Positions 1 to 64,000 of a stretch of 64,000 bases of DNA are shown here, piece after piece (the first letter of the stretch is position 1; each line of letters begins with the position of its first letter). The stretch spans positions 1 through 64,000 of the forward strand of contig JAHDWN010000026.1 of NCBI GenBank assembly GCA_023382675.1, given 5' to 3'. The position numbers were made by a program, and so were the translations under genes. This stretch comes from Anaerolineae bacterium (GTDB lineage Bacteria > Chloroflexota > Anaerolineae > Aggregatilineales > Phototrophicaceae). The notes beneath the pieces were generated by a model. That model was given only the letters and a program-made list of their open reading frames with translations, ran no database searches and had not been told where the DNA came from.

Positions 1-186
1 CTCTAGCCCATCCAGACCGGGCAGCATGATGTCGAGTATGACCAGATCAGGACGGTATCGACGAAAGTGCGCTAAGCCCTCCAACCCATCTTTAGCGACA
101 TGGACTGTGCTGCCGTCAGCCTTCAAGTATGCTTCAACCAGATTCAGAATAGGCGCTTCGTCATCGATTACAAGTATGGTCGCCAT
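1..186 (-). CDS. Response regulator receiver domain (partial, C-terminus off the window)
   Basis: The 62 visible codons begin MATILVIDDE, and the frame stays open to the left edge. This is the start of a CheY-like receiver domain: the acidic pair VIDDE lies after the first strand, and DLVILDIMLPG carries the phospho-acceptor aspartate with the usual MLPG turn. Receiver domains accept phosphate from a histidine kinase. The output domain is outside the window, so the regulator class cannot be told. It is divergent from the sugar-uptake genes that follow. Confidence 0.85.
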   Translation of the reverse strand, partial: MATILVIDDEAPILNLVEAYLKADGSTVHVAKDGLEGLAHFRRYRPDLVILDIMLPGLDGLE

Positions 187-416
187 GTGTGCGTCCTCTC
201 GTGCCGCATATGCCTCCATTTTAGGGCAGTTGTTGACAAGTTTGATCGGCTTGCACATTCTTTCATTACTTGCACAAAATCAAAAATTGAGTCACATTAT
301 AAGCGCGCCGAGTACGGCAAGATGTATTTCGAACGGACTTTAGGAGGTGATACCAGGCATCACAAGAGTCTAGTAGGTTCGAGCCAATTGAATTACAGCA
401 CGATATTAAGGATGGA
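187..416. other. Divergent intergenic region with an orphan full-length Shine-Dalgarno
   Basis: The region is AT-richer than its surroundings and should hold the promoters of the response regulator (leftward) and the binding-protein gene (rightward). Two TTGCAC hexamers lie 19 bp apart at 251 and 270, but no convincing -35/-10 pair could be fixed. TAGGAGGTGAT at 341-351 is a near-complete match to the anti-Shine-Dalgarno of 16S rRNA, yet no start codon lies at a usable distance. The real gene start is some 70 nt further on. Confidence 0.5.
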
Positions 417-2093
417 ATGCTTATGCGTACACGATCTGTATTCTTCGTTCTACTTGTCCTCAGCATCCTCCTAGCGCTAGGTGTGAGCCAGGTAGCCGCG
501 CAAGATACCTTCATGGGCAAGACTGCTGAAGAGCTTTTCCCCGGCGCTGCCAACGATCAAGAACGAGCGTCGGCGATGGCTGCGCTGCTGGCAGCCAATC
601 TGCCGGACGCCACCGGTCGCTTCGCCGGCCAAACCCTGACTGTCTCTGTGCAGCAGGCAGGCGCTCGCGGCGGTATCTCTGGCCCCTATTACTTCTGGCG
701 TGATGTCTTCGAGACCGCAACCGGGGCGACGCTGGAAATCGTCGAAATCCCGCAAGCACAGTATTTCACCACCACTTCGACGGACTTCCTGACCGGGCAG
801 AACAGCTACGATGTCATGAACATCGGTGCGTGGTTCCTGGCCGATTACGTCTCCAACGCCTGGATCCAGCCTGTCACCAGCTATGTGGGTCAAGATGGCT
901 ACCCGGCATGGAATACGGAAGACGTGTTCCCGTCGCTGGCAGCCCTCATGCAGTGGCAGGGTGACTGGTACGGCGCGCTGAACGACGGCGATGCCCAGAT
1001 GCTGTATTTCCGCAAAGACATTCTGGAAGATCCGGAATGGCAGGCGGCTTTCGAAGCTGAAGTCGGCTCCCCGATGCCATACCCGATTGAGACCTGGCAG
1101 GATCTGCTGGCGATCACAACGTTCTTCAATGGCAAGGATTGGAACGGCGACGGCGACCCGGATGACGGCATCAGCCTGCATCTGCGCAGCGGTGGACAGG
1201 GCTTCTTCCACTTCATGTCGCTCTCAGCACCTTTCGCCATTACCCCGGCAGAAGGCGACGACATCAAGCAAGTCACCAAGTACGACAATGTCTATTGGTT
1301 CGATCCTGACGACATGACCCCGCTGATCAACCAGCCTGGTCACGTTGCAGCCCTCGAATACCTCAAGACGTTGGCGGCCACCGGCTCCGAAGCGCAGTTC
1401 GGTTGGGAATTGGCAGAGGCCTGGGATAACTTCCTGAACGGCAACGCCGTCGCGACGTTCTCCTGGGGCGACGTCGGCTCGCTGGCACAGGACCCGACAC
1501 GTTCGACCATCACCGGCAACCTTGGCGGCGCGCGCATTCCGTGCTCCGAACGCTGGTACGATCGTGAGACCGGCGCGTTTGTTGAAGACAGCGAGAACCC
1601 GAACTGCGTCGGTAACACGACCGGCGGCTCCTGGTTCCCGGTGATGTCGGCCTTCACTGATGTGCCGGAGCTGGCCTACTACTTCATGGCGATGCACGCG
1701 AACAAGCCGATCAACTTCTGGAACGTAGTTTACGGCTGGACGGGCGTTGATCCGGGCGCTACTTACACTCTGTTCCCGCCTACTGGCACGGCTACGGTCG
1801 AAGACTACGTGAATGCAGGCTACAACGCGGGTGACGCCGAAGAATTCATCACGGGTTACGGCGAAAACTTCTTCAGCCATCCGATCTACGAGACGTACCT
1901 CCGTATTCCTGGCACTGTTCAGTACTGGGACATTCTGGATGTACGCCTGGCGCAGGCGATGACCGATCAGTCTACCCCGCAGGAGGCACTGGATCTGGTG
2001 GCTCAGGAATGGGATGCCGTTACCAATGACCTCGGTCGCGATGCGCAGATTGCGATTTACCAGGCTTCGCTCGGCTACACGCCCGGCGGCTAG
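417..2093 (+). CDS. Extracellular solute-binding protein of a carbohydrate ABC transporter
   Basis: This 558-residue protein has a Sec signal peptide (basic MRTRS, a hydrophobic stretch to about residue 25, then VAAQ as a cleavage site). The body fits family 1 extracellular solute-binding proteins, which capture sugars or oligosaccharides outside the membrane and hand them to a MalF/MalG-type channel. Aromatic-rich stretches such as YYFWRD and GGSWFPV fit a sugar-binding cleft. The two permease genes downstream support the role. The actual sugar cannot be read from the sequence. An in-frame ATG at 423 is better spaced from AAGGATGG than the ATG at 417, so the true start may be two codons later. 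A hairpin follows the gene. Confidence 0.88.
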   Translation: MLMRTRSVFFVLLVLSILLALGVSQVAAQDTFMGKTAEELFPGAANDQERASAMAALLAANLPDATGRFAGQTLTVSVQQAGARGGISGPYYFWRDVFETATGATLEIVEIPQAQYFTTTSTDFLTGQNSYDVMNIGAWFLADYVSNAWIQPVTSYVGQDGYPAWNTEDVFPSLAALMQWQGDWYGALNDGDAQMLYFRKDILEDPEWQAAFEAEVGSPMPYPIETWQDLLAITTFFNGKDWNGDGDPDDGISLHLRSGGQGFFHFMSLSAPFAITPAEGDDIKQVTKYDNVYWFDPDDMTPLINQPGHVAALEYLKTLAATGSEAQFGWELAEAWDNFLNGNAVATFSWGDVGSLAQDPTRSTITGNLGGARIPCSERWYDRETGAFVEDSENPNCVGNTTGGSWFPVMSAFTDVPELAYYFMAMHANKPINFWNVVYGWTGVDPGATYTLFPPTGTATVEDYVNAGYNAGDAEEFITGYGENFFSHPIYETYLRIPGTVQYWDILDVRLAQAMTDQSTPQEALDLVAQEWDAVTNDLGRDAQIAIYQASLGYTPGG

Positions 2094-2132
2094 TCTCAAC
2101 GCAGTCTCATCGCGTTCGTATGTGACACCAGG

Positions 2133-2160
2133 GGGAGAGGACCTTGTTCCTCTCCCTTTG
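2133..2160 (+). terminator. Hairpin after the binding-protein gene
   Basis: A 9-bp perfect stem (GGGAGAGGA with TCCTCTCCC, 2133-2141 and 2148-2156) with a 6-nt loop is followed by TTTG. It lies between the binding-protein gene and the first permease gene. A leaky terminator or 3' mRNA-stabilising hairpin here would give more binding protein than permease, a common arrangement in ABC importers. Confidence 0.65.
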
Positions 2161-2250
2161 TCGAACTCGTTTCAGAGCAGCGGCCTAAATTAGCGTTACA
2201 TAGAGTACAGGTTGAGGCATTCATAGAGTCGCCCCAGCTTCATTAGGGAT

Positions 2251-3357
2251 ATGAATATGCCTGATATTGAAACCGGAAAACTATTGGCCGGGTTAATCCC
2301 TGGCTTGATACCCGCAGCCGTGGCAGCCTTTCGGGGCCGCTACATACTCGCGGTTGTGGCGCTGGTCGTCTGTACCCTCGCCGGTCTGGCGGGAGAGTAC
2401 ATCTTCAGTATCCCCATGGCGATCAACTTCCTGGTCACGGCACTTGTGTTACGCGGACGGCGTGGCAAGCAGGAAGAAGTATCGGCGGTCTACAAACGCA
2501 GCAATGCGCGCTTCTACTTCTTGCTGCCGGGGGTGTTCTGGATCCTTACCTTCACGCTCTTTCCGCTCATTTACTCGCTTTATTTGAGTTTCACTAACGC
2601 ACGGCTTCAGAATATCACGCGCGGTTGGAGCCTCATTGGGCTGGAGAACTATTCCAGTATTGGCAGCGACCTGCGCGTGTCCGAGACGGTTGTCACCTCG
2701 GTGTTTCTGACGCTGGGGAGTCTGGCGCTGACGCTGATTCTGGGCACGTTCATCGCCTGGGTTTTCAATCACGATATCCCCGGCCTGCGGATTTTCCGCT
2801 CGATCCTGACGATGCCCCTGTTTGCCGCACCGATTGCGCTCGGCTTCATGGGGTTGATCCTCTTTAACGAGAATAGTGGCTCGATTAACTACATGATCCG
2901 TGGTTTGGGAGGCCAGGGGGTCAACTGGTTTACCGATCCCTGGTCAGCCCGCGCAGCCGTGCTGCTGATCGATTCCTGGCAGTGGACGCCGTTCGTCTTC
3001 ATCATCATTCTGGCAGCCATGCAATCCATCCCGGACGAACTGTATGAAGCGGCGCGTCTCGATACGAATTCGGGCTGGTCGCTCTTCCGCAGCATCACCT
3101 TCCCGCTGATCGCACCGGCGTTAGGGACGGTCGCGCTGCTGCGTTTGGTCGAAACCTTCAAGATCCTCGACATTCCGTTGTCGATGCTTGGCGGCGGGCC
3201 GGGGACCGCTACCCAGACCTATTCGTATTACATCTACCAGACCGGCTTGCGCAATTTTGACATGGGGTATGCTTCGGCGCTGGCCTACATTCTGGTGATC
3301 ATCGCCATCATCATTACAACGATTTACTTCCAGCGTATGCGCGCGCGCTTCGAGTAG
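2251..3357 (+). CDS. MalF-type sugar ABC transporter permease
   Basis: This 368-residue membrane protein is the first channel subunit of the importer. The first 75 residues form about two extra hydrophobic segments ending in a basic loop (RGRRGKQEE), before the core that begins near FYFLLPGVFWILTFTLFPL. The EAA loop that docks on the ATPase is seen as DELYEAARLDTNSGW (roughly residues 265-280). The C-terminal ALAYILVIIAI segment is the last membrane helix. The MalG-type partner starts 21 nt after it. The ATPase is not encoded nearby, so a shared MsmK/UgpC-like ATPase elsewhere is likely. Confidence 0.9.
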   Translation: MNMPDIETGKLLAGLIPGLIPAAVAAFRGRYILAVVALVVCTLAGLAGEYIFSIPMAINFLVTALVLRGRRGKQEEVSAVYKRSNARFYFLLPGVFWILTFTLFPLIYSLYLSFTNARLQNITRGWSLIGLENYSSIGSDLRVSETVVTSVFLTLGSLALTLILGTFIAWVFNHDIPGLRIFRSILTMPLFAAPIALGFMGLILFNENSGSINYMIRGLGGQGVNWFTDPWSARAAVLLIDSWQWTPFVFIIILAAMQSIPDELYEAARLDTNSGWSLFRSITFPLIAPALGTVALLRLVETFKILDIPLSMLGGGPGTATQTYSYYIYQTGLRNFDMGYASALAYILVIIAIIITTIYFQRMRARFE

Positions 3358-3378
3358 GGCGAGCGGAGTACCCCTATT

Positions 3379-4266
3379 ATGGCAACGCAATCCGCGATAC
3401 GGCCTGGAAATGCACAAACCAAGAACACAGTGACGCCCGGCTGGACACGTGTGCTCATCTGGCTAACGATTATATTCGTCACCTTCTGGGTGCTCTACCC
3501 GTTCGCCTGGGCGATTATCACATCCTTCAAAACGCAGCGTCAGGCGCTTGAACCGACCTTCGTGCCCTTCCTTCAATTCAATCCAAGCATCGAGAACTGG
3601 TCTGCCGAGTTGGGACTGGCGGGCCGCGAAACGGCGACGGCCATCGGCAATAGTATTGCCATCTCCCTCGGAGCGACGTTCGTCGCCACCATTCTGGGCA
3701 CATCGACGGGTTATGCACTGGCGCGGTTTCGCTATGGTATCGGCAACGTGAATGTCGTGTCGTGGGTGCTGTCGCAGCGCTTCCTGCCGCCGGTGGCGAC
3801 GATGATCCCCTTCTTCTTGCTCATCCAGCGATTACAAGGCATCGACACTATCTGGGGCATGATCCTCGTCAACACGACCTTTGTTCTGCCCTTTGCCATT
3901 CTGATCATGCGCGACTACTTCGCTGATTTCCCGGAGGAAATCGAAGAGGCGGCGCTGGTCGATGGCGCAAGTCCGGTGCAGATTCTCTTGCGTGTGGCGC
4001 TGCCCCTGGCAGGCCCAGCGCTCACGGCAGCGGCGGTGATCTGCTTTGCGTTCGCCTGGAACGAATATCTGTTTGCGAGCGTCATGGCCGCCAACAAAGC
4101 CAAGCCGTATACATTCCTCGTCGCCAGCACCAGCACTTCGCGCGGTGTTCACTTTGGTTATCTGGCGACACGTATGTTGATCGCGATTACGCTGCCGGTC
4201 GTGCTCTCGCTGTTCGTGCAGCGTTATATCGTGCGCGGGCTGACGCTCGGCGCGGTCAAAGGCTGA
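3379..4266 (+). CDS. MalG-type sugar ABC transporter permease, copy 1
   Basis: This 295-residue protein is the second channel subunit. It shows the usual MalG plan: one N-terminal helix (VLIWLTIIFVTFWVLYPF), the SFKT motif, then five helices. The EAA loop reads EEIEEAALVDGASP at about residues 191-204. It ends in the typical RYIVRGLTLGAVKG. It follows the MalF-type gene by 21 nt and forms one operon with it. A second, nearly identical copy follows after a 169-nt spacer that holds a malF relic. Confidence 0.92.
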   Translation: MATQSAIRPGNAQTKNTVTPGWTRVLIWLTIIFVTFWVLYPFAWAIITSFKTQRQALEPTFVPFLQFNPSIENWSAELGLAGRETATAIGNSIAISLGATFVATILGTSTGYALARFRYGIGNVNVVSWVLSQRFLPPVATMIPFFLLIQRLQGIDTIWGMILVNTTFVLPFAILIMRDYFADFPEEIEEAALVDGASPVQILLRVALPLAGPALTAAAVICFAFAWNEYLFASVMAANKAKPYTFLVASTSTSRGVHFGYLATRMLIAITLPVVLSLFVQRYIVRGLTLGAVKG

Positions 4267-4295
4267 CGTATGCGCAGCGATCATGACTGGGGCAC

Positions 4296-4415
4296 GGCTT
4301 GCCTGAATGAACTACACGATGAGATAGACCTTGGCGCTGGCCTGCATCCTGATGATTATCGCCGTCATCATGACGGCGGCACACCTCTAACATGTGAGTC
4401 CGCGCTTCGAACAGG
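4296..4415 (+). pseudogene. Relic of the 3' end of a second malF-type gene
   Basis: The spacer between the two malG copies aligns with the last part of the intact malF-type gene and its downstream leader. Read from 4334, it gives ALACILMIIAVIMTAAHL, a stop, then HVSPRFEQ. The intact gene ends ALAYILVIIAIIITT...RARFE. The upstream part (4299-4333) is also recognisable as DNA but is out of frame by a few bases. It has an internal stop and no start, so it cannot encode a permease. It implies that malF and malG were duplicated together and that the second malF was then mostly deleted. Confidence 0.8.
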
Positions 4416-4435
4416 GCGGAAGGAGTAACCGCATC

Positions 4436-5326
4436 ATGGCAGCAACACAAACCGCGGTACGACCGCGCGACACGCAGAGCAAGAACACAATGTCGCCAGG
4501 TTGGTCACGTGTGCTTATCTGGGTGGCAATTATCTTCATCACCTTCTGGGTGCTTTATCCGTTCGTCTGGGCGGTGATTACGTCATTCAAGACACAGCGC
4601 GAGGCGCTCGACCCGACCTTCGTGCCCTTCCTTCAATTCAATCCAAGCATCGAAAACTGGTCTGCCGAACTGGGGCTAGGTGGCCGCGAAACGTCGCTGG
4701 CAATCGGCAACAGCATCGCTATCGCCGTAGGCTCGACATTGCTGGCGACGATCCTGGGCACACTGACAGGCTATGCGTTGGCGCGTTTCCGTTATGGCAT
4801 CGGCAACGTAAATGTCGTGTCCTGGGTGCTGTCGCAGCGCTTCCTGCCGCCGGTGGCGACGATGATCCCCTTCTTCCTGCTCATCCAGCGGTTGCAGGCC
4901 ATCGATACCGTTGGCGGCATGATCCTCGTCAACACCACCTTTACGCTGCCCTTTGCCATCCTGATCATGCGCGACTTCTTTGCCGACTTCCCGGAGGAGA
5001 TCGAGGAGGCGGCGTTAGTCGATGGCGCAAGTCCGGTGCAGATTCTCTTGCGCGTGGCGCTGCCCCTGGCAGGCCCGGCGATCACGGCGGCGGCGATCAT
5101 CTGCTTTGCCTTCGCCTGGAACGAATACCTGTTCGCCAGCGTGATGGCACCCAACAAGGCCAAGCCCTATACATTCCTCGTCGCCAGCACCAGCACTGTG
5201 CGCGGTGTGCATTTTGGCTATCTGGCGACACGCATGTTGATCGCGATCACGCTGCCGGTTGTGCTCTCGCTGTTCGTGCAGCGGTACATCGTGCGTGGTC
5301 TGACCCTGGGTGCAGTCAAAGGCTGA
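4436..5326 (+). CDS. MalG-type sugar ABC transporter permease, copy 2
   Basis: This 296-residue protein is a close paralogue of copy 1, with by-eye identity in the high eighties percent and long runs of identical DNA. The EAA loop EEIEEAALVDGASP and the C-terminus are unchanged. Differences cluster in the N-terminal tail and the first two helices. The start at 4436 is chosen because MAATQTAVRP aligns with the start of copy 1 and GGAAGGAG lies about 10 nt upstream. A longer frame from 4394 runs through the malF relic. Keeping both copies may reflect dosage or simply recent duplication. Confidence 0.88.
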   Translation: MAATQTAVRPRDTQSKNTMSPGWSRVLIWVAIIFITFWVLYPFVWAVITSFKTQREALDPTFVPFLQFNPSIENWSAELGLGGRETSLAIGNSIAIAVGSTLLATILGTLTGYALARFRYGIGNVNVVSWVLSQRFLPPVATMIPFFLLIQRLQAIDTVGGMILVNTTFTLPFAILIMRDFFADFPEEIEEAALVDGASPVQILLRVALPLAGPAITAAAIICFAFAWNEYLFASVMAPNKAKPYTFLVASTSTVRGVHFGYLATRMLIAITLPVVLSLFVQRYIVRGLTLGAVKG

Positions 5327-5361
5327 TGATCGACCGATGAGGCTCTTTGCCAATCGCATGG

Positions 5362-5391
5362 GGGCATGGCATCGTCCATGCCCTTATCGTT
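5362..5391 (+). terminator. Probable terminator of the sugar ABC operon
   Basis: An 8-bp perfect stem (GGGCATGG with CCATGCCC, 5362-5369 and 5376-5383) with a 6-nt loop is followed by TTATCGTTT. It lies 35 nt after the second malG stop. Confidence 0.6.
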
Positions 5392-5475
5392 TCAGCATTG
5401 AGATGCCCCTACTGTCAATGTTTCAGCATTGTGATACCATTTACTAGTGCTATCTGTCTCGGATCAGGCCGATTC

Positions 5476-6159
5476 ATGCAAGACCAGTTGATCAACATCA
5501 AGGGCGTGGGCGATGGATTGCGCATTACGCTCGATGAAGCCGAGGAATGGAGCAACATCACCGCGCTGCTCGCATCGCGCATCGACCAGCAGAGTGCCTT
5601 CTTTAGTGGCGCACGGGTCACGCTGGATGTGGGCGCGCGGCCTGTGCGCAAAGATGAGATGATGTCGATCAAAGCACTGCTCGACCGGCGTGGTTTGACG
5701 CTTGCGGTCGTTCTGAGCGACAGCCAGACGACGCTCGACTCCGCGGACGCGCTCGATCTGCGCGCTAATGTGAGTGCCGTGCCTGCGCCAGAACCGGTTG
5801 ATGGCCTGGCGCCATTCAACCCGGAAGAAGAAGGTACTGCCGGGGTCATGATCCGGCGGACGCTGCGCTCCGGGCGAACTGTACGCAGCGCCGGGCACGT
5901 GGTCGTCTTTGGCGATGTCAATCCCGGCGCGGAAATCCAGGCAGTCGGCGATGTGATCATCTGGGGGCGGCTGCGCGGCATGGTTCACGCTGGTGCGCAC
6001 GGCGATACCAACGCCGTTGTCTGTGCGCTGGATATGACCCCGACACAGTTGCGCATTGCCGGGTATCTGACCACGTCGCCGCAAGATAAACGCCAGAAAC
6101 CCAGGCCGGAAATTGCCTTTATCCGTGATGGGCATATTGTCGTAGAAGCGTGGGAATGA
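5476..6159 (+). CDS. minC: Septum site-determining protein MinC
   Basis: This 227-residue protein is the FtsZ inhibitor of the Min system. The C-terminal beta-helix domain is clear: IRRTLRSGRTVRS, then GDVNPGAEI, then GDVIIWGRLRGMVHAGAHGD and PTQLRIAGYL, which are MinC signatures for dimerisation and MinD binding. The N-terminal half (about residues 1-110) is weakly conserved, as is usual. The start MQDQLINIK is preferred over an upstream ATG at 5347, whose extra residues are unlike MinC. minD and minE follow. Confidence 0.9.
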   Translation: MQDQLINIKGVGDGLRITLDEAEEWSNITALLASRIDQQSAFFSGARVTLDVGARPVRKDEMMSIKALLDRRGLTLAVVLSDSQTTLDSADALDLRANVSAVPAPEPVDGLAPFNPEEEGTAGVMIRRTLRSGRTVRSAGHVVVFGDVNPGAEIQAVGDVIIWGRLRGMVHAGAHGDTNAVVCALDMTPTQLRIAGYLTTSPQDKRQKPRPEIAFIRDGHIVVEAWE

Positions 6160-6265
6160 CAAGCCTGAGGTTAGCGGCTTCATCTGTGGGTGGGCCGACC
6201 GGCGTTTTTGATGACTGCACGATACAGCAACAGCCCGGGATGTTATTCTGCACAAAGGGGAGACC

Positions 6266-7069
6266 ATGACGGGGAAAGTGGTGACGATTACGTCGGGTAA
6301 AGGCGGAGTGGGCAAAACGACCACAACCGCAAACCTGGGCGTGGCACTGGCACGATTAGGGCAGAAAGTCGTCTTGATCGACGCCGACATCGGTCTGCGT
6401 AATCTCGATATCGTGCTCGGCCTGGAAAACCGGATCGTTTATGATCTGGTCGATGTCGTCGAGGGTAGAGCCAAACTGCGCACAGCGTTGATCAAACACA
6501 AGAGCTTCCCCGATCTGTACCTCCTGCCGGCGGCGCAGACGCGCGACAAAACCGCCGTCAGCCCACAAGACATGATCCAGCTTTGCAACCAACTGCGCCC
6601 GGAATTCGATTTCATCTTGATCGACTGCCCGGCAGGGATCGAACGCGGATTTCGCAATGCGGTCGCCCCTGCCGATGAAGTGCTGATTGTGACCAACCCT
6701 GAAGTGTCTGCCGTCCGCGACGCCGACCGCATCATCGGTCTGCTGGAAGCGGAGCGCAAAGGCCCCGGCAGACTCGTCCTCAACCGCATTAAACCCGACA
6801 TGGTGCGCAAGGGCGAGATGCTGGCCCCGGACGACGTGACCGATATTCTCGGTATTAAAATCCTGGGCATCGTTCCGGAAGATGAGAATGTTGTCCCCTC
6901 GTCCAACAGCGGCATTCCGATCACACTCAACGATAATTCCCGCGCCGGGAAGGCGTTTCACAACATCGCGCGCCGGCTAATGGGCGAGCGCGTGCCGTTC
7001 ATGTCCTTGGAAGAAAGCGGCGGCTTTTTCAAGCGCCTGGGCCGAATTTTCTCTGGCGGCGGGGGTTAG
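6266..7069 (+). CDS. minD: Septum site-determining ATPase MinD
   Basis: This 267-residue ParA/MinD-type ATPase has the deviant Walker A motif GKGGVGKTTTT at residues 10-20, the switch region DADIGLRNLD, and DFILIDCPAG as Walker B. It ends in the amphipathic membrane-targeting helix GGFFKRLGRIF. ATP-bound MinD dimerises on the membrane and recruits MinC and MinE. AGGGGAGACC lies just before the ATG. It lies between minC and minE. Confidence 0.96.
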   Translation: MTGKVVTITSGKGGVGKTTTTANLGVALARLGQKVVLIDADIGLRNLDIVLGLENRIVYDLVDVVEGRAKLRTALIKHKSFPDLYLLPAAQTRDKTAVSPQDMIQLCNQLRPEFDFILIDCPAGIERGFRNAVAPADEVLIVTNPEVSAVRDADRIIGLLEAERKGPGRLVLNRIKPDMVRKGEMLAPDDVTDILGIKILGIVPEDENVVPSSNSGIPITLNDNSRAGKAFHNIARRLMGERVPFMSLEESGGFFKRLGRIFSGGGG

Positions 7070-7078
7070 GGGCGGACG

Positions 7079-7483
7079 ATGAGCAGTTTCTGGGAGCGCC
7101 TGCTTGGGCGCAGCAATCTGCGGGGTACAGGCCAACAGGCAAAAGATCGGCTGCAATTCGTCCTGCTGCACGACCGGCTCAACATGTCGCCGGAACGCAT
7201 GGAGGCGATGAAGCAGGAGATCCTGGCAGTCATCTCCAAGTACGTATCGGTCGATGAGCAGAAGGTCGATATTGCGCTCCAACGCCGCGATAGCGCCAGC
7301 CTCCTGATCGCTGAAGTGCCGTTCCTCACCACCATCCACAAGGACGATGACGAAGTAGACGAAAACCGCGAACAACAACAAGCCGAGGATGAGGTAGAAG
7401 CTCCGCCGCCAACCAAAAAGTCGCGCCGCAAAAAAGCCTCACCTGCCGAAGACGCCAACGAGATGCCTGAGGATGACGCCTGA
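7079..7483 (+). CDS. minE: Cell division topological specificity factor MinE
   Basis: The first 85 residues are a standard MinE: an N-terminal membrane-binding helix (SFWERLLGR), the anti-MinCD helix region around RLQFVLLHDR, and the dimerisation domain ending LLIAEVPF. MinE stimulates MinD ATPase and drives pole-to-pole oscillation. At 134 residues it is longer than the usual 85-90. The extra 45-residue tail is highly charged and looks disordered, first acidic (KDDDEVDENRE), then basic (KKSRRKK), then acidic. It starts 9 nt after minD. Confidence 0.92.
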   Translation: MSSFWERLLGRSNLRGTGQQAKDRLQFVLLHDRLNMSPERMEAMKQEILAVISKYVSVDEQKVDIALQRRDSASLLIAEVPFLTTIHKDDDEVDENREQQQAEDEVEAPPPTKKSRRKKASPAEDANEMPEDDA

Positions 7484-7607
7484 TAGGATTGGCGCGAACC
7501 TGACGCGTTTTTCGTGTGGAATTCACATCGTACAGCCGCCTCTGTTCGTTCCGCTTTCGCAGCGCTATAATGCCACACGGTTGATGTTGTAGACTTAACG
7601 GAACGGA

Positions 7608-8723
7608 ATGCGCAGTCACCCCACCAGCCTCTGGCGACAGTTCGATTTCCTGCTCTTTGCCGTCACCATCATCCTCACCATCTTCGGCGTGCTCATGATC
7701 CGCAGCGCCACGCTCGACGCCATCGATCCTGACCTGATCGCGCGCGTACCCAATCAGATTCGCTACGGCCTGATCAGTCTGGTGGTCATGTTCGCGCTGG
7801 CGGCGCTCGATTACCGTCTGCTCGGCGGAATCCACGACTGGCTCTATGTGATCATGGTCGGCCTGCTGATCGCGGTGCTGCTCTTCGGCACAACCGGCGA
7901 CGGCGGTATCACCCAGGGCTGGCTCAACCTCGGCATCCCGATCCAGCCTGCTGAGATCGCCAAAGTGCTGATCATCGTCACACTGGGGCGCTTCCTGGCG
8001 GATAACTTCGAACGCATCGACCGCTGGGGCACGATCTTCCGCTCGATTGTCCATATCGGCGTCCCCGCCGCGCTGATTGTCGCCCAGCCCGACCTGGGCA
8101 TGACGATTGTCTTAGGCGTCATGTGGTTCGTGATGGTCTGGGGTGCAGGGCTGCCGATCAAGCGCATTTTGCAGGCGGTCGCTATCGTCCTGGTCGTTCT
8201 GCCGCTGGCAGCGCCGGTCGTCTGGTCACAGATGGAACAATACCAGCGCGATCGTCTGCTCTCGTTCATCTTCGAAGACAGCGACCCGGATGCCGCCTAC
8301 AACATCCGCCAGGCGCGCATCAGCATCGGCTCTGGCGGTCTGCTCGGCGAGGGCTATGCGCAGGGATCGCAGAACACAGGGCGCTTCCTGCGTGTGCGCC
8401 ACACCGATTTCATCTTCGCCGTCATCGCCGAAGAATTCGGCTTCGTCGGCTGTGTCGTCGTCATGATCTTGCTCGGCGTCGTCATTCTGCGCATCTTACG
8501 CGGTGCTCGGCTGGCGGTCGATCCGCTCGGCAGTCTGATCTGTTATGGCGTGGCGGCCTTTATCTTCTTCCAGACGTTCGTCTCCATCGGCATGAATTTG
8601 GGGCTGATGCCGGTGACGGGGCTGACGCTGCCGTTCATCAGCTCCGGCGGTACGTCGCTGCTCTCGACACTGGCGGGCGTCGGCCTCGCGCAGAGCGTCA
8701 TCATGCGCCGGGCGCGGGTGTAG
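7608..8723 (+). CDS. RodA/FtsW/SpoVE-family peptidoglycan polymerase
   Basis: This 371-residue protein has about ten membrane helices. SEDS-family marks are visible: QPDLGMTIVLG around residue 165, the loop SGGLLGEGYAQGSQ near 245, HTDFIFAVIAEEFGF near 265, and the C-terminal LPFISSGGTSLLS. SEDS proteins polymerise lipid II into glycan strands together with a class B PBP. The short length and compact N-terminus suggest RodA (elongation) rather than FtsW, but I cannot separate the two with certainty. Its place after minCDE fits a shape and division locus. Confidence 0.9.
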   Translation: MRSHPTSLWRQFDFLLFAVTIILTIFGVLMIRSATLDAIDPDLIARVPNQIRYGLISLVVMFALAALDYRLLGGIHDWLYVIMVGLLIAVLLFGTTGDGGITQGWLNLGIPIQPAEIAKVLIIVTLGRFLADNFERIDRWGTIFRSIVHIGVPAALIVAQPDLGMTIVLGVMWFVMVWGAGLPIKRILQAVAIVLVVLPLAAPVVWSQMEQYQRDRLLSFIFEDSDPDAAYNIRQARISIGSGGLLGEGYAQGSQNTGRFLRVRHTDFIFAVIAEEFGFVGCVVVMILLGVVILRILRGARLAVDPLGSLICYGVAAFIFFQTFVSIGMNLGLMPVTGLTLPFISSGGTSLLSTLAGVGLAQSVIMRRARV

Positions 8724-8736
8724 CGGAGATCGTGTT

Positions 8737-9039
8737 ATGGTCAATCTGAAAGACACCGTGCGACAGGTCACATCGGAATACGCGGGTGAAGCGCTGAATG
8801 GATACACCTACCTGACGCACAGCGACGATGGCTCTGTCTTTACCGTCGTTGGCGTGGGAACGGTGCAGGGTAAACATGTGGCAAACATCAGCCTCTTTGT
8901 TCGTATCGTAGGCGATAAAGTGATTGTCGAACGCGATCAGAATGACAAACCACTAGTCGATGCGCTGATCCAGGCAGGCGTGCCACGGGAGCAAATCATC
9001 CTTGCCTATGCGGGCGAATCCGTGCCCGAAATGGCGTAA
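8737..9039 (+). CDS. XisI-family protein
   Basis: This 100-residue protein matches the XisI family by recall: an N-terminal helix, a beta-sheet core (HVANISLFVRIVGDKVIVERDQ), then the typical end LVDALIQAGVPREQIILAYAGE. XisI and its partner XisH were first described as excision factors of the cyanobacterial fdxN element. They are widespread in Chloroflexota and cyanobacteria as stand-alone pairs of unclear role. No XisH (a PD-(D/E)XK-type nuclease) lies next to it. It starts 13 nt after the SEDS gene and is probably co-transcribed with it. Confidence 0.78.
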   Translation: MVNLKDTVRQVTSEYAGEALNGYTYLTHSDDGSVFTVVGVGTVQGKHVANISLFVRIVGDKVIVERDQNDKPLVDALIQAGVPREQIILAYAGESVPEMA

Positions 9040-9098
9040 CCGTCCGCAGAGGCAAAATCATCATATCTCGTTGGCCAAGCTTAGCAAGGGAGGTCCGC

Positions 9099-9407
9099 AT
9101 GATCGCCCGACTGTGGCACGGTGTGACCAAAGCGGAAGACGCAGATGTTTACTTCGAGTATCTCAAGCGCACTGGACTGAGCGACTACCGATCCGTCAAA
9201 GGCAACATGGGCGTCCAGGTTCTACGCAGGATCGAGGGCGACAAGGCGCACTTCTTGCTCATCACCCATTGGGACTCGCTAGATGCCATCAAGCGCTTTG
9301 CCGGTGACGACTACGCCCAAGCTCGCTACTATCCCGAAGACACCCGCTACCTGCTCGAACTCGAAGAGCACGTCGAGCACTACGAAATCCTCGACATAGA
9401 CGAATGA
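9099..9407 (+). CDS. Small protein of the antibiotic biosynthesis monooxygenase (ABM) fold
   Basis: This 102-residue protein begins MIARLWHGVTKAEDAD and contains a central LLITHWDSLDAIKRFAGDD. That pattern belongs to the dimeric alpha/beta ABM fold used by heme-degrading and quinone-forming monooxygenases and by many proteins of unknown role. HWDSLDAIKRF is the family hallmark. A strong ribosome site, AAGGGAGG, lies 8 nt before the ATG. The substrate is unknown. It follows the XisI gene on the same strand. Confidence 0.75.
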   Translation: MIARLWHGVTKAEDADVYFEYLKRTGLSDYRSVKGNMGVQVLRRIEGDKAHFLLITHWDSLDAIKRFAGDDYAQARYYPEDTRYLLELEEHVEHYEILDIDE

Positions 9408-9465
9408 CGTGACACATCTGAAGGCAGGAGCAAATTAGCGCATTAGCTTGCGTGCGGATGGACTG

Positions 9466-9497
9466 AACAGCCGAAAGCTGACCGCCGAAAGCCCTTC
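9466..9497. repeat. Degenerate heptanucleotide tandem repeat
   Basis: The segment reads in steps of seven: CAGCCGA, AAGCTGA, CCGCCGA, AAGCCCT. The complementary form of the same motif occurs at 13449. It lies between two converging genes and has no coding potential. Confidence 0.55.
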
Positions 9498-9525
9498 CCC
9501 ATCCGGCCAATACCCAAAAACCCCT

Positions 9526-10473
9526 CTACCCTGGCACAATGCGCGTACCCGTCTCGCCGCGAATGGCGCGCACGAGGTTGGCCGGGTCGGTGATCAACGC
9601 CTGCGGGCCGCCCATCTTGACGAACTCGACCGCCGCTTCGACCTTGGGCAGCATACTGCCGACGCCGAAATGTCCCTCGCGGATGTAGGTTTGCGCCTGG
9701 CGCAGCGTCAGTGTATCGACAGGCTGCTGATCCGGCTTGCCGAAGTTGAGATAGACCTTCTCCACGCCGGTGCTGATGATGAACAGATCGGCGCGCAAGG
9801 TTTGCGCGAGCAGGCTGCTGGCGCGATCTTTGTCGATCACGGCGTAGATGCCGCGCAGCTCCCCCTCGTCGTTGCGGATGACCGGGATGCCGCCGCCGCC
9901 GACCGTGATGACGATGTAGTTTTCCAGGATCAGCGCGCGGATGGCGTTGATCTCCTGAATGGCCTGCGGTTTTGGCGAGGCGACGACGCGCCGCCAGCCG
10001 CGCCCGGCATCCTCCATCACCTGCCAGCCCTCTGATTCGAACCGGCGCGCTTCATCTTCAGTCATGAAGCCGCCAATGGGTTTGGTTGGCGTCTGGAAGG
10101 CCGGGTCATCTTCATCGACGCGCACCTGGGTGACGACCGTCACGATTGTGCGGTTGATGCCGCGTGAGCGGATAGCGTTGTCGAGCGCCTGCTGGATCAT
10201 GTAGCCGATGCTGCCCTGCGTATCCGCCACGATCAGATCAAGCGGGACAGTGTGAATGCCCTCGCGCGCGGCGATCTCTGCGCGGCGCAGGATGTAGCCG
10301 ACCTGTGGCCCGTTGCCGTGCGTGAGGACAACGCTCCAGCCTTCGGCGATCAACTGGGCGACATGTTCGCAGGTGGCGCGCACGGCGTCCCACTGATTGG
10401 TGATCTCCGGGCGTTTGGGATCGGTGATGAGCGAGTTACCGCCGATGGCGATGACGGCGAGATTTCCAACCAT
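9526..10473 (-). CDS. arcC: Carbamate kinase
   Basis: This 315-residue amino acid kinase fold enzyme interconverts carbamoyl phosphate plus ADP with carbamate plus ATP. Seen are the N-terminal AIGGNSLI, the substrate loop THGNGPQVG (about residues 50-58), VTVGGGGIPVIR in the middle, the FGVGSMLPKVEAAVEF motif, and a C-terminal GTRIVPG. All are typical of ArcC. A knotted carbamoyltransferase gene lies about 2 kb away on the other strand. That suggests carbamoyl-group catabolism yielding ATP, although the two are not in one operon. Confidence 0.93.
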   Translation of the reverse strand: MVGNLAVIAIGGNSLITDPKRPEITNQWDAVRATCEHVAQLIAEGWSVVLTHGNGPQVGYILRRAEIAAREGIHTVPLDLIVADTQGSIGYMIQQALDNAIRSRGINRTIVTVVTQVRVDEDDPAFQTPTKPIGGFMTEDEARRFESEGWQVMEDAGRGWRRVVASPKPQAIQEINAIRALILENYIVITVGGGGIPVIRNDEGELRGIYAVIDKDRASSLLAQTLRADLFIISTGVEKVYLNFGKPDQQPVDTLTLRQAQTYIREGHFGVGSMLPKVEAAVEFVKMGGPQALITDPANLVRAIRGETGTRIVPG

Positions 10474-10585
10474 GATAAAGCCTCTTTAGCGGATGGTAGA
10501 CGCCACAAGAATAAACGCTTTGAAATAGTTTAGCGCGAAATCGGGCAAGCCATTAGCGATGGATCTGGTAACGAGCGGCGGACAT

Positions 10586-10613
10586 ACAAAAGGGCGCACC
10601 CATGGGCACGCCC
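10586..10613 (-). terminator. Rho-independent terminator after the alpha/beta hydrolase
   Basis: On the minus strand GGGCGTGCCC pairs with GGGTGCGCCC (two G-U pairs, very short loop) and is followed by TTTTGT. It lies 53 nt beyond the stop of the hydrolase gene and ahead of carbamate kinase. Confidence 0.75.
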
Positions 10614-10666
10614 CACAAAATAAACCAACGAAAGTCCGGCCAAAAGCAATACCCTATCGCCGACGC

Positions 10667-11524
10667 CTAGCGACTCAAATAATTGAGCACGATGCTGTTG
10701 AACATCTCCGGCGTTGCGAACATGGCGAAATGACCGACATCTGGCATCAGCGTCAATTCCGCGCCGGGGACAAGCTCTGCCATCTCGTAGTCGTGCGCCG
10801 GGTAGATCGCCTCTTCTTCCCAGCCATCCAGGAACAGGATCGGCACGGTGATGCCGCGCATCTGCTCTTCGGTGAAGTTGGGTTCGGTCGCCCACATGTT
10901 GCCGATGTTCTCCAGGAAGGCATCGACATTATCCGGCGCTGGCGAAAGCACAGCATAGTCCGCCAGCGCGCGCTCGACATAGGCATTGAAGGTCGCGTTC
11001 TCGCCAACGTCTTCTTTCACACCAGAGGGCACATAGTTTGCGCCATAAGCCACCAGCTTACGCAGTCGCTCTGGATGGTTGATCGCGATATCAAGGCCGA
11101 TAATGCCGCCATCGCTCCAGCCGACCAGATAGGCTGACTCGATCTCCAGATAGTCCATCAGCGCCAGCACATCAGACGCCATCAGCGAGTAGCCAATCGG
11201 CGTTTCGGTGACGGTCGAGCGCCCATGCCCACGGCTGTCAACAGCGATCACGCGATACTGCGCGCTGAAGGCCGGGATCTGATTGGCGAAGTAATCGGCA
11301 TTCCCCAGCCCGCCGTGCAGCAGAATCAGCGGCTCGCCTTCGCCGTAGATGGCGTAATACATCTCGATGTCGTTGACTGGAGCCATGCCGCTTTCCACCG
11401 GTTCGGGCAGCGGCCCCATTTGGACGGGATCGTCCTGGGCAAAGACGACGGTGCTCAGGCTCAAGGCCACGATTACGAGCACGCCCCACACGAGCGAACG
11501 TTTGAACAGACCTGCCGCGTTCAT
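10667..11524 (-). CDS. Secreted alpha/beta hydrolase
   Basis: This 285-residue protein has a signal peptide (MNAAGLFKRSL, a hydrophobic core, then VVFAQDD). The alpha/beta hydrolase marks are the oxyanion loop LLHGGLG (about residues 89-95), DSRGHGRS, the nucleophile elbow GWSDGG with the serine near residue 156, and the C-terminal histidine in PDVGHFAMF. The acid is probably the aspartate in LFLDGWEE. The closest pattern is the proline iminopeptidase/haloperoxidase-like group, and the substrate cannot be told. Its own terminator separates it from carbamate kinase. Confidence 0.85.
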   Translation of the reverse strand: MNAAGLFKRSLVWGVLVIVALSLSTVVFAQDDPVQMGPLPEPVESGMAPVNDIEMYYAIYGEGEPLILLHGGLGNADYFANQIPAFSAQYRVIAVDSRGHGRSTVTETPIGYSLMASDVLALMDYLEIESAYLVGWSDGGIIGLDIAINHPERLRKLVAYGANYVPSGVKEDVGENATFNAYVERALADYAVLSPAPDNVDAFLENIGNMWATEPNFTEEQMRGITVPILFLDGWEEEAIYPAHDYEMAELVPGAELTLMPDVGHFAMFATPEMFNSIVLNYLSR

Positions 11525-11621
11525 ATCTCCCCTCCGTAAATTGTGACACTGACACAGTGATGCGAGTTAGCAGAGCATACCACGACTGACGCAATCTTGC
11601 GTCAGATTGTTCGCAGATAGA

Positions 11622-11975
11622 TTATTCAGATGTTGGAGGCTCGGCTGAGAGGATGGCTTCGAGTTGGGACGCAAGTTCAGGTATGTTCTCGGATGCGGTT
11701 CGCCAGAGGGTATCCTTTTCAACCTTAAAATACCCGTGAATTAGAATGTTTCGCATACCGACCACAGCGGGCCAGGGAATTTGTGGTGCGGCCTGCTGAG
11801 TCTCCGAGGTTACACGTGATGCTGCCTCTCCAATAATCTCGATAGAGCGTTCGAGCGCTCGAACAAGTAGCGGATCAGTATCAAGGTTCGAGCGCGACTT
11901 GTTGGTGGCAAAGGCTATCACCTCATGAGCAGCATCGAGCATGTGCTGGAGTCTCACCCGATCATTTTCGTTCAT
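11622..11975 (-). CDS. hepT: HepT-like toxin (DUF86/HEPN)
   Basis: This 117-residue HEPN-domain protein has the conserved motif RNILIHGY (R, four residues, H, one residue, Y) at about residues 73-80, which forms the RNase-like active site. The second helix block (LVRALERSIEIIGEAASRV) is standard for the family. HepT is the toxin of the HepT/MntA (type VII) toxin-antitoxin systems and is inactivated when MntA adds AMP to the motif tyrosine. Its start overlaps the end of the antitoxin gene by 14 nt, so the two are translationally coupled. Confidence 0.9.
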   Translation of the reverse strand: MNENDRVRLQHMLDAAHEVIAFATNKSRSNLDTDPLLVRALERSIEIIGEAASRVTSETQQAAPQIPWPAVVGMRNILIHGYFKVEKDTLWRTASENIPELASQLEAILSAEPPTSE

Positions 11976-12279
11976 AAATCACCAGGGCGGACGCCATGAC
12001 CTTATCCTTGATGTATGGACTCAGCATACCGGGCGTCCCCACATCCACCGAGCGCCCGATCATGGCCTGCAAATCCATTTGAATGCCACCAAGATCGAAG
12101 AGTGTGGGTCTCGCATCCGCTTCGAATTCCACCAGCACATCTACGTCGCTGTCAGGTCGAAAATCAGCGCGCAGCACACTGCCAAAGAGCATCAGCTTGC
12201 GGATGTGATGCCGCTTGCAAAATGCCTGGATAGCGTCAAGCGGTAGATCCAGGGCCGGGTCTGTCTGTGACATAGGCAA
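11962..12279 (-). CDS. mntA: MntA-like nucleotidyltransferase antitoxin
   Basis: This 105-residue minimal nucleotidyltransferase has the full signature GS, ten residues, DVD (GSVLRADFRPDSDVDVLVEF, about residues 33-52), so the metal-binding aspartates are intact. The family AMPylates the partner HepT toxin. An alternative start three codons in (MSQTD) is possible. It lies upstream of and overlapping hepT, the usual antitoxin-first order. A divergent carbamoyltransferase gene lies on its other side. Confidence 0.9.
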   Translation of the reverse strand: MPMSQTDPALDLPLDAIQAFCKRHHIRKLMLFGSVLRADFRPDSDVDVLVEFEADARPTLFDLGGIQMDLQAMIGRSVDVGTPGMLSPYIKDKVMASALVIYERK

Positions 12280-12461
12280 TACTCCAGACTTTCAATTCTA
12301 TTCTAATGACTGTCTTCATCCACGCCAACATGCGCGCCCGATGTCAGGCCAGACAACCTGCGCTACAATCACCGGTAGCGGCGGCGACGCACTCATGCAT
12401 CCGCGCCGTGCCGCCCGGCGATCAGCGGATGAAACCAGCCTCTGAAGGAGCTTGCGAGATT

Positions 12462-13448
12462 ATGCAGACAGATTTGCGCGGGCGTGATTCGATTGCCCCG
12501 GAACTGGAATGGACGCGCGATGAAATTGACACGCTGCTGGACGTGGCGTGGGATTTGAAGCGCAAGCGCGCGGTCGGCGAGCCGCACGCCTACCTGCGCG
12601 ACAAGGTGCTCGGTCTGCTGTTCTTCTTCACCAGCACGCGCACGCGCGCCAGTTTCGAATCGGGCATGGCGCAGTTGGGCGGCCATGCGATGTTCATCGA
12701 CAGCGAGACGACGCAGATCAGCCATGGCGACACGGCCAAGGAGATCGGCGAGATTATCGGGCGCTATACCGACGGCATCGCCATTCGCCAGTGCGATTGG
12801 AACTTCGGCAACCAGTACATCCGCGAAGTCGCCGCCGCCAGCCGGGTGCCGGTGCTGAACATGCAGTGTGACATCTTCCACCCATTCCAGATCCTGGCGG
12901 ACATGATGACGATCCAGGAGAAGTTCGGGCGCGATCTGCGTGGCAAGACGATCAATGTCAGCTATGCCTATGCCAGCAGCTACCAGAAGCCGCTGAGCGT
13001 GCCGCAGAGCCTGATCCTGCTGATGACGCGCTACGGCATGAACGTGCGCCTGACGCACCCGCCGGAATTCGGGCTGATGCCGGACATTGTCGAGCAGGCG
13101 CGCGAAAACGCCAGGCAATCGCGCGGGTCGTTCGAGGTGCTGCACGACTTCGACGAGGGCTTCAAGGGCGCGGACATCGTCTATCCGAAGTCTTGGGGCT
13201 GCTGGATGACGACCGAGGACAAGGACGAATCATCAAAGCTCGGCAAGAAGTACACCGACTGGATCACTGACAGCCGCCGCATGGCGCTGGCGAACCCGGA
13301 CGCGGTCTACATGCACTGTCTGCCGGCGGATCGTAACATCGAAGTCACCGACGAGGTGATCGACGGCCCGCAGAGCATCGTCTACGACGAGGCGGAGAAC
13401 CGCCTGCACGTGCAAAAGGCTGCCATGGCACTGACGATGCGGTCATAG
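12462..13448 (+). CDS. Knotted-type carbamoyltransferase (YgeW/acetylornithine carbamoyltransferase-like)
   Basis: This 328-residue protein belongs to the aspartate/ornithine carbamoyltransferase superfamily. The carbamoyl-phosphate loop STRTR lies at residues 58-62, the HPFQILAD motif follows, and HCLP lies at residues 285-288. The proline-rich stretch YQKPLSVPQ near residue 176 matches the knotted branch (YgeW, N-acetylornithine and N-succinylornithine enzymes). So does ADIVYPKSWG, where ordinary OTCase differs. It ends YDEAENRLHVQKA, like acetylornithine carbamoyltransferases. The acceptor amine is unknown. The start at 12462 is chosen from GAAGGAG upstream and because the upstream extension to 12306 looks non-coding. 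Confidence 0.85.
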   Translation: MQTDLRGRDSIAPELEWTRDEIDTLLDVAWDLKRKRAVGEPHAYLRDKVLGLLFFFTSTRTRASFESGMAQLGGHAMFIDSETTQISHGDTAKEIGEIIGRYTDGIAIRQCDWNFGNQYIREVAAASRVPVLNMQCDIFHPFQILADMMTIQEKFGRDLRGKTINVSYAYASSYQKPLSVPQSLILLMTRYGMNVRLTHPPEFGLMPDIVEQARENARQSRGSFEVLHDFDEGFKGADIVYPKSWGCWMTTEDKDESSKLGKKYTDWITDSRRMALANPDAVYMHCLPADRNIEVTDEVIDGPQSIVYDEAENRLHVQKAAMALTMRS

Positions 13449-13492
13449 GGCTGTTGGCTTTCGGCGGTCGGCTTTCGGCTTTTGGGGTTGGA
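13449..13492. repeat. Degenerate heptanucleotide tandem repeat
   Basis: The segment reads in steps of seven: CTGTTGG, CTTTCGG, CGGTCGG, CTTTCGG, CTTTTGG. It directly follows the carbamoyltransferase stop and is the reverse complement of the repeat motif at 9466. Confidence 0.55.
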
Positions 13493-13560
13493 ACCGCTGA
13501 GGCACAGAGGACACAGAGAGGGGTGCGGCGTGTGGTTGCGCCCCTTGTTCGCTGGAAAAT

Positions 13561-13589
13561 TTGTTCTGCGATGAATTTTGGTGTATAAG
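13561..13589 (+). promoter_or_regulatory. Candidate promoter of the dinD-like gene
   Basis: TTGTTC (13561-13566) and TATAAG (13584-13589) are separated by exactly 17 bp in an AT-rich stretch ending in a run of seven A. It points at the DinD-like gene, whose start is 46 nt further on. No LexA-type operator is recognisable. Confidence 0.5.
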
Positions 13590-13634
13590 TAAAAAAATAG
13601 CATTACTTGTTCAACTTATGACGGAGAACATCTT

Positions 13635-14504
13635 ATGACCGATATCCATCCCTCCACCGATACCGAGATTCCAGAATCGCCGTTTGAGCGCATCAAACGA
13701 ATCGATCCCGATGGTAATGAATACTGGTCCGCACGCGATTTAATGCCAATATTGGAATATACCGCTTGGCAGAAGTTTAGGAATGTCATTCTCAAAGCGC
13801 AAATTGCCTGTGAAAACAGCGGATACGATCCAAGCGACCATTTTAACCACGCGGCTAAAATGGTCACGATTGGGTCTGACGCCAAGAGGGAAATTGAAGA
13901 CTTTCATCTGTCTCGCTATGCCTGTTACTTAATCGTACAGAACGCCGATCCCTCAAAAGAAGTCGTGGCTCTTGGGCAAACCTACTTTGCGGTACAAACG
14001 CGTCGCCAGGAACTTGCTGATGAAAACCTTCTCTCTGAGCTTGATGAAGACAAGCGTCGTCTATTGCTACGCGCGCGCATCAAGGTGCAGAACACAGGGC
14101 TTGCTTCTGCCGCCAAGACCGCCGGTGTAATCACCGGGCAGGATTTCGCGATCTTTCAGAATCACGGCTATCGAGGGCTGTACAACGGCTTGAACGCAGC
14201 CGACATTCACCGCCGTAAGAAGCTGAAGCCGAGCCAGCATATTCTCGATCACATGGGATCAACCGAGCTGGCGGCGAATCTATTCCGCAGCACTCAGGCG
14301 GAGGAAAAACTACGGCGCGATCAGGTGCAGGGCAAGGATGCCGCCAATCAGGTGCATTATCAGGCGGGTGTGGTCGTCCGGCGGGCGATTGCCGAGCTTG
14401 GCGGCACAATGCCGGAAGACTTGCCGACAGCGGACAGCATCAAGAAGCTGGAACGTTCGGAAAAGAAAAAGCTGAGCGCGCCAAAATCGAAGGGCAAGCA
14501 ATGA
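13635..14504 (+). CDS. dinD: DinD-like (DNA-damage-inducible protein D) family protein
   Basis: This 289-residue protein matches DinD by recall. An N-terminal BRO/KilA-like segment (SPFERIKRIDPDGNEYWSARDL, then LEYTAWQKFRNVI) is followed by HFNHAAKMVTIGS...DFHLSRYACYLIVQNADP. A C-terminal half carries GITGQDF-like and GYRGLYNGL motifs. E. coli DinD inhibits RecA-mediated strand exchange. Here no SOS box is seen. The last codons overlap the next gene by 4 nt (ATGA), a sign of coupled translation. The basic C-terminus KKLSAPKSKGKQ is probably flexible. Confidence 0.88.
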   Translation: MTDIHPSTDTEIPESPFERIKRIDPDGNEYWSARDLMPILEYTAWQKFRNVILKAQIACENSGYDPSDHFNHAAKMVTIGSDAKREIEDFHLSRYACYLIVQNADPSKEVVALGQTYFAVQTRRQELADENLLSELDEDKRRLLLRARIKVQNTGLASAAKTAGVITGQDFAIFQNHGYRGLYNGLNAADIHRRKKLKPSQHILDHMGSTELAANLFRSTQAEEKLRRDQVQGKDAANQVHYQAGVVVRRAIAELGGTMPEDLPTADSIKKLERSEKKKLSAPKSKGKQ

Positions 14505-14722
14505 CCGCGAGTGAATTGGAAGCGAAAACGGTCACTTGGGTTCAGCGGTATCAAGGACAGTGGTATGTGATCGAGAATCTGCCTCCCATGGTGTGCAAAC
14601 AATGTGCCGAGACGTATTTCACGCCGGATGCGTACGATCGCGTGGTGGAGTTGATCACGAGCGGCACGCCGCCCGCTCGCATGGAGACAGTGGCGGTGTA
14701 TGATGCTGCAAGTTGTGGCTGA
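14501..14722 (+). CDS. YgiT-type zinc-finger protein lacking the first CxxC
   Basis: This 73-residue protein has the layout of YgiT/MqsA-like zinc-finger proteins: a beta hairpin (TVTWVQRYQGQWYVIENLP), then VCKQCAETYFTPDAYDRVVELI. Only one CxxC is present. The usual N-terminal CxxC that completes the zinc site is missing, although Cys72 at the C-terminus could contribute. Such proteins are often antitoxin-like partners of small toxins, but here the upstream partner, overlapping by 4 nt, is a DinD-like gene. The function is unknown. Confidence 0.7.
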   Translation: MTASELEAKTVTWVQRYQGQWYVIENLPPMVCKQCAETYFTPDAYDRVVELITSGTPPARMETVAVYDAASCG

Positions 14723-14811
14723 GTAGGAGTTGGTGAAGGTTAGGCGCCAAGACGTCGAGCCGATGATTGCTGGCGCGAAAACTGTTCGTACACGTAATCA
14801 CTTATGAGGCG

Positions 14812-15789
14812 CTAGTCATCATCCCCTGAAGGCTCCGTCATATTATGTTGTTCTTTATGGCAAGAGCGACAAAGCAAGATGACATCCCTGTAACGCTCTC
14901 GACCCCGATTGCTATAACTCATGTGGTGAACGTGCATGTCTCTATAACCCCCCTCGAGACCATGGGGTTTACATCCACAATAACTACAGCGTTCTTCATT
15001 AAGCAAGATCAACGCAGATCTTATTCTGCGCCAATGAAACGTTCTCAGGTATTGAGAATAAGGTAAATATTTTAACATAAGTTGTTCTTGGTTATCGCAA
15101 ATCACGACTATTTCATTGAACCAAATCTCGTCTAGCAATGGAAATAAACGCTCAAGTTCCTTGTACTCATTGAAACTTGTCGTGTTTGCGTCAGCTAGTT
15201 GATTGACATCTTTGAGATGAGACTCCAGAAATTTCAACACTCTACGATACGTCTGATCATGTTCTTCCAATCCACGTTCGTGCCGAAATGCTTGCCATTC
15301 TTTATTCAACCCCTTCTGTTCAATTTGCCAAAAAGCTTCCTGAGAAAACTCATCGAGATCGTGAATTTGCCTAAACTTTTCAAACGTAGTTTCCAGATGC
15401 GCGACACGTTGGTACAGATAAAACCGCTTAGCGTAGTCATCAAATACATTGGACCAACGGATATATGTTTTCGTCCACAAGAGGACATCGATCTCATTTG
15501 ACTGTGGCTTCAATGCCAACGCAGTTTCATAAGGTAAGGCATTGAAGAAGAAGTAACTCTCAGGAGTCGTCGTTTCAAGTGGAGATGGCGAGCTTAAAAT
15601 AAGCTCATTAGTTACTTGAGGTGAAGGAGGATTTCGCTCGATATAATACCATCCACAACAAGCGCACTTCCAGAATTTCTCACTGTAATTATCCCCAAAT
15701 GATTGTCCCATATGCTTCAGGTAGCAAGCATTTCCGCAGTTTGGGCAAGGAACGTCATCGCGATCATACAGCCAATTGTCAGAGCGCAT
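14812..15789 (-). CDS. HNH endonuclease with N-terminal zinc ribbon
   Basis: The N-terminus of this 325-residue protein has two cysteine pairs (CPNCGNACY at about residue 15 and CACCG near 43) making a zinc ribbon. The middle (about residues 80-270) is helical and unrecognised. The C-terminus is an HNH nuclease: CSYCGC, then DMHVHHMSYSNRG with the catalytic histidines, then LCRSCHKEQHN. Base composition is clearly AT-richer than neighbouring genes, which suggests recent transfer. It faces the DinD-like pair tail to tail. It could be a defence or homing-type nuclease. The target is unknown. Confidence 0.72.
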   Translation of the reverse strand: MRSDNWLYDRDDVPCPNCGNACYLKHMGQSFGDNYSEKFWKCACCGWYYIERNPPSPQVTNELILSSPSPLETTTPESYFFFNALPYETALALKPQSNEIDVLLWTKTYIRWSNVFDDYAKRFYLYQRVAHLETTFEKFRQIHDLDEFSQEAFWQIEQKGLNKEWQAFRHERGLEEHDQTYRRVLKFLESHLKDVNQLADANTTSFNEYKELERLFPLLDEIWFNEIVVICDNQEQLMLKYLPYSQYLRTFHWRRIRSALILLNEERCSYCGCKPHGLEGGYRDMHVHHMSYSNRGRERYRDVILLCRSCHKEQHNMTEPSGDDD

Positions 15790-15879
15790 ATACTTTGCTC
15801 CACGGATTGAATTCTTTGTGTAAAGATATTTTACTCCTTTGTGAATGGTCTCAGAAAAGCCTAATCTTATGTTGCCCTC

Positions 15880-16416
15880 TCACGGCCCCTGCTCGGAGAC
15901 GACGCGGCCTTCGCTGACGAACGACAGCCCCAGCGCGCTGGACGTGTTGATCATGATCGCCTCGATGACCGGCTCGTAGACGGGCGATTCCGCGCCCCAT
16001 TCAACCAGGAAATTTGCGCCCCATCCGCCCCGTGAGTCGTCCGCGGACACAACGAAACCGGTTGTCGCCAGCGGATTCAACTGCACCGGGCTTTCGACAA
16101 ACTCACGCACCAGCACGCCGTCGGTGTCGTAATAGCGGACTGAGCGAATGACGATGGCATCATCCGGGTCGGTGTTGTGGATAGCGAGTGTGGTCGTCAG
16201 GGCGATGACGCGCTCACCAGCGTCGTAGAAGATTTCCGGGTAGGCGGGGACGAAGACCGTCTGGCCGCTCACGATCTGCAGGTCGGCGATGTCCACAGTC
16301 GAGAGCGTCGGTACCGCCTGCGGCGCTTCGGTAGCGACCGATTGACAACCGGAAGCGATTACGAGCAGACCGGCGATCACACAGCATTGGATGAGATGAC
16401 CAGCGTTCATAAGCAA
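15880..16416 (-). CDS. DUF3124 family lipoprotein
   Basis: This 178-residue protein has a lipoprotein signal peptide with lipobox VIASGC (Cys24). The body (VSGQTVFVPAYPEIFYDAG, TTTLAIHNTDPDDAIVIRSVRYYDTDG, then FVVSADDSRGGWGANFLVEWGAE) matches DUF3124, small extracytoplasmic beta-rich proteins of unknown role. It lies downstream of the antiporter gene on the same strand with only 30 nt between them, so a shared transcript is possible. Confidence 0.82.
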   Translation of the reverse strand: MLMNAGHLIQCCVIAGLLVIASGCQSVATEAPQAVPTLSTVDIADLQIVSGQTVFVPAYPEIFYDAGERVIALTTTLAIHNTDPDDAIVIRSVRYYDTDGVLVREFVESPVQLNPLATTGFVVSADDSRGGWGANFLVEWGAESPVYEPVIEAIMINTSSALGLSFVSEGRVVSEQGP

Positions 16417-16446
16417 TATCCTCAGCCTGCGTGCCCATAGCGTACC

Positions 16447-17925
16447 CTAAATCGAGACAACCTCGCCGCTACCTTCCAGCGCATGCCTAGCCTCTGGGCG
16501 CGCCTGATCGCTCGCCAGCAGCAGGATGCGGTCTCCCGGCTGAATCAGTGTGTCGCCTCGTGGGATGACCATGTCGCCGCCGCGCCGGATCAGCACGATC
16601 AGCGCATCTTTCGGCAGGCGCAGATCGAGGATCTGCCTGCCGACGGCGGAGGCATCGGGTGCGACCTCCAGCTCGATGAGATCGTCAGCGATGACGCCGT
16701 CATCAGTTACGAAGGACAACGGCGATTTCGGCGCTTCAACATGCGGGCTGTAGACGCCGAGCCACTTCGCCATGGGGATAATCAGCGTCCCCTGCACGAG
16801 CACCGACGTCAGCACGATGAAGAATACAAGGTTGAAGATGGTATCTGCCTTGCCGACCCCGGCGATCAGGGGGAAGGTCGCCAGGACAATCGGCGCCGCG
16901 CCGCGCAGCCCGACCCAGGCGATATAGAGCTTTTCGCGCAGTTGAAAACGGCTGAACGCCAGCGCAGCAAATACGCTCAAGGGCCGCGCAACGATGATTA
17001 AGAACAGGGCGACGAGCAGCCCCATAGTGCCGACGGAGGGCAGCCGCGAGGGAAACACCTGCAGGCCGAGCGCGAGGAACATGGCGATCTGCATCAGCCA
17101 GGCAAGTCCGTCATGGAAGCGCGTCAGGCTGCCCTTGTGCAGCAGTTTGCGCTGCCCCAGGATCAAACCGGCAATGTAGACGGCCAGGAAGCCGCTGCCA
17201 CCCAGGAGCGCCGTCGTGCCATACGTCAGCAAAACGAGCGCGATCGTAAGGACAGGATACAGGCCATCGTATTCCAGGCGCAGGCGGTTGACCAGCATGA
17301 TGATGCCCCTGCCAAACACATAGCCGAGCGCCAGACCAATGCTCATCTGCTGGACGAAGAGCACGATCAGGCTGGTGGCGGACTGGTCCGGATTGACGAC
17401 AAGCTGGGTCATGCCGATGGTCAGGAAGACGGCCATCGGGTCATTGCTGCCGGATTCGAGTTCAAGCAGCGGCTTGAGCTTTCCTTTGAGGCGCACAGAT
17501 TTTCCGCGCAGGACGGAGAAGACTGCGGCGGCATCGGTCGAGGCGATGATCGCGCCGAGCAGGATGCCTTCCGTCCAGGAGAACTGCAAGACGATGGCGG
17601 CGAACGCACCGACGGCGAGCGCCGTAATCGTCACGCCGATCGTCGAGAGCCACAGCGCCGGGCGCAGCACGGGGCGAACATCGTTCCAGGCGGTATCCAG
17701 GCCGCCGGAGAACAGGATGAACACGAGCGCGACGACACCAATCGCCTGCGATAAGGGGGGATTGTCGAAGTAGATGCCGCCAATGCCATCGGAACCCGCC
17801 AGCATCCCTAACAATAAAAAGAGCAGCAGCGCCGGGACGCCGAATTTGACGGCGATCTTGCTGGCGAGGATACTCGAAAGCAGGAAAGCAGCGGTGATAA
17901 CGAAGACTTGTTCGACTGTGATCAT
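16447..17925 (-). CDS. Potassium/proton antiporter (CPA1, NhaP2/CvrA-like) with TrkA-C domain
   Basis: Residues 1-390 of this 492-residue protein form about 12 membrane helices of the Na+/H+ exchanger fold. They include FILFSGGLDTAW, GAIIASTDAAAVFSVL and LELESGSNDPMAVFL, where the ND pair is the ion-binding site of CPA1 members. Residues about 400-480 form a cytoplasmic TrkA-C regulatory domain (DLIELEVAPDASAVGRQIL...LPKDALIVLIRRGGDMVIPRGDTLIQPGD). Such proteins export K+ or Na+ in exchange for protons. It is divergent from dnaX. Confidence 0.9.
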   Translation of the reverse strand: MITVEQVFVITAAFLLSSILASKIAVKFGVPALLLFLLLGMLAGSDGIGGIYFDNPPLSQAIGVVALVFILFSGGLDTAWNDVRPVLRPALWLSTIGVTITALAVGAFAAIVLQFSWTEGILLGAIIASTDAAAVFSVLRGKSVRLKGKLKPLLELESGSNDPMAVFLTIGMTQLVVNPDQSATSLIVLFVQQMSIGLALGYVFGRGIIMLVNRLRLEYDGLYPVLTIALVLLTYGTTALLGGSGFLAVYIAGLILGQRKLLHKGSLTRFHDGLAWLMQIAMFLALGLQVFPSRLPSVGTMGLLVALFLIIVARPLSVFAALAFSRFQLREKLYIAWVGLRGAAPIVLATFPLIAGVGKADTIFNLVFFIVLTSVLVQGTLIIPMAKWLGVYSPHVEAPKSPLSFVTDDGVIADDLIELEVAPDASAVGRQILDLRLPKDALIVLIRRGGDMVIPRGDTLIQPGDRILLLASDQARPEARHALEGSGEVVSI

Positions 17926-18241
17926 CAGCCCTTGTTCACGATTCCCTGTGCAGTATATACAGTAGAGTGAATCACGCTTCGTCCCGTCTGTGCGTGCGAT
18001 TTTAGCATAGCGCAGCCAATTGCAGCATGATGATATGCGCGGCGATTGGATCTTGCGAGGGCACGCCGGTACGATTGTCGAAGAATAACAGTCTGGTCCC
18101 TATGAGGTAAGGTTCGCCAATCTTATACGAATAGCTGCCTGATCACCACATACAGCAAGCCACTATTCCTCCCGCTTTCCGACTTCCAACGTTGCCCTCG
18201 CCCGACCATCATGCTAGACTCTCACGTGGAGGAAAGCACCC
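17926..18241. other. Divergent intergenic region, antiporter/dnaX
   Basis: About 315 nt carry no open frame of note. No SRP RNA is seen (the GGAAGGAAGCA-type loop is absent), nor a tRNA. It must hold the leftward antiporter promoter and the dnaX promoter, but no clear -35/-10 pair stands out. GGAGGAAAG just before 18242 is the dnaX ribosome site. Confidence 0.6.
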
Positions 18242-19801
18242 TTGCCCGAACAAGCGCTCTATCTCAAGTGGCGTCCGACGACGTTCGACGATGTGGTCGG
18301 CCAGGAGCATATCGTCCGCACACTGCGCAATGCGCTCAAGGCCGGGCGTATCCGCCATGCCTACCTGTTCAGCGGCCCGCGCGGCACCGGCAAGACCACC
18401 ATGGCCCGCCTGCTGGCGAAGGCTGTCAACTGCCACGATCCGGAGCCGAACAACCGCCCCTGCAACCAGTGTCCGGCGTGCATCGCCGTCAACGAAGGCC
18501 GCTACCTCGACCTGATTGAGATCGACGCGGCCACGCACACCGGCGTGGACGACGTGCGCGATCTGCGTGAGAAGATCGCCTTCTCGCCTGGCGAGGGACA
18601 GTACAAGATCTACATCATCGACGAAGTCCACCGCTTCAGCGGCAGTGCCTTCGACGCGCTGCTCAAAACTCTGGAAGAACCGCCGGAACACGCTATCTTC
18701 GTCCTGGCGACGACCGAGATCGACAAAGTCCCGGCCACAATCAAAAGCCGCTGTTTGCAGTTCGAGTTCCGCCGCCTGTCGCTGCTCGAAGCGACCGACC
18801 GCCTGCAAGAGATCGTCGATGCCGAAGGTCTCAAGTATGAGCGGGAGGCGCTCGAAATCATTGCCCGTTACGGCACCGGCTCGATGCGTGACAGCATCAG
18901 CCTGCTCGACCAAATCATCACCGACCCAGATGAGGCGATCACGACCGCGTTGGCGCAGAAGGTGCTCGGCAGCGCCGGCAGCCAGGCCACCCGTGCTTTA
19001 GTCGAGACGATCCTGGCGCAGGATACGGCAGCGGGGCTACGTATCATCAACGAAGCCGTCGATGGTGGTGCAGATCCGCGTCAGTTCGGCCAGCAGGTCG
19101 TCGAACACCTGCGCAGCGTCTTGATCGCGCAGACGGCGGGTGTGGAAATGCTCGAAGCGTCGCAGGAAGACAAGGCGCTCTATACCGAGCAGAGCCAGCA
19201 CATCGACCGGGCCATGCTCGTCCAGGCGATCCGCGCTTTCAACGATGCCATCAACAATTATCGCGGCGGCTGGCAGCCCCAGTTGACGCTGGAACTGGCG
19301 TTGATGGACAGCGTTCGCCCGCTTGAAGAAACCTACGTCAGCGCAGCGCCGGTGGTCGCGCGCACAGCGCCTGCTGCTGCTTCACAAGCCGAACGGCCTG
19401 CGCCAATCAGCGACGCGAACGCCGTCGTTGCCGCCACAGCCATCCAGGCGCAGTGGATTAATGTGCTCAAGGCGATGTATCGCTACAACAAGCAAAGCCC
19501 GTCGGTTATGGAGAATTTCCGCGTGCAGCGTGTCGAAGGTGGCATAGTTTACCTGGCGACCGATAACGTCATCTTTTACGAGCGCGTCAATCCGTTCCCG
19601 GAGAAAAAGCAAATTGTCGAGCGGGCGCTGACGGACGTGTTCAAGACAGAGCTCAAAGTGCAGATCGTCTTGATCGCGCAGGATGGCGGCGATGAGCAGC
19701 CCACGAGTGATGATCCGCTGCTCTCAGAAGCCTTCAAACGCGGCGGCAAAATCCGGCAAACTGATGATGACGCTCCGGAAACGACAGATGATGAAGACTG
19801 A
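18242..19801 (+). CDS. dnaX: DNA polymerase III subunit gamma/tau
   Basis: This is the clamp-loader ATPase of 519 residues. Seen are Walker A GPRGTGKTTMA (about residues 41-51), the four-cysteine zinc module (NCHDPE...CNQCPAC), Walker B IIDEVHRFS, and the sensor region LATTEIDKVPATIKSRC. Domain III and a tau-like C-terminal extension follow. It starts with TTG, supported by GGAGGAAAG 6 nt upstream and by alignment of PEQALYLKWRPTTFDD with the family. The C-terminus is acidic. ybaB lies 45 nt downstream, the common dnaX-ybaB order. Confidence 0.95.
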   Translation: MPEQALYLKWRPTTFDDVVGQEHIVRTLRNALKAGRIRHAYLFSGPRGTGKTTMARLLAKAVNCHDPEPNNRPCNQCPACIAVNEGRYLDLIEIDAATHTGVDDVRDLREKIAFSPGEGQYKIYIIDEVHRFSGSAFDALLKTLEEPPEHAIFVLATTEIDKVPATIKSRCLQFEFRRLSLLEATDRLQEIVDAEGLKYEREALEIIARYGTGSMRDSISLLDQIITDPDEAITTALAQKVLGSAGSQATRALVETILAQDTAAGLRIINEAVDGGADPRQFGQQVVEHLRSVLIAQTAGVEMLEASQEDKALYTEQSQHIDRAMLVQAIRAFNDAINNYRGGWQPQLTLELALMDSVRPLEETYVSAAPVVARTAPAAASQAERPAPISDANAVVAATAIQAQWINVLKAMYRYNKQSPSVMENFRVQRVEGGIVYLATDNVIFYERVNPFPEKKQIVERALTDVFKTELKVQIVLIAQDGGDEQPTSDDPLLSEAFKRGGKIRQTDDDAPETTDDED

Positions 19802-19846
19802 GGTCATCCCAATTCAAGAACCCGATTGCAATCTAAGGAGTGATCA

Positions 19847-20239
19847 ATGAGTAAGCGACGTGGCGGTATTCCAGGTGGCGGCGGCATACCGGGCGGCCAG
19901 AATATGATGCGCCAGCTTCAGCAGATGCAGCAGAAGATGCAAGAAGACATGGCTGCCGCGCGGGATGCGCTCGAACATGAGCTGTTCGAGATCAACAAGG
20001 GCGGCATTGTGACGGTCGTCATCAATGGGCATCAGCGCATCCAGTCGATCACAGTCAAGCCGGACGCGCTGGACACGAGCGACCCCGAATGGGCGACTGA
20101 TCTCTCCGATCTGCTGACCCTGGCGGTCAACGAAGCCATCGAAGAGAGCCAGAAGCAGGCTGCCGCGCGCATGGAAGAGATCACGGGCAACCTGGGCGGC
20201 CTGGGCGATATGCCCGGCCTGGGCGGCCTGTTCGGTTAG
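19847..20239 (+). CDS. ybaB: YbaB/EbfC nucleoid-associated protein
   Basis: This 130-residue protein has an N-terminal Gly-rich stretch, a Met/Gln coiled helix (MMRQLQQMQQKMQED), and the YbaB core HELFEINKGGIVTVVINGHQRIQSITVKPDAL. It ends in a Gly/Leu tail. YbaB/EbfC proteins are dimeric DNA-binding proteins found next to dnaX and recR. Here recR does not follow; a hairpin terminator does. TAAGGAGTGATCA before the ATG is a good ribosome site. Confidence 0.93.
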   Translation: MSKRRGGIPGGGGIPGGQNMMRQLQQMQQKMQEDMAAARDALEHELFEINKGGIVTVVINGHQRIQSITVKPDALDTSDPEWATDLSDLLTLAVNEAIEESQKQAAARMEEITGNLGGLGDMPGLGGLFG

Positions 20240-20289
20240 CCCACAGCCCCTGACTCCGCGCACATTTTCTCACATCGAATGCTGACCAC

Positions 20290-20318
20290 GGTGGCAGGGT
20301 AACGAACCTGCCACCTTT
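20290..20318 (+). terminator. Terminator of the dnaX-ybaB operon
   Basis: A 9-bp perfect stem (GGTGGCAGG with CCTGCCACC) with an 8-nt loop is followed by TTTCC. It sits between two genes converging on it and could work in both directions. Confidence 0.7.
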
Positions 20319-20320
20319 CC

Positions 20321-23300
20321 TCATAGCAATCTGCCGCCGTCAAGTTCGACGTTCGTATCTGCCAGATGATGGGCCGCGCCCAGCCGGGTAAAGATGGCGG
20401 ACGCCTGCGCCAGATGCTGCGTGCGCTGGGGATCGTCCAGCGGCAGCCAGCGCCCCAGGTGATAATGCGCTAATCCCTGCTCGAACGGCATCGCCAATTT
20501 GGATGCCTGGCGCGCGCTTTCGCCCAATCGCGCGTGTGCTGTGGCCTGATCGCCCTCCACATGCGCCAGCCAGCCCCTGCACAGCAGGGCACGCGGTGAT
20601 GCAATCGGAATCGTCTTCGCCAGCGCCTGAAGCTGCCCCAGGACGTGCGTCGCCTGCTCGATCAAGCGGGGGCGTTCGTTCGCGCTTTCCGCTGGCAGTG
20701 TCTCCAGCACCGTCAGGAACACTTCGGCTGCGCCGGCATACCCTTCCAGGAGCGCGAAGCCTGTCGCCTCAGACGCGCCGATCCACTCAACCGCCGACTG
20801 CGCCAGACGATTGGCGGCATCGACATTGCCCTGGTACAACTCGACCACGCCGAGCAAGCCGTATGCCTGAATCAGCGTCACCACGTCGTTGACGCGATTG
20901 TCTTCCATGACATTGGTTGCGTTCTTCAGCAGCCCCGAGGCATCCAGGAGTGCGCCTATGCGCAGCGTGTTCTGCCCCTGGCCGAGCAGCCCCCAGCTCT
21001 GATGCAGCAGGCTGTTGGTGCGCAGCGCCGAACGCTGTACCTGCGCAAACAGTTCCCGGCTGCGGGCGAATTCGCCCCGGTAATAGAGCAGTGACGCTAG
21101 AAAATCAAGGCTTTCCTCGCGCGACTGTAAATCGCCGATGGCCTCGGCGATGGTCATCGCGCGTTCCAGCGCCGCCTGCGCCTCATCCCACTGGCCCAGG
21201 CCGATGTCATACAGACTCGTGCGGCGCAGCGCGAAATCTTCGACCGAGGGATCGCCGACTTTGCGCGCCACGCGCCGCGCCTGCCGCTTGTAAATGCTCG
21301 CCGGTACGTGCTGGCCGATGTTGCCGATGGCATAGCACATGTTCGCGCTCGCCTTCGCCAACTCCGGCGAAATACCGGCTGACTCCGCCTGGTTGAGCGC
21401 GCCGACGCCATGGACGAGCATCGTCATCGTCTCGTTGGAAAGAAACGCGATCTCCGCCTCCAACATCGAAATACGATGCGTTTCCAGCAGCCAGTCGCGA
21501 TCCTGGGCTCGGCGCGGCGGTGTAAACGGGCGCAGCCGGTGGCCGAGCTGGCGTGTGAGCTGCCTTAGAAAGACGCTGTTCTTCGCGGGCAGCGACCAGC
21601 CGAGCAATTCCGCCGCCTGGGCCAGGCACTGCCGCGCTTCTGGCAGATTGCCCTGGCGATAATGCGCATCGCCCTGCAAGCGCAGCAGTTCCGCTGCCTG
21701 AATGTCGCTCAAGCCCATCGCGTTGCGCAGGGCAAATGCGCGTGACAGCAGCATCACCGATTCGCTCCACGCGCCATTCTGGTAGGCATGTTTGCCTGCC
21801 AGCACCGCATATTGCCCCTCGCGCGCCGGGTCGCCCGCCATGCCCCAGTGATAGGTGAGCGTCGCCGCTTCCTGAGCCGGATCATGGGTCGTCGCGATGA
21901 TCGCTTCCGCAACCTGCCGGTGCAGCTGTCGCCGCTCGTCTGCGTCGATTTCGTTCAGCACCATCTCGCGCAGTTTGGCGTGCGAGAAGATCCAGCGCTC
22001 GTCTTTCACCGTCAGCGCAGAGTCCGCGCAGCGGTTCAGCCATTCTTCAAAGTCGATCTCCGGCGCGATCTGCCGCAGGAGCTTTTCGTTGATCTGCTGC
22101 CCGGCGACGGCAGCCACGCGCAGCAGCGGCTGCGCGCTCAGCGGCACGCGCTCCAGGCGCTTCTGGAGGATGCGCTGGACACCGCCCGTCAGCACGCGGC
22201 GGTGCAGGTTGATTTCCGCCACCCGTTCCAATTCACCGGCTTCTTCCGCGAGCGCGCGCACGACTTCGACCACGAAATAGGCGTTGCCGTCTGTCTCGCG
22301 GCGCAGGAGTTCGATCAGGCGTTGGTCAAGCCCAACCTCGCCCAGCATCGCCTGGCTCAATGCGCCGATCTGCTCGTCCTTCAGCCGTTCCAGGTGCAGA
22401 AGCTGCATCTGCGGCAGCTCCTGCGGCAGCGTTGGGCGTTCGTCCACACGGTAGCTGCCCAGGACAAGCACCGGCAAGCGCCCAGCGATGCGCGATACCC
22501 AGCGCAGCAGCGCCAGCGTCTCACTGCCCGCGGAGTGCAGATCTTCGAGGATGATCACGAGCGGCAGTTTCAGACGGCGCAGCAGCATTTCAATCGTTGA
22601 TAGCAAACGTGTTTGCGCAGCTTCGGGGTCAAGCGGCGGTGCGTCTGTCACTTCCATGCCGATGATCGCGCCGATGTTCGGCAAGATCGGTTTCAAAACC
22701 CCGGCTTCCCGCTCGGTGATGTCCGCCATCAGTGCCAGCCAGCGCAGCGGTGCACGCCATGAGCTGTACGGATTCGCGCCTTCGCTGGCGGTTTCGCCGC
22801 GCACGACCAGCACCCCGCGCACGAGCGCCATGGTCCGCAGCTCGTCGAGCAGGCGGGTCTTGCCGACGCCGCTTTCCCCGCCGATCAGCCAGGCTTCGCC
22901 CTCACCGTTGACTGTTCGTGAGAGCGCCTGGGCCAGTTGCGCGATCTCATCCTCACGGCCAATCAGGCGCGCCGCCTGCAAGAAGCTCTCGCGCGTCGCC
23001 CGGTTCTCTGGCGGCGGCGTCATCCCCAGCGCAGTGTACAAGACGTTGATCACGTCGCTGGCCCGGCGATAGCGATACTCTGGCTTCTTCATCAGCAGCT
23101 TGCCCACAATCGCTGCCAGATTGGGGTCCATCGCGCTCAGATCGGGAATCTTGTTCACGATGTTGTGGATCAGGTGGGCGCGATTTTCGCTTTCGAAGGG
23201 GTGCGCGCCCAGCAGCATCTCATGAGCGATCAGCCCGACCGCATACAGATCAGCGCGTTCATCGGGCGTTTCGCCGAAGAGGAGTTCGGGCGGCAGATAG

Positions 23301-23836
23301 GGCAGCGTGCCCAGCGCCGAGTCCTCTCCACCGTCCGAAAGCGCCAGGCCAAAGTCGACGACCTTGACCACCCGGTTCTGCACCAGCACGTTGCTCGGCT
23401 TGAGGTCACGATGCAGCACGCCGCGGCGGTGAAGATACACCAGTGCTTGCAGCATCTGCGCCAGGAGATCGACCTGATCTTCGACCGGCAGGCTGCGCGC
23501 CGTCTGAACGATGTCGTAGGCGTTCTCCAGCAGCTCCATCGTGAAATAGGGCTGTCGAGCCGCGTCGAAACCGTAATCGAGCACGCTGACGATGTTCGGG
23601 TGGCGCAGCGAGGCCAGCACACGGAATTCCTGCGCCAGCGCCAGGCGCAATTCGTTGTCCTGCGTCGGGGCGGTCGTACTCTGAGGATCGTCAGCGCGTA
23701 CGACCTGCTTGAGCGCGATCTCCTGTCCCGTCAACCGGTCATATGCGCGGTAGACCACGCCCATGCCACCCTTACCGAGCAGTTCAAGCAGGGTATAGCG
23801 TCTGCCGACGATCGGCGGCGTTTCGATGGCGACCAT
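20321..23836 (-). CDS. Serine/threonine protein kinase fused to an AAA-type ATPase and TPR array
   Basis: In this 1171-residue protein, residues about 10-270 are a Hanks-type kinase: GKGGMGVVYRAY loop, catalytic HRDLKPSN, DFGLAL and GTLPYLPPE. Residues about 290-560 are a signal-transduction ATPase with Walker A GGESGVGKT and Walker B VIILEDLHSAG. The rest is helical TPR-like repeats (MALT/AfsR-like). Such proteins couple phosphorylation to a STAND-type sensor, and the targets are unknown. No membrane helix is seen. The start at the ATG preceded by CAGGAACTATCC is preferred to a TTG 13 codons earlier. It lies downstream of the TolB-like operon. Confidence 0.9.
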   Translation of the reverse strand: MVAIETPPIVGRRYTLLELLGKGGMGVVYRAYDRLTGQEIALKQVVRADDPQSTTAPTQDNELRLALAQEFRVLASLRHPNIVSVLDYGFDAARQPYFTMELLENAYDIVQTARSLPVEDQVDLLAQMLQALVYLHRRGVLHRDLKPSNVLVQNRVVKVVDFGLALSDGGEDSALGTLPYLPPELLFGETPDERADLYAVGLIAHEMLLGAHPFESENRAHLIHNIVNKIPDLSAMDPNLAAIVGKLLMKKPEYRYRRASDVINVLYTALGMTPPPENRATRESFLQAARLIGREDEIAQLAQALSRTVNGEGEAWLIGGESGVGKTRLLDELRTMALVRGVLVVRGETASEGANPYSSWRAPLRWLALMADITEREAGVLKPILPNIGAIIGMEVTDAPPLDPEAAQTRLLSTIEMLLRRLKLPLVIILEDLHSAGSETLALLRWVSRIAGRLPVLVLGSYRVDERPTLPQELPQMQLLHLERLKDEQIGALSQAMLGEVGLDQRLIELLRRETDGNAYFVVEVVRALAEEAGELERVAEINLHRRVLTGGVQRILQKRLERVPLSAQPLLRVAAVAGQQINEKLLRQIAPEIDFEEWLNRCADSALTVKDERWIFSHAKLREMVLNEIDADERRQLHRQVAEAIIATTHDPAQEAATLTYHWGMAGDPAREGQYAVLAGKHAYQNGAWSESVMLLSRAFALRNAMGLSDIQAAELLRLQGDAHYRQGNLPEARQCLAQAAELLGWSLPAKNSVFLRQLTRQLGHRLRPFTPPRRAQDRDWLLETHRISMLEAEIAFLSNETMTMLVHGVGALNQAESAGISPELAKASANMCYAIGNIGQHVPASIYKRQARRVARKVGDPSVEDFALRRTSLYDIGLGQWDEAQAALERAMTIAEAIGDLQSREESLDFLASLLYYRGEFARSRELFAQVQRSALRTNSLLHQSWGLLGQGQNTLRIGALLDASGLLKNATNVMEDNRVNDVVTLIQAYGLLGVVELYQGNVDAANRLAQSAVEWIGASEATGFALLEGYAGAAEVFLTVLETLPAESANERPRLIEQATHVLGQLQALAKTIPIASPRALLCRGWLAHVEGDQATAHARLGESARQASKLAMPFEQGLAHYHLGRWLPLDDPQRTQHLAQASAIFTRLGAAHHLADTNVELDGGRLL

Positions 23837-23959
23837 GGATAGTTCCTGCGTGTCCTGGTGGCTACTTCCACTCAATCTTTCATTATAGCCACAGGCAGCA
23901 AGTCATGCAGCGATTTTTTAGCAGCTTGCCTAAGATGTCTATGCATTTGTACATTCTAC

Positions 23960-24799
23960 TCACGGGCGCCACGAGATACTGGCTTCGATGGCGCGGTCGT
24001 GGGTCAGGCGCAAGGGGGTGGGTGTCGGCGTGTCGGCATGGATCAGATAGACATCGACACCGCCATCCATCAGCGCGACGTAGGCGATGCGCTCGCCATC
24101 ACGCGACCAGATCGGTTGCTCGTTATACTGCCTGCCGACCGGCGCGATCAGCCTTGCATTGCGCCGCCGCTCATCCGCCAGATACACGCCCCACTGCCCA
24201 TTGCGAAAGGCGATAAACGCGCTGCGGTTGCCGTCCGGCGAAATCGCCAGCGCCAGCGAGTTCGGATCGATGTCGAAATCGCGGCGCAGCCCGGCACTGA
24301 CCTCTGCCGTCACCTCGAAAAACTCGCTGCCATCCAGCCGAACGCTGAAGATGCGCTGCGAATCCTGTGCGCCCTGAAACAAATAGATGTGCTGCCCGTC
24401 CGCCGACCAGCGCGCGGTGTGGAAAAAGCCGTTCCCCTCCGGAATCAACCGGTAGGTTTCGCGCCCGATGGCGTCCATCATGAAGACGTTGATGGCACCT
24501 TCGCGGTCAGACGTGAACACGATCCACGATCCATCCGGCGACCAGGCCGGGTTGCTGTCGTAACCGGGGCGACGTGTCAGATTGAAGCGGATCTGCCGTT
24601 CCACATCCATACGGTAGATGTCGGGGTCAGCGCCGTCATACAACGCGAACGCGATCTCGTTGCCGCTGGGGAAGATATGCCCGGCCAGCGCCGCCGCCGA
24701 TAGGAGTGTGAATAACCCGCTAACCAGCGTCAAAATACGCTTGAGCCATCTTTCTGCCAGCTTTAATCGGTGGGATGGGGTCTCCATAGCGGCGTCCAA
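23960..24799 (-). CDS. Membrane-anchored TolB-like beta-propeller protein 1
   Basis: This 279-residue protein has a single N-terminal membrane segment (ILTLVSGLFTLLSAAALAG). Repeated WD40-like PD40 blades follow, each with a SPDG core: NPAWSPDGSWIVFTSD, ARWSADGQHIYLF, LALAISPDGNRSAFIA and PIWSRDGERIAYVA. Blades of this kind form an extracytoplasmic propeller used for binding. The start overlaps the end of the preceding gene by up to 37 nt (an internal ATG four codons in gives less overlap). It is the last of four related genes transcribed together. Confidence 0.82.
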   Translation of the reverse strand: MDAAMETPSHRLKLAERWLKRILTLVSGLFTLLSAAALAGHIFPSGNEIAFALYDGADPDIYRMDVERQIRFNLTRRPGYDSNPAWSPDGSWIVFTSDREGAINVFMMDAIGRETYRLIPEGNGFFHTARWSADGQHIYLFQGAQDSQRIFSVRLDGSEFFEVTAEVSAGLRRDFDIDPNSLALAISPDGNRSAFIAFRNGQWGVYLADERRRNARLIAPVGRQYNEQPIWSRDGERIAYVALMDGGVDVYLIHADTPTPTPLRLTHDRAIEASISWRP

Positions 24800-25824
24800 T
24801 AATTCATGCTGCCGTCGGTTAGTCGGGTTGCCTGGGCATCAGGCGCTGTTTGAATATATACGTCATACCCGTCGCCAAGGCTCGAAATAAAGGCGAGCAT
24901 CTCGCCGTCTGGCGACCATGCCGGGTCTGCTTCCGCAGACGGGCCGGACGACCAGCGCTGTAGATCGCCGCTGTCGATCTCAAGCGTAAACAGGTCGAAA
25001 TCACCGCTGCTGAGCGAGACAAAAGCCAGCGTCCGGCTGTCCGGCGACCAGCTCATGTCGACGATCAGTGCCTGGAAATAGGTGATCCGCCGCGCATTTT
25101 CGTCACACCCTGGTTGATCGAGGCACGCAGCGTCGAGCAGATAGAGTTCCTCGCGCAGGTCGCGGTCGGTCAGGTAGGCGATCCAGCGCCCATCCGGCGA
25201 CCAGGCTGCACTCGCCGCATTGCTCGTCGCGCTCGTGATCGCGTGTGCTGCGCCGGTGCCGTCCATCACGTAGAGCCGGCGCAGCCCGTCACGCTGGCTG
25301 ACGAAGACAATCCGCTGCCCATCCGGCGACAGACGGGCTGACATGTCATTACCGACGGCCCGCGTCAGTGCCTCGGCCTGACCATCGTTTGGCGACAGCC
25401 GGTACAACTCAGTGCCGAATGTCTCGTCCATCGACTCGATCAACAGCCAACTGCCATCCGGTGACCAGCGGGGGTTGTCATCCCACCGCGCAACTGATGG
25501 CAAACAGCGCTCCGACGTGCTCGGCATGCGGCGCACGCACACCTGGCGCGGCTGGCTCTGGTCAGCTTCCTGGCGGATGTAGGCGAGCTGCGTGCCATCT
25601 GACGACCAGGCGGCATGATCCTCGTGCAACGTGGGGCTTCGCGTCAGATTAATCACGAGCGCCCGCGCCACATCCACCAGCATCAGGTCGCTGATACCGA
25701 CAGTTTCGCTCTCGAACAGGATTTGATCGCCTGGCGGCAGGGCGCGCCCGATGCCGATTGCCAGCAAACTCGCCAGCGCCAGCCCCAACGCCAGCAGCGC
25801 GACCGGCTGCCATCGACGCATCAC
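24763..25824 (-). CDS. Membrane-anchored TolB-like beta-propeller protein 2
   Basis: This 353-residue protein has an N-terminal signal anchor (LLALGLALASLLAIG). At least six PD40 blades follow (DHAAWSSDGTQLAYI, NPRWSPDGSWLLIES, SARLSPDGQRIVFVS, SAAWSPDGRWIAYLT, DMSWSPDSRTLAFVS and DPAWSPDGEMLAFIS), enough for a complete six-bladed propeller. It shares the VDVARALVINLTRSPTLHEDH opening with its neighbours and is paralogous to them. The role is unknown. Gene order and tight packing suggest that the propellers work together or report on the same envelope process. Confidence 0.85.
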   Translation of the reverse strand: MMRRWQPVALLALGLALASLLAIGIGRALPPGDQILFESETVGISDLMLVDVARALVINLTRSPTLHEDHAAWSSDGTQLAYIRQEADQSQPRQVCVRRMPSTSERCLPSVARWDDNPRWSPDGSWLLIESMDETFGTELYRLSPNDGQAEALTRAVGNDMSARLSPDGQRIVFVSQRDGLRRLYVMDGTGAAHAITSATSNAASAAWSPDGRWIAYLTDRDLREELYLLDAACLDQPGCDENARRITYFQALIVDMSWSPDSRTLAFVSLSSGDFDLFTLEIDSGDLQRWSSGPSAEADPAWSPDGEMLAFISSLGDGYDVYIQTAPDAQATRLTDGSMNYWTPLWRPHPTD

Positions 25825-25827
25825 TCT

Positions 25828-26880
25828 CTACCTGCTGCTGCAACCCGGCGCGATGCAGGGACGCCAGGCATGACCTCCGCCCGTGAACACGCTCGTCGAG
25901 CCGACGCGGTGCAACTGATTGTTCAGCATATCCAGCACGAGGATGCCGCCGCCATCAACCGCGTTGGTATAAAAGGCGATTTGCCTGCCACCCGGTGACC
26001 ACATCGGATCGACAAACACGCCGTTGCCGCCCACCAACCGCGCCAATGTGCCACCGGCGATGTCAAGAGAGTAGATGTCCGCGCCATAAGAATCGATCTG
26101 GTAGAAAGCAACGTGCTCGCCGTCTGGCGACCATGTGGGCGGCGAAACCGGCGCGAAGCCATTCATCTGCTGGCGCAATCGCTCTGTGCCAGCCATTACA
26201 TCATAGACGACCAGCGAGACACCTGTGCGTGTCACGTCGAAGAAAGCGATCTGCTGCCCATCCGGCGACCAGGCAGGATGCGGATCGTCGCGGCCACCAT
26301 AGTCGATGTAAGCGGTTGCTTCGTCCCGCCCTACGTCCATGATCACGAGGCGTGGGCTGGCATCATGCTCCATTTCCAGCACGATCTGTTTACCCCCCGG
26401 CGCGAGCGTCATCCTCCCCATCAGCATAAGATGTCCGCGCGGCAGGTGCAGCAGGCGGGGTGAGCAGAAGTCCAGCAAGCAGCTTTCGTCAAAGACAAGG
26501 ATATTGCTGTCGCTTGTCCGGCAAGCCAGTGTACTGCCGTTATTGATGGCAGGGATGTTGGGATTACAGTCCTGCGGCAGTGTCGCCGCTCGTGTCGATC
26601 CGCCGATGTCGAGGATGGCGTAGGTGCCCGAAGCGTAAAAGAGGGCGCGCCGGTCGTTCAGCCAGCCGATGAGCGAATGTGTTCGGTTGGGCAGCCGCAG
26701 CTGGTAGTCGATGTCGCGGCTCACGTCAGCCAGCAGGTTATAGACGCGCGAAAAACGCCCGTCATAGACTGTATACACAAGCTGCCCGCTCTCAGGCAGA
26801 GCTTGTCCCAGTGCGACCGCACCAAACGTCAGGATGCAGATGACTGCCAGCAGCAGGCCGGTCAGGCGTGTGACGCGCAT
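25828..26880 (-). CDS. Secreted TolB-like beta-propeller protein 3
   Basis: This 350-residue protein has a signal peptide (LTGLLLAVICILTFGAVALGQA) and PD40 blades such as HPAWSPDGQQIAFFD, PPTWSPDGEHVAFYQ and DPMWSPGGRQIAFYT. The first half is more diverged than in the two downstream paralogues. It ends with two cysteines (PCIAPGC) that may form a disulfide. The start at MRVTRLTG is chosen because GGAGAAG lies upstream and a signal peptide follows directly. A longer frame to 27051 only overlaps the upstream gene. Confidence 0.83.
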   Translation of the reverse strand: MRVTRLTGLLLAVICILTFGAVALGQALPESGQLVYTVYDGRFSRVYNLLADVSRDIDYQLRLPNRTHSLIGWLNDRRALFYASGTYAILDIGGSTRAATLPQDCNPNIPAINNGSTLACRTSDSNILVFDESCLLDFCSPRLLHLPRGHLMLMGRMTLAPGGKQIVLEMEHDASPRLVIMDVGRDEATAYIDYGGRDDPHPAWSPDGQQIAFFDVTRTGVSLVVYDVMAGTERLRQQMNGFAPVSPPTWSPDGEHVAFYQIDSYGADIYSLDIAGGTLARLVGGNGVFVDPMWSPGGRQIAFYTNAVDGGGILVLDMLNNQLHRVGSTSVFTGGGHAWRPCIAPGCSSR

Positions 26881-26894
26881 GGTTACGCTTCTCC

Positions 26895-27845
26895 TCAGAG
26901 TCCCCCGGAAATGGCGCGCCAAATCCCCGTCTGACCATTGGGATCTTCTGCCAGGATGACAGTTTCGCCGCGCACCGGCAGGTAGATCGCGCGCCCACGT
27001 TCGAAGTATTGCACCGTCGCCGCGTCGCCGAGTTCGTTTGTGATCGCCCAACCCAGCGAAGTGCGAATGTCCAGGTTCTGCCGCCAGACTTTGCCGAAGC
27101 CGCGTATCGGTTCGATCAAACCCGGTGGCGGGATTTCCCCGCCGCTGTCCGGGTCAACACCCTGCACCCAGGTGTCGTCATAGCGGTGGTAACGCCCATC
27201 GATGGTCAGCACGTAGATCGAGCGCGGCGCGCCGTCCAGATAGTACATCATCCCATTCTGGAACACCTGTGCCGCCCCGGCGAAGCGCACGGGCGTACCC
27301 GATGGGCAGCCCAGGGCGGTGCTCAAGCCGGGATCGCCCGCCAGCAAGCTGTTCAGCGCCGCCGGTAAGCTCCAGGGGCATGCGACCGGCGCGACCGGCA
27401 GTGGGGTGAAAGTCGCGCCAACCACGGGCGTGCCCGGTATCGGCACGGGAGTATCGAGCAGGATGGGCGTCGAAACCGGGGGGCGCAAGGTCGGCGGCAG
27501 CACGGTTGCGGCGGCAGCAGTCAGCGCCAACTGCGCCAGGCTGCCCAGATTAGCTGCCGGCGATGGCGAGGCCGTAAACGTCGGCGATGGCGTATCAGTG
27601 ATCGTCGCGCTCGGCGTGACCGAGACGGTTGGACGCGGTGTCTGGCTGACAGTGGCCGTCGGCGTCGCGCTCAATGTGGGCGTCGCCGTCAGCGTCGGGC
27701 TGGGCGTAACTGTGATCGTCGTCGTGGTCGAAGGTGCAAGCGTGGGCAGTTCTGCCAACGTCGGCACGATCACGGTGTCCGGTGGCGTTTCGGTACAGGC
27801 AGCCAGCATAAACAACAGACAGAGGGCAACGTAGATTTGACGCAT
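26895..27845 (-). CDS. Lipoprotein with Thr/Pro-rich linker, first gene of the propeller operon
   Basis: This 316-residue protein has a lipobox LLFMLAAC and a low-complexity Thr/Pro/Ser linker (about residues 25-95) full of TPTP- and SPT-type repeats, which acts as a cell-surface spacer. The C-terminal globular half (about residues 150-316) includes PWSLPAALNSLLAGDP, FQNGMMYYLDG, a tryptophan-rich RYHRYDDTWVQG and a C-terminal LAEDPNGQTGIW. Its fold is not recognised; similar tails are common in Chloroflexota lipoproteins. It lies 14 nt before propeller 3 and begins the run of four genes. Confidence 0.75.
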   Translation of the reverse strand: MRQIYVALCLLFMLAACTETPPDTVIVPTLAELPTLAPSTTTTITVTPSPTLTATPTLSATPTATVSQTPRPTVSVTPSATITDTPSPTFTASPSPAANLGSLAQLALTAAAATVLPPTLRPPVSTPILLDTPVPIPGTPVVGATFTPLPVAPVACPWSLPAALNSLLAGDPGLSTALGCPSGTPVRFAGAAQVFQNGMMYYLDGAPRSIYVLTIDGRYHRYDDTWVQGVDPDSGGEIPPPGLIEPIRGFGKVWRQNLDIRTSLGWAITNELGDAATVQYFERGRAIYLPVRGETVILAEDPNGQTGIWRAISGGL

Positions 27846-27934
27846 AACAGTTCGCTGCAAAATCGACGCGATTTAACAGAATGATGATAACATAGCTACG
27901 GATTTTCACGCACCCGCCGGGAGATCGACGCTCT

Positions 27935-28723
27935 ATGTCCGACGTTTTGCTCCGCTTCATTCACCTGACCGACACACATATCACCGCCGACTCCTCGCTT
28001 GGGCATCCGGCACAGCCCCGGCCGCCGCTGGAAGGCGCGCAGCGGTTGATCGCTGCCGTCAAGAAGGTGCCTTTCACGCCTGATTTTATTCTGCATACGG
28101 GCGATGTCGTCTATGACCCGGACGAAGGCGATTATCGGCTGGCGCGTGATCTGTTCGCCGGGCTGCCTGCGCCGGTGTATTACATCCCTGGCAATCATGA
28201 CGATCCGCTCATGCTCCAGCGCGTTCTCATCGAGCGCGAACCTGCGCCAACCTACGATCAGGAATTCGAGATCAATGGTGTGCAGATCGTGTGCCTGGAC
28301 AGTAACCGGGCGGAAGATGGCCCGCACACCTATGTCACCGAAGCCCAGCTCGAATGGCTGCGCGCACACTGCACCGCCGAAGACCCGCGTCCGTTCATCG
28401 TCGCCACACATCACAATGTGCTGCCTTCCGGTGCGCCCTGGCTGGACGACTTCATGCGAATGCGCAACGGTGAAGATTTTCATGCAGCGCTTCTGCCCGC
28501 ACGTGATCGCCTGCGCGGCGTTTTCCACGGCCACGTGCATATGGTCGGGCAGCGGACACGCGACGGCATCACCTATCTCTCGGCGGCCAGTTCGTGGATG
28601 CAGTTTCAGTGTCATCCGGGGCAGGTCGAGACGATCCCTGATCCGGTTGCGCGGCCTGGTTTCAACGAAGTCGTGGTCATGCGTGATGGCATGTACGTTC
28701 GCCATCATTATTTCGGCGTATGA
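27935..28723 (+). CDS. Calcineurin-like metallophosphoesterase (CpdA/Icc type)
   Basis: The metal-binding motifs are complete in this 262-residue protein: DTHIT near residue 12, GDVVYDPDEGD near 55, GNHDDP near 88, a histidine in ATHHNVL near 153, and GHVHM near 198. The family hydrolyses cyclic nucleotides or other phosphodiesters using two metal ions. There is no signal peptide, so it is probably cytoplasmic. It is divergent from the propeller operon and lies upstream of the glycosyltransferase. The substrate is not known. Confidence 0.9.
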   Translation: MSDVLLRFIHLTDTHITADSSLGHPAQPRPPLEGAQRLIAAVKKVPFTPDFILHTGDVVYDPDEGDYRLARDLFAGLPAPVYYIPGNHDDPLMLQRVLIEREPAPTYDQEFEINGVQIVCLDSNRAEDGPHTYVTEAQLEWLRAHCTAEDPRPFIVATHHNVLPSGAPWLDDFMRMRNGEDFHAALLPARDRLRGVFHGHVHMVGQRTRDGITYLSAASSWMQFQCHPGQVETIPDPVARPGFNEVVVMRDGMYVRHHYFGV

Positions 28724-28819
28724 TGAACGCCGCCTGAACGTGGGTTTTCAGCAAGGGACAGCTCGATTATCATAACCGCCTCTGAATCGGTTATGCACGC
28801 TTGAAGCTGATCGCCCTCA

Positions 28820-31327
28820 ATGCCCTACTGGATTGCCAACACACTCGCAACTACGCCCGCTTTTGCCTGGGTCTATCTCGGTGTCGGCGTCCCCTGGGCG
28901 CTCGCGCTTCTGCCGCGCGCTCTGTGGCGGCGTATTCCGGTCGTGCTGGCGCTGGCCTTCGCGCTTGGCCCGATGTGGCTCACGCTGTGGATGTTCATCC
29001 TGGGCACGCTCGGCGCGCAAACGCAGACACCGCTGCTGCGCCTCGATCTGATCCTGCTCGGTACGTTCGTCATCGCGCTCGCCGGTGCATTCTGGGCCTG
29101 GCGACGCCGGACGCTCGATTCTCCGCAGCCGGAACCTTCGGATGCACCAGTCCGTTTCGACGAACGCCTGCTCATCGCGCTGATCGTCATCGCTTTCGTT
29201 GTCCGCTGGTTCGTGACTGCCTACTGGCCGTTCATCGCCTACGATACGCTCTGGGTGTATGGCTACCAGGGCCGTCTCTACAGCCTGTTGGGCTATATCC
29301 CGAACACTATCGGCTATTACCCGCAGTTCCTGTCGCTTCAATATGCTTTCGGCCAGTTCGCGTTTGGCGGCGTCAATGACCATGCGGCGCGTGCCGTCAT
29401 CCCGTTCATCAACCTGGGCAGCACGCTCTCGGTCTATGCCCTCGGTGCGCTGCCCTTCAACCGTCGCACCGGTATCTACGCCGCCGCTCTCTGGACGCTC
29501 TACCATCACGTCGGCGATTGGTCACGCATGGGTGATCTGGAGATCACGCTGACAAACAGTTTCACCCTGGCCTCGGCCTTCTTCACGCTCGCCTGGATGC
29601 GCAGCGATGCAGGGCGCACTCGCTCTGCCATTCTCGCCGGGCTGATGCTCGGTGTCGGCCTGTGGACGAAACCGACCATGGGCGCGTTCATCTGGGGCGT
29701 CGCGCTTGTCACCGCCGTCGCTCTGATCGCGGCGCTTGTGCGCAGTCGCCTGAACGTCGCGGATGCTGTGCGGCGCTGGCTGCCCTCTCTGTGGACGGCG
29801 CTCATCGTGGGGCTGGCTGCTGTGCCGCTCGGCGGCGTCTGGTACGTTCGTAATGTGCTGCTCGGCCACAATCCCATCGACCTGCCGCCCGATTTCTGGC
29901 TGACCCAGGCCATGCGCGGCGGCGCGGAGTTCGGCTGGCTGCTGCTGGCGGCCATCCTGCTGGCGGCCTATCTCCTATTCAATCGCCGGTTGCGCGGCAG
30001 GTTCGCGCTGGCGCTGCTTGCCGGGCTGGCGCTCATGCTCGCCGGGACGCTGCCGTCGATGCTCGTGCCACGCCACATGGAACTCGCCGAGGGAGTGCTG
30101 CTCCTGGCCGGGCTGGCCGTCTATGCCCGGGTTGTCGGGCAGATCTGGCCGGATGAGCGCCCGCTGCGTACCACGCTCATCATCCTCTGGCTGCTGGCGC
30201 TGCCCTATTTCGTCACCTGGTTCTGGTCATACAGCTATCACTACCGCCTGTCGTTCGCCATCGTCCCGCTGCTGCTGCTGCCGACGGCGCTCATCCTCGC
30301 ACATTGGACGCACTCGCTCTGGCAAGGGCACGCCAGAGATGTTGCGCTGTCATCTGCGCCGTCGTGGTCGTGGCTCAAACCGGCTTATCTGCTCGCGCTG
30401 GTGCTTCTCGCCATCCCTGGCATCATCCAGCCGCTTTACGATCAGAATACCGGCTGGGATGTGCTCATTAGCGATGCTTATCCCGACGATCTCGCCCGGC
30501 AGCGCAGCGGCAACCAGGCACTGATCAACGTTGTTGATGGCCTGCAAGCCTATATTGACGAACATGGCACACCGCCGGTCGTGGTCGCGCCGAGTGTGCA
30601 AACGCTGCCCTTCTTCTTCCCCTTAGCCGATATACGTATCGATGAAGCGCCAACACGCCTGGATGATCTCGCGGGCGTCACCTACTTCATCGATAGCCAT
30701 CCACAGGGCACAGGCGCATACCAGGGTGTGCCCGTGCAGGCGAATCAGGTCATTGGTGCGCTGCGGCGCGAGGACATCATGCGCCGCGCCTGGGGCATGG
30801 ACGACGGCATCTTCCGCTACAACGTCTACGAGCTGCATCTCGAACGGCGGTTCCAGCCGCCGCCGCCCAACGCACAGGCAGAAGGACAGGTCGTGTTCGG
30901 CGACTTTGCGCGTTACCTCGGCAACGACATTGGCGCGCTCGACTTCTGGCCAGGACGCCCGGTCGTGCTGACCCTCTATTGGGAAAGTCTCGCGCCCACC
31001 AGCGGTGATTACATGATTTACGTCCATCTTCGTGACGTGCAGGGGGAAGTTGTTCAATCCTGGGACGCGCCCGTCGCACTGGATGCGGAAATCGCTCCGC
31101 CGCGGTATTATTCCACCCACGTCTGGCAGCCAGGGGAGTACATCGCCGACGTGCGCCGCCTGATCCTCTCTGAAGTGGATGCGCCGCTTGGGGCGGGCTA
31201 TTCGCTTGTCATCGGTATGTACGATCTGGCGAGTGAGACTCGTTTGCCCGTCACGATTGATGGCCGGGACGCGGGCGATGGTTATGTGATAGATAATCGC
31301 ATCACGCTCGTCTCACCGCCTTCTTGA
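28820..31327 (+). CDS. GT39-type membrane glycosyltransferase with C-terminal beta domain
   Basis: Residues 1-520 of this 835-residue protein form about 12 membrane helices of the dolichyl-phosphate-mannose mannosyltransferase/ArnT fold. An acidic first loop and tryptophan/tyrosine-rich motifs (WPFIAYDTLWVYGYQGRLYSL, about residues 135-155) fit a polyprenyl-phosphate sugar donor site. Residues about 680-835 are an extracytoplasmic beta-sandwich (VVLTLYWESLAPTSGDYMIYVHL) common at the end of such enzymes in Chloroflexota. It probably transfers a sugar to a protein or lipid outside the membrane. The acceptor is unknown. Confidence 0.82.
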   Translation: MPYWIANTLATTPAFAWVYLGVGVPWALALLPRALWRRIPVVLALAFALGPMWLTLWMFILGTLGAQTQTPLLRLDLILLGTFVIALAGAFWAWRRRTLDSPQPEPSDAPVRFDERLLIALIVIAFVVRWFVTAYWPFIAYDTLWVYGYQGRLYSLLGYIPNTIGYYPQFLSLQYAFGQFAFGGVNDHAARAVIPFINLGSTLSVYALGALPFNRRTGIYAAALWTLYHHVGDWSRMGDLEITLTNSFTLASAFFTLAWMRSDAGRTRSAILAGLMLGVGLWTKPTMGAFIWGVALVTAVALIAALVRSRLNVADAVRRWLPSLWTALIVGLAAVPLGGVWYVRNVLLGHNPIDLPPDFWLTQAMRGGAEFGWLLLAAILLAAYLLFNRRLRGRFALALLAGLALMLAGTLPSMLVPRHMELAEGVLLLAGLAVYARVVGQIWPDERPLRTTLIILWLLALPYFVTWFWSYSYHYRLSFAIVPLLLLPTALILAHWTHSLWQGHARDVALSSAPSWSWLKPAYLLALVLLAIPGIIQPLYDQNTGWDVLISDAYPDDLARQRSGNQALINVVDGLQAYIDEHGTPPVVVAPSVQTLPFFFPLADIRIDEAPTRLDDLAGVTYFIDSHPQGTGAYQGVPVQANQVIGALRREDIMRRAWGMDDGIFRYNVYELHLERRFQPPPPNAQAEGQVVFGDFARYLGNDIGALDFWPGRPVVLTLYWESLAPTSGDYMIYVHLRDVQGEVVQSWDAPVALDAEIAPPRYYSTHVWQPGEYIADVRRLILSEVDAPLGAGYSLVIGMYDLASETRLPVTIDGRDAGDGYVIDNRITLVSPPS

Positions 31328-31676
31328 TGAGTTGGGACGCAGACTGCGCTTCCACATTGAAGGCACGTGTCAATATTGAAACAACCCGCCGATTCCAGGC
31401 AAAACCTGAGGCTAATCAGTGGCAAGTACTTGCGAATATTACCTTAATTTTCCATAATAAGTTGGGTCGGGATGTGCTTAATACATGATAAGAGCATTTG
31501 TGAATCTTGGAAAAATCAGGGCTCGAAAGAATAGTTTTATTCAAACAAACCAAAAGCAAATCTATAATGAACTATTATATGCATTATCGGTCTCATACTT
31601 TACAAAGTTCAAGATTTAACAACGATTGTCATTTCGCCAGCCCGGTCGGAGTCCAACTTCACCGAGAAAACTTTGC
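31328..31676 (+). promoter_or_regulatory. AT-rich leader with candidate promoter of the TIR operon
   Basis: About 350 nt are markedly AT-richer than the genes around them. TTCAAA (31540-31545) and a perfect TATAAT (31563-31568) are spaced by 17 bp and would start transcription about 100 nt before the TIR-STAND gene. No open frame of note is present. The composition shift marks the left border of the TIR locus. Confidence 0.55.
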
Positions 31677-34600
31677 ATGAAGCAACCCCGCATCCTCTAC
31701 GTGAGCTATGCCAGTATTGAAGCAGAATTTGCTCTTCAATTATCGGCTGACTTGCGCAATGCTGGCGTCCAGGTCTGGTTGGATCGCTTGCAGCTTCCCG
31801 TGTCTGTAGATTGGCGTGTTCGCAGCGCCCAGGCTCTCGACCGTGCCGCCGGTCTGCTGGTTGTGCTCTCGCCCGATTGGTCGGTGTCTGTCTACTGCCA
31901 GCGCGAATTTCAGTTTGCTCTGGATATGGGGCTGCCGATCTTCGTCATCTCCCTGCGCGTCATGGCCGAGGACGACTATCCCCAGACTATCGATCCGCAG
32001 CGCGTGGTCGATTTCAGCGAATGGCGCAACGAGATAGTCTACCGCGAGCGGTTTCGCCGTCTCATGCTGCGCCTGCGCGACCAATCGCCTGATTGGGTCG
32101 GCGATGCCCCAGGCGATAGCACACGCTACTTGATCCAGCTCGTCGCTCGCATGGAGGCCAGCCAGGGATCGCTCGAATTCATGACCATGGCGCACAAATC
32201 GCGCCATCCGTCATCAGAATTGGCCGAACGCCCTGCACCGCGCCTCTCGCGTTACTGGGGGAACACCGGCAGAATCGTCACGCTCGACAAAACGCGTCAC
32301 GCGCCGACTGCCGCGCCACGCTGGCGACGTGGCTATGCCAGCGACATCAAACATGCACTTGCGCGTCGTCCGCGTGCCATCTTGCTCGGGGAGCCAGGGA
32401 GCGGCAAGACGGCGACCCTCCGGCGACTGACGCTCGATGCCGCGCGCGCTCGCCTGGCCGATAATTCGCTGCCGATCCCCATCTACGTCAATCTCGCGCA
32501 CTGGCAGGAAGACCAGGACTTTAAGGCTTTTCTCGTTTCGCGCGCGCCGATGCTGCCTGATGTCGTTTTGATGGCTGCGGCGGGTACAGCCCTGCTGTAC
32601 ATTGACGGGCTGAACGAGATCACCCAGCAGGTCGAGCAGCGTATTCATCAGATTCGCGACTGGTTGACCTCGCCGAGCGCTCCGCAGCGTGTCCTGTTTG
32701 CCTGCCGTAGCCGCAACTACAGCGAGGCGATTGACCTCGATCTGCCGATGTTCAATATCGAGCCGCTTGACGACGCAGTCGTTTGGAACGTGATCGGCGC
32801 GTGCGTCGGTGAGAATCACGTGGACGATGCCTTCCGTCGTATCTTCGCGCCGGAGTCCAATCATCCGATGGACGCGCAGACCCGCGAACTGGCGCGTAAT
32901 CCGCTGCTGCTCAGCGGTCTGATCTTCCTCTACAAGAGTTCGCCGGAGGGCAACCTGCCGACGACTCTCGGCAGCCTCCTCAAGCGCTGGATGGCCGCTA
33001 TGTGGGTCTGGAAGCGGATCGCAGCTATGCCCGCCTGGATGCCCTTCAAGGATGTCGAGGCGGCCCTGGCCCGGCTGGCTTTTGCCATGATCGAGCGCAA
33101 CTTGCCGACGGGGTTGCCGTATGGGGATGCGCTCCGCCATATCCTGGATGATAAGCTCCTGCGTGCAGCGCAAAACGCCGGACTGATCGAGATTGAGGCG
33201 GATGTCGTCGCTTTTCGTCAGCCTGTCATTGCCGAGTACTTCGCTGCTGTAGGCGCAACGCGCTATCCTGTTATGGATCGCCTGCAACCGCCTGAATTCA
33301 ATAGTTGGGGCGAACGGCTGACTTCGCGCTGGGACACGGTCTTGATCATTCTCGCGGGCTTGCTGCCGAATGCCGACGAAATGGTCGCCGAGATCGCTGC
33401 TGTTGACCCGTTCCTGGCGGCGCAGGTACTCGCAGGCGGTGTCGAGGTTTCCGCTCCTGTCTATGAACGCACGCTCAAGCTGCTGATCGAGATCACGCAC
33501 TTTGTCTCTGGCGAAGGCCGGTTGGCTGCCGTGCGCGGGCTGGCGGATCTCGGCCATCCCGACACACTTTACGCGCTGCTCGAAGTCATGCGCAGTGGCA
33601 CCTGGCAGGTGCGCCAGTCCGCCAATTGGATCTTGCATCGCCTGCCCTTGCCCGTGCCGCCGCTCCTGCTCGATGCCGTGCGCGAATGGAACTGGTCGAT
33701 GGATGAGAAGGTCGCCATCGCGCTCCGCGAGATCGGCGTCGATGCGCTGCCGCTCTTGTTGGAAGTTCTGCGCGACGAACACTGGTCGCGGCGGCGCGGC
33801 GCAGCCTGGGCGCTCGGCGAAATCGGCGACTCGGCAGCTGTGCCCGGCCTGGTTGAAGCACTCGCGGATGACGAGAATCTCGTCCGTGCTGAAGCCGCCC
33901 GCGCCTTGCGGATGATCGGCGACATTGATGCGCTGCCGATGCTGATCGATGCCCTGCGGGATCGCGATGGGCGAGTCCGCCGGGCTGTTCTCGAAACCGT
34001 CATCACCTTCAAGGACGGCGCGGTGAGTGGATTACTGCCACTGCTCAACGATCAGACTGCATCTGTGCGTCGGATTACGCTGGAGATTCTGGCTCAAATC
34101 GGCAGCGTGGATATTGTGCCCTACGTCAAACCCCTGGCACGCGATAGGCAGGTCGAGGTACGCGCGGCGGCGCTGCACGTGTTGGGCAGCGTTGGCGGCG
34201 ACGAAGCCGTTCCCACGCTGGCAGCAGCCCTCTATGACGACGAGAGACTCCCCGTCAAAGATCGTGAACTTCGTGTATACAATGTCGCTGCTCAGGCATT
34301 AGAGGCGATAGGCACAGAATCAGCCCTGGCTGCGCTCCATGCGCATCTGCGGGAGGAACAACAAACCATGCCGATCAAAAAACCGAAACTGCTTACCCGC
34401 CCGGCGTCAGGTTCGGCGGCAACAGCGAAGAATCGGCTGCCCGGACGCCAGAGGGGCGAGCCGCAGCGTCCATCTGTACCGGCGGGCAGACAATCTCTGC
34501 TGGCCTCACTCTATGACCGAGATTGGCGGATGCGCAAGACCGCAGTGGAAGGACTGCACACCCAGTCGCCGGAAATCCGCGTCCCTGCGCTTGTCCACGC

Positions 34601-35966
34601 GCTTCATGATGAAGAGACCCAGGTGCGCCTCGCCGCCGTTCATGCCCTGGCGCAAGAGCGTAGCGAAAAGATTCTGGATGAGCTGGTCGATATGCTGAAC
34701 GATCCTGAATTTGTGGTCGCCGACGCTGCCGCCGAGGCTTTAGGCACTATGACGCAGTCTGTTTTTGGTCGGCTTCTGGAAGCGCTCTCTCATTCCGAAG
34801 TTAACGTTCGCGGACGCGCCGTTGACATCGTGCGCAAACTGGCCGATCCGGGCGCGATCCCGGCGCTTATCCCTTTGCTCGACGATCCAGATCGTCCGCA
34901 GTTCGATGGACAGCGCCTCTGCGATAAAGCCGTGGCGGCCCTGCGTGCCATTGGAACAGATGAAGCCCTCGACGCGCTCGAAGGCTGGCACGACGACGAA
35001 ACACTGCCATCGCCGCCGCCCGACACGCTGGAATTGTTCGACTCGGCCATCGAAGAGAACAGCGATCTTGCGCCATCGGAATTGTTGCCTCATGCCGATT
35101 TTGATTTCGACATGTCAACCCAGACCGCTGCGACTTTTCAGGATGATTTGCCGCTTATCGGAGTCGAGTACGAAGATGAAGACGAGCCGTTCATCGAAGA
35201 CTTTAAGCGCCAGCTCGCCCAGATGTTGATGCTGCTGCGCTCGCAGGACTGGCGCACGCGCCAGGAAGCTGCGCGCGAACTGCGTAACCACACCTATCGA
35301 CTTGGCAGGATCACGGACAGCGGTGAATTCGCCGAACACTTGATCCATGCTCTGGGCGACTCGGAGCATCTTGTACGCTGGTCAGTTACAGAGGCGCTTG
35401 CCTGGGTGCATAATCCTAAAGTGCCGCTCGCATTGGCGGGGATGCTCCACGACAGAAGCTGGACGGTGCGGCTGGCGGCGCTGCGAGCGCTGTATGAACA
35501 TGGCGATCCGCGAGTCGTGAATGCCGTCGTCGAAGCGCTGCGAGATGAGCACGCCCTCGTCCGCGAGTCCGCCGCAGAAGTCCTGGGCAAGCTCGGGCAC
35601 GAAGATGCGGTCGCGCCGCTGACCGACGCTCTCAAAGATGAACAGGGCTTTGTTCGGCGCGCCGCTGCGGATGCGCTCGGTGTGTTGGGGGCGAAGGAAG
35701 CGGTTCCCGCATTAATCGAGTCGCTTCAAGACAGCGAATCGCAGGTTCGGTATGCGGTCGTCGAGGCATTGGGTAAAATTGCAGATCCGGCTATCGTCCG
35801 CAACCTGGCGCGTCTTCTCAGTGATACGCAGTCACCGATGTGGGCGGAAGGACGCTCACTCAGTCAGGTTGTGGTTGATGCTTTGGGGAGGATCGACTCG
35901 CCTGACGCAAAGAAGGTATTGGAATACTGGAATAACCGGCGAGCGCAGTCCGGCAAGGAGTCGTGA
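31677..35966 (+). CDS. TIR-STAND(NACHT-like) ATPase-HEAT repeat protein
   Basis: In this 1429-residue protein, residues 1-130 are a TIR domain (RILYVSYASIEAEFA; SVYCQREFQFAL with Glu77 at the NADase catalytic position). Residues about 215-500 are a STAND/NACHT-like ATPase: Walker A GEPGSGKT at 238-245 and Walker B LLYIDGLNE with Asp310. Residues about 600-1429 are HEAT/PBS-lyase-type repeats (for example HWSRRRGAAWALGEIGDSAAVPGLVEAL), broken by two linkers near 900 and 1120. The layout is NLR-like: a sensor of repeats, an ATP switch and a TIR effector. The ATG at 31677 is chosen because MKQPRILYVSY aligns with TIR starts. A TTG at 31626 adds residues unlike TIR. No partner nuclease is seen. 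Confidence 0.87.
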   Translation: MKQPRILYVSYASIEAEFALQLSADLRNAGVQVWLDRLQLPVSVDWRVRSAQALDRAAGLLVVLSPDWSVSVYCQREFQFALDMGLPIFVISLRVMAEDDYPQTIDPQRVVDFSEWRNEIVYRERFRRLMLRLRDQSPDWVGDAPGDSTRYLIQLVARMEASQGSLEFMTMAHKSRHPSSELAERPAPRLSRYWGNTGRIVTLDKTRHAPTAAPRWRRGYASDIKHALARRPRAILLGEPGSGKTATLRRLTLDAARARLADNSLPIPIYVNLAHWQEDQDFKAFLVSRAPMLPDVVLMAAAGTALLYIDGLNEITQQVEQRIHQIRDWLTSPSAPQRVLFACRSRNYSEAIDLDLPMFNIEPLDDAVVWNVIGACVGENHVDDAFRRIFAPESNHPMDAQTRELARNPLLLSGLIFLYKSSPEGNLPTTLGSLLKRWMAAMWVWKRIAAMPAWMPFKDVEAALARLAFAMIERNLPTGLPYGDALRHILDDKLLRAAQNAGLIEIEADVVAFRQPVIAEYFAAVGATRYPVMDRLQPPEFNSWGERLTSRWDTVLIILAGLLPNADEMVAEIAAVDPFLAAQVLAGGVEVSAPVYERTLKLLIEITHFVSGEGRLAAVRGLADLGHPDTLYALLEVMRSGTWQVRQSANWILHRLPLPVPPLLLDAVREWNWSMDEKVAIALREIGVDALPLLLEVLRDEHWSRRRGAAWALGEIGDSAAVPGLVEALADDENLVRAEAARALRMIGDIDALPMLIDALRDRDGRVRRAVLETVITFKDGAVSGLLPLLNDQTASVRRITLEILAQIGSVDIVPYVKPLARDRQVEVRAAALHVLGSVGGDEAVPTLAAALYDDERLPVKDRELRVYNVAAQALEAIGTESALAALHAHLREEQQTMPIKKPKLLTRPASGSAATAKNRLPGRQRGEPQRPSVPAGRQSLLASLYDRDWRMRKTAVEGLHTQSPEIRVPALVHALHDEETQVRLAAVHALAQERSEKILDELVDMLNDPEFVVADAAAEALGTMTQSVFGRLLEALSHSEVNVRGRAVDIVRKLADPGAIPALIPLLDDPDRPQFDGQRLCDKAVAALRAIGTDEALDALEGWHDDETLPSPPPDTLELFDSAIEENSDLAPSELLPHADFDFDMSTQTAATFQDDLPLIGVEYEDEDEPFIEDFKRQLAQMLMLLRSQDWRTRQEAARELRNHTYRLGRITDSGEFAEHLIHALGDSEHLVRWSVTEALAWVHNPKVPLALAGMLHDRSWTVRLAALRALYEHGDPRVVNAVVEALRDEHALVRESAAEVLGKLGHEDAVAPLTDALKDEQGFVRRAAADALGVLGAKEAVPALIESLQDSESQVRYAVVEALGKIADPAIVRNLARLLSDTQSPMWAEGRSLSQVVVDALGRIDSPDAKKVLEYWNNRRAQSGKES

Positions 35967-35981
35967 ACAGGTCACTGTTCA
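35964..35981. other. Inverted repeat between the two TIR genes
   Basis: TGAACAG, GTCA, CTGTTCA is a perfect 7-bp inverted repeat that begins in the stop codon of the first TIR gene and ends just before the AAGGGGAAG ribosome site of the second. It could form an RNA hairpin that tunes translation of the second gene, or act as a DNA operator. Confidence 0.4.
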
Positions 35982-35996
35982 TAAGGGGAAGCCATC

Positions 35997-37595
35997 ATGA
36001 GGATCTTCATCAGCTACGCACGGGTCGATAAGCCCTACTGCGTCCAGATCGCCGAAATGTTGGATATTCATGAAACATGGTATGACCAGCGCTTGTACGC
36101 TGGGCAGGATTGGTGGAAAGAAATCCTGCAACGGCTTGATTGGTGTGAAGGTTTCATCTACTTAATGTCGCCTGATTCTCTTGCCAGTGAATATTGCCAA
36201 AAAGAGTATTTGATCGCCCAACGCATCGGCAAGCCGATCTTCCCCGTTCTCATTCATTCTGAGGCGCAGATTCCGGAAGTGCTGGCGAAATTCCAATATG
36301 TGGATCTCAGCCGAGGGCTGACTTCTGAGGGCACGCGCGCCCTGCTCAACGCCATTTTTGTTACTGAGCGCAACATGAATTTCAACGGCAGATCGCATCG
36401 GCACGCGCCCGAACCGCGCTTGTTAACGACGACCGGTGGCGAGACAGGCAGTGCCACAGCCACCGCCGATGTCCATGACCCGGCGGCGGTGATCGGCAAA
36501 GCGGCAGAGGCCATGGAAGCGGGCGATTATGACGGCGCGGTTTTCCTCTTGCGCCGTGCCCTGGAAACCGGCTACCGCTCACGCTTCATCGATCTCAACG
36601 GCCTGCTCAACGAAGCCGAGGCAGCTTTGGAGCGCCAGACGCGCCAGCGGGAAATCGAACGTGAGTACCAGACCATTGCCGAACTGGTCAAGCGGCGGCG
36701 CACCCGCGCTCACGGCTGTCATGCGCTGGCGGCTTTCCGTAAAGCTGTGCCCGACTACGACCCGGAAAATCTGTACGAATTGTGCGCCGACGTCCAGGCT
36801 GCGCAGGCCGTGCGCCCCGAGTCCCTGCCCCGAATCGCCAGCAAACCACGCTTCAGCCTGCCCTTATTGGAGTGGTGCTCGATCTCCGGCGGCAATGTCA
36901 TTCTCAGCGACCCGACGCACGCTGGCAACAGCGCGGGCAAGTCGCTGCATTTCGCCGGACAGTCACAGCTCGTCGAACCGTTCCGGATCGCCAAGTATCC
37001 CGTCACCAATACGCAGTATCAGATCTTTGTCGATGATCTCGATGGCTACTGCAATCCGAAGTGGTGGGGCTACTCTGCCTTCGCCCAGGCATGGCGTTCG
37101 TCCAACCCAAAGCCGGCCGATTCTCAGTTCAAGGGCGAGGAGCGCCCGCGTGAAAACGTCACCTGGTTCGAGGCGATGGCTTACTGCTTCTGGCTCTCGG
37201 AGAAGATGGATCTGCCGATTATGCTGCCGACCAAGCAGCAGTGGCGGCGCGCCGCGCAGGGTGACGACGGTCGTATCTATCCCTGGGGCAACGACTTCGA
37301 CACTTCCTTCTGCAACACGCGCGAAAGCCGCATCCGCATGACCACACTCGTCATGCGCTATGATCGTGGCCTCAGCCCGTACGGTGTATACGATATGGCG
37401 GGGAATGTGTGGGAGTGGTGTTTGAACAGCGCTTACGACGACCTGGCGATCACAACGGATCGACCGCGTGCGGTGCAGGGCGGATCATTCATTGGCGCGC
37501 ACGAGCGGGCACAGATCAACTTCAGCTTCGACCTCGCGCCCGATTATCACTATGGCAGCATCGGCTTTCGTCTTGCCTGTGCGCTGGATTCCTGA
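35997..37595 (+). CDS. TIR domain protein with a C-terminal FGE/SUMF1-like fold
   Basis: In this 532-residue protein, residues 1-120 are a TIR domain (MRIFISYARVDKPYC; SEYCQKEYLIAQ with Glu70 at the catalytic position). Residues about 155-280 are a helical linker with TPR-like character (EAGDYDGAVFLLRRALETG). Residues about 288-532 are a formylglycine-generating-enzyme/C-type-lectin-like fold (FRIAKYPVTNTQYQIFV, PRENVTWFEAMAYCFWLS, LPTKQQWRRAAQG, MAGNVWEWC, GSIGFRLAC). The cysteine pair needed for FGE oxidase activity, normally after GGSW, is absent (GGSFIGAHERAQINF). The domain is therefore probably a binding module. It lies 30 nt after the TIR-STAND gene with a good ribosome site and is surely in its operon. 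Confidence 0.88.
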   Translation: MRIFISYARVDKPYCVQIAEMLDIHETWYDQRLYAGQDWWKEILQRLDWCEGFIYLMSPDSLASEYCQKEYLIAQRIGKPIFPVLIHSEAQIPEVLAKFQYVDLSRGLTSEGTRALLNAIFVTERNMNFNGRSHRHAPEPRLLTTTGGETGSATATADVHDPAAVIGKAAEAMEAGDYDGAVFLLRRALETGYRSRFIDLNGLLNEAEAALERQTRQREIEREYQTIAELVKRRRTRAHGCHALAAFRKAVPDYDPENLYELCADVQAAQAVRPESLPRIASKPRFSLPLLEWCSISGGNVILSDPTHAGNSAGKSLHFAGQSQLVEPFRIAKYPVTNTQYQIFVDDLDGYCNPKWWGYSAFAQAWRSSNPKPADSQFKGEERPRENVTWFEAMAYCFWLSEKMDLPIMLPTKQQWRRAAQGDDGRIYPWGNDFDTSFCNTRESRIRMTTLVMRYDRGLSPYGVYDMAGNVWEWCLNSAYDDLAITTDRPRAVQGGSFIGAHERAQINFSFDLAPDYHYGSIGFRLACALDS

Positions 37596-37597
37596 CC

Positions 37598-38734
37598 ATG
37601 GTCAAAATCCCGTCCAGGCTGATCGCCGGGATCATCTGCCTGGTCGCGCTCACCCTGTTCGGCGGGGCGGCCAACGGCCAGCCAGCGACGCGCCCGTTCT
37701 ATCTCGGTTTTACTCCGTTTCCCTATGAGATCAGCCAGGCGGCGGTCGATTTCACCTACGATCACATTGCCGAGGATGCTGACCTGATCGTTCACCATTT
37801 CGACAACGGCGTGCCCTGGGTCGAAGCGCTGGCCGGCGACGCCTACCATAGCAGTATCCAGGATGATTGGAATTACCGCCGCTTCCGCACCCCGGCGACA
37901 CACAAAGTGCTGGTGACGGTGACGCCCATCGCTTTCATGCGCGATGGTCTCGCCAACTACCGTGCCGAGCGCGAAGATATGCCGCTGCCGCCGCCGTTCG
38001 CTGCCTATGGCTTCGATCACCCGGATGTGGCGACCGCTTTCTTGCGCTACTGCGAAGACATCATTGCTCACTTCGACCCGGATTATTTCATGTTCGGCAT
38101 CGAAGTCAATCTACTCATGAAACTGCGTCCCGATCTCTGGGACAGTTACATGACGCTGCACCGGCACATCTATACCGAACTCAAAGCGGCGCATCCCGAT
38201 CTGCCGGTCTTTGTCTCTGTCGCCGGCATCGACCTGCTTGAAGGCTACACTGACGCTGACCACGCCGATCAGATGCGCGCGCTGGCGGACATCCTCGATT
38301 ACACCGACGTTCTCGGCCTGTCGGTTTATCCGTACATGACCGCCTACATGACCAACAGCCTGCCCGAAGACATGTTCGACCGGCTGGCGGCGCTGACCGA
38401 TAAGCCTATCGCTGTCACCGAGACTGGCTATCCCGCGCAATCATTCAGCATCGACGCGGGCAACGGTGTGCGCCTGACCTTCGAGTCCGACGCCGAGAAG
38501 CAGGCGCGTTATACTGCTCTGCTGCTCGACGCCGCGCAAGAATATGACTTTGTTTTTGTCGTCAATTTTGTCCTGCGCGATTACGATGCCCTCTGGCGGC
38601 AGATTGGCGCGCACGAGGATCTCACCATCGCCTGGCGAGACACCGGCCTCTACGACGAAGACGGTGGCACCCGCCCGGCTCTCGATCTCTGGCGCGCTGC
38701 CCTGGCGCTGCCCCTCCAATCGACTTCCTCCTAA
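37598..38734 (+). CDS. Secreted TIM-barrel protein, glycoside hydrolase-like
   Basis: This 378-residue protein has a signal peptide (LIAGIICLVALTLFGGAANGQ). The body looks like a (beta/alpha)8 barrel of the GH-A type: FYLGFTPFPYE, MFGIEVNLL with a glutamate in the acid/base position (about residue 172), LGLSVYPYMTAY, and IAVTETGYPA with a glutamate in the nucleophile position (about residue 276). The family is not certain, with GH53-like as one possibility. The ATG lies 2 nt after the TIR-FGE stop, so it is read on the same transcript. The function in that context is obscure. Confidence 0.65.
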   Translation: MVKIPSRLIAGIICLVALTLFGGAANGQPATRPFYLGFTPFPYEISQAAVDFTYDHIAEDADLIVHHFDNGVPWVEALAGDAYHSSIQDDWNYRRFRTPATHKVLVTVTPIAFMRDGLANYRAEREDMPLPPPFAAYGFDHPDVATAFLRYCEDIIAHFDPDYFMFGIEVNLLMKLRPDLWDSYMTLHRHIYTELKAAHPDLPVFVSVAGIDLLEGYTDADHADQMRALADILDYTDVLGLSVYPYMTAYMTNSLPEDMFDRLAALTDKPIAVTETGYPAQSFSIDAGNGVRLTFESDAEKQARYTALLLDAAQEYDFVFVVNFVLRDYDALWRQIGAHEDLTIAWRDTGLYDEDGGTRPALDLWRAALALPLQSTSS

Positions 38735-39052
38735 GGTAGGACGCTCCCGTCCATCCTGCGCACGTTATCGCTCTGCGCATCCTGTGCTTGAATGAAAGCG
38801 ACATCAGGACGCACATACTTTCAGTAGCGCTGCGCAGCTCTCTCTGATCGTTAGCCTCACATGATGTCGTCGGCTGGTTTCCCTTACGGAGCTATGCCTG
38901 TGTCGGCATGAAGCGTGCGTGACTCGTGGATGGCTCCGTTGCACTCAGAACGAACACCCGCCATCCGCTGGCAGCGATCAAGGAGCAACATTTGTCACGA
39001 CCCGAAAAACACGCCACACATTCGCAATTTGTCACTATCTCAGGAGTTCATG
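38735..39052. other. Intergenic region before the cupredoxin gene
   Basis: About 318 nt contain no convincing gene. Short dyads such as GCTGCGCAGC and TGCC...GGCA occur but do not form a recognisable riboswitch or terminator. CAGGAG at 39041 is the ribosome site of the next gene. Confidence 0.5.
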
Positions 39053-40075
39053 ATGCAGTTTTCGTCCATATATCTACAACGGCTGTCTAAGGTGGCCCTC
39101 GTTGGTGCCGTCGTCCTTAGCGCTGTGCTCGGGGTTCTCACCTCGCGCCAGGCGGCACTGGCGCAGGAGATGGCCCCGCAGACCTATATCGTTCAGGTTG
39201 GCGCGGGTGCTCCCGGCAACGCCGATCTGCTTCTGTTCGCCCCGAACAACCTCCAGGTACACCGCGGTGATACCGTCACCTGGGCAGTTGGCGGCTTCCA
39301 CAACGTTCGCTTCGCCAGTGCGCCAGAACCGCTGGTCGTGCCGCAAGAAGTTAATGGTCAGCAGGCGCCCACCTTCAATCCGGCCATCGCTTTCCCGACC
39401 ATCGAGAGCGGCGCAACGTATTCCGGCGGTGATGTCAACAGCGGCTTGCCCGGCGAAGTGCCGATGTTCTCGCTCGTCATCGACCTGGAGCCGGGTACGT
39501 ATTCCTATCTGTGCGACGTTCACCCCGGCATGGCAGGTACGCTCACCGTGGCTGATTCGGCCACGCCGATCCCCAGCCCCACCGAAGTCACCCTTCAGGC
39601 AGGCGGTGAAATTGGCGCGACCGCCGGTGCAGCGCGGCAGGCGTTCGTCGAACTCTCCAACTCGATGCCTATGATGAGCGATGCGGACTCGCTCAGCGTT
39701 CAGATGGGTACTGCGGGTGCAGCCAACTTGAATGCCTTCTTCCCCTACGTCGCAGTTATCAAGGCCGGTCAGAGTGTCGCCTGGTCGCATCCAGAAGGCA
39801 CATTCGAGACGCACACTGTTTCCTGGCCGAGTGTTCTGGGGCAGGAAATCATCCCTGTGGAGCGTGACGGGATGCCTCCGGCGCTGACGCTGGGTCCCGC
39901 CCTCGCGCCAGGCACACCCGATGGTTCGACCGTCGGTGCAGATGGCACCTTCAACAGCGGCGCGATCGTCGCCGGTCAGACATACACCCTGACCTTCAGC
40001 GAGCCGGGCGTCTACCCCTACGTTTGCAGTCTCCATCCGGGGATGCAGGGTGTGGTCGTCGTCCAACCGCAGTAA
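39053..40075 (+). CDS. Tandem two-domain cupredoxin (plastocyanin-like), secreted
   Basis: This 340-residue protein has a signal peptide ending near RQAALAQE. Two plastocyanin-like domains follow. Domain 1 (about residues 40-165) has the His ligand in GGFHNV and the Cys-His-Met cluster YLCDVHPGM. Domain 2 (about residues 185-340) has FETHTV and YVCSLHPGM. All four type-1 copper ligands are therefore kept in both. Single-domain versions are usual; the tandem form is less so. It probably shuttles electrons outside the membrane. SCO and cytochrome c genes follow. The second of two adjacent ATGs is taken for its ribosome-site spacing. Confidence 0.85.
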   Translation: MQFSSIYLQRLSKVALVGAVVLSAVLGVLTSRQAALAQEMAPQTYIVQVGAGAPGNADLLLFAPNNLQVHRGDTVTWAVGGFHNVRFASAPEPLVVPQEVNGQQAPTFNPAIAFPTIESGATYSGGDVNSGLPGEVPMFSLVIDLEPGTYSYLCDVHPGMAGTLTVADSATPIPSPTEVTLQAGGEIGATAGAARQAFVELSNSMPMMSDADSLSVQMGTAGAANLNAFFPYVAVIKAGQSVAWSHPEGTFETHTVSWPSVLGQEIIPVERDGMPPALTLGPALAPGTPDGSTVGADGTFNSGAIVAGQTYTLTFSEPGVYPYVCSLHPGMQGVVVVQPQ

Positions 40076-40087
40076 CTCGTTCGCTCT

Positions 40088-40111
40088 GGGAGGCGGAATC
40101 AGCCGCCTCCC
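40088..40111 (+). terminator. Hairpin between cupredoxin and SCO genes
   Basis: A 9-bp perfect stem (GGGAGGCGG with CCGCCTCCC) with a 6-nt loop lies 12 nt after the cupredoxin stop. No T-run follows, so it may be an mRNA-stabilising or attenuating hairpin rather than a full terminator. Confidence 0.5.
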
Positions 40112-40161
40112 TCCTGACACCAATATTCGGTCCGAAACAATCATTCGTGAGGTCAGTCGGT

Positions 40162-40887
40162 ATGATCGATCAACTTCGCAGCAGCACGAGCAGCGCTCGC
40201 CTGCGCCCGGTATTTTTTCTGGCACTCATTGTGCTCGTTTTTGTCGCCAGTTTTGGCGTAAGCACTCTTTTATCCAGCAACGCCGGACAATCGCAATCCG
40301 CCGCAGCGCCCGCGCCATCGAACGGCGGCGGCGCAGCGCGTGTCAACCCGCCGTTCCGGGTCAGCGATTTCACGCTGACATCCAAGACGGGCGAGCCGAT
40401 GAGCCTCAGCGATCTGCGCGGCAAACCGGTCATGCTCATGTTCGGCTATACCCACTGCGCGGATGTCTGCCCGCTCACGCTCGCGCACTACCGGCAGGTC
40501 AAAGATCTGCTCGGCGACGCTGGCAACGACGTGAATTTTCTGTTTATCAGCGTCGATGGTACGCGCGACACGCCCCATATCGTGAATGACTACCTCGCCC
40601 GGTTTGATCCGTCATTCTTCGGCATGATCGGCGATCCGGACACGCTCGACCGTATCAGTAGCGAGTACGGGCTCGTGTATTCCGTCGATGCGCCGATTGA
40701 CGATCATGACCACGCCAGCGGTGCAGCCGACGATCACAGCCACACCCAGGATGACTACTCTGTAGAACATTCGTCGCCATCGTTCCTTATTGATCGGAAT
40801 GGTTTCCTGCGAACGGTCTTCTTTTTCGGCGCAGACGCCGAGACGATGGCCGATAATCTGCGTGAAGTGCTGGGAGAAGATGCCTGA
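40162..40887 (+). CDS. SCO1/SenC/PrrC family copper chaperone
   Basis: This 241-residue thioredoxin-fold protein has an N-terminal membrane anchor (FFLALIVLVFVASFGVSTLL). The copper site is intact: CADVCP (the CxxxC motif, about residue 104) and a distal histidine in SVEHSSPSF. An insertion before that histidine is rich in His and Asp (DDHDHASGAADDHSH), perhaps for metal capture. SCO proteins deliver copper to the CuA centre of cytochrome oxidase. The ATG preceded by GAGG is chosen over the longer frame. Its stop overlaps the next start by one base. Confidence 0.9.
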   Translation: MIDQLRSSTSSARLRPVFFLALIVLVFVASFGVSTLLSSNAGQSQSAAAPAPSNGGGAARVNPPFRVSDFTLTSKTGEPMSLSDLRGKPVMLMFGYTHCADVCPLTLAHYRQVKDLLGDAGNDVNFLFISVDGTRDTPHIVNDYLARFDPSFFGMIGDPDTLDRISSEYGLVYSVDAPIDDHDHASGAADDHSHTQDDYSVEHSSPSFLIDRNGFLRTVFFFGADAETMADNLREVLGEDA

Positions 40888-41402
40888 TGAAAGCGCTGTC
40901 GCTTGTGATCGCCCTGTTTTTGGCCGTGGCGCTGGCGGCCTGCGGCTCCGTAGCTGAGTCTGTGCAGCCTGCGCCGACTTCAACACCGCTGCCGCAAGCG
41001 GCTGCCACGGCGTTGCCGACGGTCGAAGCCGAAGTCTCTACGAGTGCCGCGCAGGGCGACCCGGCGATGGGGCAGCAGTTGTTCACGACTTTCCAGCCGA
41101 AAGTCGGCACGACCTGCACGGCCTGTCACCGTGTCGACAGCGATGACCGTCTCGTCGGTCCCGGCCTGCTTCACGTCGCCGAGCGCGCCGCCACGCGCAT
41201 GACGGGTGTCAGTGCGGCAGACTATCTCCACACATCTATCGTCGATCCGTCCGCCTACGTGGTCGATGGCTATCCCGACATCATGCCCAAGAATTGGAGC
41301 GCTGCTTTCGACGAGAGCCAGTTGAACGACCTGGTGGCCTATTTGATGAGCCTGTCTGCGAACGCCACTATCGCCAGTGCCTCGACTTCCGGTGAGTATT
41401 AG
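40887..41402 (+). CDS. Lipoprotein cytochrome c
   Basis: This 171-residue protein has lipobox VALAAC (Cys19), a short Thr/Pro/Ala linker, then one cytochrome c domain with heme motif CTACH near residue 73. The axial methionine is in YPDIMPKNW near residue 134, and the last helix is LNDLVAYLMSL. It is probably anchored on the outer face and passes electrons between the complexes served by the cupredoxin and SCO genes just upstream, to which it is translationally coupled (TGATGA overlap). No oxidase subunit gene is in the window. Confidence 0.9.
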   Translation: MKALSLVIALFLAVALAACGSVAESVQPAPTSTPLPQAAATALPTVEAEVSTSAAQGDPAMGQQLFTTFQPKVGTTCTACHRVDSDDRLVGPGLLHVAERAATRMTGVSAADYLHTSIVDPSAYVVDGYPDIMPKNWSAAFDESQLNDLVAYLMSLSANATIASASTSGEY

Positions 41403-41500
41403 CATCGCTTGAGCATGACATTTCGCGCGCCCCTTTGACTGCGTCTCGTGCTATCATTGCTGCCCGTGATTGTTTAGGATGACCATGGAGTAGTGAGATT

Positions 41501-42451
41501 ATGGGACGCAGCAAGATAAGTATTATTGGTGCAGGAAATGTCGGTGCGACCTGCGCACACTGGATTGCCACGCGCGAACTGGGCGACGTGGTACTCATCG
41601 ACGTGCTCGAAGGCCCCGCCAAAGGCAAGGCGCTCGATCTGTTCGAAGCCACGCCCGTTTTCAAACTCGATTTGAACATCGCGGGCGGCGGCCCGAATGA
41701 CTACGACCTGACCGCAGGCTCGGATGTCATTGTCATCACCGCCGGTGTGCCACGCAAGAAAGACCCGGTCACGGGGCAATTCCCCAGCCGCGATGAACTT
41801 GTCAAGACCAATCAAAAGATCGTCGGCGAAGTCGCCCGCGAAGTCGCGCGCCGCTCGCCGGAAGCGATTCTGATCATCGTCAGCAACCCGCTCGACGCCA
41901 TGTGCCACGTTGCGCTCAACGAGAGCGGCTTCCCCAGCCACCGCGTCATCGGGCAGGCGGGCGCGCTCGATACTGCTCGGTACAAGGCTTTCCTGGCGAT
42001 GGAACTCGGCGTCAGCGTACGTGACATTCACGGCATCGTCCTTGGCGGCCACGGCGATGAGATGGTGCCGCTGCCACGGCATACCTCGGTCGCGGGTATC
42101 CCCGTGCGCGAGCTGGTGCCGGAAGATCGTCTCCAGGAGATCATCGCCCGCACGCGCAAGGGCGGTGGCGAAATCGTCGGCCTGATCGGCGTCAGCGCCT
42201 GGTACGCCCCGGCGGCGGGCACGGTCGAAATGGTCGAGGCCATTGTCCGCGATCAGAAGCGTGTCATCCCAAGCGCGGTGTTGCTCACCGGCCAGTATGG
42301 TCATAATGGCCTGTACATCGGCGTTCCGGCGGTGCTCGGCAAGGGCGGCGTCGAAAAAGTCATCGAGATGCAGCTCAACGACGAAGAAAAAGCGATGCTT
42401 GAAGTCAGCGCCAAAGCCGTCCAATCTGTCGTCGGTGTTCTTGGCTACTAA
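41501..42451 (+). CDS. mdh: Malate dehydrogenase (LDH-like type)
   Basis: This 316-residue protein has the NAD loop GAGNVGATCA at residues 10-19, the aspartate VLIDVLEG that selects NAD, and ITAGVPRKKD with the arginine pair of malate rather than lactate enzymes. It also has VSNPLDAMCHVA and the catalytic HGIVLGGHGDEMVPL. It oxidises malate to oxaloacetate in the TCA cycle. fumC, the preceding step of the cycle, lies elsewhere in the window. A hairpin follows. Confidence 0.95.
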   Translation: MGRSKISIIGAGNVGATCAHWIATRELGDVVLIDVLEGPAKGKALDLFEATPVFKLDLNIAGGGPNDYDLTAGSDVIVITAGVPRKKDPVTGQFPSRDELVKTNQKIVGEVAREVARRSPEAILIIVSNPLDAMCHVALNESGFPSHRVIGQAGALDTARYKAFLAMELGVSVRDIHGIVLGGHGDEMVPLPRHTSVAGIPVRELVPEDRLQEIIARTRKGGGEIVGLIGVSAWYAPAAGTVEMVEAIVRDQKRVIPSAVLLTGQYGHNGLYIGVPAVLGKGGVEKVIEMQLNDEEKAMLEVSAKAVQSVVGVLGY

Positions 42452-42508
42452 CACATGCGCGTTTGTGCTCGCCCATCAGCGGCGGGCAAAAATCCACACG
42501 CAAACCAC

Positions 42509-42536
42509 CGTACAGCCCTCTCGCCAGGGCTGTACG
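42509..42536. terminator. Perfect hairpin downstream of mdh
   Basis: An 11-bp perfect stem (CGTACAGCCCT with AGGGCTGTACG, 42509-42519 and 42526-42536) with a 6-nt loop lies 58 nt after mdh. The following bases (CATTAAACGG) are not a T-run, so it may need Rho or act as an mRNA-end protector. Confidence 0.6.
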
Positions 42537-42628
42537 CATTAAACGGAGACGTTCCGCGCCTTGATCTCCGCTCGCCGTTAGGATAGGCTTCCTGTCTTCG
42601 CCCTTGATATATCAGACAGGTCAGCGTT

Positions 42629-43564
42629 ATGGCGCAAGTTGTTTTCATGGGGACACCCGAGTTTGCTGTCCCGGCGCTAGAGCGCCTGATCGAGAATTAC
42701 ACGGTCGTCGGCGTCGTCACGCAGCCGGATCGGCCTGCCGGGCGCGGCAAGCAGGTGCAGATGTCGCCCGTCAAACAGGTGGCGCTGGCAGCGGGCATCC
42801 CCGTCTTCCAGCCGGAGAAGCTGCGCAAGCCGGAAGCCATCGAGACTTTGCGCCAGTGGCAAGCCGACGTCTACGTTGTCGCGGCGTTTGGGCAAATCTT
42901 GCCCCAGGACGTGCTCGACATCCCGCCGCATGGCGCGCTCAACATTCACGCCTCACTGCTGCCGCGCTGGCGGGGCGCTGCGCCGATTCAGGCAGCCATC
43001 CGCGCGGGCGACACTGTCAGCGGCATCACCATCATGAAGCTGGATGCCGGGCTGGATACCGGCCCGATGCTGATCCGGCGCGCCATCGCTCTCGCCTCTG
43101 ACGAGACGGGTCAGAGTCTGCACGACAAGCTCAGCCAGTTGGGCGGCGACCTGTTGTTCGAAACACTGCCGGGTTATCTTAGTGGCGAGATCACCCCCCA
43201 AGCTCAGGACGACACGCTGGCGACGCTGGCTCCGCGCATTGACAAGGCCGAAGGTCGCATCGATTGGACACAATCCGCCGAGCAGATCGAGCGGACGATC
43301 CGCGCGTTTACGCCCTGGCCGGGAACGTTCACGTATTGGAATGGCAAACTGCTCAAGCTGATCGCGGCGGATCTCGCCTCTGGCGCAGGCGATCATGAGG
43401 CGCACCCCGGCGTCGTGGCTCAATTTGACGGCAAGGTCGCCATCGGCACCGCCGACGGCTGGATCTACCCGACGCAGGTGCAGCTCGAAGGCAAGAGCGC
43501 CGTCAGCATCGACGCTTTCGTCCGCGGCCATCCGGCGTTTCTGGGAGCGAATCTTGGGGAGTAG
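42629..43564 (+). CDS. fmt: Methionyl-tRNA formyltransferase
   Basis: This 311-residue enzyme formylates initiator Met-tRNA using 10-formyltetrahydrofolate. Seen are the N-terminal VFMGTPEFAVPAL, the folate site GALNIHASLLPRWRGAAPIQ with its catalytic Asn and His (about residues 105-125), GITIMKLDAGLDTGPM with the catalytic Asp, and the C-terminal OB-like domain with AFTPWPGTFTYWNG. def does not lie next to it. Confidence 0.95.
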   Translation: MAQVVFMGTPEFAVPALERLIENYTVVGVVTQPDRPAGRGKQVQMSPVKQVALAAGIPVFQPEKLRKPEAIETLRQWQADVYVVAAFGQILPQDVLDIPPHGALNIHASLLPRWRGAAPIQAAIRAGDTVSGITIMKLDAGLDTGPMLIRRAIALASDETGQSLHDKLSQLGGDLLFETLPGYLSGEITPQAQDDTLATLAPRIDKAEGRIDWTQSAEQIERTIRAFTPWPGTFTYWNGKLLKLIAADLASGAGDHEAHPGVVAQFDGKVAIGTADGWIYPTQVQLEGKSAVSIDAFVRGHPAFLGANLGE

Positions 43565-43582
43565 CGCTGCTAGCGCGCAAAC

Positions 43583-44323
43583 TCAATCCACGAAGCGATA
43601 CTTGATCAGTGTCCACAACGCAATCGGCGCGTCTGTCCATTTGATCTTCTTACCCTCTGTCCATTCGCGTCCATTGTAGGCAATCGGCACTTCATAGATG
43701 CGGATACCCTGCTTGAGCACTTTGGCAGTGAATTCCGGCTCGAATTCGAAGCCGCGCGCATGGATCACCATATCGCGGGCGACATCAGCCTTGAAGACTT
43801 TGTAGCAGGTTTCCATGTCACTCAGGATGGCGTTGTAGAGCATGTTGGTCGCCAGCGTCAGCATTTTGTTGGCAACCATATTCCAGAAGTTCATCGCCTT
43901 GCGCGGGCCGCCCAGAAAGCGCGAGCCATAGACGACCGGCGAAATGCCTTCGATGATCGGCTGGATCAGGTGTGGGTAATCGCGCGGGTCATATTCGAGG
44001 TCGGCATCCTGGATCAGCAAAATGTCACCAGAGGCTGCCGCGAAGCCGGTGACGAGTGCCGCACCTTTGCCCTTGTTCTGCTCGTGGAAGATGATGCGCA
44101 CGCCATCACGTCTCTCGTCTTGCATCTGGCGCAGTACGTCGCGGGTGCCGTCACTCGAACCATCGTCTACGATCACTACTTCGTCTGCCAGGCCGACCGC
44201 CAGAACCCGATCAAGCACCTTCTTGATGGTGTCAACTTCGTTATAACAGGGAATCACAACGCTGAGCTTCAACCCATTTTTATCGACACTCATCGGCACG
44301 GTCTGGTAATACGGCATCGCCAT
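43583..44323 (-). CDS. Family 2 glycosyltransferase (DPM1/polyprenyl-phosphate type)
   Basis: This 246-residue protein has a GT-A fold: LSVVIPCYNEVDTI at the start, VDDGSSDGT for nucleotide binding, and ILLIQDADLEYDPRDYP carrying the DxD-like metal motif. VYGSRFLGGPRKAMNFWNMVANKML is typical of dolichyl/undecaprenyl-phosphate glucose or mannose synthases. No membrane helices follow, so it is the soluble type. It could make the lipid-linked donor used by the GT39-type enzyme. Several in-frame starts exist (44389 TTG, 44323, 44317, 44293); 44323 is a compromise. Confidence 0.85.
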   Translation of the reverse strand: MAMPYYQTVPMSVDKNGLKLSVVIPCYNEVDTIKKVLDRVLAVGLADEVVIVDDGSSDGTRDVLRQMQDERRDGVRIIFHEQNKGKGAALVTGFAAASGDILLIQDADLEYDPRDYPHLIQPIIEGISPVVYGSRFLGGPRKAMNFWNMVANKMLTLATNMLYNAILSDMETCYKVFKADVARDMVIHARGFEFEPEFTAKVLKQGIRIYEVPIAYNGREWTEGKKIKWTDAPIALWTLIKYRFVD

Positions 44324-44560
44324 CGGTTGTTCAATCCTCGTCACAAACAGACTGCACCCGTTCTCCAGGTGCACAATAATCAGCTTCAATCAAGTGCATT
44401 CTAATCGGAAGCCGACGCTCAATCCAGTGAGAACCAGTGTAAACAGTGTACGGGTAGATTTGTGCCTGCCAGCCCAAAGAAATATTGATCCAACTTGAAG
44501 CTGCTCCAGTTCACAGCAGAATCAGAGCAAAGTGTGTGGCTAACTTGAATGGGGGACACC

Positions 44561-45277
44561 TTACGAGAGGCGGGTTGGCATGGTATAGCCCTGGCCGGGC
44601 GCTGTGACGACGTAAGTGGGATGCCGTGGGTTCTCTTCCAGCTTCTGGCGCAGACGCGAGATATTCACCCGCAGCACCGAGTAATCACCCTCATATTGCT
44701 CGCCCCACACGTTGCGCAGCAGTTCGTCGTGGGAAACGACCTGCCCGGCTTTGCGCATGAGCGTCGCCAAGATGCCATACTCGATGGGTGTCAGATGCAG
44801 TCGTTTGCCGCGCATCGTCGCCTGCCGCCGCGCCAGGTCCAGCTCCAACTGGCGGACATTCAAACGCGGTTCTGCCACTGGTGTCCAGCGCACTCGACGC
44901 AGCAGCGCGCCCACGCGCGCGATCAATTCTTCCGGCGAGAATGGCTTGCTCAAGAAATCGTCCGCGCCGGCCTCCAGCGCCACAACTTTGTCGCGTTCCT
45001 GGGTGAGGCCGCTGAGGATGATCATCGGCAGAAACGACTGCTCACGCACCGTCCGCAGCACATCCATGCCGTCAATATCGGGCAGGTTGAGATCGAGCAG
45101 CACCAGATCGGGCGTGGTCGCCTGAATTTCCTCTAACGCAGTCGTGCCGGTCTCGACGCTGACCGTTGTGTAACCTGCCGTTTCCAGAAGCATCGCCACC
45201 ACTTCGGCGGTATCGCTGTCGTCTTCTACGATCAGAATTTGGCGAGTCTCTTCGGTGTCTTCTAGTACGGCAGGCAT
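44561..45277 (-). CDS. OmpR/PhoB-family response regulator
   Basis: In this 238-residue protein, the receiver domain (residues 14-130) has VEDDSD, the phospho-acceptor DLVLLDLNLPDIDG, the conserved Thr/Ser region LSGLTQ and the lysine in LSKPFSPEEL. A winged-helix DNA-binding domain follows (LTPIEYGILATLMRKAGQVVSHDELL, then VLRVNISRLRQKLEENP). No histidine kinase gene lies next to it, so it is an orphan here. AGAGG lies 7 nt before the ATG. Confidence 0.92.
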   Translation of the reverse strand: MPAVLEDTEETRQILIVEDDSDTAEVVAMLLETAGYTTVSVETGTTALEEIQATTPDLVLLDLNLPDIDGMDVLRTVREQSFLPMIILSGLTQERDKVVALEAGADDFLSKPFSPEELIARVGALLRRVRWTPVAEPRLNVRQLELDLARRQATMRGKRLHLTPIEYGILATLMRKAGQVVSHDELLRNVWGEQYEGDYSVLRVNISRLRQKLEENPRHPTYVVTAPGQGYTMPTRLS

Positions 45278-45373
45278 AGCACTACCTCTGAAAGTCGGTT
45301 AAGTATATGGATTATATCACGACTTTTTAACTATAACGCAACTTTTCCGTAATGCAATAGATGCGGTCACAAT

Positions 45374-45407
45374 CAAACAAAAAGGGCCTGCCACCGGCAA
45401 GCCCTTT
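45374..45407 (-). terminator. Rho-independent terminator of the secreted GH-A gene
   Basis: On the minus strand AAAGGGCTTGCC pairs with GGCAGGCCCTTT around a short loop and is followed by TTTGTTTG. It lies about 20 nt beyond the glycosidase stop. Confidence 0.85.
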
Positions 45408-45426
45408 CACAACTGGCGAATACGTC

Positions 45427-46839
45427 TTATCGGCGCATTACCGTGCTGAGCGTGGTACACGCCGGGCAGCCACCACCGGGCCGGATCAGTGCATAACCAC
45501 CCATCGGGTCGGTGGGGGTGTAGAAGGGGAAATCTACATTCCAGATGATCATCAGGCGCACGCGACCACTCTGGGCCGACATGCTGGCTGCATCCGCCAG
45601 CCACGCGGCGTGCTCGGCTACGCTGGTGTTCTGTGCCCAGGCGAACGTCGCTGGCAGCGGGTCGCTAAAGCCTTCCGGCGACAGATAGCCCAACTCTGTC
45701 CAGCAGACCGGCTTGCCGCCGAACGGGCTGTAGCCACGGGAGAGCATCGAGTTGAAGTAGTACGTCGGATAACTGCCGCGCGGGTCGCCGCTTTGCTGCG
45801 ATGGCGGGATGATGCCTTCGTTGTAATGCAGGCCGACGCAGTCCAGATACTGTCCCGCGCCTGCCTGCCCCATCTGCTGCATGAACACGTCGTCGTTGCA
45901 GCCCTGCGCCGTGCAGCCCGCCGCGCCGAAGAAACCGGTTGGTGCGGGTGCGCCGCTGATCACGAGTACGTTGGGGTTCGCACCCTTGATGGCGTTATAG
46001 GCGGCTGCCAGCAGCCGGGTGTAATTCCCGCCGTTGATCTGTCCCGCAGGCCATTCGCGGTCGATGTTCGGCTCATTCCAGACTTCGATGGCATCCGCGC
46101 CCTGGGCGGCAACCCCGGCTACGAACTGCGCGTAACGGTTGATGTAGTCGTCGAAGTTGCCCATCTCATTTGTATTGCCGACGACACCGAGCAGAATCTT
46201 GAAGCCGTTGGCGCGCGCGGCGCTGATCAGCCCGGCAACAGCGGACGGGTCCTGGCCGAGCGTGAAGCGATGCTGCCGCTTGACCCAGGTCATCCCGGCG
46301 GAGCGCATGGTGTTCACGGTGCCGGTGTTCAGTTCAAGGACATGGCCGCCCAATTCAAACCCGCCGGTGGCTGCCGCGCCCGCGACCGGTGTCGGCAGGC
46401 TGCCATCCGGGCTGGTGGCTGCGGCTGCCGTCTCGACCGTCACTTCGTTACAGGCAACAACTATCGTTCGGTCAAAGCTGGTGCGCGCTTCGTACTGCTT
46501 GCCAAACACGTCAGTCACGAGGAAGCGCCAGCCGAAATACAGCTGGCGTGCATCGAGCGGATTTTCCAGCGTAGTGCAGCTATCGATACCGTTGACGAAC
46601 TCTGCCTGGTTCCAATCCCAGCGGCGGACAATCGACAGATTGACGGAGAATTTCTCTTCCAGGGCGGCGCGGGCGGCGCTGAAAGCCAGCCAGATGGGGT
46701 CGGTAGGTGTAGGGGTTGGCTCAGTCTGTGCGGCGGCGGGGGCAGCCGCGCCAGCCAGCGACAGGAGCACGATCAGCATTGTCGCGAGCAACAGCGACAA
46801 GCTTAGCCCGCGAGGTTTTGAATGAGACGGCTTCTGCAT
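45427..46839 (-). CDS. Secreted clan GH-A glycoside hydrolase
   Basis: This 470-residue protein has a signal peptide ending near GAAAPAAAQTEP and a Thr/Pro linker. About residues 40-140 form a novel-looking N-terminal domain (WLAFSAARAALEEKFSVNLSI, with two cysteines). A TIM barrel follows with acid/base glutamate in IEVWNEPN and nucleophile glutamate in CWTELGYLSPEG, the pattern of GH5/GH39-type enzymes. It should cleave a beta-linked polysaccharide outside the cell. The exact family is not clear. The start at 46839 is chosen because MQKPSHSKPRG begins the signal peptide and AGAGG lies upstream. Confidence 0.8.
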   Translation of the reverse strand: MQKPSHSKPRGLSLSLLLATMLIVLLSLAGAAAPAAAQTEPTPTPTDPIWLAFSAARAALEEKFSVNLSIVRRWDWNQAEFVNGIDSCTTLENPLDARQLYFGWRFLVTDVFGKQYEARTSFDRTIVVACNEVTVETAAAATSPDGSLPTPVAGAAATGGFELGGHVLELNTGTVNTMRSAGMTWVKRQHRFTLGQDPSAVAGLISAARANGFKILLGVVGNTNEMGNFDDYINRYAQFVAGVAAQGADAIEVWNEPNIDREWPAGQINGGNYTRLLAAAYNAIKGANPNVLVISGAPAPTGFFGAAGCTAQGCNDDVFMQQMGQAGAGQYLDCVGLHYNEGIIPPSQQSGDPRGSYPTYYFNSMLSRGYSPFGGKPVCWTELGYLSPEGFSDPLPATFAWAQNTSVAEHAAWLADAASMSAQSGRVRLMIIWNVDFPFYTPTDPMGGYALIRPGGGCPACTTLSTVMRR

Positions 46840-47043
46840 ATTAGGTTGGACCTCTTGCATTAGGTTAACTGAAGCGCGCACATACAACGCACGCATTGAG
46901 GCAAAAGGCTACAACAAAAGCCCTGACTTTTCTATAGCGTTAAGCAAAATTACGCGCCTGCGCACCCTACGTAAAACATACGCTCTTGTGAGTGCGTATT
47001 GATAGTATGGATGTGTGCGCCATGTCTCCAGGGGAAAATCATT

Positions 47044-47862
47044 ATGGCAACCCTGATCAAACGGCACCCGTTAGTGAGTTTCTTTGTCATTGCCTATGTG
47101 ATAGTGTGGGTTTTCTCGATACCTTCAATCGCCATCAGCCAGGGATGGCTCGATCCAGCCTACAGTGGCTTGCGCGCCATCAACATCATCAGCAACTTCA
47201 GCCCGGCCATTGCCGCCATCGTTGTGACCGCTGTCGTTCAAGGGAGATCGGGCGTGCGCGCGCTGCTCAGCCGGCTGCGCTCCAGCGGGATTCCGATCTA
47301 CTGGTATGCAGCCGCCGTGCTGCTTCCCCTCGTGATTAATCTCGTCGGCCAGCTCGCCGCTTACCTGATTTCCGGCACGTCTCCTCATCTACCGGGCATG
47401 TCGTGGTATCTGTTTCCGGTCTACTTCGCTGGTATTTTCGTGATCGTCGGGCTGGCTGAAGAAATCGGCTGGCGCGGCTTTGCGCTGCCGAATCTACAGC
47501 ACCAGCATACGGCGCTGGTGAGCAGTGTGATTCTCGGCGTACTCTGGGGCTTGTGGCACCTGCCGACCTGGTGGATTCCCGGTACGGTGCAGCATGATCT
47601 GTCGCTGCCCGTTTATGTTGCCGGTACCGTTGGCTTTACGATCATCTTGACCTGGCTGTTCAATTCGAGCGAGGGCGCGCTGGTTCTGCCTGTTCTGATG
47701 CACACAGCGACCAACACAATCAGCGGGTTTCTGCCGGTACCTACGCCGAATGGCTTGCCGATTCAGAACATCGTCACGTGGGGCGTGGCGCTGATCCTGA
47801 TAGCCGTTGCGGGGGCGGCGCACCTGAGCAAGCGACGCGTCGAAAGCACGGCCAGCACCTGA
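47044..47862 (+). CDS. CPBP-family intramembrane metalloprotease
   Basis: This 272-residue protein has about eight membrane helices and the CPBP (Abi, type II CAAX prenyl protease-like) motifs: EEIGWRGFALP near residue 140, LWGLWHLPTWW near 170 and HTATNT near 220. In bacteria these proteases act on membrane peptides, sometimes in bacteriocin self-immunity. The start is set by CAGGGGAAAATCATT just before the ATG. It stands alone between a divergent glycosidase and a converging acetyltransferase relic. Confidence 0.9.
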   Translation: MATLIKRHPLVSFFVIAYVIVWVFSIPSIAISQGWLDPAYSGLRAINIISNFSPAIAAIVVTAVVQGRSGVRALLSRLRSSGIPIYWYAAAVLLPLVINLVGQLAAYLISGTSPHLPGMSWYLFPVYFAGIFVIVGLAEEIGWRGFALPNLQHQHTALVSSVILGVLWGLWHLPTWWIPGTVQHDLSLPVYVAGTVGFTIILTWLFNSSEGALVLPVLMHTATNTISGFLPVPTPNGLPIQNIVTWGVALILIAVAGAAHLSKRRVESTAST

Positions 47863-47868
47863 GCATGA

Positions 47869-48301
47869 TCACACAGGCCGCTCGCAGTAATAACGCATAC
47901 CGTGCCCGGGCACATCGTGCGCATCCGCACGGACGCCGAAGCCCAGCGCCCGGTAGTAATCAACTGCGCCAGCGCGCGCATTGCACCAGACCCGAGTGCC
48001 GCCGGACGCACGCACGTATTCGATGCATCGTGTCAGTGCCAGACGGCCATAGCCCTTACCCTGCGCATCCGGCAGGGTTGCCATGCCGCGCAAACGCCAG
48101 GCACGCGCATCATTGCTGCCCGGCGGCGGCTCGTGATAGATCGATGCGATACTGACCAGTCGCCCGCTGGCATATACGCCTAAGTGCAGAGTATCCGGTG
48201 CGTCATCGCCGGACTTGGGTTCGGCGGCCTGGCCGAGTACCGACCGTACGCAGCAGGTATTGGTCGCTGTAGTGGATGACGCGGCACTCGGCAGTAGGCA
48301 T
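47869..48301 (-). pseudogene. GNAT acetyltransferase gene with a +1 frameshift
   Basis: The C-terminal part reads as a GNAT domain in one frame: LHLGVYASGRLVSIASIY, MATLPDAQGKGYGRLAL (the acetyl-CoA loop), then AVDYYRALGFGV. The N-terminal part MPTAECRVIHYSDQYLLRTV is in another frame. The two join if one G near 48241 is skipped, giving ...LLRTV-VLGQAAEP.... The second frame has no upstream start, so no full-length protein can be made from the sequence as given. It is either a pseudogene or a base-call error. It lies 22 nt downstream of the VKOR gene. Confidence 0.75.
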
Positions 48302-48323
48302 GTGAGTTATCAGGTGGGGTATG

Positions 48324-48812
48324 TTACGCGGCTAACTCCCGGCGCAAGCGGATACCGGTCACGATCAGTTGGCAGATCATGACCGTTGCGGCTGCCAGAC
48401 ACCATGGGCACACGGCCTCCAGAAGTGTCAGCGAGACGTAAATCAGGTAGGTGTGATAGAGCACGCCGAAGAGCACGATGCCGAACAAGAGAATGACGCT
48501 GTAGTCACGCAAAAAGCCAATGCGATTGTCAAATAGCAGGATCGCGCCGATAGTCAGGTGAGCAAGCAAGCCCCAGGCGGCAGTCGGTACGCCGAGAACG
48601 TAGGCCCAGGCACTGTTTTCGACCACGCTGCAATTGATGATGCCCTCGTTGGTGCAGGGTAGGACCTGTCCGCTCAACTTGTTATAGGTCATATAGCCGG
48701 TGATTAGTATTCCAGCGACGACCAACAGCAGACTGATCCGGCGGAGCAGCGCGCCCCTGGTATCGGCGGCCAATGCCTGAGCATCAGCTTGAGTCGCATT
48801 GAGCGTGGACAC
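48324..48812 (-). CDS. Vitamin K epoxide reductase (VKOR) family protein
   Basis: This 162-residue protein has four to five membrane helices. The active CxxC is CPWC (about residue 137) at the start of a helix, and the loop pair is LPCTNEG...NCSVVE (about residues 53-62) with the conserved SxxA-type SAWAYVLGVP after it. Bacterial VKORs reoxidise a DsbA-like partner using quinone and so support disulfide formation outside the membrane. No thioredoxin domain is fused and none is encoded next to it. It lies just downstream of moeA. Confidence 0.9.
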   Translation of the reverse strand: MSTLNATQADAQALAADTRGALLRRISLLLVVAGILITGYMTYNKLSGQVLPCTNEGIINCSVVENSAWAYVLGVPTAAWGLLAHLTIGAILLFDNRIGFLRDYSVILLFGIVLFGVLYHTYLIYVSLTLLEAVCPWCLAAATVMICQLIVTGIRLRRELAA

Positions 48813-48840
48813 GATAGGTTCTCCTTGGATTCCCTGCCCT

Positions 48841-50091
48841 TTATACCATCAAAACACGCAAGACACGCACGGCAAAACTCTCGCCTTGCCGTGCGACCAT
48901 GACGCCTTCTGGAATTATCAGCAAACCATCTGCCAGCACCATCGACAACAGCGCGCCCGAACTCTGGGTGCCGGTTGCATAAGCGGTCGGGCGTCCGTTT
49001 ACGCGCCGCAGTGTAACACGAATGTAGCTCTGCCGTCCATCCGAGGCAATGTCTTCGCCGGTGACGGCCTGGATCGTCGGAATGGCGTCAGGTATGGCGA
49101 GCAGCTTGAGCAGCGCCGGACGCACGAACACGTCGAACGTGACCATGGCCGACACGGGGTTGCCGGGCAGCCCGAAGAAGGGCACGCCGCCGAGTTTGCC
49201 ATACGCCAGCGGCTTGCCGGGTCGGATGTTGATGCGCCACAGATCGACGTGGCCCATTTCGTCCAGCACTTTGCGCACCAGATCGACCGCGCCCACAGAG
49301 ACCCCTGCCGAACTCAGGATGACATCCGGTTTCGCAGCGAGCGCCTCACGGAAGCGGCGACGTATGTCGTCAAGATCATCACGTGCGGCAGGAATGCGCA
49401 CAGGCTCCGCGCCGATCTCCGTCACCAGCGCGGCGAGTGTGTAGCTGTTAGTATCGCGAATCTTGCCTGTTTCGAGCGGTTGATCGACGGCCAGGAGTTC
49501 ATCGCCGGTGCTGACGATGGCGACGCGCGGGCGGCGGACAACGCTCACCTGTGCCTGCCCCAACCCGGCGAGCACACCCACCCCCGCCGCGCGGATGCGT
49601 GTTCCGGCGCTCAAAACGGTTGCGCCTTTACGAATGTTCTCGCCAGGCAGACGGACATTTGCGCCCTGCGTGGTCGCCGTGCGAATACCAACATCGCCGG
49701 GCAGCGTGATCGCCTCGCCTACCTGCCAGGTGGCATCCGTGTCTTCGACGGGGACAACCGTGTCCGCACCCTCCGGCAGCGCTGCGCCGGTCATGATGCG
49801 CGCCGCCTCGCCCGCTTGCAGTGTTCCCTGAGGTGCGACGCCCGCCGGGATATCCATCGTCACGCGCAGATGGGTGGGCGCTTCCTGTGTCGCATGGATC
49901 AGGTCGGCAGCGCGGACGGCGTAGCCATCCATGCTCGAATTGGCGAATGATGGCAGATCGTGTTCGGCGATCAGGTCATCAACCAGCACGCGCTGGTGTG
50001 CGTCTAGCAGCGGCACCGACTCGGCGGGCAGGCGGGCGAAATCCTTCAATATGCGCGCGAGTGCATCGTCTACTGACAGAAGATCGGGCAT
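48841..50091 (-). CDS. moeA: Molybdopterin molybdenumtransferase
   Basis: This 416-residue protein inserts molybdenum into adenylylated molybdopterin. Typical MoeA marks are LPSFANSSMDGYAVRAAD near residue 45, GAALPEGADTVVPVEDT, GVGVLAGLGQAQVSVVRRPRVAIVSTGDEL near residue 180, SSAGVSVGAVDLVRKVL, and PFFGLPGNPVSAMVTF near residue 300. A C-terminal domain IV follows. No other cofactor genes are nearby. The VKOR gene follows 28 nt downstream. Confidence 0.94.
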   Translation of the reverse strand: MPDLLSVDDALARILKDFARLPAESVPLLDAHQRVLVDDLIAEHDLPSFANSSMDGYAVRAADLIHATQEAPTHLRVTMDIPAGVAPQGTLQAGEAARIMTGAALPEGADTVVPVEDTDATWQVGEAITLPGDVGIRTATTQGANVRLPGENIRKGATVLSAGTRIRAAGVGVLAGLGQAQVSVVRRPRVAIVSTGDELLAVDQPLETGKIRDTNSYTLAALVTEIGAEPVRIPAARDDLDDIRRRFREALAAKPDVILSSAGVSVGAVDLVRKVLDEMGHVDLWRINIRPGKPLAYGKLGGVPFFGLPGNPVSAMVTFDVFVRPALLKLLAIPDAIPTIQAVTGEDIASDGRQSYIRVTLRRVNGRPTAYATGTQSSGALLSMVLADGLLIIPEGVMVARQGESFAVRVLRVLMV

Positions 50092-50298
50092 GATGCAGAT
50101 TCCAGTTTACGCGGGCGATAGCAGAATTGAACCGCAAAAACGTGCCGGATGCAAAGAGGAGATGAATCTCATTGTTCAAGCTTCACGGCGTAAACAACGG
50201 CACGCGGATTAACAACCCGTAGTGAAGTCCCAGAATCTCGATACCGATCAGGTTTGCCTGGGCTATCTTTATTGCGCGCTTCGACAGGGGCGCGCCGG

Positions 50299-50880
50299 TT
50301 ACACGGCAAACAGCGCTGATACGTTCATGCTGAAGCCGGGGATGAGATCGCCACCGTCCAATGTATCCTCCGCTGTCAATCGCTGAATGGTGCCGAGTGT
50401 GTGGACAATGACGGATTGAGCGCGCGCATTCAACACCCAGACACAGCGTACACCGTCGCTCAAATAGCGCGCCACCTTTTCATCAACATCGGTGTATTGA
50501 TCGGTCGGCGACACCACCTCGATACACACATCGGGAACGAGAATGAAGGGTTTTTGTTTCCAATCGGGATGGGCAGCTTTGTAAGTCACCATGCGCGCGG
50601 CAGCGTAGACCATCACATCAGGCAGCCGAGAACCTTTGACCCAATCTGGTCTATCGGAGAGGACAAACGTTGATTCGGTATAGCGAACAATGGTGCCATT
50701 CCGTTCGAACGTCGCTAGAAAATCGTTGAGGAGCTTGATGATTTCAGCGTGCTCGGCAGTGGTGGGCACCTTCGGCCTCCTCTGGTCATCAATAAGTTCA
50801 AACGGCCCCTCATGATTGAACAGGTCGATGAATTCTTCCATCGCCATGCCGGTGAGGGTGAGTGCTTCACGCCCGACCAC
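50299..50880 (-). CDS. Uma2-family (DUF820) PD-(D/E)XK protein
   Basis: This 193-residue protein fits the Uma2 fold: an N-terminal helix region, RLPDVMVYAAARM, then PDVCIEVVSPTDQYTDVDEKVARYLSDGVRCVWVLN with the D...ExV core of a restriction-like nuclease. Uma2 proteins occur in many copies in cyanobacteria and Chloroflexota, and their role is unknown. A GTG start with CGGAGCC 8 nt upstream is taken; an ATG 11 codons in is an alternative. It stands alone. Confidence 0.85.
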   Translation of the reverse strand: MVGREALTLTGMAMEEFIDLFNHEGPFELIDDQRRPKVPTTAEHAEIIKLLNDFLATFERNGTIVRYTESTFVLSDRPDWVKGSRLPDVMVYAAARMVTYKAAHPDWKQKPFILVPDVCIEVVSPTDQYTDVDEKVARYLSDGVRCVWVLNARAQSVIVHTLGTIQRLTAEDTLDGGDLIPGFSMNVSALFAV

Positions 50881-51057
50881 AAGCGGCTCCGATCATCTAC
50901 TTTCACACGCTCAGTATACCATGGGGCAACGCGGCATGACTCGATACCGAGAAAAAAGCGAGCGCTCCGCAATCGGCGCGCCCACTCTCGTATCGTCTGA
51001 ATGTGAACCGCACCGGTTGCAGAGTTGACGCGTCAAGCCCAGGCAACCGGTCGATTT

Positions 51058-52197
51058 CTACGGCTGTTCGCCGGCGAAGAAATCCATCACGCGGTCAAAG
51101 AAGCCTTTGCCATTACGCTGCGGCGTGATTTCGTGGCTGAAGGTGTTGGCAAGCTCCTCGAACAGCCGCCGCTGTTCTTCGCTCAGGCGCGTGGGCACCT
51201 CGACCGAGATGTAGACGAGCTGATCGCCACGCCCGCTGTTTGAACCATCGCTGCGTAGCCTGGGCACGCCCTTGCCGCGCAGGCGAAAGACTTTGCCTGT
51301 CTGTGTCCCCGCCGGTATGACCAGTTCATGCTCACCCTCGACCGTCGGCACGAAGATGCGGTCGCCAAGTGCCGCCTGCGCCACGTTGATACTGATGTCG
51401 AGGATGACGTCATTGTCTTTGCGCTTGAAGTACTCATGCTCCTGCACGTGGACGACGGCATACAAGTTGCCCTTGGGCGCGTTCATGTCACCGGAATCGC
51501 CCTCGCCGCGAATCTGGATTTGCAAACCCTCGCGCACACCGGGCGGGATGTGGATATTCAGCGAGACCGGGTTGCGCAGACGGCCTGCGCCGCGGCAGTT
51601 GTGGCAGGGAGTCTGGACGACTTCGCCTTTGCCCTGGCAGCGCGGGCAAGTCTGCACGCTGATCATCGTGCCGAGCAGCGTTTGCTGCGGGCGGCGGATT
51701 TCGCCTGCGCCGCTGCATTCCGGGCAGCGGATGAGTGTCGTGCCCGGTTCTGCGCCATTGCCGCCGCACACAGTGCAGGTATCCAACCGTTCGAATTCGA
51801 CCGTCTTCTCCGTGCCGAAGATCGACTCCTCGAAGGTGATCGTCACTTCGACACGGCGATCCTGGCCTGGTCGTGGCCCACGCCTGCGCGCTGAACGTCC
51901 GCCGAAGGCCGCGCCAAAGAACTCCTCGAAGATCTCGTCGAAGCCAGGGAAGCCGGTTGCGCTGAAACCGCCTGTGCTGCCAACGCCTGCCTGGCCGAAG
52001 CGGTCGTAGCGCGACCGCTGGTCGTCGTCCGAGAGCACCTGGTAGGCCTCGTTGATCTCCTGGAACTTGGTGTGGGCCTCCGGGCTTTTGTTCACATCCG
52101 GATGCCACTCACGCGCCAGGCGGCGGAAAGCCTGCTTGATTTCGTCTTTATTGGCGCCGCGCGAGACGCCGAGAACCTCATAATAATCACGTGCCAT
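51058..52197 (-). CDS. dnaJ: Chaperone protein DnaJ
   Basis: This 379-residue protein has an N-terminal J domain ([15 protein letters not shown], with HPD in [12 protein letters not shown]), a Gly/Phe-rich linker, and four CxxCxGxG zinc-finger repeats between about residues 140 and 205 ([32 protein letters not shown]). Two substrate-binding beta domains follow. It stimulates DnaK ATPase and delivers unfolded proteins. It is the last gene of grpE-dnaK-dnaJ. Confidence 0.96.
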
Positions 52198-52198
52198 A

Positions 52199-52247
52199 GT
52201 CAGCCTTTAGCCTATAGCCATCAGCTCTTAGCCTTAGCTTCTGATTT
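52199..52247. repeat. Degenerate heptanucleotide tandem repeat upstream of dnaJ
   Basis: The segment reads in steps of seven: TCAGCCT, TTAGCCT, ATAGCCA, TCAGCTC, TTAGCCT, TAGCTTC. It starts one base upstream of the dnaJ start codon, so it occupies the place of the ribosome-binding site. Confidence 0.6.
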
Positions 52248-52325
52248 CGAGCGTGCCAATCTAACATACAGATACGCACAGCGGGCGACGATTACACCAG
52301 GCAATCGCACCCGCAGCGCGTAGAA

Positions 52326-52360
52326 CAGCTAACCGCCAAAAGCCAATCGCTAACAGCTAT
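52326..52360. repeat. Degenerate heptanucleotide tandem repeat downstream of dnaK
   Basis: Steps of seven: CTAACCG, CCAAAAG, CCAATCG, CTAACAG, CTATTTA. It abuts the dnaK stop codon in the dnaK-dnaJ spacer. Confidence 0.6.
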
Positions 52361-54262
<1,902 letters not shown>

Positions 54263-54285
54263 GTTTGTTTGTTACTCCTCATCGA

Positions 54286-54392
54286 GTTGCTTAGCAGATT
54301 AGCGAATTAGCATTCGCATTTTCGGGCGTTGACTTTGCTTAATGCTCATCCGTTTGATTAGCGAATTTGCTAACGGGCTAATGAGCTAAGGG
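54286..54392. repeat. Two heptanucleotide-type repeat patches in the grpE-dnaK spacer
   Basis: 54286-54330 reads GTTGCTT, AGCAGAT, TAGCGAA, TTAGCAT, TCGCATT. A second patch at 54354-54392 (TGATTAG, CGAATTT, GCTAACG, GGCTAAT, GAGCTAA) runs into the grpE stop. No HrcA/CIRCE operator is present in this spacer. Confidence 0.55.
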
Positions 54393-54988
54393 GCGACCCG
54401 CACCAGTGCCGGGCGCAAAACACGATCACCGATCATATAGCCGCGCTGCATGGTCAGCGTTATCTGGCCGCTGGGCGCGTCTGATTCCGGATCGGTACCG
54501 ATGGCTTCATGCCGGTTCGGATCGAACATTTCGCCGACCGGGTCGAAGGCGACGACGCCGTTGTCTTCCATCATCTTGTAGAGCTTGCGCTGCACCATCG
54601 CGACGCCATTGACCCAGGGATCGTCCTTGATCTCGGCAGGTACACTTGCCAGTGCGCGGTCGAAATCATCGACAATCGGCAGCAGGCTCTTGAACGCTGT
54701 GCCCATCGACATCTGATGATTTTCGCTCAATTCGCGCTCGACACGCTTCTTGTAGTTGGCAAACTCCGCGCGCGCGCGCTGCCAGCCTTCCAGATACTCG
54801 CCGGCTTTTTGCTGTGCTTCTACAATCTGCGCCTTGAGCGCCTCTACGTCACCTGCGGGCGCGCTCGCATCCGCCGCTTGTACAACATCTTCAACGCTTG
54901 CCTCGGCAGCCGCTTGCGCGGCCTCTTCGGCGTTATCAGCGGCGGTCTTCATTTCTTCTGAACTCACGCCTTCCCCTTCCCCCAACAT
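54386..54988 (-). CDS. grpE: Nucleotide exchange factor GrpE
   Basis: This 200-residue protein has an acidic, Ala-rich N-terminus, then a long helix (LKAQIVEAQQKAGEYLEGWQRARAEFANYKKRVERE). The conserved core follows: LLPIVDDFDRALASVP, GVAMVQRKLYKMMEDNGVVAFDPVGEMFDPNRHEAI. The family ends GYMIGDRVLRPALVRV, as seen here. It releases ADP from DnaK. The start is uncertain: a GTG at 54967 is better placed after GGGGGAAGGGGAAGG than the ATG at 54988. Confidence 0.94.
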   Translation of the reverse strand: MLGEGEGVSSEEMKTAADNAEEAAQAAAEASVEDVVQAADASAPAGDVEALKAQIVEAQQKAGEYLEGWQRARAEFANYKKRVERELSENHQMSMGTAFKSLLPIVDDFDRALASVPAEIKDDPWVNGVAMVQRKLYKMMEDNGVVAFDPVGEMFDPNRHEAIGTDPESDAPSGQITLTMQRGYMIGDRVLRPALVRVAP

Positions 54989-55173
54989 GTGAAGGATAAC
55001 TGTATCTCGATTTATACGGAGTCAAGTGTACTGAGGTTGTCATAGAATCATGTTAACGCATGGCGAGAAAGTATTGAGGTTTTCGCAGTCGCTTGTGAGT
55101 TAACCGACTTTCAGTTAGGGTTGTACACAAAGTCATGCCTGACTGATTGCGAAGTAGAAATGGTAGAAACGAT
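54989..55173. other. Divergent region between grpE and the nitroreductase gene
   Basis: This holds the heat-shock operon promoter (leftward) and the nitroreductase promoter. A minus-strand TTGACT is present, but its -10 (TACAGT) is only 15 bp away. No CIRCE element (TTAGCACTC, 9 nt, GAGTGCTAA) was found, so control by HrcA is not supported. Confidence 0.5.
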
Positions 55174-55671
55174 ATGAACGTTCACGATGCCATCGAATCA
55201 CGGCGCGCGGTGCGCCTGTTCAGCGACACACCGGTGCCGGAGCACGTTGTCGAGCAAATCCTTGCCGGCGGGCGACGATCTCAGAGCAGCAAGAATTCTC
55301 AGCCCTGGCAGTTCATCGTCGTGCGCGATAAAGATCGCTTGAAGGCGCTCTCCAAATTGGGTGATTTTGCGGGTCATGTAGCGGGCGCAGATTTCGCCGT
55401 TTGCCTCGTTGGGACAAAGCAAACGCAGTGGAACAGCTTCGATCTGGGGCAGGCGGCGGCTTACTTGCAGCTCGCGGCGCATGAATTCGGCGTTGGTTCT
55501 TGCATCGCCGCCATGTACGACGAGGCAGCCGCCAAGGCGCTGCTCAACATCCCCGCCGAGATGAATTTCTTCTGCGTGATTTCGTTCGGCTACCCATCGG
55601 CGGATCACAAACCCGCCAAACTGGGCGGCCGGAAGCCGCTGGCTGATGTCGTTCGCCGCGAAACGTGGTGA
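55174..55671 (+). CDS. Nitroreductase family protein
   Basis: This 165-residue FMN enzyme fold begins MNVHDAIESRRAVRLF, the flavin phosphate loop with two arginines. RRSQSSKNSQPWQFIVVRD follows, then the family block LGQAAAYLQLAAHEFGVGSCIAAMYD and a C-terminal GYPSADHKPAKLGGRKPL. These enzymes reduce nitro compounds, quinones or enones with NAD(P)H. It is shorter than the classic 200-220 residue form. Its stop codon directly abuts the stop of the converging YCII gene. Confidence 0.9.
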   Translation: MNVHDAIESRRAVRLFSDTPVPEHVVEQILAGGRRSQSSKNSQPWQFIVVRDKDRLKALSKLGDFAGHVAGADFAVCLVGTKQTQWNSFDLGQAAAYLQLAAHEFGVGSCIAAMYDEAAAKALLNIPAEMNFFCVISFGYPSADHKPAKLGGRKPLADVVRRETW

Positions 55672-55971
55672 TTATTGCCCCTCAAGCACGCTCAGGAACA
55701 CCAGCCACTCGTTGATCACCGGCGGTTGTAAGAGACCTCCACGCTGCCAGGGATCGGCCAGCAGCAGTTCGACCACCGCCTCGACATCGTTCGCCAGCAC
55801 GATCAGATGCACGCCGGAATAATCAGCATAGGGGCCGCCCATGAGGATTTGGCCGCGGGCGAACAGATCGTCCATGAAAGCGGCGTGCTCGCTCCAGAAC
55901 GGCTGCTCATGACTCGTCTTGCCCGGAATCCAGGCCGATCCAGTCGCCAGCGTCACGATGAAGGTGCGCAT
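55672..55971 (-). CDS. YCII-domain (YciI-like) protein
   Basis: This 99-residue protein begins MRTFIVTLATGSAW. It has SEHAAFMDDLFARGQILMGGPYADYSG and LLADPWQRGGLLQ, the ferredoxin-like YCII fold with the conserved histidine and Asp-Pro-W/F motif. Members are dimers of mostly unknown role, related in fold to ABM proteins. AAAGG lies upstream of the chosen start; the longer frame to 56019 adds residues unlike the family. Confidence 0.8.
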   Translation of the reverse strand: MRTFIVTLATGSAWIPGKTSHEQPFWSEHAAFMDDLFARGQILMGGPYADYSGVHLIVLANDVEAVVELLLADPWQRGGLLQPPVINEWLVFLSVLEGQ

Positions 55972-56064
55972 CACGAGCCTTTCACTGTCTATGACATGCG
56001 GACTATTCCTATTACGCATTTTGGTTGGATTTCGTTTGACGGCAAGCGCGCTAGCGGAATCAAG

Positions 56065-56089
56065 AGGGCGAGACTTATTGCCTCGCCCT
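56065..56089 (-). terminator. Terminator of fumC
   Basis: On the minus strand AGGGCGAG pairs with CTCGCCCT around a 9-nt loop, followed by CTTGATT. It lies about 27 nt beyond the fumC stop. Confidence 0.65.
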
Positions 56090-56115
56090 GGAGTGATCTC
56101 TCGCGCTGGTGTTGT

Positions 56116-57534
56116 TTAGCCGCCGCCGGAGACCCCCTGGATACCGCCTTCGGTCATGGCACGAGCGTCGAGAGCTTTTTCGACCTCTTCGCGCGTCATC
56201 AGGCCGCGTTCGACGACGATGTCGGCAATTGGGCGGTTCTCTTTCAATGACTGCTTGGCGACTTCCGCACCGTTCAGATAGCCGATGATCGGGTTGAGCG
56301 CCGTCACCAGGATCGGGTTCTTCGCCAGCCAGCCATTGGCTTTCTCCGGGTTGGCGGTCATGCCGACGACCATGCGGGTCGTGACGGCATTGACTGCGCC
56401 GATCATGACCTGCTGCATCTCGAACAGGTTGTGGGCGATAATCGGCATCATGACGTTAAGTTCAAGCTGACCGGCCTGGCCTGCCATGAGGACACAGGTG
56501 TCGTCGCCGATGATGTGGAACATCGCCATGTCGAGCATTTCGGCGAGCACCGGGTTGACCTTGCCCGGCATGATCGATGAGCCGGGCTGCACTGCGGGCA
56601 GGCGGATTTCGTCTAGCCCGGTGGTCGGGCCGCTGGAGAGCATACGGATGTCGTTGGCGATGCGGATCAGATCCTGCGCCGTCGTGCGGATGGCGCCGCT
56701 GAAGAAGACCGCATCCTGCATCGACTGCATCGATTCAAACAGATCGTCGCTTTCATACAGCGTCAGGCCGCTCAACTGGCTCAGCTTCTTGACCATGCGG
56801 CTGTGATATTCGGGGTGCGCGTTGAGGGCGCTGCCCGTTGCCGTGCCGCCGATGCCCAGGCGGCGCAGACCTTCTGCCGCCAGCTTGAGCTTTTCGATGT
56901 CGCGCTCGACCGCCTTGGCCCACGCGCCGACTTCCTGCCCCAGGCGCACAGGCACCGCATCTTGCAGGTGAGTGCGCCCACTCTTGACGATGTCGTCCCA
57001 TTCACGCGCTTTGGCGCGGAAAGCATCGGCCAGCGCCTGAAGCGACGCGCACATTTCGTCCAGCCGCCAGAGCGCGCCCAGGCGAATCGCCGTCGGGATG
57101 GTGTCGTTAGTGCTCTGCGCCATGTTGACGTGATCGTTCGGGCTGACGGGCCTCTTTTCCTTCGAATCGAGCGCGTGGCCGAGGATTTCGTTGGCGCGGT
57201 TGGCGATGACTTCGTTGGCGTTCATGTTGTGGCTGGTGCCCGCGCCCGCCTGGAAGGGATCGACCACGAAATGATCGCGATGCTGCCCGGCGAGGATCTC
57301 GTCTGCCGCCTGCATGATGGCCCGCGCCATCTTTTCATCCAGCAGGCCGAGATCGAGATTGACCTCCGCCGCCGCCCGCTTGATCATCACCTGCGACCAG
57401 ACGAAGGCCGGGTACGGTTTCATGCCGCTGATGGGGAAGTTATCGACCGCGCGCTGGGTCTGCGCGCCGTAGTAGGCGTTGGCTGGGACGCGAACCTCTC
57501 CGAGCGAGTCTTTTTCAATGCGATAATCCGACAT
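56116..57534 (-). CDS. fumC: Fumarate hydratase, class II
   Basis: This 472-residue protein converts fumarate to L-malate. Marks seen are SDYRIEKDSLGEVRVPA at the start, AGAGTSHNMNANEVIANRA near residue 90, NDHVNMAQSTNDTIPT near 130, and the signature GSSIMPGKVNPV near 315. The C-terminal helix ends in a Gly-rich tail. It is the iron-free class and probably works with mdh at 41501 in the TCA cycle, though the two are not linked. Confidence 0.96.
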   Translation of the reverse strand: MSDYRIEKDSLGEVRVPANAYYGAQTQRAVDNFPISGMKPYPAFVWSQVMIKRAAAEVNLDLGLLDEKMARAIMQAADEILAGQHRDHFVVDPFQAGAGTSHNMNANEVIANRANEILGHALDSKEKRPVSPNDHVNMAQSTNDTIPTAIRLGALWRLDEMCASLQALADAFRAKAREWDDIVKSGRTHLQDAVPVRLGQEVGAWAKAVERDIEKLKLAAEGLRRLGIGGTATGSALNAHPEYHSRMVKKLSQLSGLTLYESDDLFESMQSMQDAVFFSGAIRTTAQDLIRIANDIRMLSSGPTTGLDEIRLPAVQPGSSIMPGKVNPVLAEMLDMAMFHIIGDDTCVLMAGQAGQLELNVMMPIIAHNLFEMQQVMIGAVNAVTTRMVVGMTANPEKANGWLAKNPILVTALNPIIGYLNGAEVAKQSLKENRPIADIVVERGLMTREEVEKALDARAMTEGGIQGVSGGG

Positions 57535-57666
57535 AATCTATCTCCCACACTTCTGGAAATATCATTGGGGCCTATCATACCGCGTTTGCGAACAGGCGGA
57601 TACGCATATCTGATGATTGTGCAGTAGAATAAAGATGATTGTCATGCCTGCGCCATGGAGGCAATG

Positions 57667-57915
57667 ATGAAAGCGCATTTCCACGTTCCGTATTCACCCG
57701 AACAACCTAATGTTGAGCATGTCGAAACGCCGATCATTTACCAGCGAGAACCGCTCATCTGGCGCTACAAGCTGCTGACACGCGATCTCGATAAGCACGA
57801 CACGCTGCCGAGCGAAGCAGAACTGAACGAACTCGGCACAGAAGGTTGGGAGATTGCCGGGATGGTCGCGCATGGTTCGCGCGTGTACATCTATCTCAAG
57901 CGGTTGCTCGCCTGA
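57667..57915 (+). CDS. Small conserved-type protein of unknown function
   Basis: This 82-residue protein begins MKAHFHVPYS. The second half, WRYKLLTRDLDKHDTLPSEAELNELGTEGWEIAGMVAHGSRVYIYLKRL, has the DUF4177-like pattern of a strand, a helix with LNELGxEGWE, then two strands. GGAGG 5 nt before the chosen ATG decides the start among three candidates. Its stop and that of the facing gene meet as TGATCA. Confidence 0.7.
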   Translation: MKAHFHVPYSPEQPNVEHVETPIIYQREPLIWRYKLLTRDLDKHDTLPSEAELNELGTEGWEIAGMVAHGSRVYIYLKRLLA

Positions 57916-58299
57916 TCAAGTCGACTCTGAGCGCTTGGCTTTGTCATCCAGAAGCTCGGTTTCCTCAAGATCGACCAGTTCGCCGTCGTCGCTGATAGCG
58001 AGTCGCTGACGTTTGGGTTTTTCTTCTTCCCATTGGCGTTCCATTTCTTTGTGTGTCGCCCGGTCGATCATGCCGCCGAACCAGTTGAAGGCGGCGTTGC
58101 CATGCGCCAGCAGGACGCCGCCCCAGAAGACGGCGAAGATGGCTGCCCCTAAGATGTTGTTGTCGGCATTCTTGCTGTCCGTGAGGATCGCGAACATCAC
58201 CATCAAGAAGAATGCCACGTTGAAGAAGAAGCTCGCCTTGAGCGCAAACTGGCGTGCGACACGACGCCTGACGCTTTGGTATTCCTGGTGTTCCATCAA
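57916..58299 (-). CDS. 2TM-domain protein of unknown function
   Basis: This 127-residue protein has a basic N-terminus (RRRVARQFALKA), two membrane helices (SFFFNVAFFLMVMFAILT and NNILGAAIFAVFWGGVLLAHG) and a charged tail with DREMERQWEEE-like helix and an acidic end. The layout fits the 2TM family, and the AFNWFGGMIDRATHKEMERQWEEEK region after the second helix is typical. The role is unknown, possibly a membrane scaffold. Confidence 0.7.
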   Translation of the reverse strand: MMEHQEYQSVRRRVARQFALKASFFFNVAFFLMVMFAILTDSKNADNNILGAAIFAVFWGGVLLAHGNAAFNWFGGMIDRATHKEMERQWEEEKPKRQRLAISDDGELVDLEETELLDDKAKRSEST

Positions 58300-58519
58300 C
58301 TTCTATCTCGATTTCTATACCTGATTTTGTTGACCGTGATCGGCCCTGAATCATTACGGAACCAAAGGATTCAAAGTTGTGACATGCCTGCAAGAGATTG
58401 TCATCTACAATCGTACAACTGGCTTTCGGCGGATGCCAGGTTTTCAGCCAGCTAAAACGTGTTGAACCGGATTGGCGTATCTATATGCGTTCAGACTGCA
58501 AATTCCAGGAGACGATTAC

Positions 58520-59503
58520 ATGCGCTATTTGGTAACTGGCGGGACCGGGTTTATCGGCGGCAAGCTGGCGCGCGAACTGCTCAGACGCGACCACCAGGTC
58601 GTTACGGTTGCGCGCAATCCCGACAACGCCGCCGATCTGGCGGCGTTGGGTGTGGAGATCCACAAGGGCGACATCACTGACAAAAACAGCTTGCGCGCGC
58701 CCATGACCGGTGTCGATGGCCTGTTTCACCTGGCGGCCTGGTACAAGGTCGGCGCGCGCGACACACGCATGGCCTACGACATCAATGTCAACGGCACGCG
58801 CAACGTCCTGGAGATGATGCGCGAACTCGGCATCCCGAAGGGGGTCTACACCAGCACGCTTGCGATCTATGGTGATACGCACGGCCGGGTCGCCGATGAA
58901 TCCACGCCGATGCCTGAGACATTCGACGTTGAATACGACCGGACGAAGGCGCTGGCGCATTTCGAGGTAGCGCTGCCGATGATGCGTGAAGGCCTGCCGC
59001 TGGTGATCGTCCAGCCGGGTATGGTTTACGGCCCGGATGACACAAGCATTCTGCGCCAAACGCTCCTGATGTATTTGCGACGCCAATTGCCGCTCGTATC
59101 GACAGTCGCCGCTTATGCCTGGGCGCACGTCGATGACATCGTTGAGGGGCATATCCTGGCGCTGGACAAGGGCAAATCTGGCGAGAGCTACATCATCGCC
59201 GGGGAAATCAAGTCGCTCGCCGATGCGCTGGCGCTGGCCGAGCAGACCACAGGTGTCCCTGTGTCCGGGATGCGCGTAGGTGCGCCGCTGCTGACGATCA
59301 TGACCGGTTTGATGAGCATGGTCGGGCGCGTGATACCGCTGCCGGAAACGATGGCGAGCGAGACGCTGCGCAGCATCAATGCGACTTATATCGGCAGCAA
59401 CGCCAAAGCGCGGCAAGAACTGGGATACAGCCCTCGCCCGCTGGAAATTGGGCTACGTGAGACATTGACGCACGAAATGCGTCTGTTAGGCATGGGCCGC
59501 TAG
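58520..59503 (+). CDS. NAD-dependent epimerase/dehydratase (extended SDR)
   Basis: This 327-residue protein has a Rossmann N-terminus MRYLVTGGTGFIGGKLA with the GxxGxxG loop, DGLFHLAAWYKVG, and the catalytic Tyr-Lys in EYDRTKALAHFEV (about residues 148-152). It continues VIVQPGMVYGPDD, as in dihydroflavonol reductase/hopanoid HpnA-like SDRs. The substrate cannot be told. Start chosen for CCAGGAG 8 nt upstream. Confidence 0.88.
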   Translation: MRYLVTGGTGFIGGKLARELLRRDHQVVTVARNPDNAADLAALGVEIHKGDITDKNSLRAPMTGVDGLFHLAAWYKVGARDTRMAYDINVNGTRNVLEMMRELGIPKGVYTSTLAIYGDTHGRVADESTPMPETFDVEYDRTKALAHFEVALPMMREGLPLVIVQPGMVYGPDDTSILRQTLLMYLRRQLPLVSTVAAYAWAHVDDIVEGHILALDKGKSGESYIIAGEIKSLADALALAEQTTGVPVSGMRVGAPLLTIMTGLMSMVGRVIPLPETMASETLRSINATYIGSNAKARQELGYSPRPLEIGLRETLTHEMRLLGMGR

Positions 59504-59515
59504 CGCGAAGCGGAA

Positions 59516-60583
59516 TCAGGCCCGCGGAAGCGTGAAGTAGAAGGTGCTCCCGGAGCCAAGATCGCTTTCCACACCGGCTTCACCGCCCAGCCGTTCGACA
59601 ATGCGCTGAACGATGGTCAGGCCAAGACCATGCCCGCGCTGCCGTGAATCGAAGCGCGCGGTTTTCTTGAAGAGCATGTCACGGTTTTCGGGCGTCAAGC
59701 CGACACCGTTATCGCGCACCCAATAGCGAACAGTGTCGCTATTCGCGTCTGCGCCGATCTCGACACGCGGTGGCGCACCGCCGTATTTGACGGCGTTACT
59801 GATGTAATTCGCAAGGATTTCTTCGACCCACGGTGCATAACCGAGGCAGGGTGGCAGATAGTTGACGACTTCGATTTCTGCCTCGAATTCGTTGATCATG
59901 CCTGTGAGACGGTCAAGCACCGGACGGATCACCGCCAGCAAATCGATTCGCGCTACCGGCACCTGCTCAAGGCTGTGGACGGTGGCGGCCAGCAAGATGT
60001 CATCGATCATCTTGGACATTTTGTTGCCGGTCATCTGAATGATATGCAGATATTTGCGCTGATCGTCGGTCAATTCCGGCGAATCCATTTCCAGAAGCGC
60101 AGCAAAGCCCAGAATTGTTCCTAGTGGTGCTTTGAGGTCATGTGCCACCGTCGATGCGTAGGATTCAAGCGACTCGACCAGCGTACTTTGCGCTTCTTCC
60201 GCGCGCTTACGCTTGCCAATATCGTGCAAGATCGCAACAAGAGACCCATCACGACTGTCAACATAGACCACACACAATTCCAGATAGCGCCGCGCGGCAT
60301 TCTCTCCCAGGTCCAGCTCCGCGACTGCGCCCGACTGGGTAAGTGTTTTTGTCACAGGTGTCTGTTGGACAAGCTTGTTAATAATTCCCATGGCGTCCAA
60401 CTCAAGCGTTGCCTCCGCCGCGGCGTTGACTTCGATGATCTGGCGGTCGCCGTTGATCAAGAGCGCCGGGGCGGTCAATAGGTGCAATAGGCGCAAACCA
60501 TCCGAGACGGTAGGCTGGTCGTGGGAGGCAGACGATGTCCACGTAACAGGGTGTGTCTGATGTTCGAGACGTAGGTTTGCCAT
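59516..60583 (-). CDS. PAS-domain sensor histidine kinase, soluble
   Basis: In this 355-residue protein, residues about 25-130 are a PAS fold (LLTAPALLINGDRQIIEVNAAAEATL). Then come the dimerisation/phospho-acceptor region with the histidine in VAHDLKAPLG (about residue 150), the N box ILANYISNAVKYGG, the G1 box VRDNGVGLTPENRD and the G2 box GHGLGLTIVQRIVE. There is no membrane helix, so it senses an intracellular signal. No response regulator lies beside it; the orphan OmpR-type regulator at 44561 is one possible partner. Confidence 0.92.
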   Translation of the reverse strand: MANLRLEHQTHPVTWTSSASHDQPTVSDGLRLLHLLTAPALLINGDRQIIEVNAAAEATLELDAMGIINKLVQQTPVTKTLTQSGAVAELDLGENAARRYLELCVVYVDSRDGSLVAILHDIGKRKRAEEAQSTLVESLESYASTVAHDLKAPLGTILGFAALLEMDSPELTDDQRKYLHIIQMTGNKMSKMIDDILLAATVHSLEQVPVARIDLLAVIRPVLDRLTGMINEFEAEIEVVNYLPPCLGYAPWVEEILANYISNAVKYGGAPPRVEIGADANSDTVRYWVRDNGVGLTPENRDMLFKKTARFDSRQRGHGLGLTIVQRIVERLGGEAGVESDLGSGSTFYFTLPRA

Positions 60584-60782
60584 GAATTTGTGCTACCTTG
60601 AACCCGTTAGCCCTCATTCAACCGTAGTTACAATTGAAATGAAGGGATGTGACAATGCGTATGCTTTATCATATCCTTATTTTCTATCTATTCGATTAAA
60701 GTACATGAAATTCATACATATTTTGTTTTGGCGAGTGAAAATTCACACAAAATTCATGAAGGAGTCTTGCATTCCAGGTAAC

Positions 60783-60814
60783 AAAAGAGATGCAGATCGC
60801 CGATCTGCACCTCT
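60783..60814 (-). terminator. Rho-independent terminator of the superoxide dismutase gene
   Basis: On the minus strand AGAGGTGCAGATC pairs with GATCTGCATCTCT (13 bp, one G-U) around a 3-nt loop, followed by TTTTGTT. It lies 34 nt after the sod stop. Confidence 0.9.
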
Positions 60815-60847
60815 CTCTTGTATCCAGGTCACGATGAGACCGGATGA

Positions 60848-61456
60848 TTAGCGCGCGTCGTAGCGGCGGGCGACCTCGGCCCAATTGACCACATTCCACC
60901 AGGCATCCACGTAATCCGGGCGCTTGTTCTGGTACTTGAGATAGTAGGCGTGTTCCCAGACATCCAGGCCGAGGATGGCTTTCTTGCCTTCCATCAGCGG
61001 CGTATCCTGGTTTGGCGTGCTGGTAATGCTCAGCGAACCGTCCGGCGCGACAATCAGCCACGCCCAGCCCGATCCAAAGCGACCGGTCGCGGCAGTCTTG
61101 AACTGCGCCTTGAATTCATCGAAGCTGCCGAACGCTGTGTTGATCGCCGCTGCCAGCGCGCCGCTCGGTGCGCCGCCGCCGTTGGGCGACATCACCTGCC
61201 AGAACAGCGTGTGATTCCAGTGACCACCGCCATTATTGCGGACAGCCGTGCGGATGTCTTCCGGCACATCGGCGAGATTGCCCAGCAGATCATCGAGTGA
61301 CTTGCCTTCAAGCTCAGGGTGCTTTGCCAGCGCCGCGTTCAGGTTATTGACGTAGGCCGCGTGATGGCGGTCGTGATGAATTTCCATCGTCATCGCGTCG
61401 ATGTTAGGTTCGAGGGCATCCTTCGCGTACGGTAGATCAGGCAGTGTGTGCGCCAT
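60848..61456 (-). CDS. sodA: Superoxide dismutase, Fe/Mn family
   Basis: This 202-residue enzyme starts [19 protein letters not shown]. Metal ligands are His in [10 protein letters not shown] (about residue 28), His in [11 protein letters not shown] (about residue 80), and the Asp and His of [15 protein letters not shown] (about residues 164-168). [10 protein letters not shown] with [10 protein letters not shown] points to Mn or cambialistic use. It detoxifies superoxide in an organism that also has cytochrome-oxidase accessory genes. A strong terminator follows. Confidence 0.96.
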
Positions 61457-61560
61457 GTGATTGCTCCTTCGTTTGTGGAAACGTAACGTGCTCTGTAAGC
61501 CGTTACCATTGTAACACTCTCACATCCTTTGGGGACGGGTTCGTACACATTTCTGGCGTT

Positions 61561-61605
61561 CGCCTCATCCAATGCTCATAGAACGCACGCTGACTGGATG
61601 AGGCG
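61561..61605. repeat. Long inverted repeat between SIMPL and sod genes
   Basis: CGCCTCATCCA (61561-61571) and TGGATGAGGCG (61595-61605) are perfect inverted repeats of 11 bp around 23 nt. It lies downstream of the SIMPL gene and about 105 nt upstream of the sod start, with no T-run. It may be a terminator arm or a protein-binding dyad. Confidence 0.5.
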
Positions 61606-61630
61606 TCTCGCCAAACAAAGTCTGAGCCTG

Positions 61631-62377
61631 TTACTGCCCGATGGCAAAGCTCACGTTCACTTGAACACTGACACTGAGCTGGCCGGGGACGATATTGGCG
61701 GTTGCGCCGCCCATGCCGCCTGCCATGTCGCGCATTACAGGTGCAGGAAAGCCGCCGCCGCTCAGCCCTTCGCTGATCGCGACCACGTTGCCGAGAGTCA
61801 CTCCGAACGCTTGAGCAAGCTCGTCTGCGCGCGCTTTGGCGTTGGCGACGGCTGCCGCGCGCGCCTGAGATTCAAGCTCAGTCGTATCGGCGATGCCAAA
61901 GCTCAATCCATTCATGCTGTTCGCGCCGGCATCGAGCGCCGTTGTGATGACCGTGCTGGCATCATCGACCACGCGGACGATGACGTTGACGCCCAGCGAT
62001 GCGTGGTAAATGCGCTCGCCCGTCGGCTGTCCGGTCGATGGATTGAAGCGATCTTCGGGGTAGACGTTGAAGTTCGAGGTCTGAATGTCATCGCGGCTGA
62101 TGCCCGCGCCTTCCAACGCCGTGATGATCGCCGCCAGCGTTTCACGCGCGCCGGTGACGGCCTCGGTCACGGACGGGCTGGTCTTATCGACGCCGAGATT
62201 GATGTAGACCGTATCCGGCGTGCCGAAAACTTCGCCGACGCCGCTCACGGAAATTGTGTGTTCGCTCATGCCTGTCTCCTGCGCTTGAACGCGCATCCCT
62301 ACACTGCCAAAGATCGCCATCAGCAAGACTGCGGACAGTACGAGCAGCCCGATCTTGCGAATGTTTCGATTGAACAT
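61631..62377 (-). CDS. SIMPL-domain (DUF541) secreted protein
   Basis: This 248-residue protein has a signal peptide (IGLLVLSAVLLMAIFGSVGMRVQA). The body HTISVSGVGEVFGTPDTVYINLGV, then ISRDDIQTSNFNVYPEDRF and a C-terminal VSVQVNVSFAIG, is typical of SIMPL/DUF541 proteins. These fold into ring-forming periplasmic or surface proteins linked to oxidative stress in some bacteria. The start MFNRNIRKIG is preferred because AAGGAGATAACACC precedes it. Confidence 0.9.
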   Translation of the reverse strand: MFNRNIRKIGLLVLSAVLLMAIFGSVGMRVQAQETGMSEHTISVSGVGEVFGTPDTVYINLGVDKTSPSVTEAVTGARETLAAIITALEGAGISRDDIQTSNFNVYPEDRFNPSTGQPTGERIYHASLGVNVIVRVVDDASTVITTALDAGANSMNGLSFGIADTTELESQARAAAVANAKARADELAQAFGVTLGNVVAISEGLSGGGFPAPVMRDMAGGMGGATANIVPGQLSVSVQVNVSFAIGQ

Positions 62378-62533
62378 GGTGTTATCTCCTTGCATGTGTT
62401 TGCCACCGTCCAGTATGACGCAAAACGTAAAGAGAAAGTTCCACCATCTGGCCTATTGGCGTGATTTGTCCAGGGTGCGGCACGAATGCTATGATTGTGC
62501 CGCCCGCATCATCATGAAACGAGATCGCTCACC

Positions 62534-63469
62534 ATGACCTCTTCCGCGCCGCCACATCCAAGCGCTTCGCCTGAGCCAGTCCCGGCACGCGTCTATTTTG
62601 CGCTGCTCGTGGGGATTATCGCTGTGTCGTTTGCGTCGATCTTCATCCGCTATGCGCAGGCAGAGGGTGTGCCCTCGCTGGTAATCGCCGTCGGGCGCCT
62701 GAGCGTGGCGTCACTGGTCGTGATGCCGGTCGTGCTCAGCCGCCACCGGCGAGAGATCGCCGCGCTTGGGCGGCGCGAGTGGCTCTTGATCGGCATCTCC
62801 GGCATCTTTCTGGCGATCCATTTCGCCGCCTGGGTCGAGTCGCTCAATCTGACGCAGGTGCTGATCAGCGTCGTGATCGTCTCGACTGGCCCGATCTGGG
62901 TTGCGCTGCTGGAGGCGACCTTCCTGCGGGCGCGCCTCGGCACAGCGGTTATCCTGGGCATCGTTATCGCTGTGATCGGCGGCATTTTCATTGGCGTACC
63001 GGCCAGCGGCGGGGCGCTCGACCTGGGCAACAGCCAGACGCTCAACGGCGCGCTGCTGGCGCTGATCGGTGCCATCGCCGTCTCGGTCTACGTCGTCATC
63101 GGGCGGCGGCTGCGCCCGCGCATGTCGATTATGCCCTACATCTGGCTGGTGTATTCCGTCGCTGCCGTGATTTTGCTGGTTGCGATCCTCTTCACGCGCA
63201 CCTCGATCACCGGCTACAGCACGGCGGGCTACGTCTGGATCGTCATCATGGGGCTGGTGCCGCAGTTGATCGGGCACTCGTCATTCAACTACGCACTCGG
63301 CTTCCTCCCGGCGACGCTCGTCAGCATCGCAGCACAGGTTGAGCCCATCGGCAGCGCGCTCGCCGCCTACTTGCTGTTCGACGAAGTGCCAACGGAGTTG
63401 CAGATCCTCGGCAGCGCCGTGCTCGTCGTCGGCGTCGTTGTCGCCGTCCTCGGACGCGGGAAAACCTGA
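62534..63469 (+). CDS. EamA-family (DMT) transporter
   Basis: This 311-residue protein has ten membrane helices in two EamA repeats (about residues 22-150 and 165-300). The first repeat has FASIFIRYAQAEGVPSLVIA, the second ALLALIGAIAVSVYVVIGRRLRP and the C-terminal LFDEVPTELQILGSAVLVVGVVVA. Members export amino acids, nucleobases or other metabolites, and the substrate is not predictable. A perfect palindrome lies about 100 nt downstream. Confidence 0.88.
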   Translation: MTSSAPPHPSASPEPVPARVYFALLVGIIAVSFASIFIRYAQAEGVPSLVIAVGRLSVASLVVMPVVLSRHRREIAALGRREWLLIGISGIFLAIHFAAWVESLNLTQVLISVVIVSTGPIWVALLEATFLRARLGTAVILGIVIAVIGGIFIGVPASGGALDLGNSQTLNGALLALIGAIAVSVYVVIGRRLRPRMSIMPYIWLVYSVAAVILLVAILFTRTSITGYSTAGYVWIVIMGLVPQLIGHSSFNYALGFLPATLVSIAAQVEPIGSALAAYLLFDEVPTELQILGSAVLVVGVVVAVLGRGKT

Positions 63470-63567
63470 ACACGCCGCCGTTTCACCTGTTCTGCGGCTT
63501 AACGGGTTAGTCGCCATCCTGCCTGGACTTGTCCGCGTCACATCCCGACAATAGCAACTGCCGCTGT

Positions 63568-63591
63568 ACGGGCGAGATATATCTCGCCCGT
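63568..63591. terminator. Perfect 24-bp palindrome downstream of the EamA gene
   Basis: ACGGGCGAGATA and its exact reverse complement adjoin without a spacer. As RNA it folds into a 10-bp stem with a TATA loop, followed by a pyrimidine-rich CTCCTCTTCC. It lies about 100 nt after the transporter stop and 120 nt before the next start, so it may be a terminator or an operator. Confidence 0.55.
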
Positions 63592-63711
63592 CTCCTCTTC
63601 CGCCCGAACTGCAACCTCGAACCTAATTCCCCGCTGCCGCGTGTTTGCGTCAAAGCAATGAAATCAACGACAATTGGACTGACGTAATGAGTTCTTGGGC
63701 GGTTAACGACC

Positions 63712-64000
63712 ATGACACAAATACCGCACCACTTTGAGATGCAGATCACACAGACTGTCCAGCTCGACTATCTGCTGTACCTCCCGCCGGGTTACGGCGG
63801 CGACCTTACCCAGCGCTGGCCCCTGCTTCTTTACCTGCACGGCGCGGGCGGGCGCGGCAGCGACCTGGATCTGGTCAAGCGGCACGGCATACCGCATCAG
63901 CTCGAAAATGGGCAGGATCTCCCCTTCATCGTCGTTTCCCCGCAGTGCCCGTCGGACTCTCACTGGACGCTGCACGTTGACGCACTCAACGCCCTGCTCG
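63712..64000 (+). CDS. Alpha/beta hydrolase, phospholipase/carboxylesterase-like (partial)
   Basis: About 96 codons are visible before the right edge. The start MTQIPHHFEMQI leads into DYLLYLPPGYGG, then WPLLLYLHGAGGRGSD with the oxyanion-hole HGAGGRG. PFIVVSPQCPSDSHW follows, as in the feruloyl-esterase/PHB-depolymerase-like peptidases of the S9 type. The nucleophile serine lies beyond the window. No signal peptide is seen. Confidence 0.8.
   Translation, partial: MTQIPHHFEMQITQTVQLDYLLYLPPGYGGDLTQRWPLLLYLHGAGGRGSDLDLVKRHGIPHQLENGQDLPFIVVSPQCPSDSHWTLHVDALNALL

Follow-up and report, generated by a model that had tools for sequence, protein, structure and literature searches.

Why a transporter gene cluster with a single malF-type permease gene should carry two malG-type permease genes, and what the sequence between them once was, is the question raised by the left end of the DNA analysed here (the window: 64,000 nucleotides, positions 1 to 64,000 of the forward strand of contig JAHDWN010000026.1 in the Anaerolineae bacterium assembly GCA_023382675.1). 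The window opens with a sugar-type ABC importer cluster in which SBP, malF, malG1, a 169-base spacer and malG2 are followed by minC, minD and minE. All features described lie on the forward strand. The gene for the substrate-binding protein, SBP (SBP_bac_1; open reading frame 417..2093, PF01547, E 7.3e-10) comes first, followed by an intact malF-type gene of 368 aa (2251..3357; PF00528, E 4.2e-15), malG1 of 295 aa (3379..4266; PF00528, E 1.9e-15) and malG2 of 296 aa (4436..5326; PF00528, E 2.4e-14). The right-hand neighbour minC (5476..6159) was assigned by PF03775 (E 2.8e-33) and synteny. No ABC ATPase was found among the seven proteins scanned with Pfam at the locus, and a search of 1-9500 for regulatory RNA gave no Rfam match at gathering scores. 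A pattern scan placed a terminator-like stem-loop 3' of malG2 (5368..5382) and none in the spacer 4267-4435; since it returned 3 such sites against 3.7 expected from shuffles, it is no evidence alone. By eye, SJ143 has a similar stem-loop 3' of its malG.

Here malF and malG serve as family-level names only, because NCBIfam equivalog scores were far under the cut-offs for true MalF and MalG (malF 82.3 against 392; malG1 70.1 and malG2 70.6 against 261). All three proteins pass the PF00528 gathering cut-off of 26.4 bits (malF 56.4, malG1 57.5, malG2 53.9). The best NCBIfam relatives of the window malF are GlcT, UgpA and MalF, and those of both malG proteins are GlcU, MalG and UgpE; the Pfam domain and the order SBP-permease-permease are common to importers of the MalF/MalG, UgpA/UgpE and GlcT/GlcU types and to the window cluster. 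The scores of the window proteins against the curated families are far under the cut-offs (with GlcT, for instance, 92 against 360), and the substrate of the importer is therefore not assigned. The window malF is the sole close copy found in the genome, the second match by E-value being 32% identical and the other malF matches listed at most 40% identical. The locus holds two open malG genes and one intact malF, as had been described from the sequence beforehand. ABC importer permeases are numerous in the genome: the malG1 protein finds 64 matches there at E <=0.001. In another part of this genome (contig C26, 90716-91735), a malF-type permease match contains one TAG and one TAA and is perhaps a second decaying permease.

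Alignment of malF and its spacer (2251-3378) with 4267-4437 at the DNA level, as proposed in the preliminary description, yielded a single ungapped block. It pairs 4319-4430 with 3262-3373, the malF 3' end and spacer, with 80 of 112 bases identical. The local score was 48. Shuffling the spacer 1000 times with dinucleotides preserved gave scores that averaged 10.9 and never exceeded 18, and a chance likeness to malF is thus rejected. When the bases from 4394 on were left out, the score was 32 and the shuffle maximum 22. The stretch separating the two malG genes is thereby confirmed as a degraded malF 3' end, for which 4319-4435 is the best placement: 4319..4414 is a decayed copy of malF codons 338-368, the last 31, together with the old stop codon, ungapped against 3262-3357 with 68/96 identical, and 4415..4435 is a copy of the malF-malG spacer, standing opposite 3358-3378 in the same register. 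In the malF frame, 4319-4414 reads MR, a stop, TLALACILMIIAVIMTAAHL, a second stop and HVSPRFEQ; the intact malF counterpart reads MGYASALAYILVIIAIIITTIYFQRMRARFE and then its stop. The peptide quoted earlier for the spacer, TLALACILMIIAVIMTAAHL followed by a stop and HVSPRFEQ, is thus present and matches the malF end. Under harsher scoring the match begins at 4330 (opposite 3272) and has a one-base gap after its first three bases, which leaves about 11 bases of doubt over the 5' edge. The start at 4296 that had been given for the remnant is consequently some 20-30 bases early, as homology is detectable only from 4319-4330. Frameshifts had also been noted before the peptide; the remnant keeps one frame from about 4333 to the old stop, and upstream of it frameshifts cannot be demonstrated because the homology there is marginal or absent.

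The remnant has in-frame stops at 4325-4327, within the uncertain 5' edge, and at 4388-4390, and the natural malF stop codon is a sense codon in it. With SJ143 as the third sequence, 19 changes were assigned to the remnant, which fall 11/4/4 at codon positions 1/2/3, whereas the intact malF tail differs from SJ143 at 3/1/12 (positions 1-2 against 3, Fisher P 0.002). The remnant is decayed, unconstrained DNA and not a hidden gene, and the malF scrap itself most likely has no present function.

The spacer copy at the 3' end of the remnant likely carries the ribosome-binding site of malG2. The candidate site lies at 4418-4426, within the copied spacer, and its best anti-SD pairing is -8.9 kcal/mol, as compared with -6.1 kcal/mol for malG1; malG2 would then be translated from a copied site. 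Identity to the malF side is 16/25 over 4411-4435 and 53/75 over 4319-4393, so the stretch with the ribosome-binding site is not better conserved. The malG2 start lies 169 bases past the malG1 stop, and the malG1 start 21 bases past the malF stop. ATG 4436 aligns with the malG start of SJ143. Taken as its longest open frame, malG2 would start at GTG 4394, inside the malF scrap, and a gene caller could therefore add a false N-terminal extension of 14 residues to malG2. A chimeric malG2 that really starts at this GTG with 14 residues of malF scrap is unlikely, since the anti-SD pairing there is -5.0 against -8.9 kcal/mol for ATG 4436, and the SJ143 malG start resembles the ATG form.

A tree of 16 sequences joined malG1 and malG2 as sisters (support 100/99), with SJ143 next (98/96). 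Pairing malG2 or malG1 with the SJ143 malG was rejected (AU P 0.0022 and 0.0017), also after two tracts identical between the copies had been dropped (P 0.0037 and 0.0099), and the sisterhood is therefore independent of these tracts. Polarised sites gave 25 shared derived states for malG1 with malG2, 6 for malG2 with SJ143 and 7 for malG1 with SJ143. Since the two copies are sisters with SJ143 outside, the duplication postdates the split from SJ143. The copies are 85% identical at the DNA level, with dN 0.062 and dS 0.601; dS to SJ143 is 0.82 and 0.94 as against 0.60 between the copies, all rough values at such divergence. By these comparisons the malG duplication is younger than the SJ143 split, yet old. 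The longest run of agreeing sites between malG1 and malG2 comprised 12 sites, a length reached in 9 of 10000 permutations, and the number of such runs was not unusual (P 0.14); the patchy identity of the copies may reflect gene conversion.

Both malG copies are intact and under constraint, with dN/dS of about 0.1 between them. Of the alignment columns that do not vary among the relatives and are filled in at least 11 of 14, malG1 differs at one (residue 81) and malG2 at none. The malG1 branch is longer than that of malG2 (0.13 against 0.062), and malG1 has evolved faster, with 21 copy-specific amino-acid changes against 6 (P 0.006). At the DNA level the relative-rate count was 75 to 43 in a three-row alignment with gapped columns counted, and 69 to 43 in a codon alignment without gaps. 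The amino-acid differences between the copies fall mostly (25 of 34) within the first 109 residues, in the N-terminal half.

The relatives were surveyed at 48 related loci in named genomes. Neither a tandem malG nor the order malF-malG-malF-malG was found at any of them; the sequence at 42 loci extends 1100 bases or more past malG, enough to have revealed another copy, and at the other 6 it is shorter. The look in relatives for an unreduced malF-malG-malF-malG, called for in the preliminary description, thus came out empty over this sample, with the 6 shorter loci covered less far. SJ143, the nearest relative in the tree, has SBP-malF-malG-minC-minD-minE with one malF and one malG. In a search of the family, with scoring mostly limited to the top 24 candidates of each genome, 15 of 98 genomes (its own included) had a match at E <=1e-110, and two matches occurred only in the window genome. 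At genus level, 7 of 15 genomes (its own included) had a match at E <=1e-90, and one other genome, G002, had two, which lie on different contigs and show 69% and 55% identity. The origin of the two malG genes by tandem duplication, which had been suggested from the sequence, is upheld by the sister grouping (100/99) and the single-copy state of the relatives.

Several further features of the related loci were observed. One locus, L079, carries an additional SBP-malF-malG set of its own at a distance. An SBP match is absent at seven loci (L041, L070, L075, L078, L080, L083 and L085), some of which are explained by a contig end, and a malF match at one (L078). In Chloroflexi isolate COS4_bin_41 (L084, 4998-5981), malG matches occur in three separate pieces only, pointing to a disrupted gene or to faults in the assembly. 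For the first 60-80 malF residues (window 2251-2480), SJ143 (L038) has a match that starts at residue 3; in the other relatives malF matches begin at residues 61-84, with L041 cut by a contig end.

We consider a single partial tandem duplication, with its left break inside the malF tail, to be the probable origin of this arrangement (probability roughly 0.7). The duplicated stretch would have run from inside the malF 3' end, at about codon 338, across malG to just beyond the malG stop, giving SBP-malF-malG1-[malF tail]-malG2. The copied malF tail, which would have had no start of its own, would then have degenerated free of constraint, and the spacer duplicated along with it would still bear the likely ribosome-binding site of malG2. 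The likeness to malF falls off at 4319-4330, near codon 338, and the unit duplicated would never have held a whole malF. The homology, the collinearity, the decay, the sisterhood of the malG copies and the single-copy state in the relatives examined are observed. This one-step history is favoured over a longer one because of parsimony and because there is no unreduced relative among those examined. The preliminary description had instead a whole malF-malG block duplicated in tandem and the second malF then mostly deleted, with its 3' end left. Such a two-step history yields the same end state, but it calls for a further deletion, of roughly 1 kb, starting near the malG1 stop, and the unreduced state occurs in none of the 48 related loci. 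Neither an intermediate nor a form preceding the decay turned up. What is recognisable of the second malF is only about its 31 last codons, and SJ143 has one malF and one malG. The earlier history is thus probably one step too elaborate; we regard it as the lesser of the two possibilities, at about one chance in four.

The 52-base filler between the malG1 stop and the remnant (4267..4318), which should hold the duplication junction, bears on both of these histories. Eleven alignment comparisons of its origin gave P values from 0.055 to 0.99, none of them significant; the targets were the 3' flanks of malG2 and of SJ143 malG, malF 3100-3275, malF 2251-3275, SJ143 malF, the SBP-malF spacer of the window, the SBP-malF stretch 417-3275, the SBP-malF spacer of SJ143, the first 300 malF bases of SJ143 and of the window, and window 5400-64000 (40 shuffles only). 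In 17 ungapped registers against malF, the best was only 17/52 identical. Related sequence is detected at this length: three pieces of the remnant as long as the filler were detected (P <=0.004), and the 3' flanks of malG2 and SJ143 malG match each other (P 0.005). By eye, the 3' flanks of eleven other relatives have no common sequence. If the duplication was plainly partial, the filler should be copied from the malG 3' flank. It fails to match the malG2 3' flank (P 0.45) and gives only a hint of likeness to the SJ143 malG 3' flank (P 0.086), although the flank control was detected, which speaks mildly against the plain one-step form. Its weak likeness to the malF 5' part (first 300 bases of the window malF, P 0.055; malF 2251-3275, P 0.24) is a hint that speaks mildly for the two-step form; against this form stands the lack of a match to the SBP-malF spacer, whether from the window (P 0.68) or from SJ143 (P 0.99). 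Because eleven comparisons were made, the hints at P 0.086 and P 0.055 are not meaningful. Two further origins have to be set beside these histories. One of the malG genes, with a malF end, might have arrived by recombination from another lineage beside the resident copy, a reading with which the longer malG1 branch and the patchy identity with its 12-site run are consistent. Gene conversion between malG1 and malG2, or uneven constraint, would account for the patchiness just as well, however, and in the 16-row tree the two genes are each other's nearest relatives, fully supported, so that a donor nearer to the window genome than SJ143 would be needed; we hold this origin to be very improbable. 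Still further down we place a mere chance likeness of the spacer to malF, at odds with the shuffle scores above, or an assembly artefact. The window genome is a draft of 110 contigs, but the malG copies are only 85% identical and a mis-join would not create decayed sequence between them.

The literature offers partial parallels to the single partial tandem duplication that we prefer. Incomplete gene duplication giving a truncated gene copy has been reviewed (PMC3449122). In the part of that review available to us, the breakpoint of partial duplications lies inside a gene and the shorter copy has no homology beyond it, which is the pattern seen in the window; its cases concern exon-intron genes and new functions of the partial copies, whereas the window has a decayed bacterial remnant of about 31 codons, and here the whole gene copied alongside, malG, is the part retained. 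In the mal2 operon of Thermotoga maritima, malF2 is described as a truncated and frameshifted pseudogene in the portion of PMC2246101 at hand. That operon and the window cluster are alike in being SBP-malF-malG sugar-transporter operons without an ATPase gene and with a broken malF paralogue. They differ in that T. maritima, as far as this text goes, has a separate second operon and one malG per operon, and the window a single cluster in which malG stands in tandem and of a second malF no more than the tail is present. For malF2, the authors in the same portion prefer horizontal acquisition to duplication. The label "MalG2" in the part of PMC12096829 that was available denotes maltose. In the titles and abstract openings of the literature searched, a partial coverage, no description of a tandem malG with a malF remnant was found.

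The malF remnant and the tandem malG duplication are real, as the preliminary description had it in essence, and ordinary in kind: a clear case of bacterial tandem duplication in which a scrap of the neighbouring gene is still legible, and one that leaves the general view unchanged. We infer that MalG1 and MalG2 would share, or compete for, one MalF in alternative MalF-MalG pairs. It is possible, though we think it unlikely, that the two have parted in role, with two importers made from one cluster by a MalF that pairs with either, and that the malF-tail stretch has been kept for the start site that sets malG2 output. To this reading belong the faster evolution of malG1 and the crowding of the differences in the N-terminal half. 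What the locus contributes beyond its history is that both full malG copies are under constraint although they appear to share one partner subunit, which raises for ABC importers the question of whether a single MalF is able to work with two MalG subunits.
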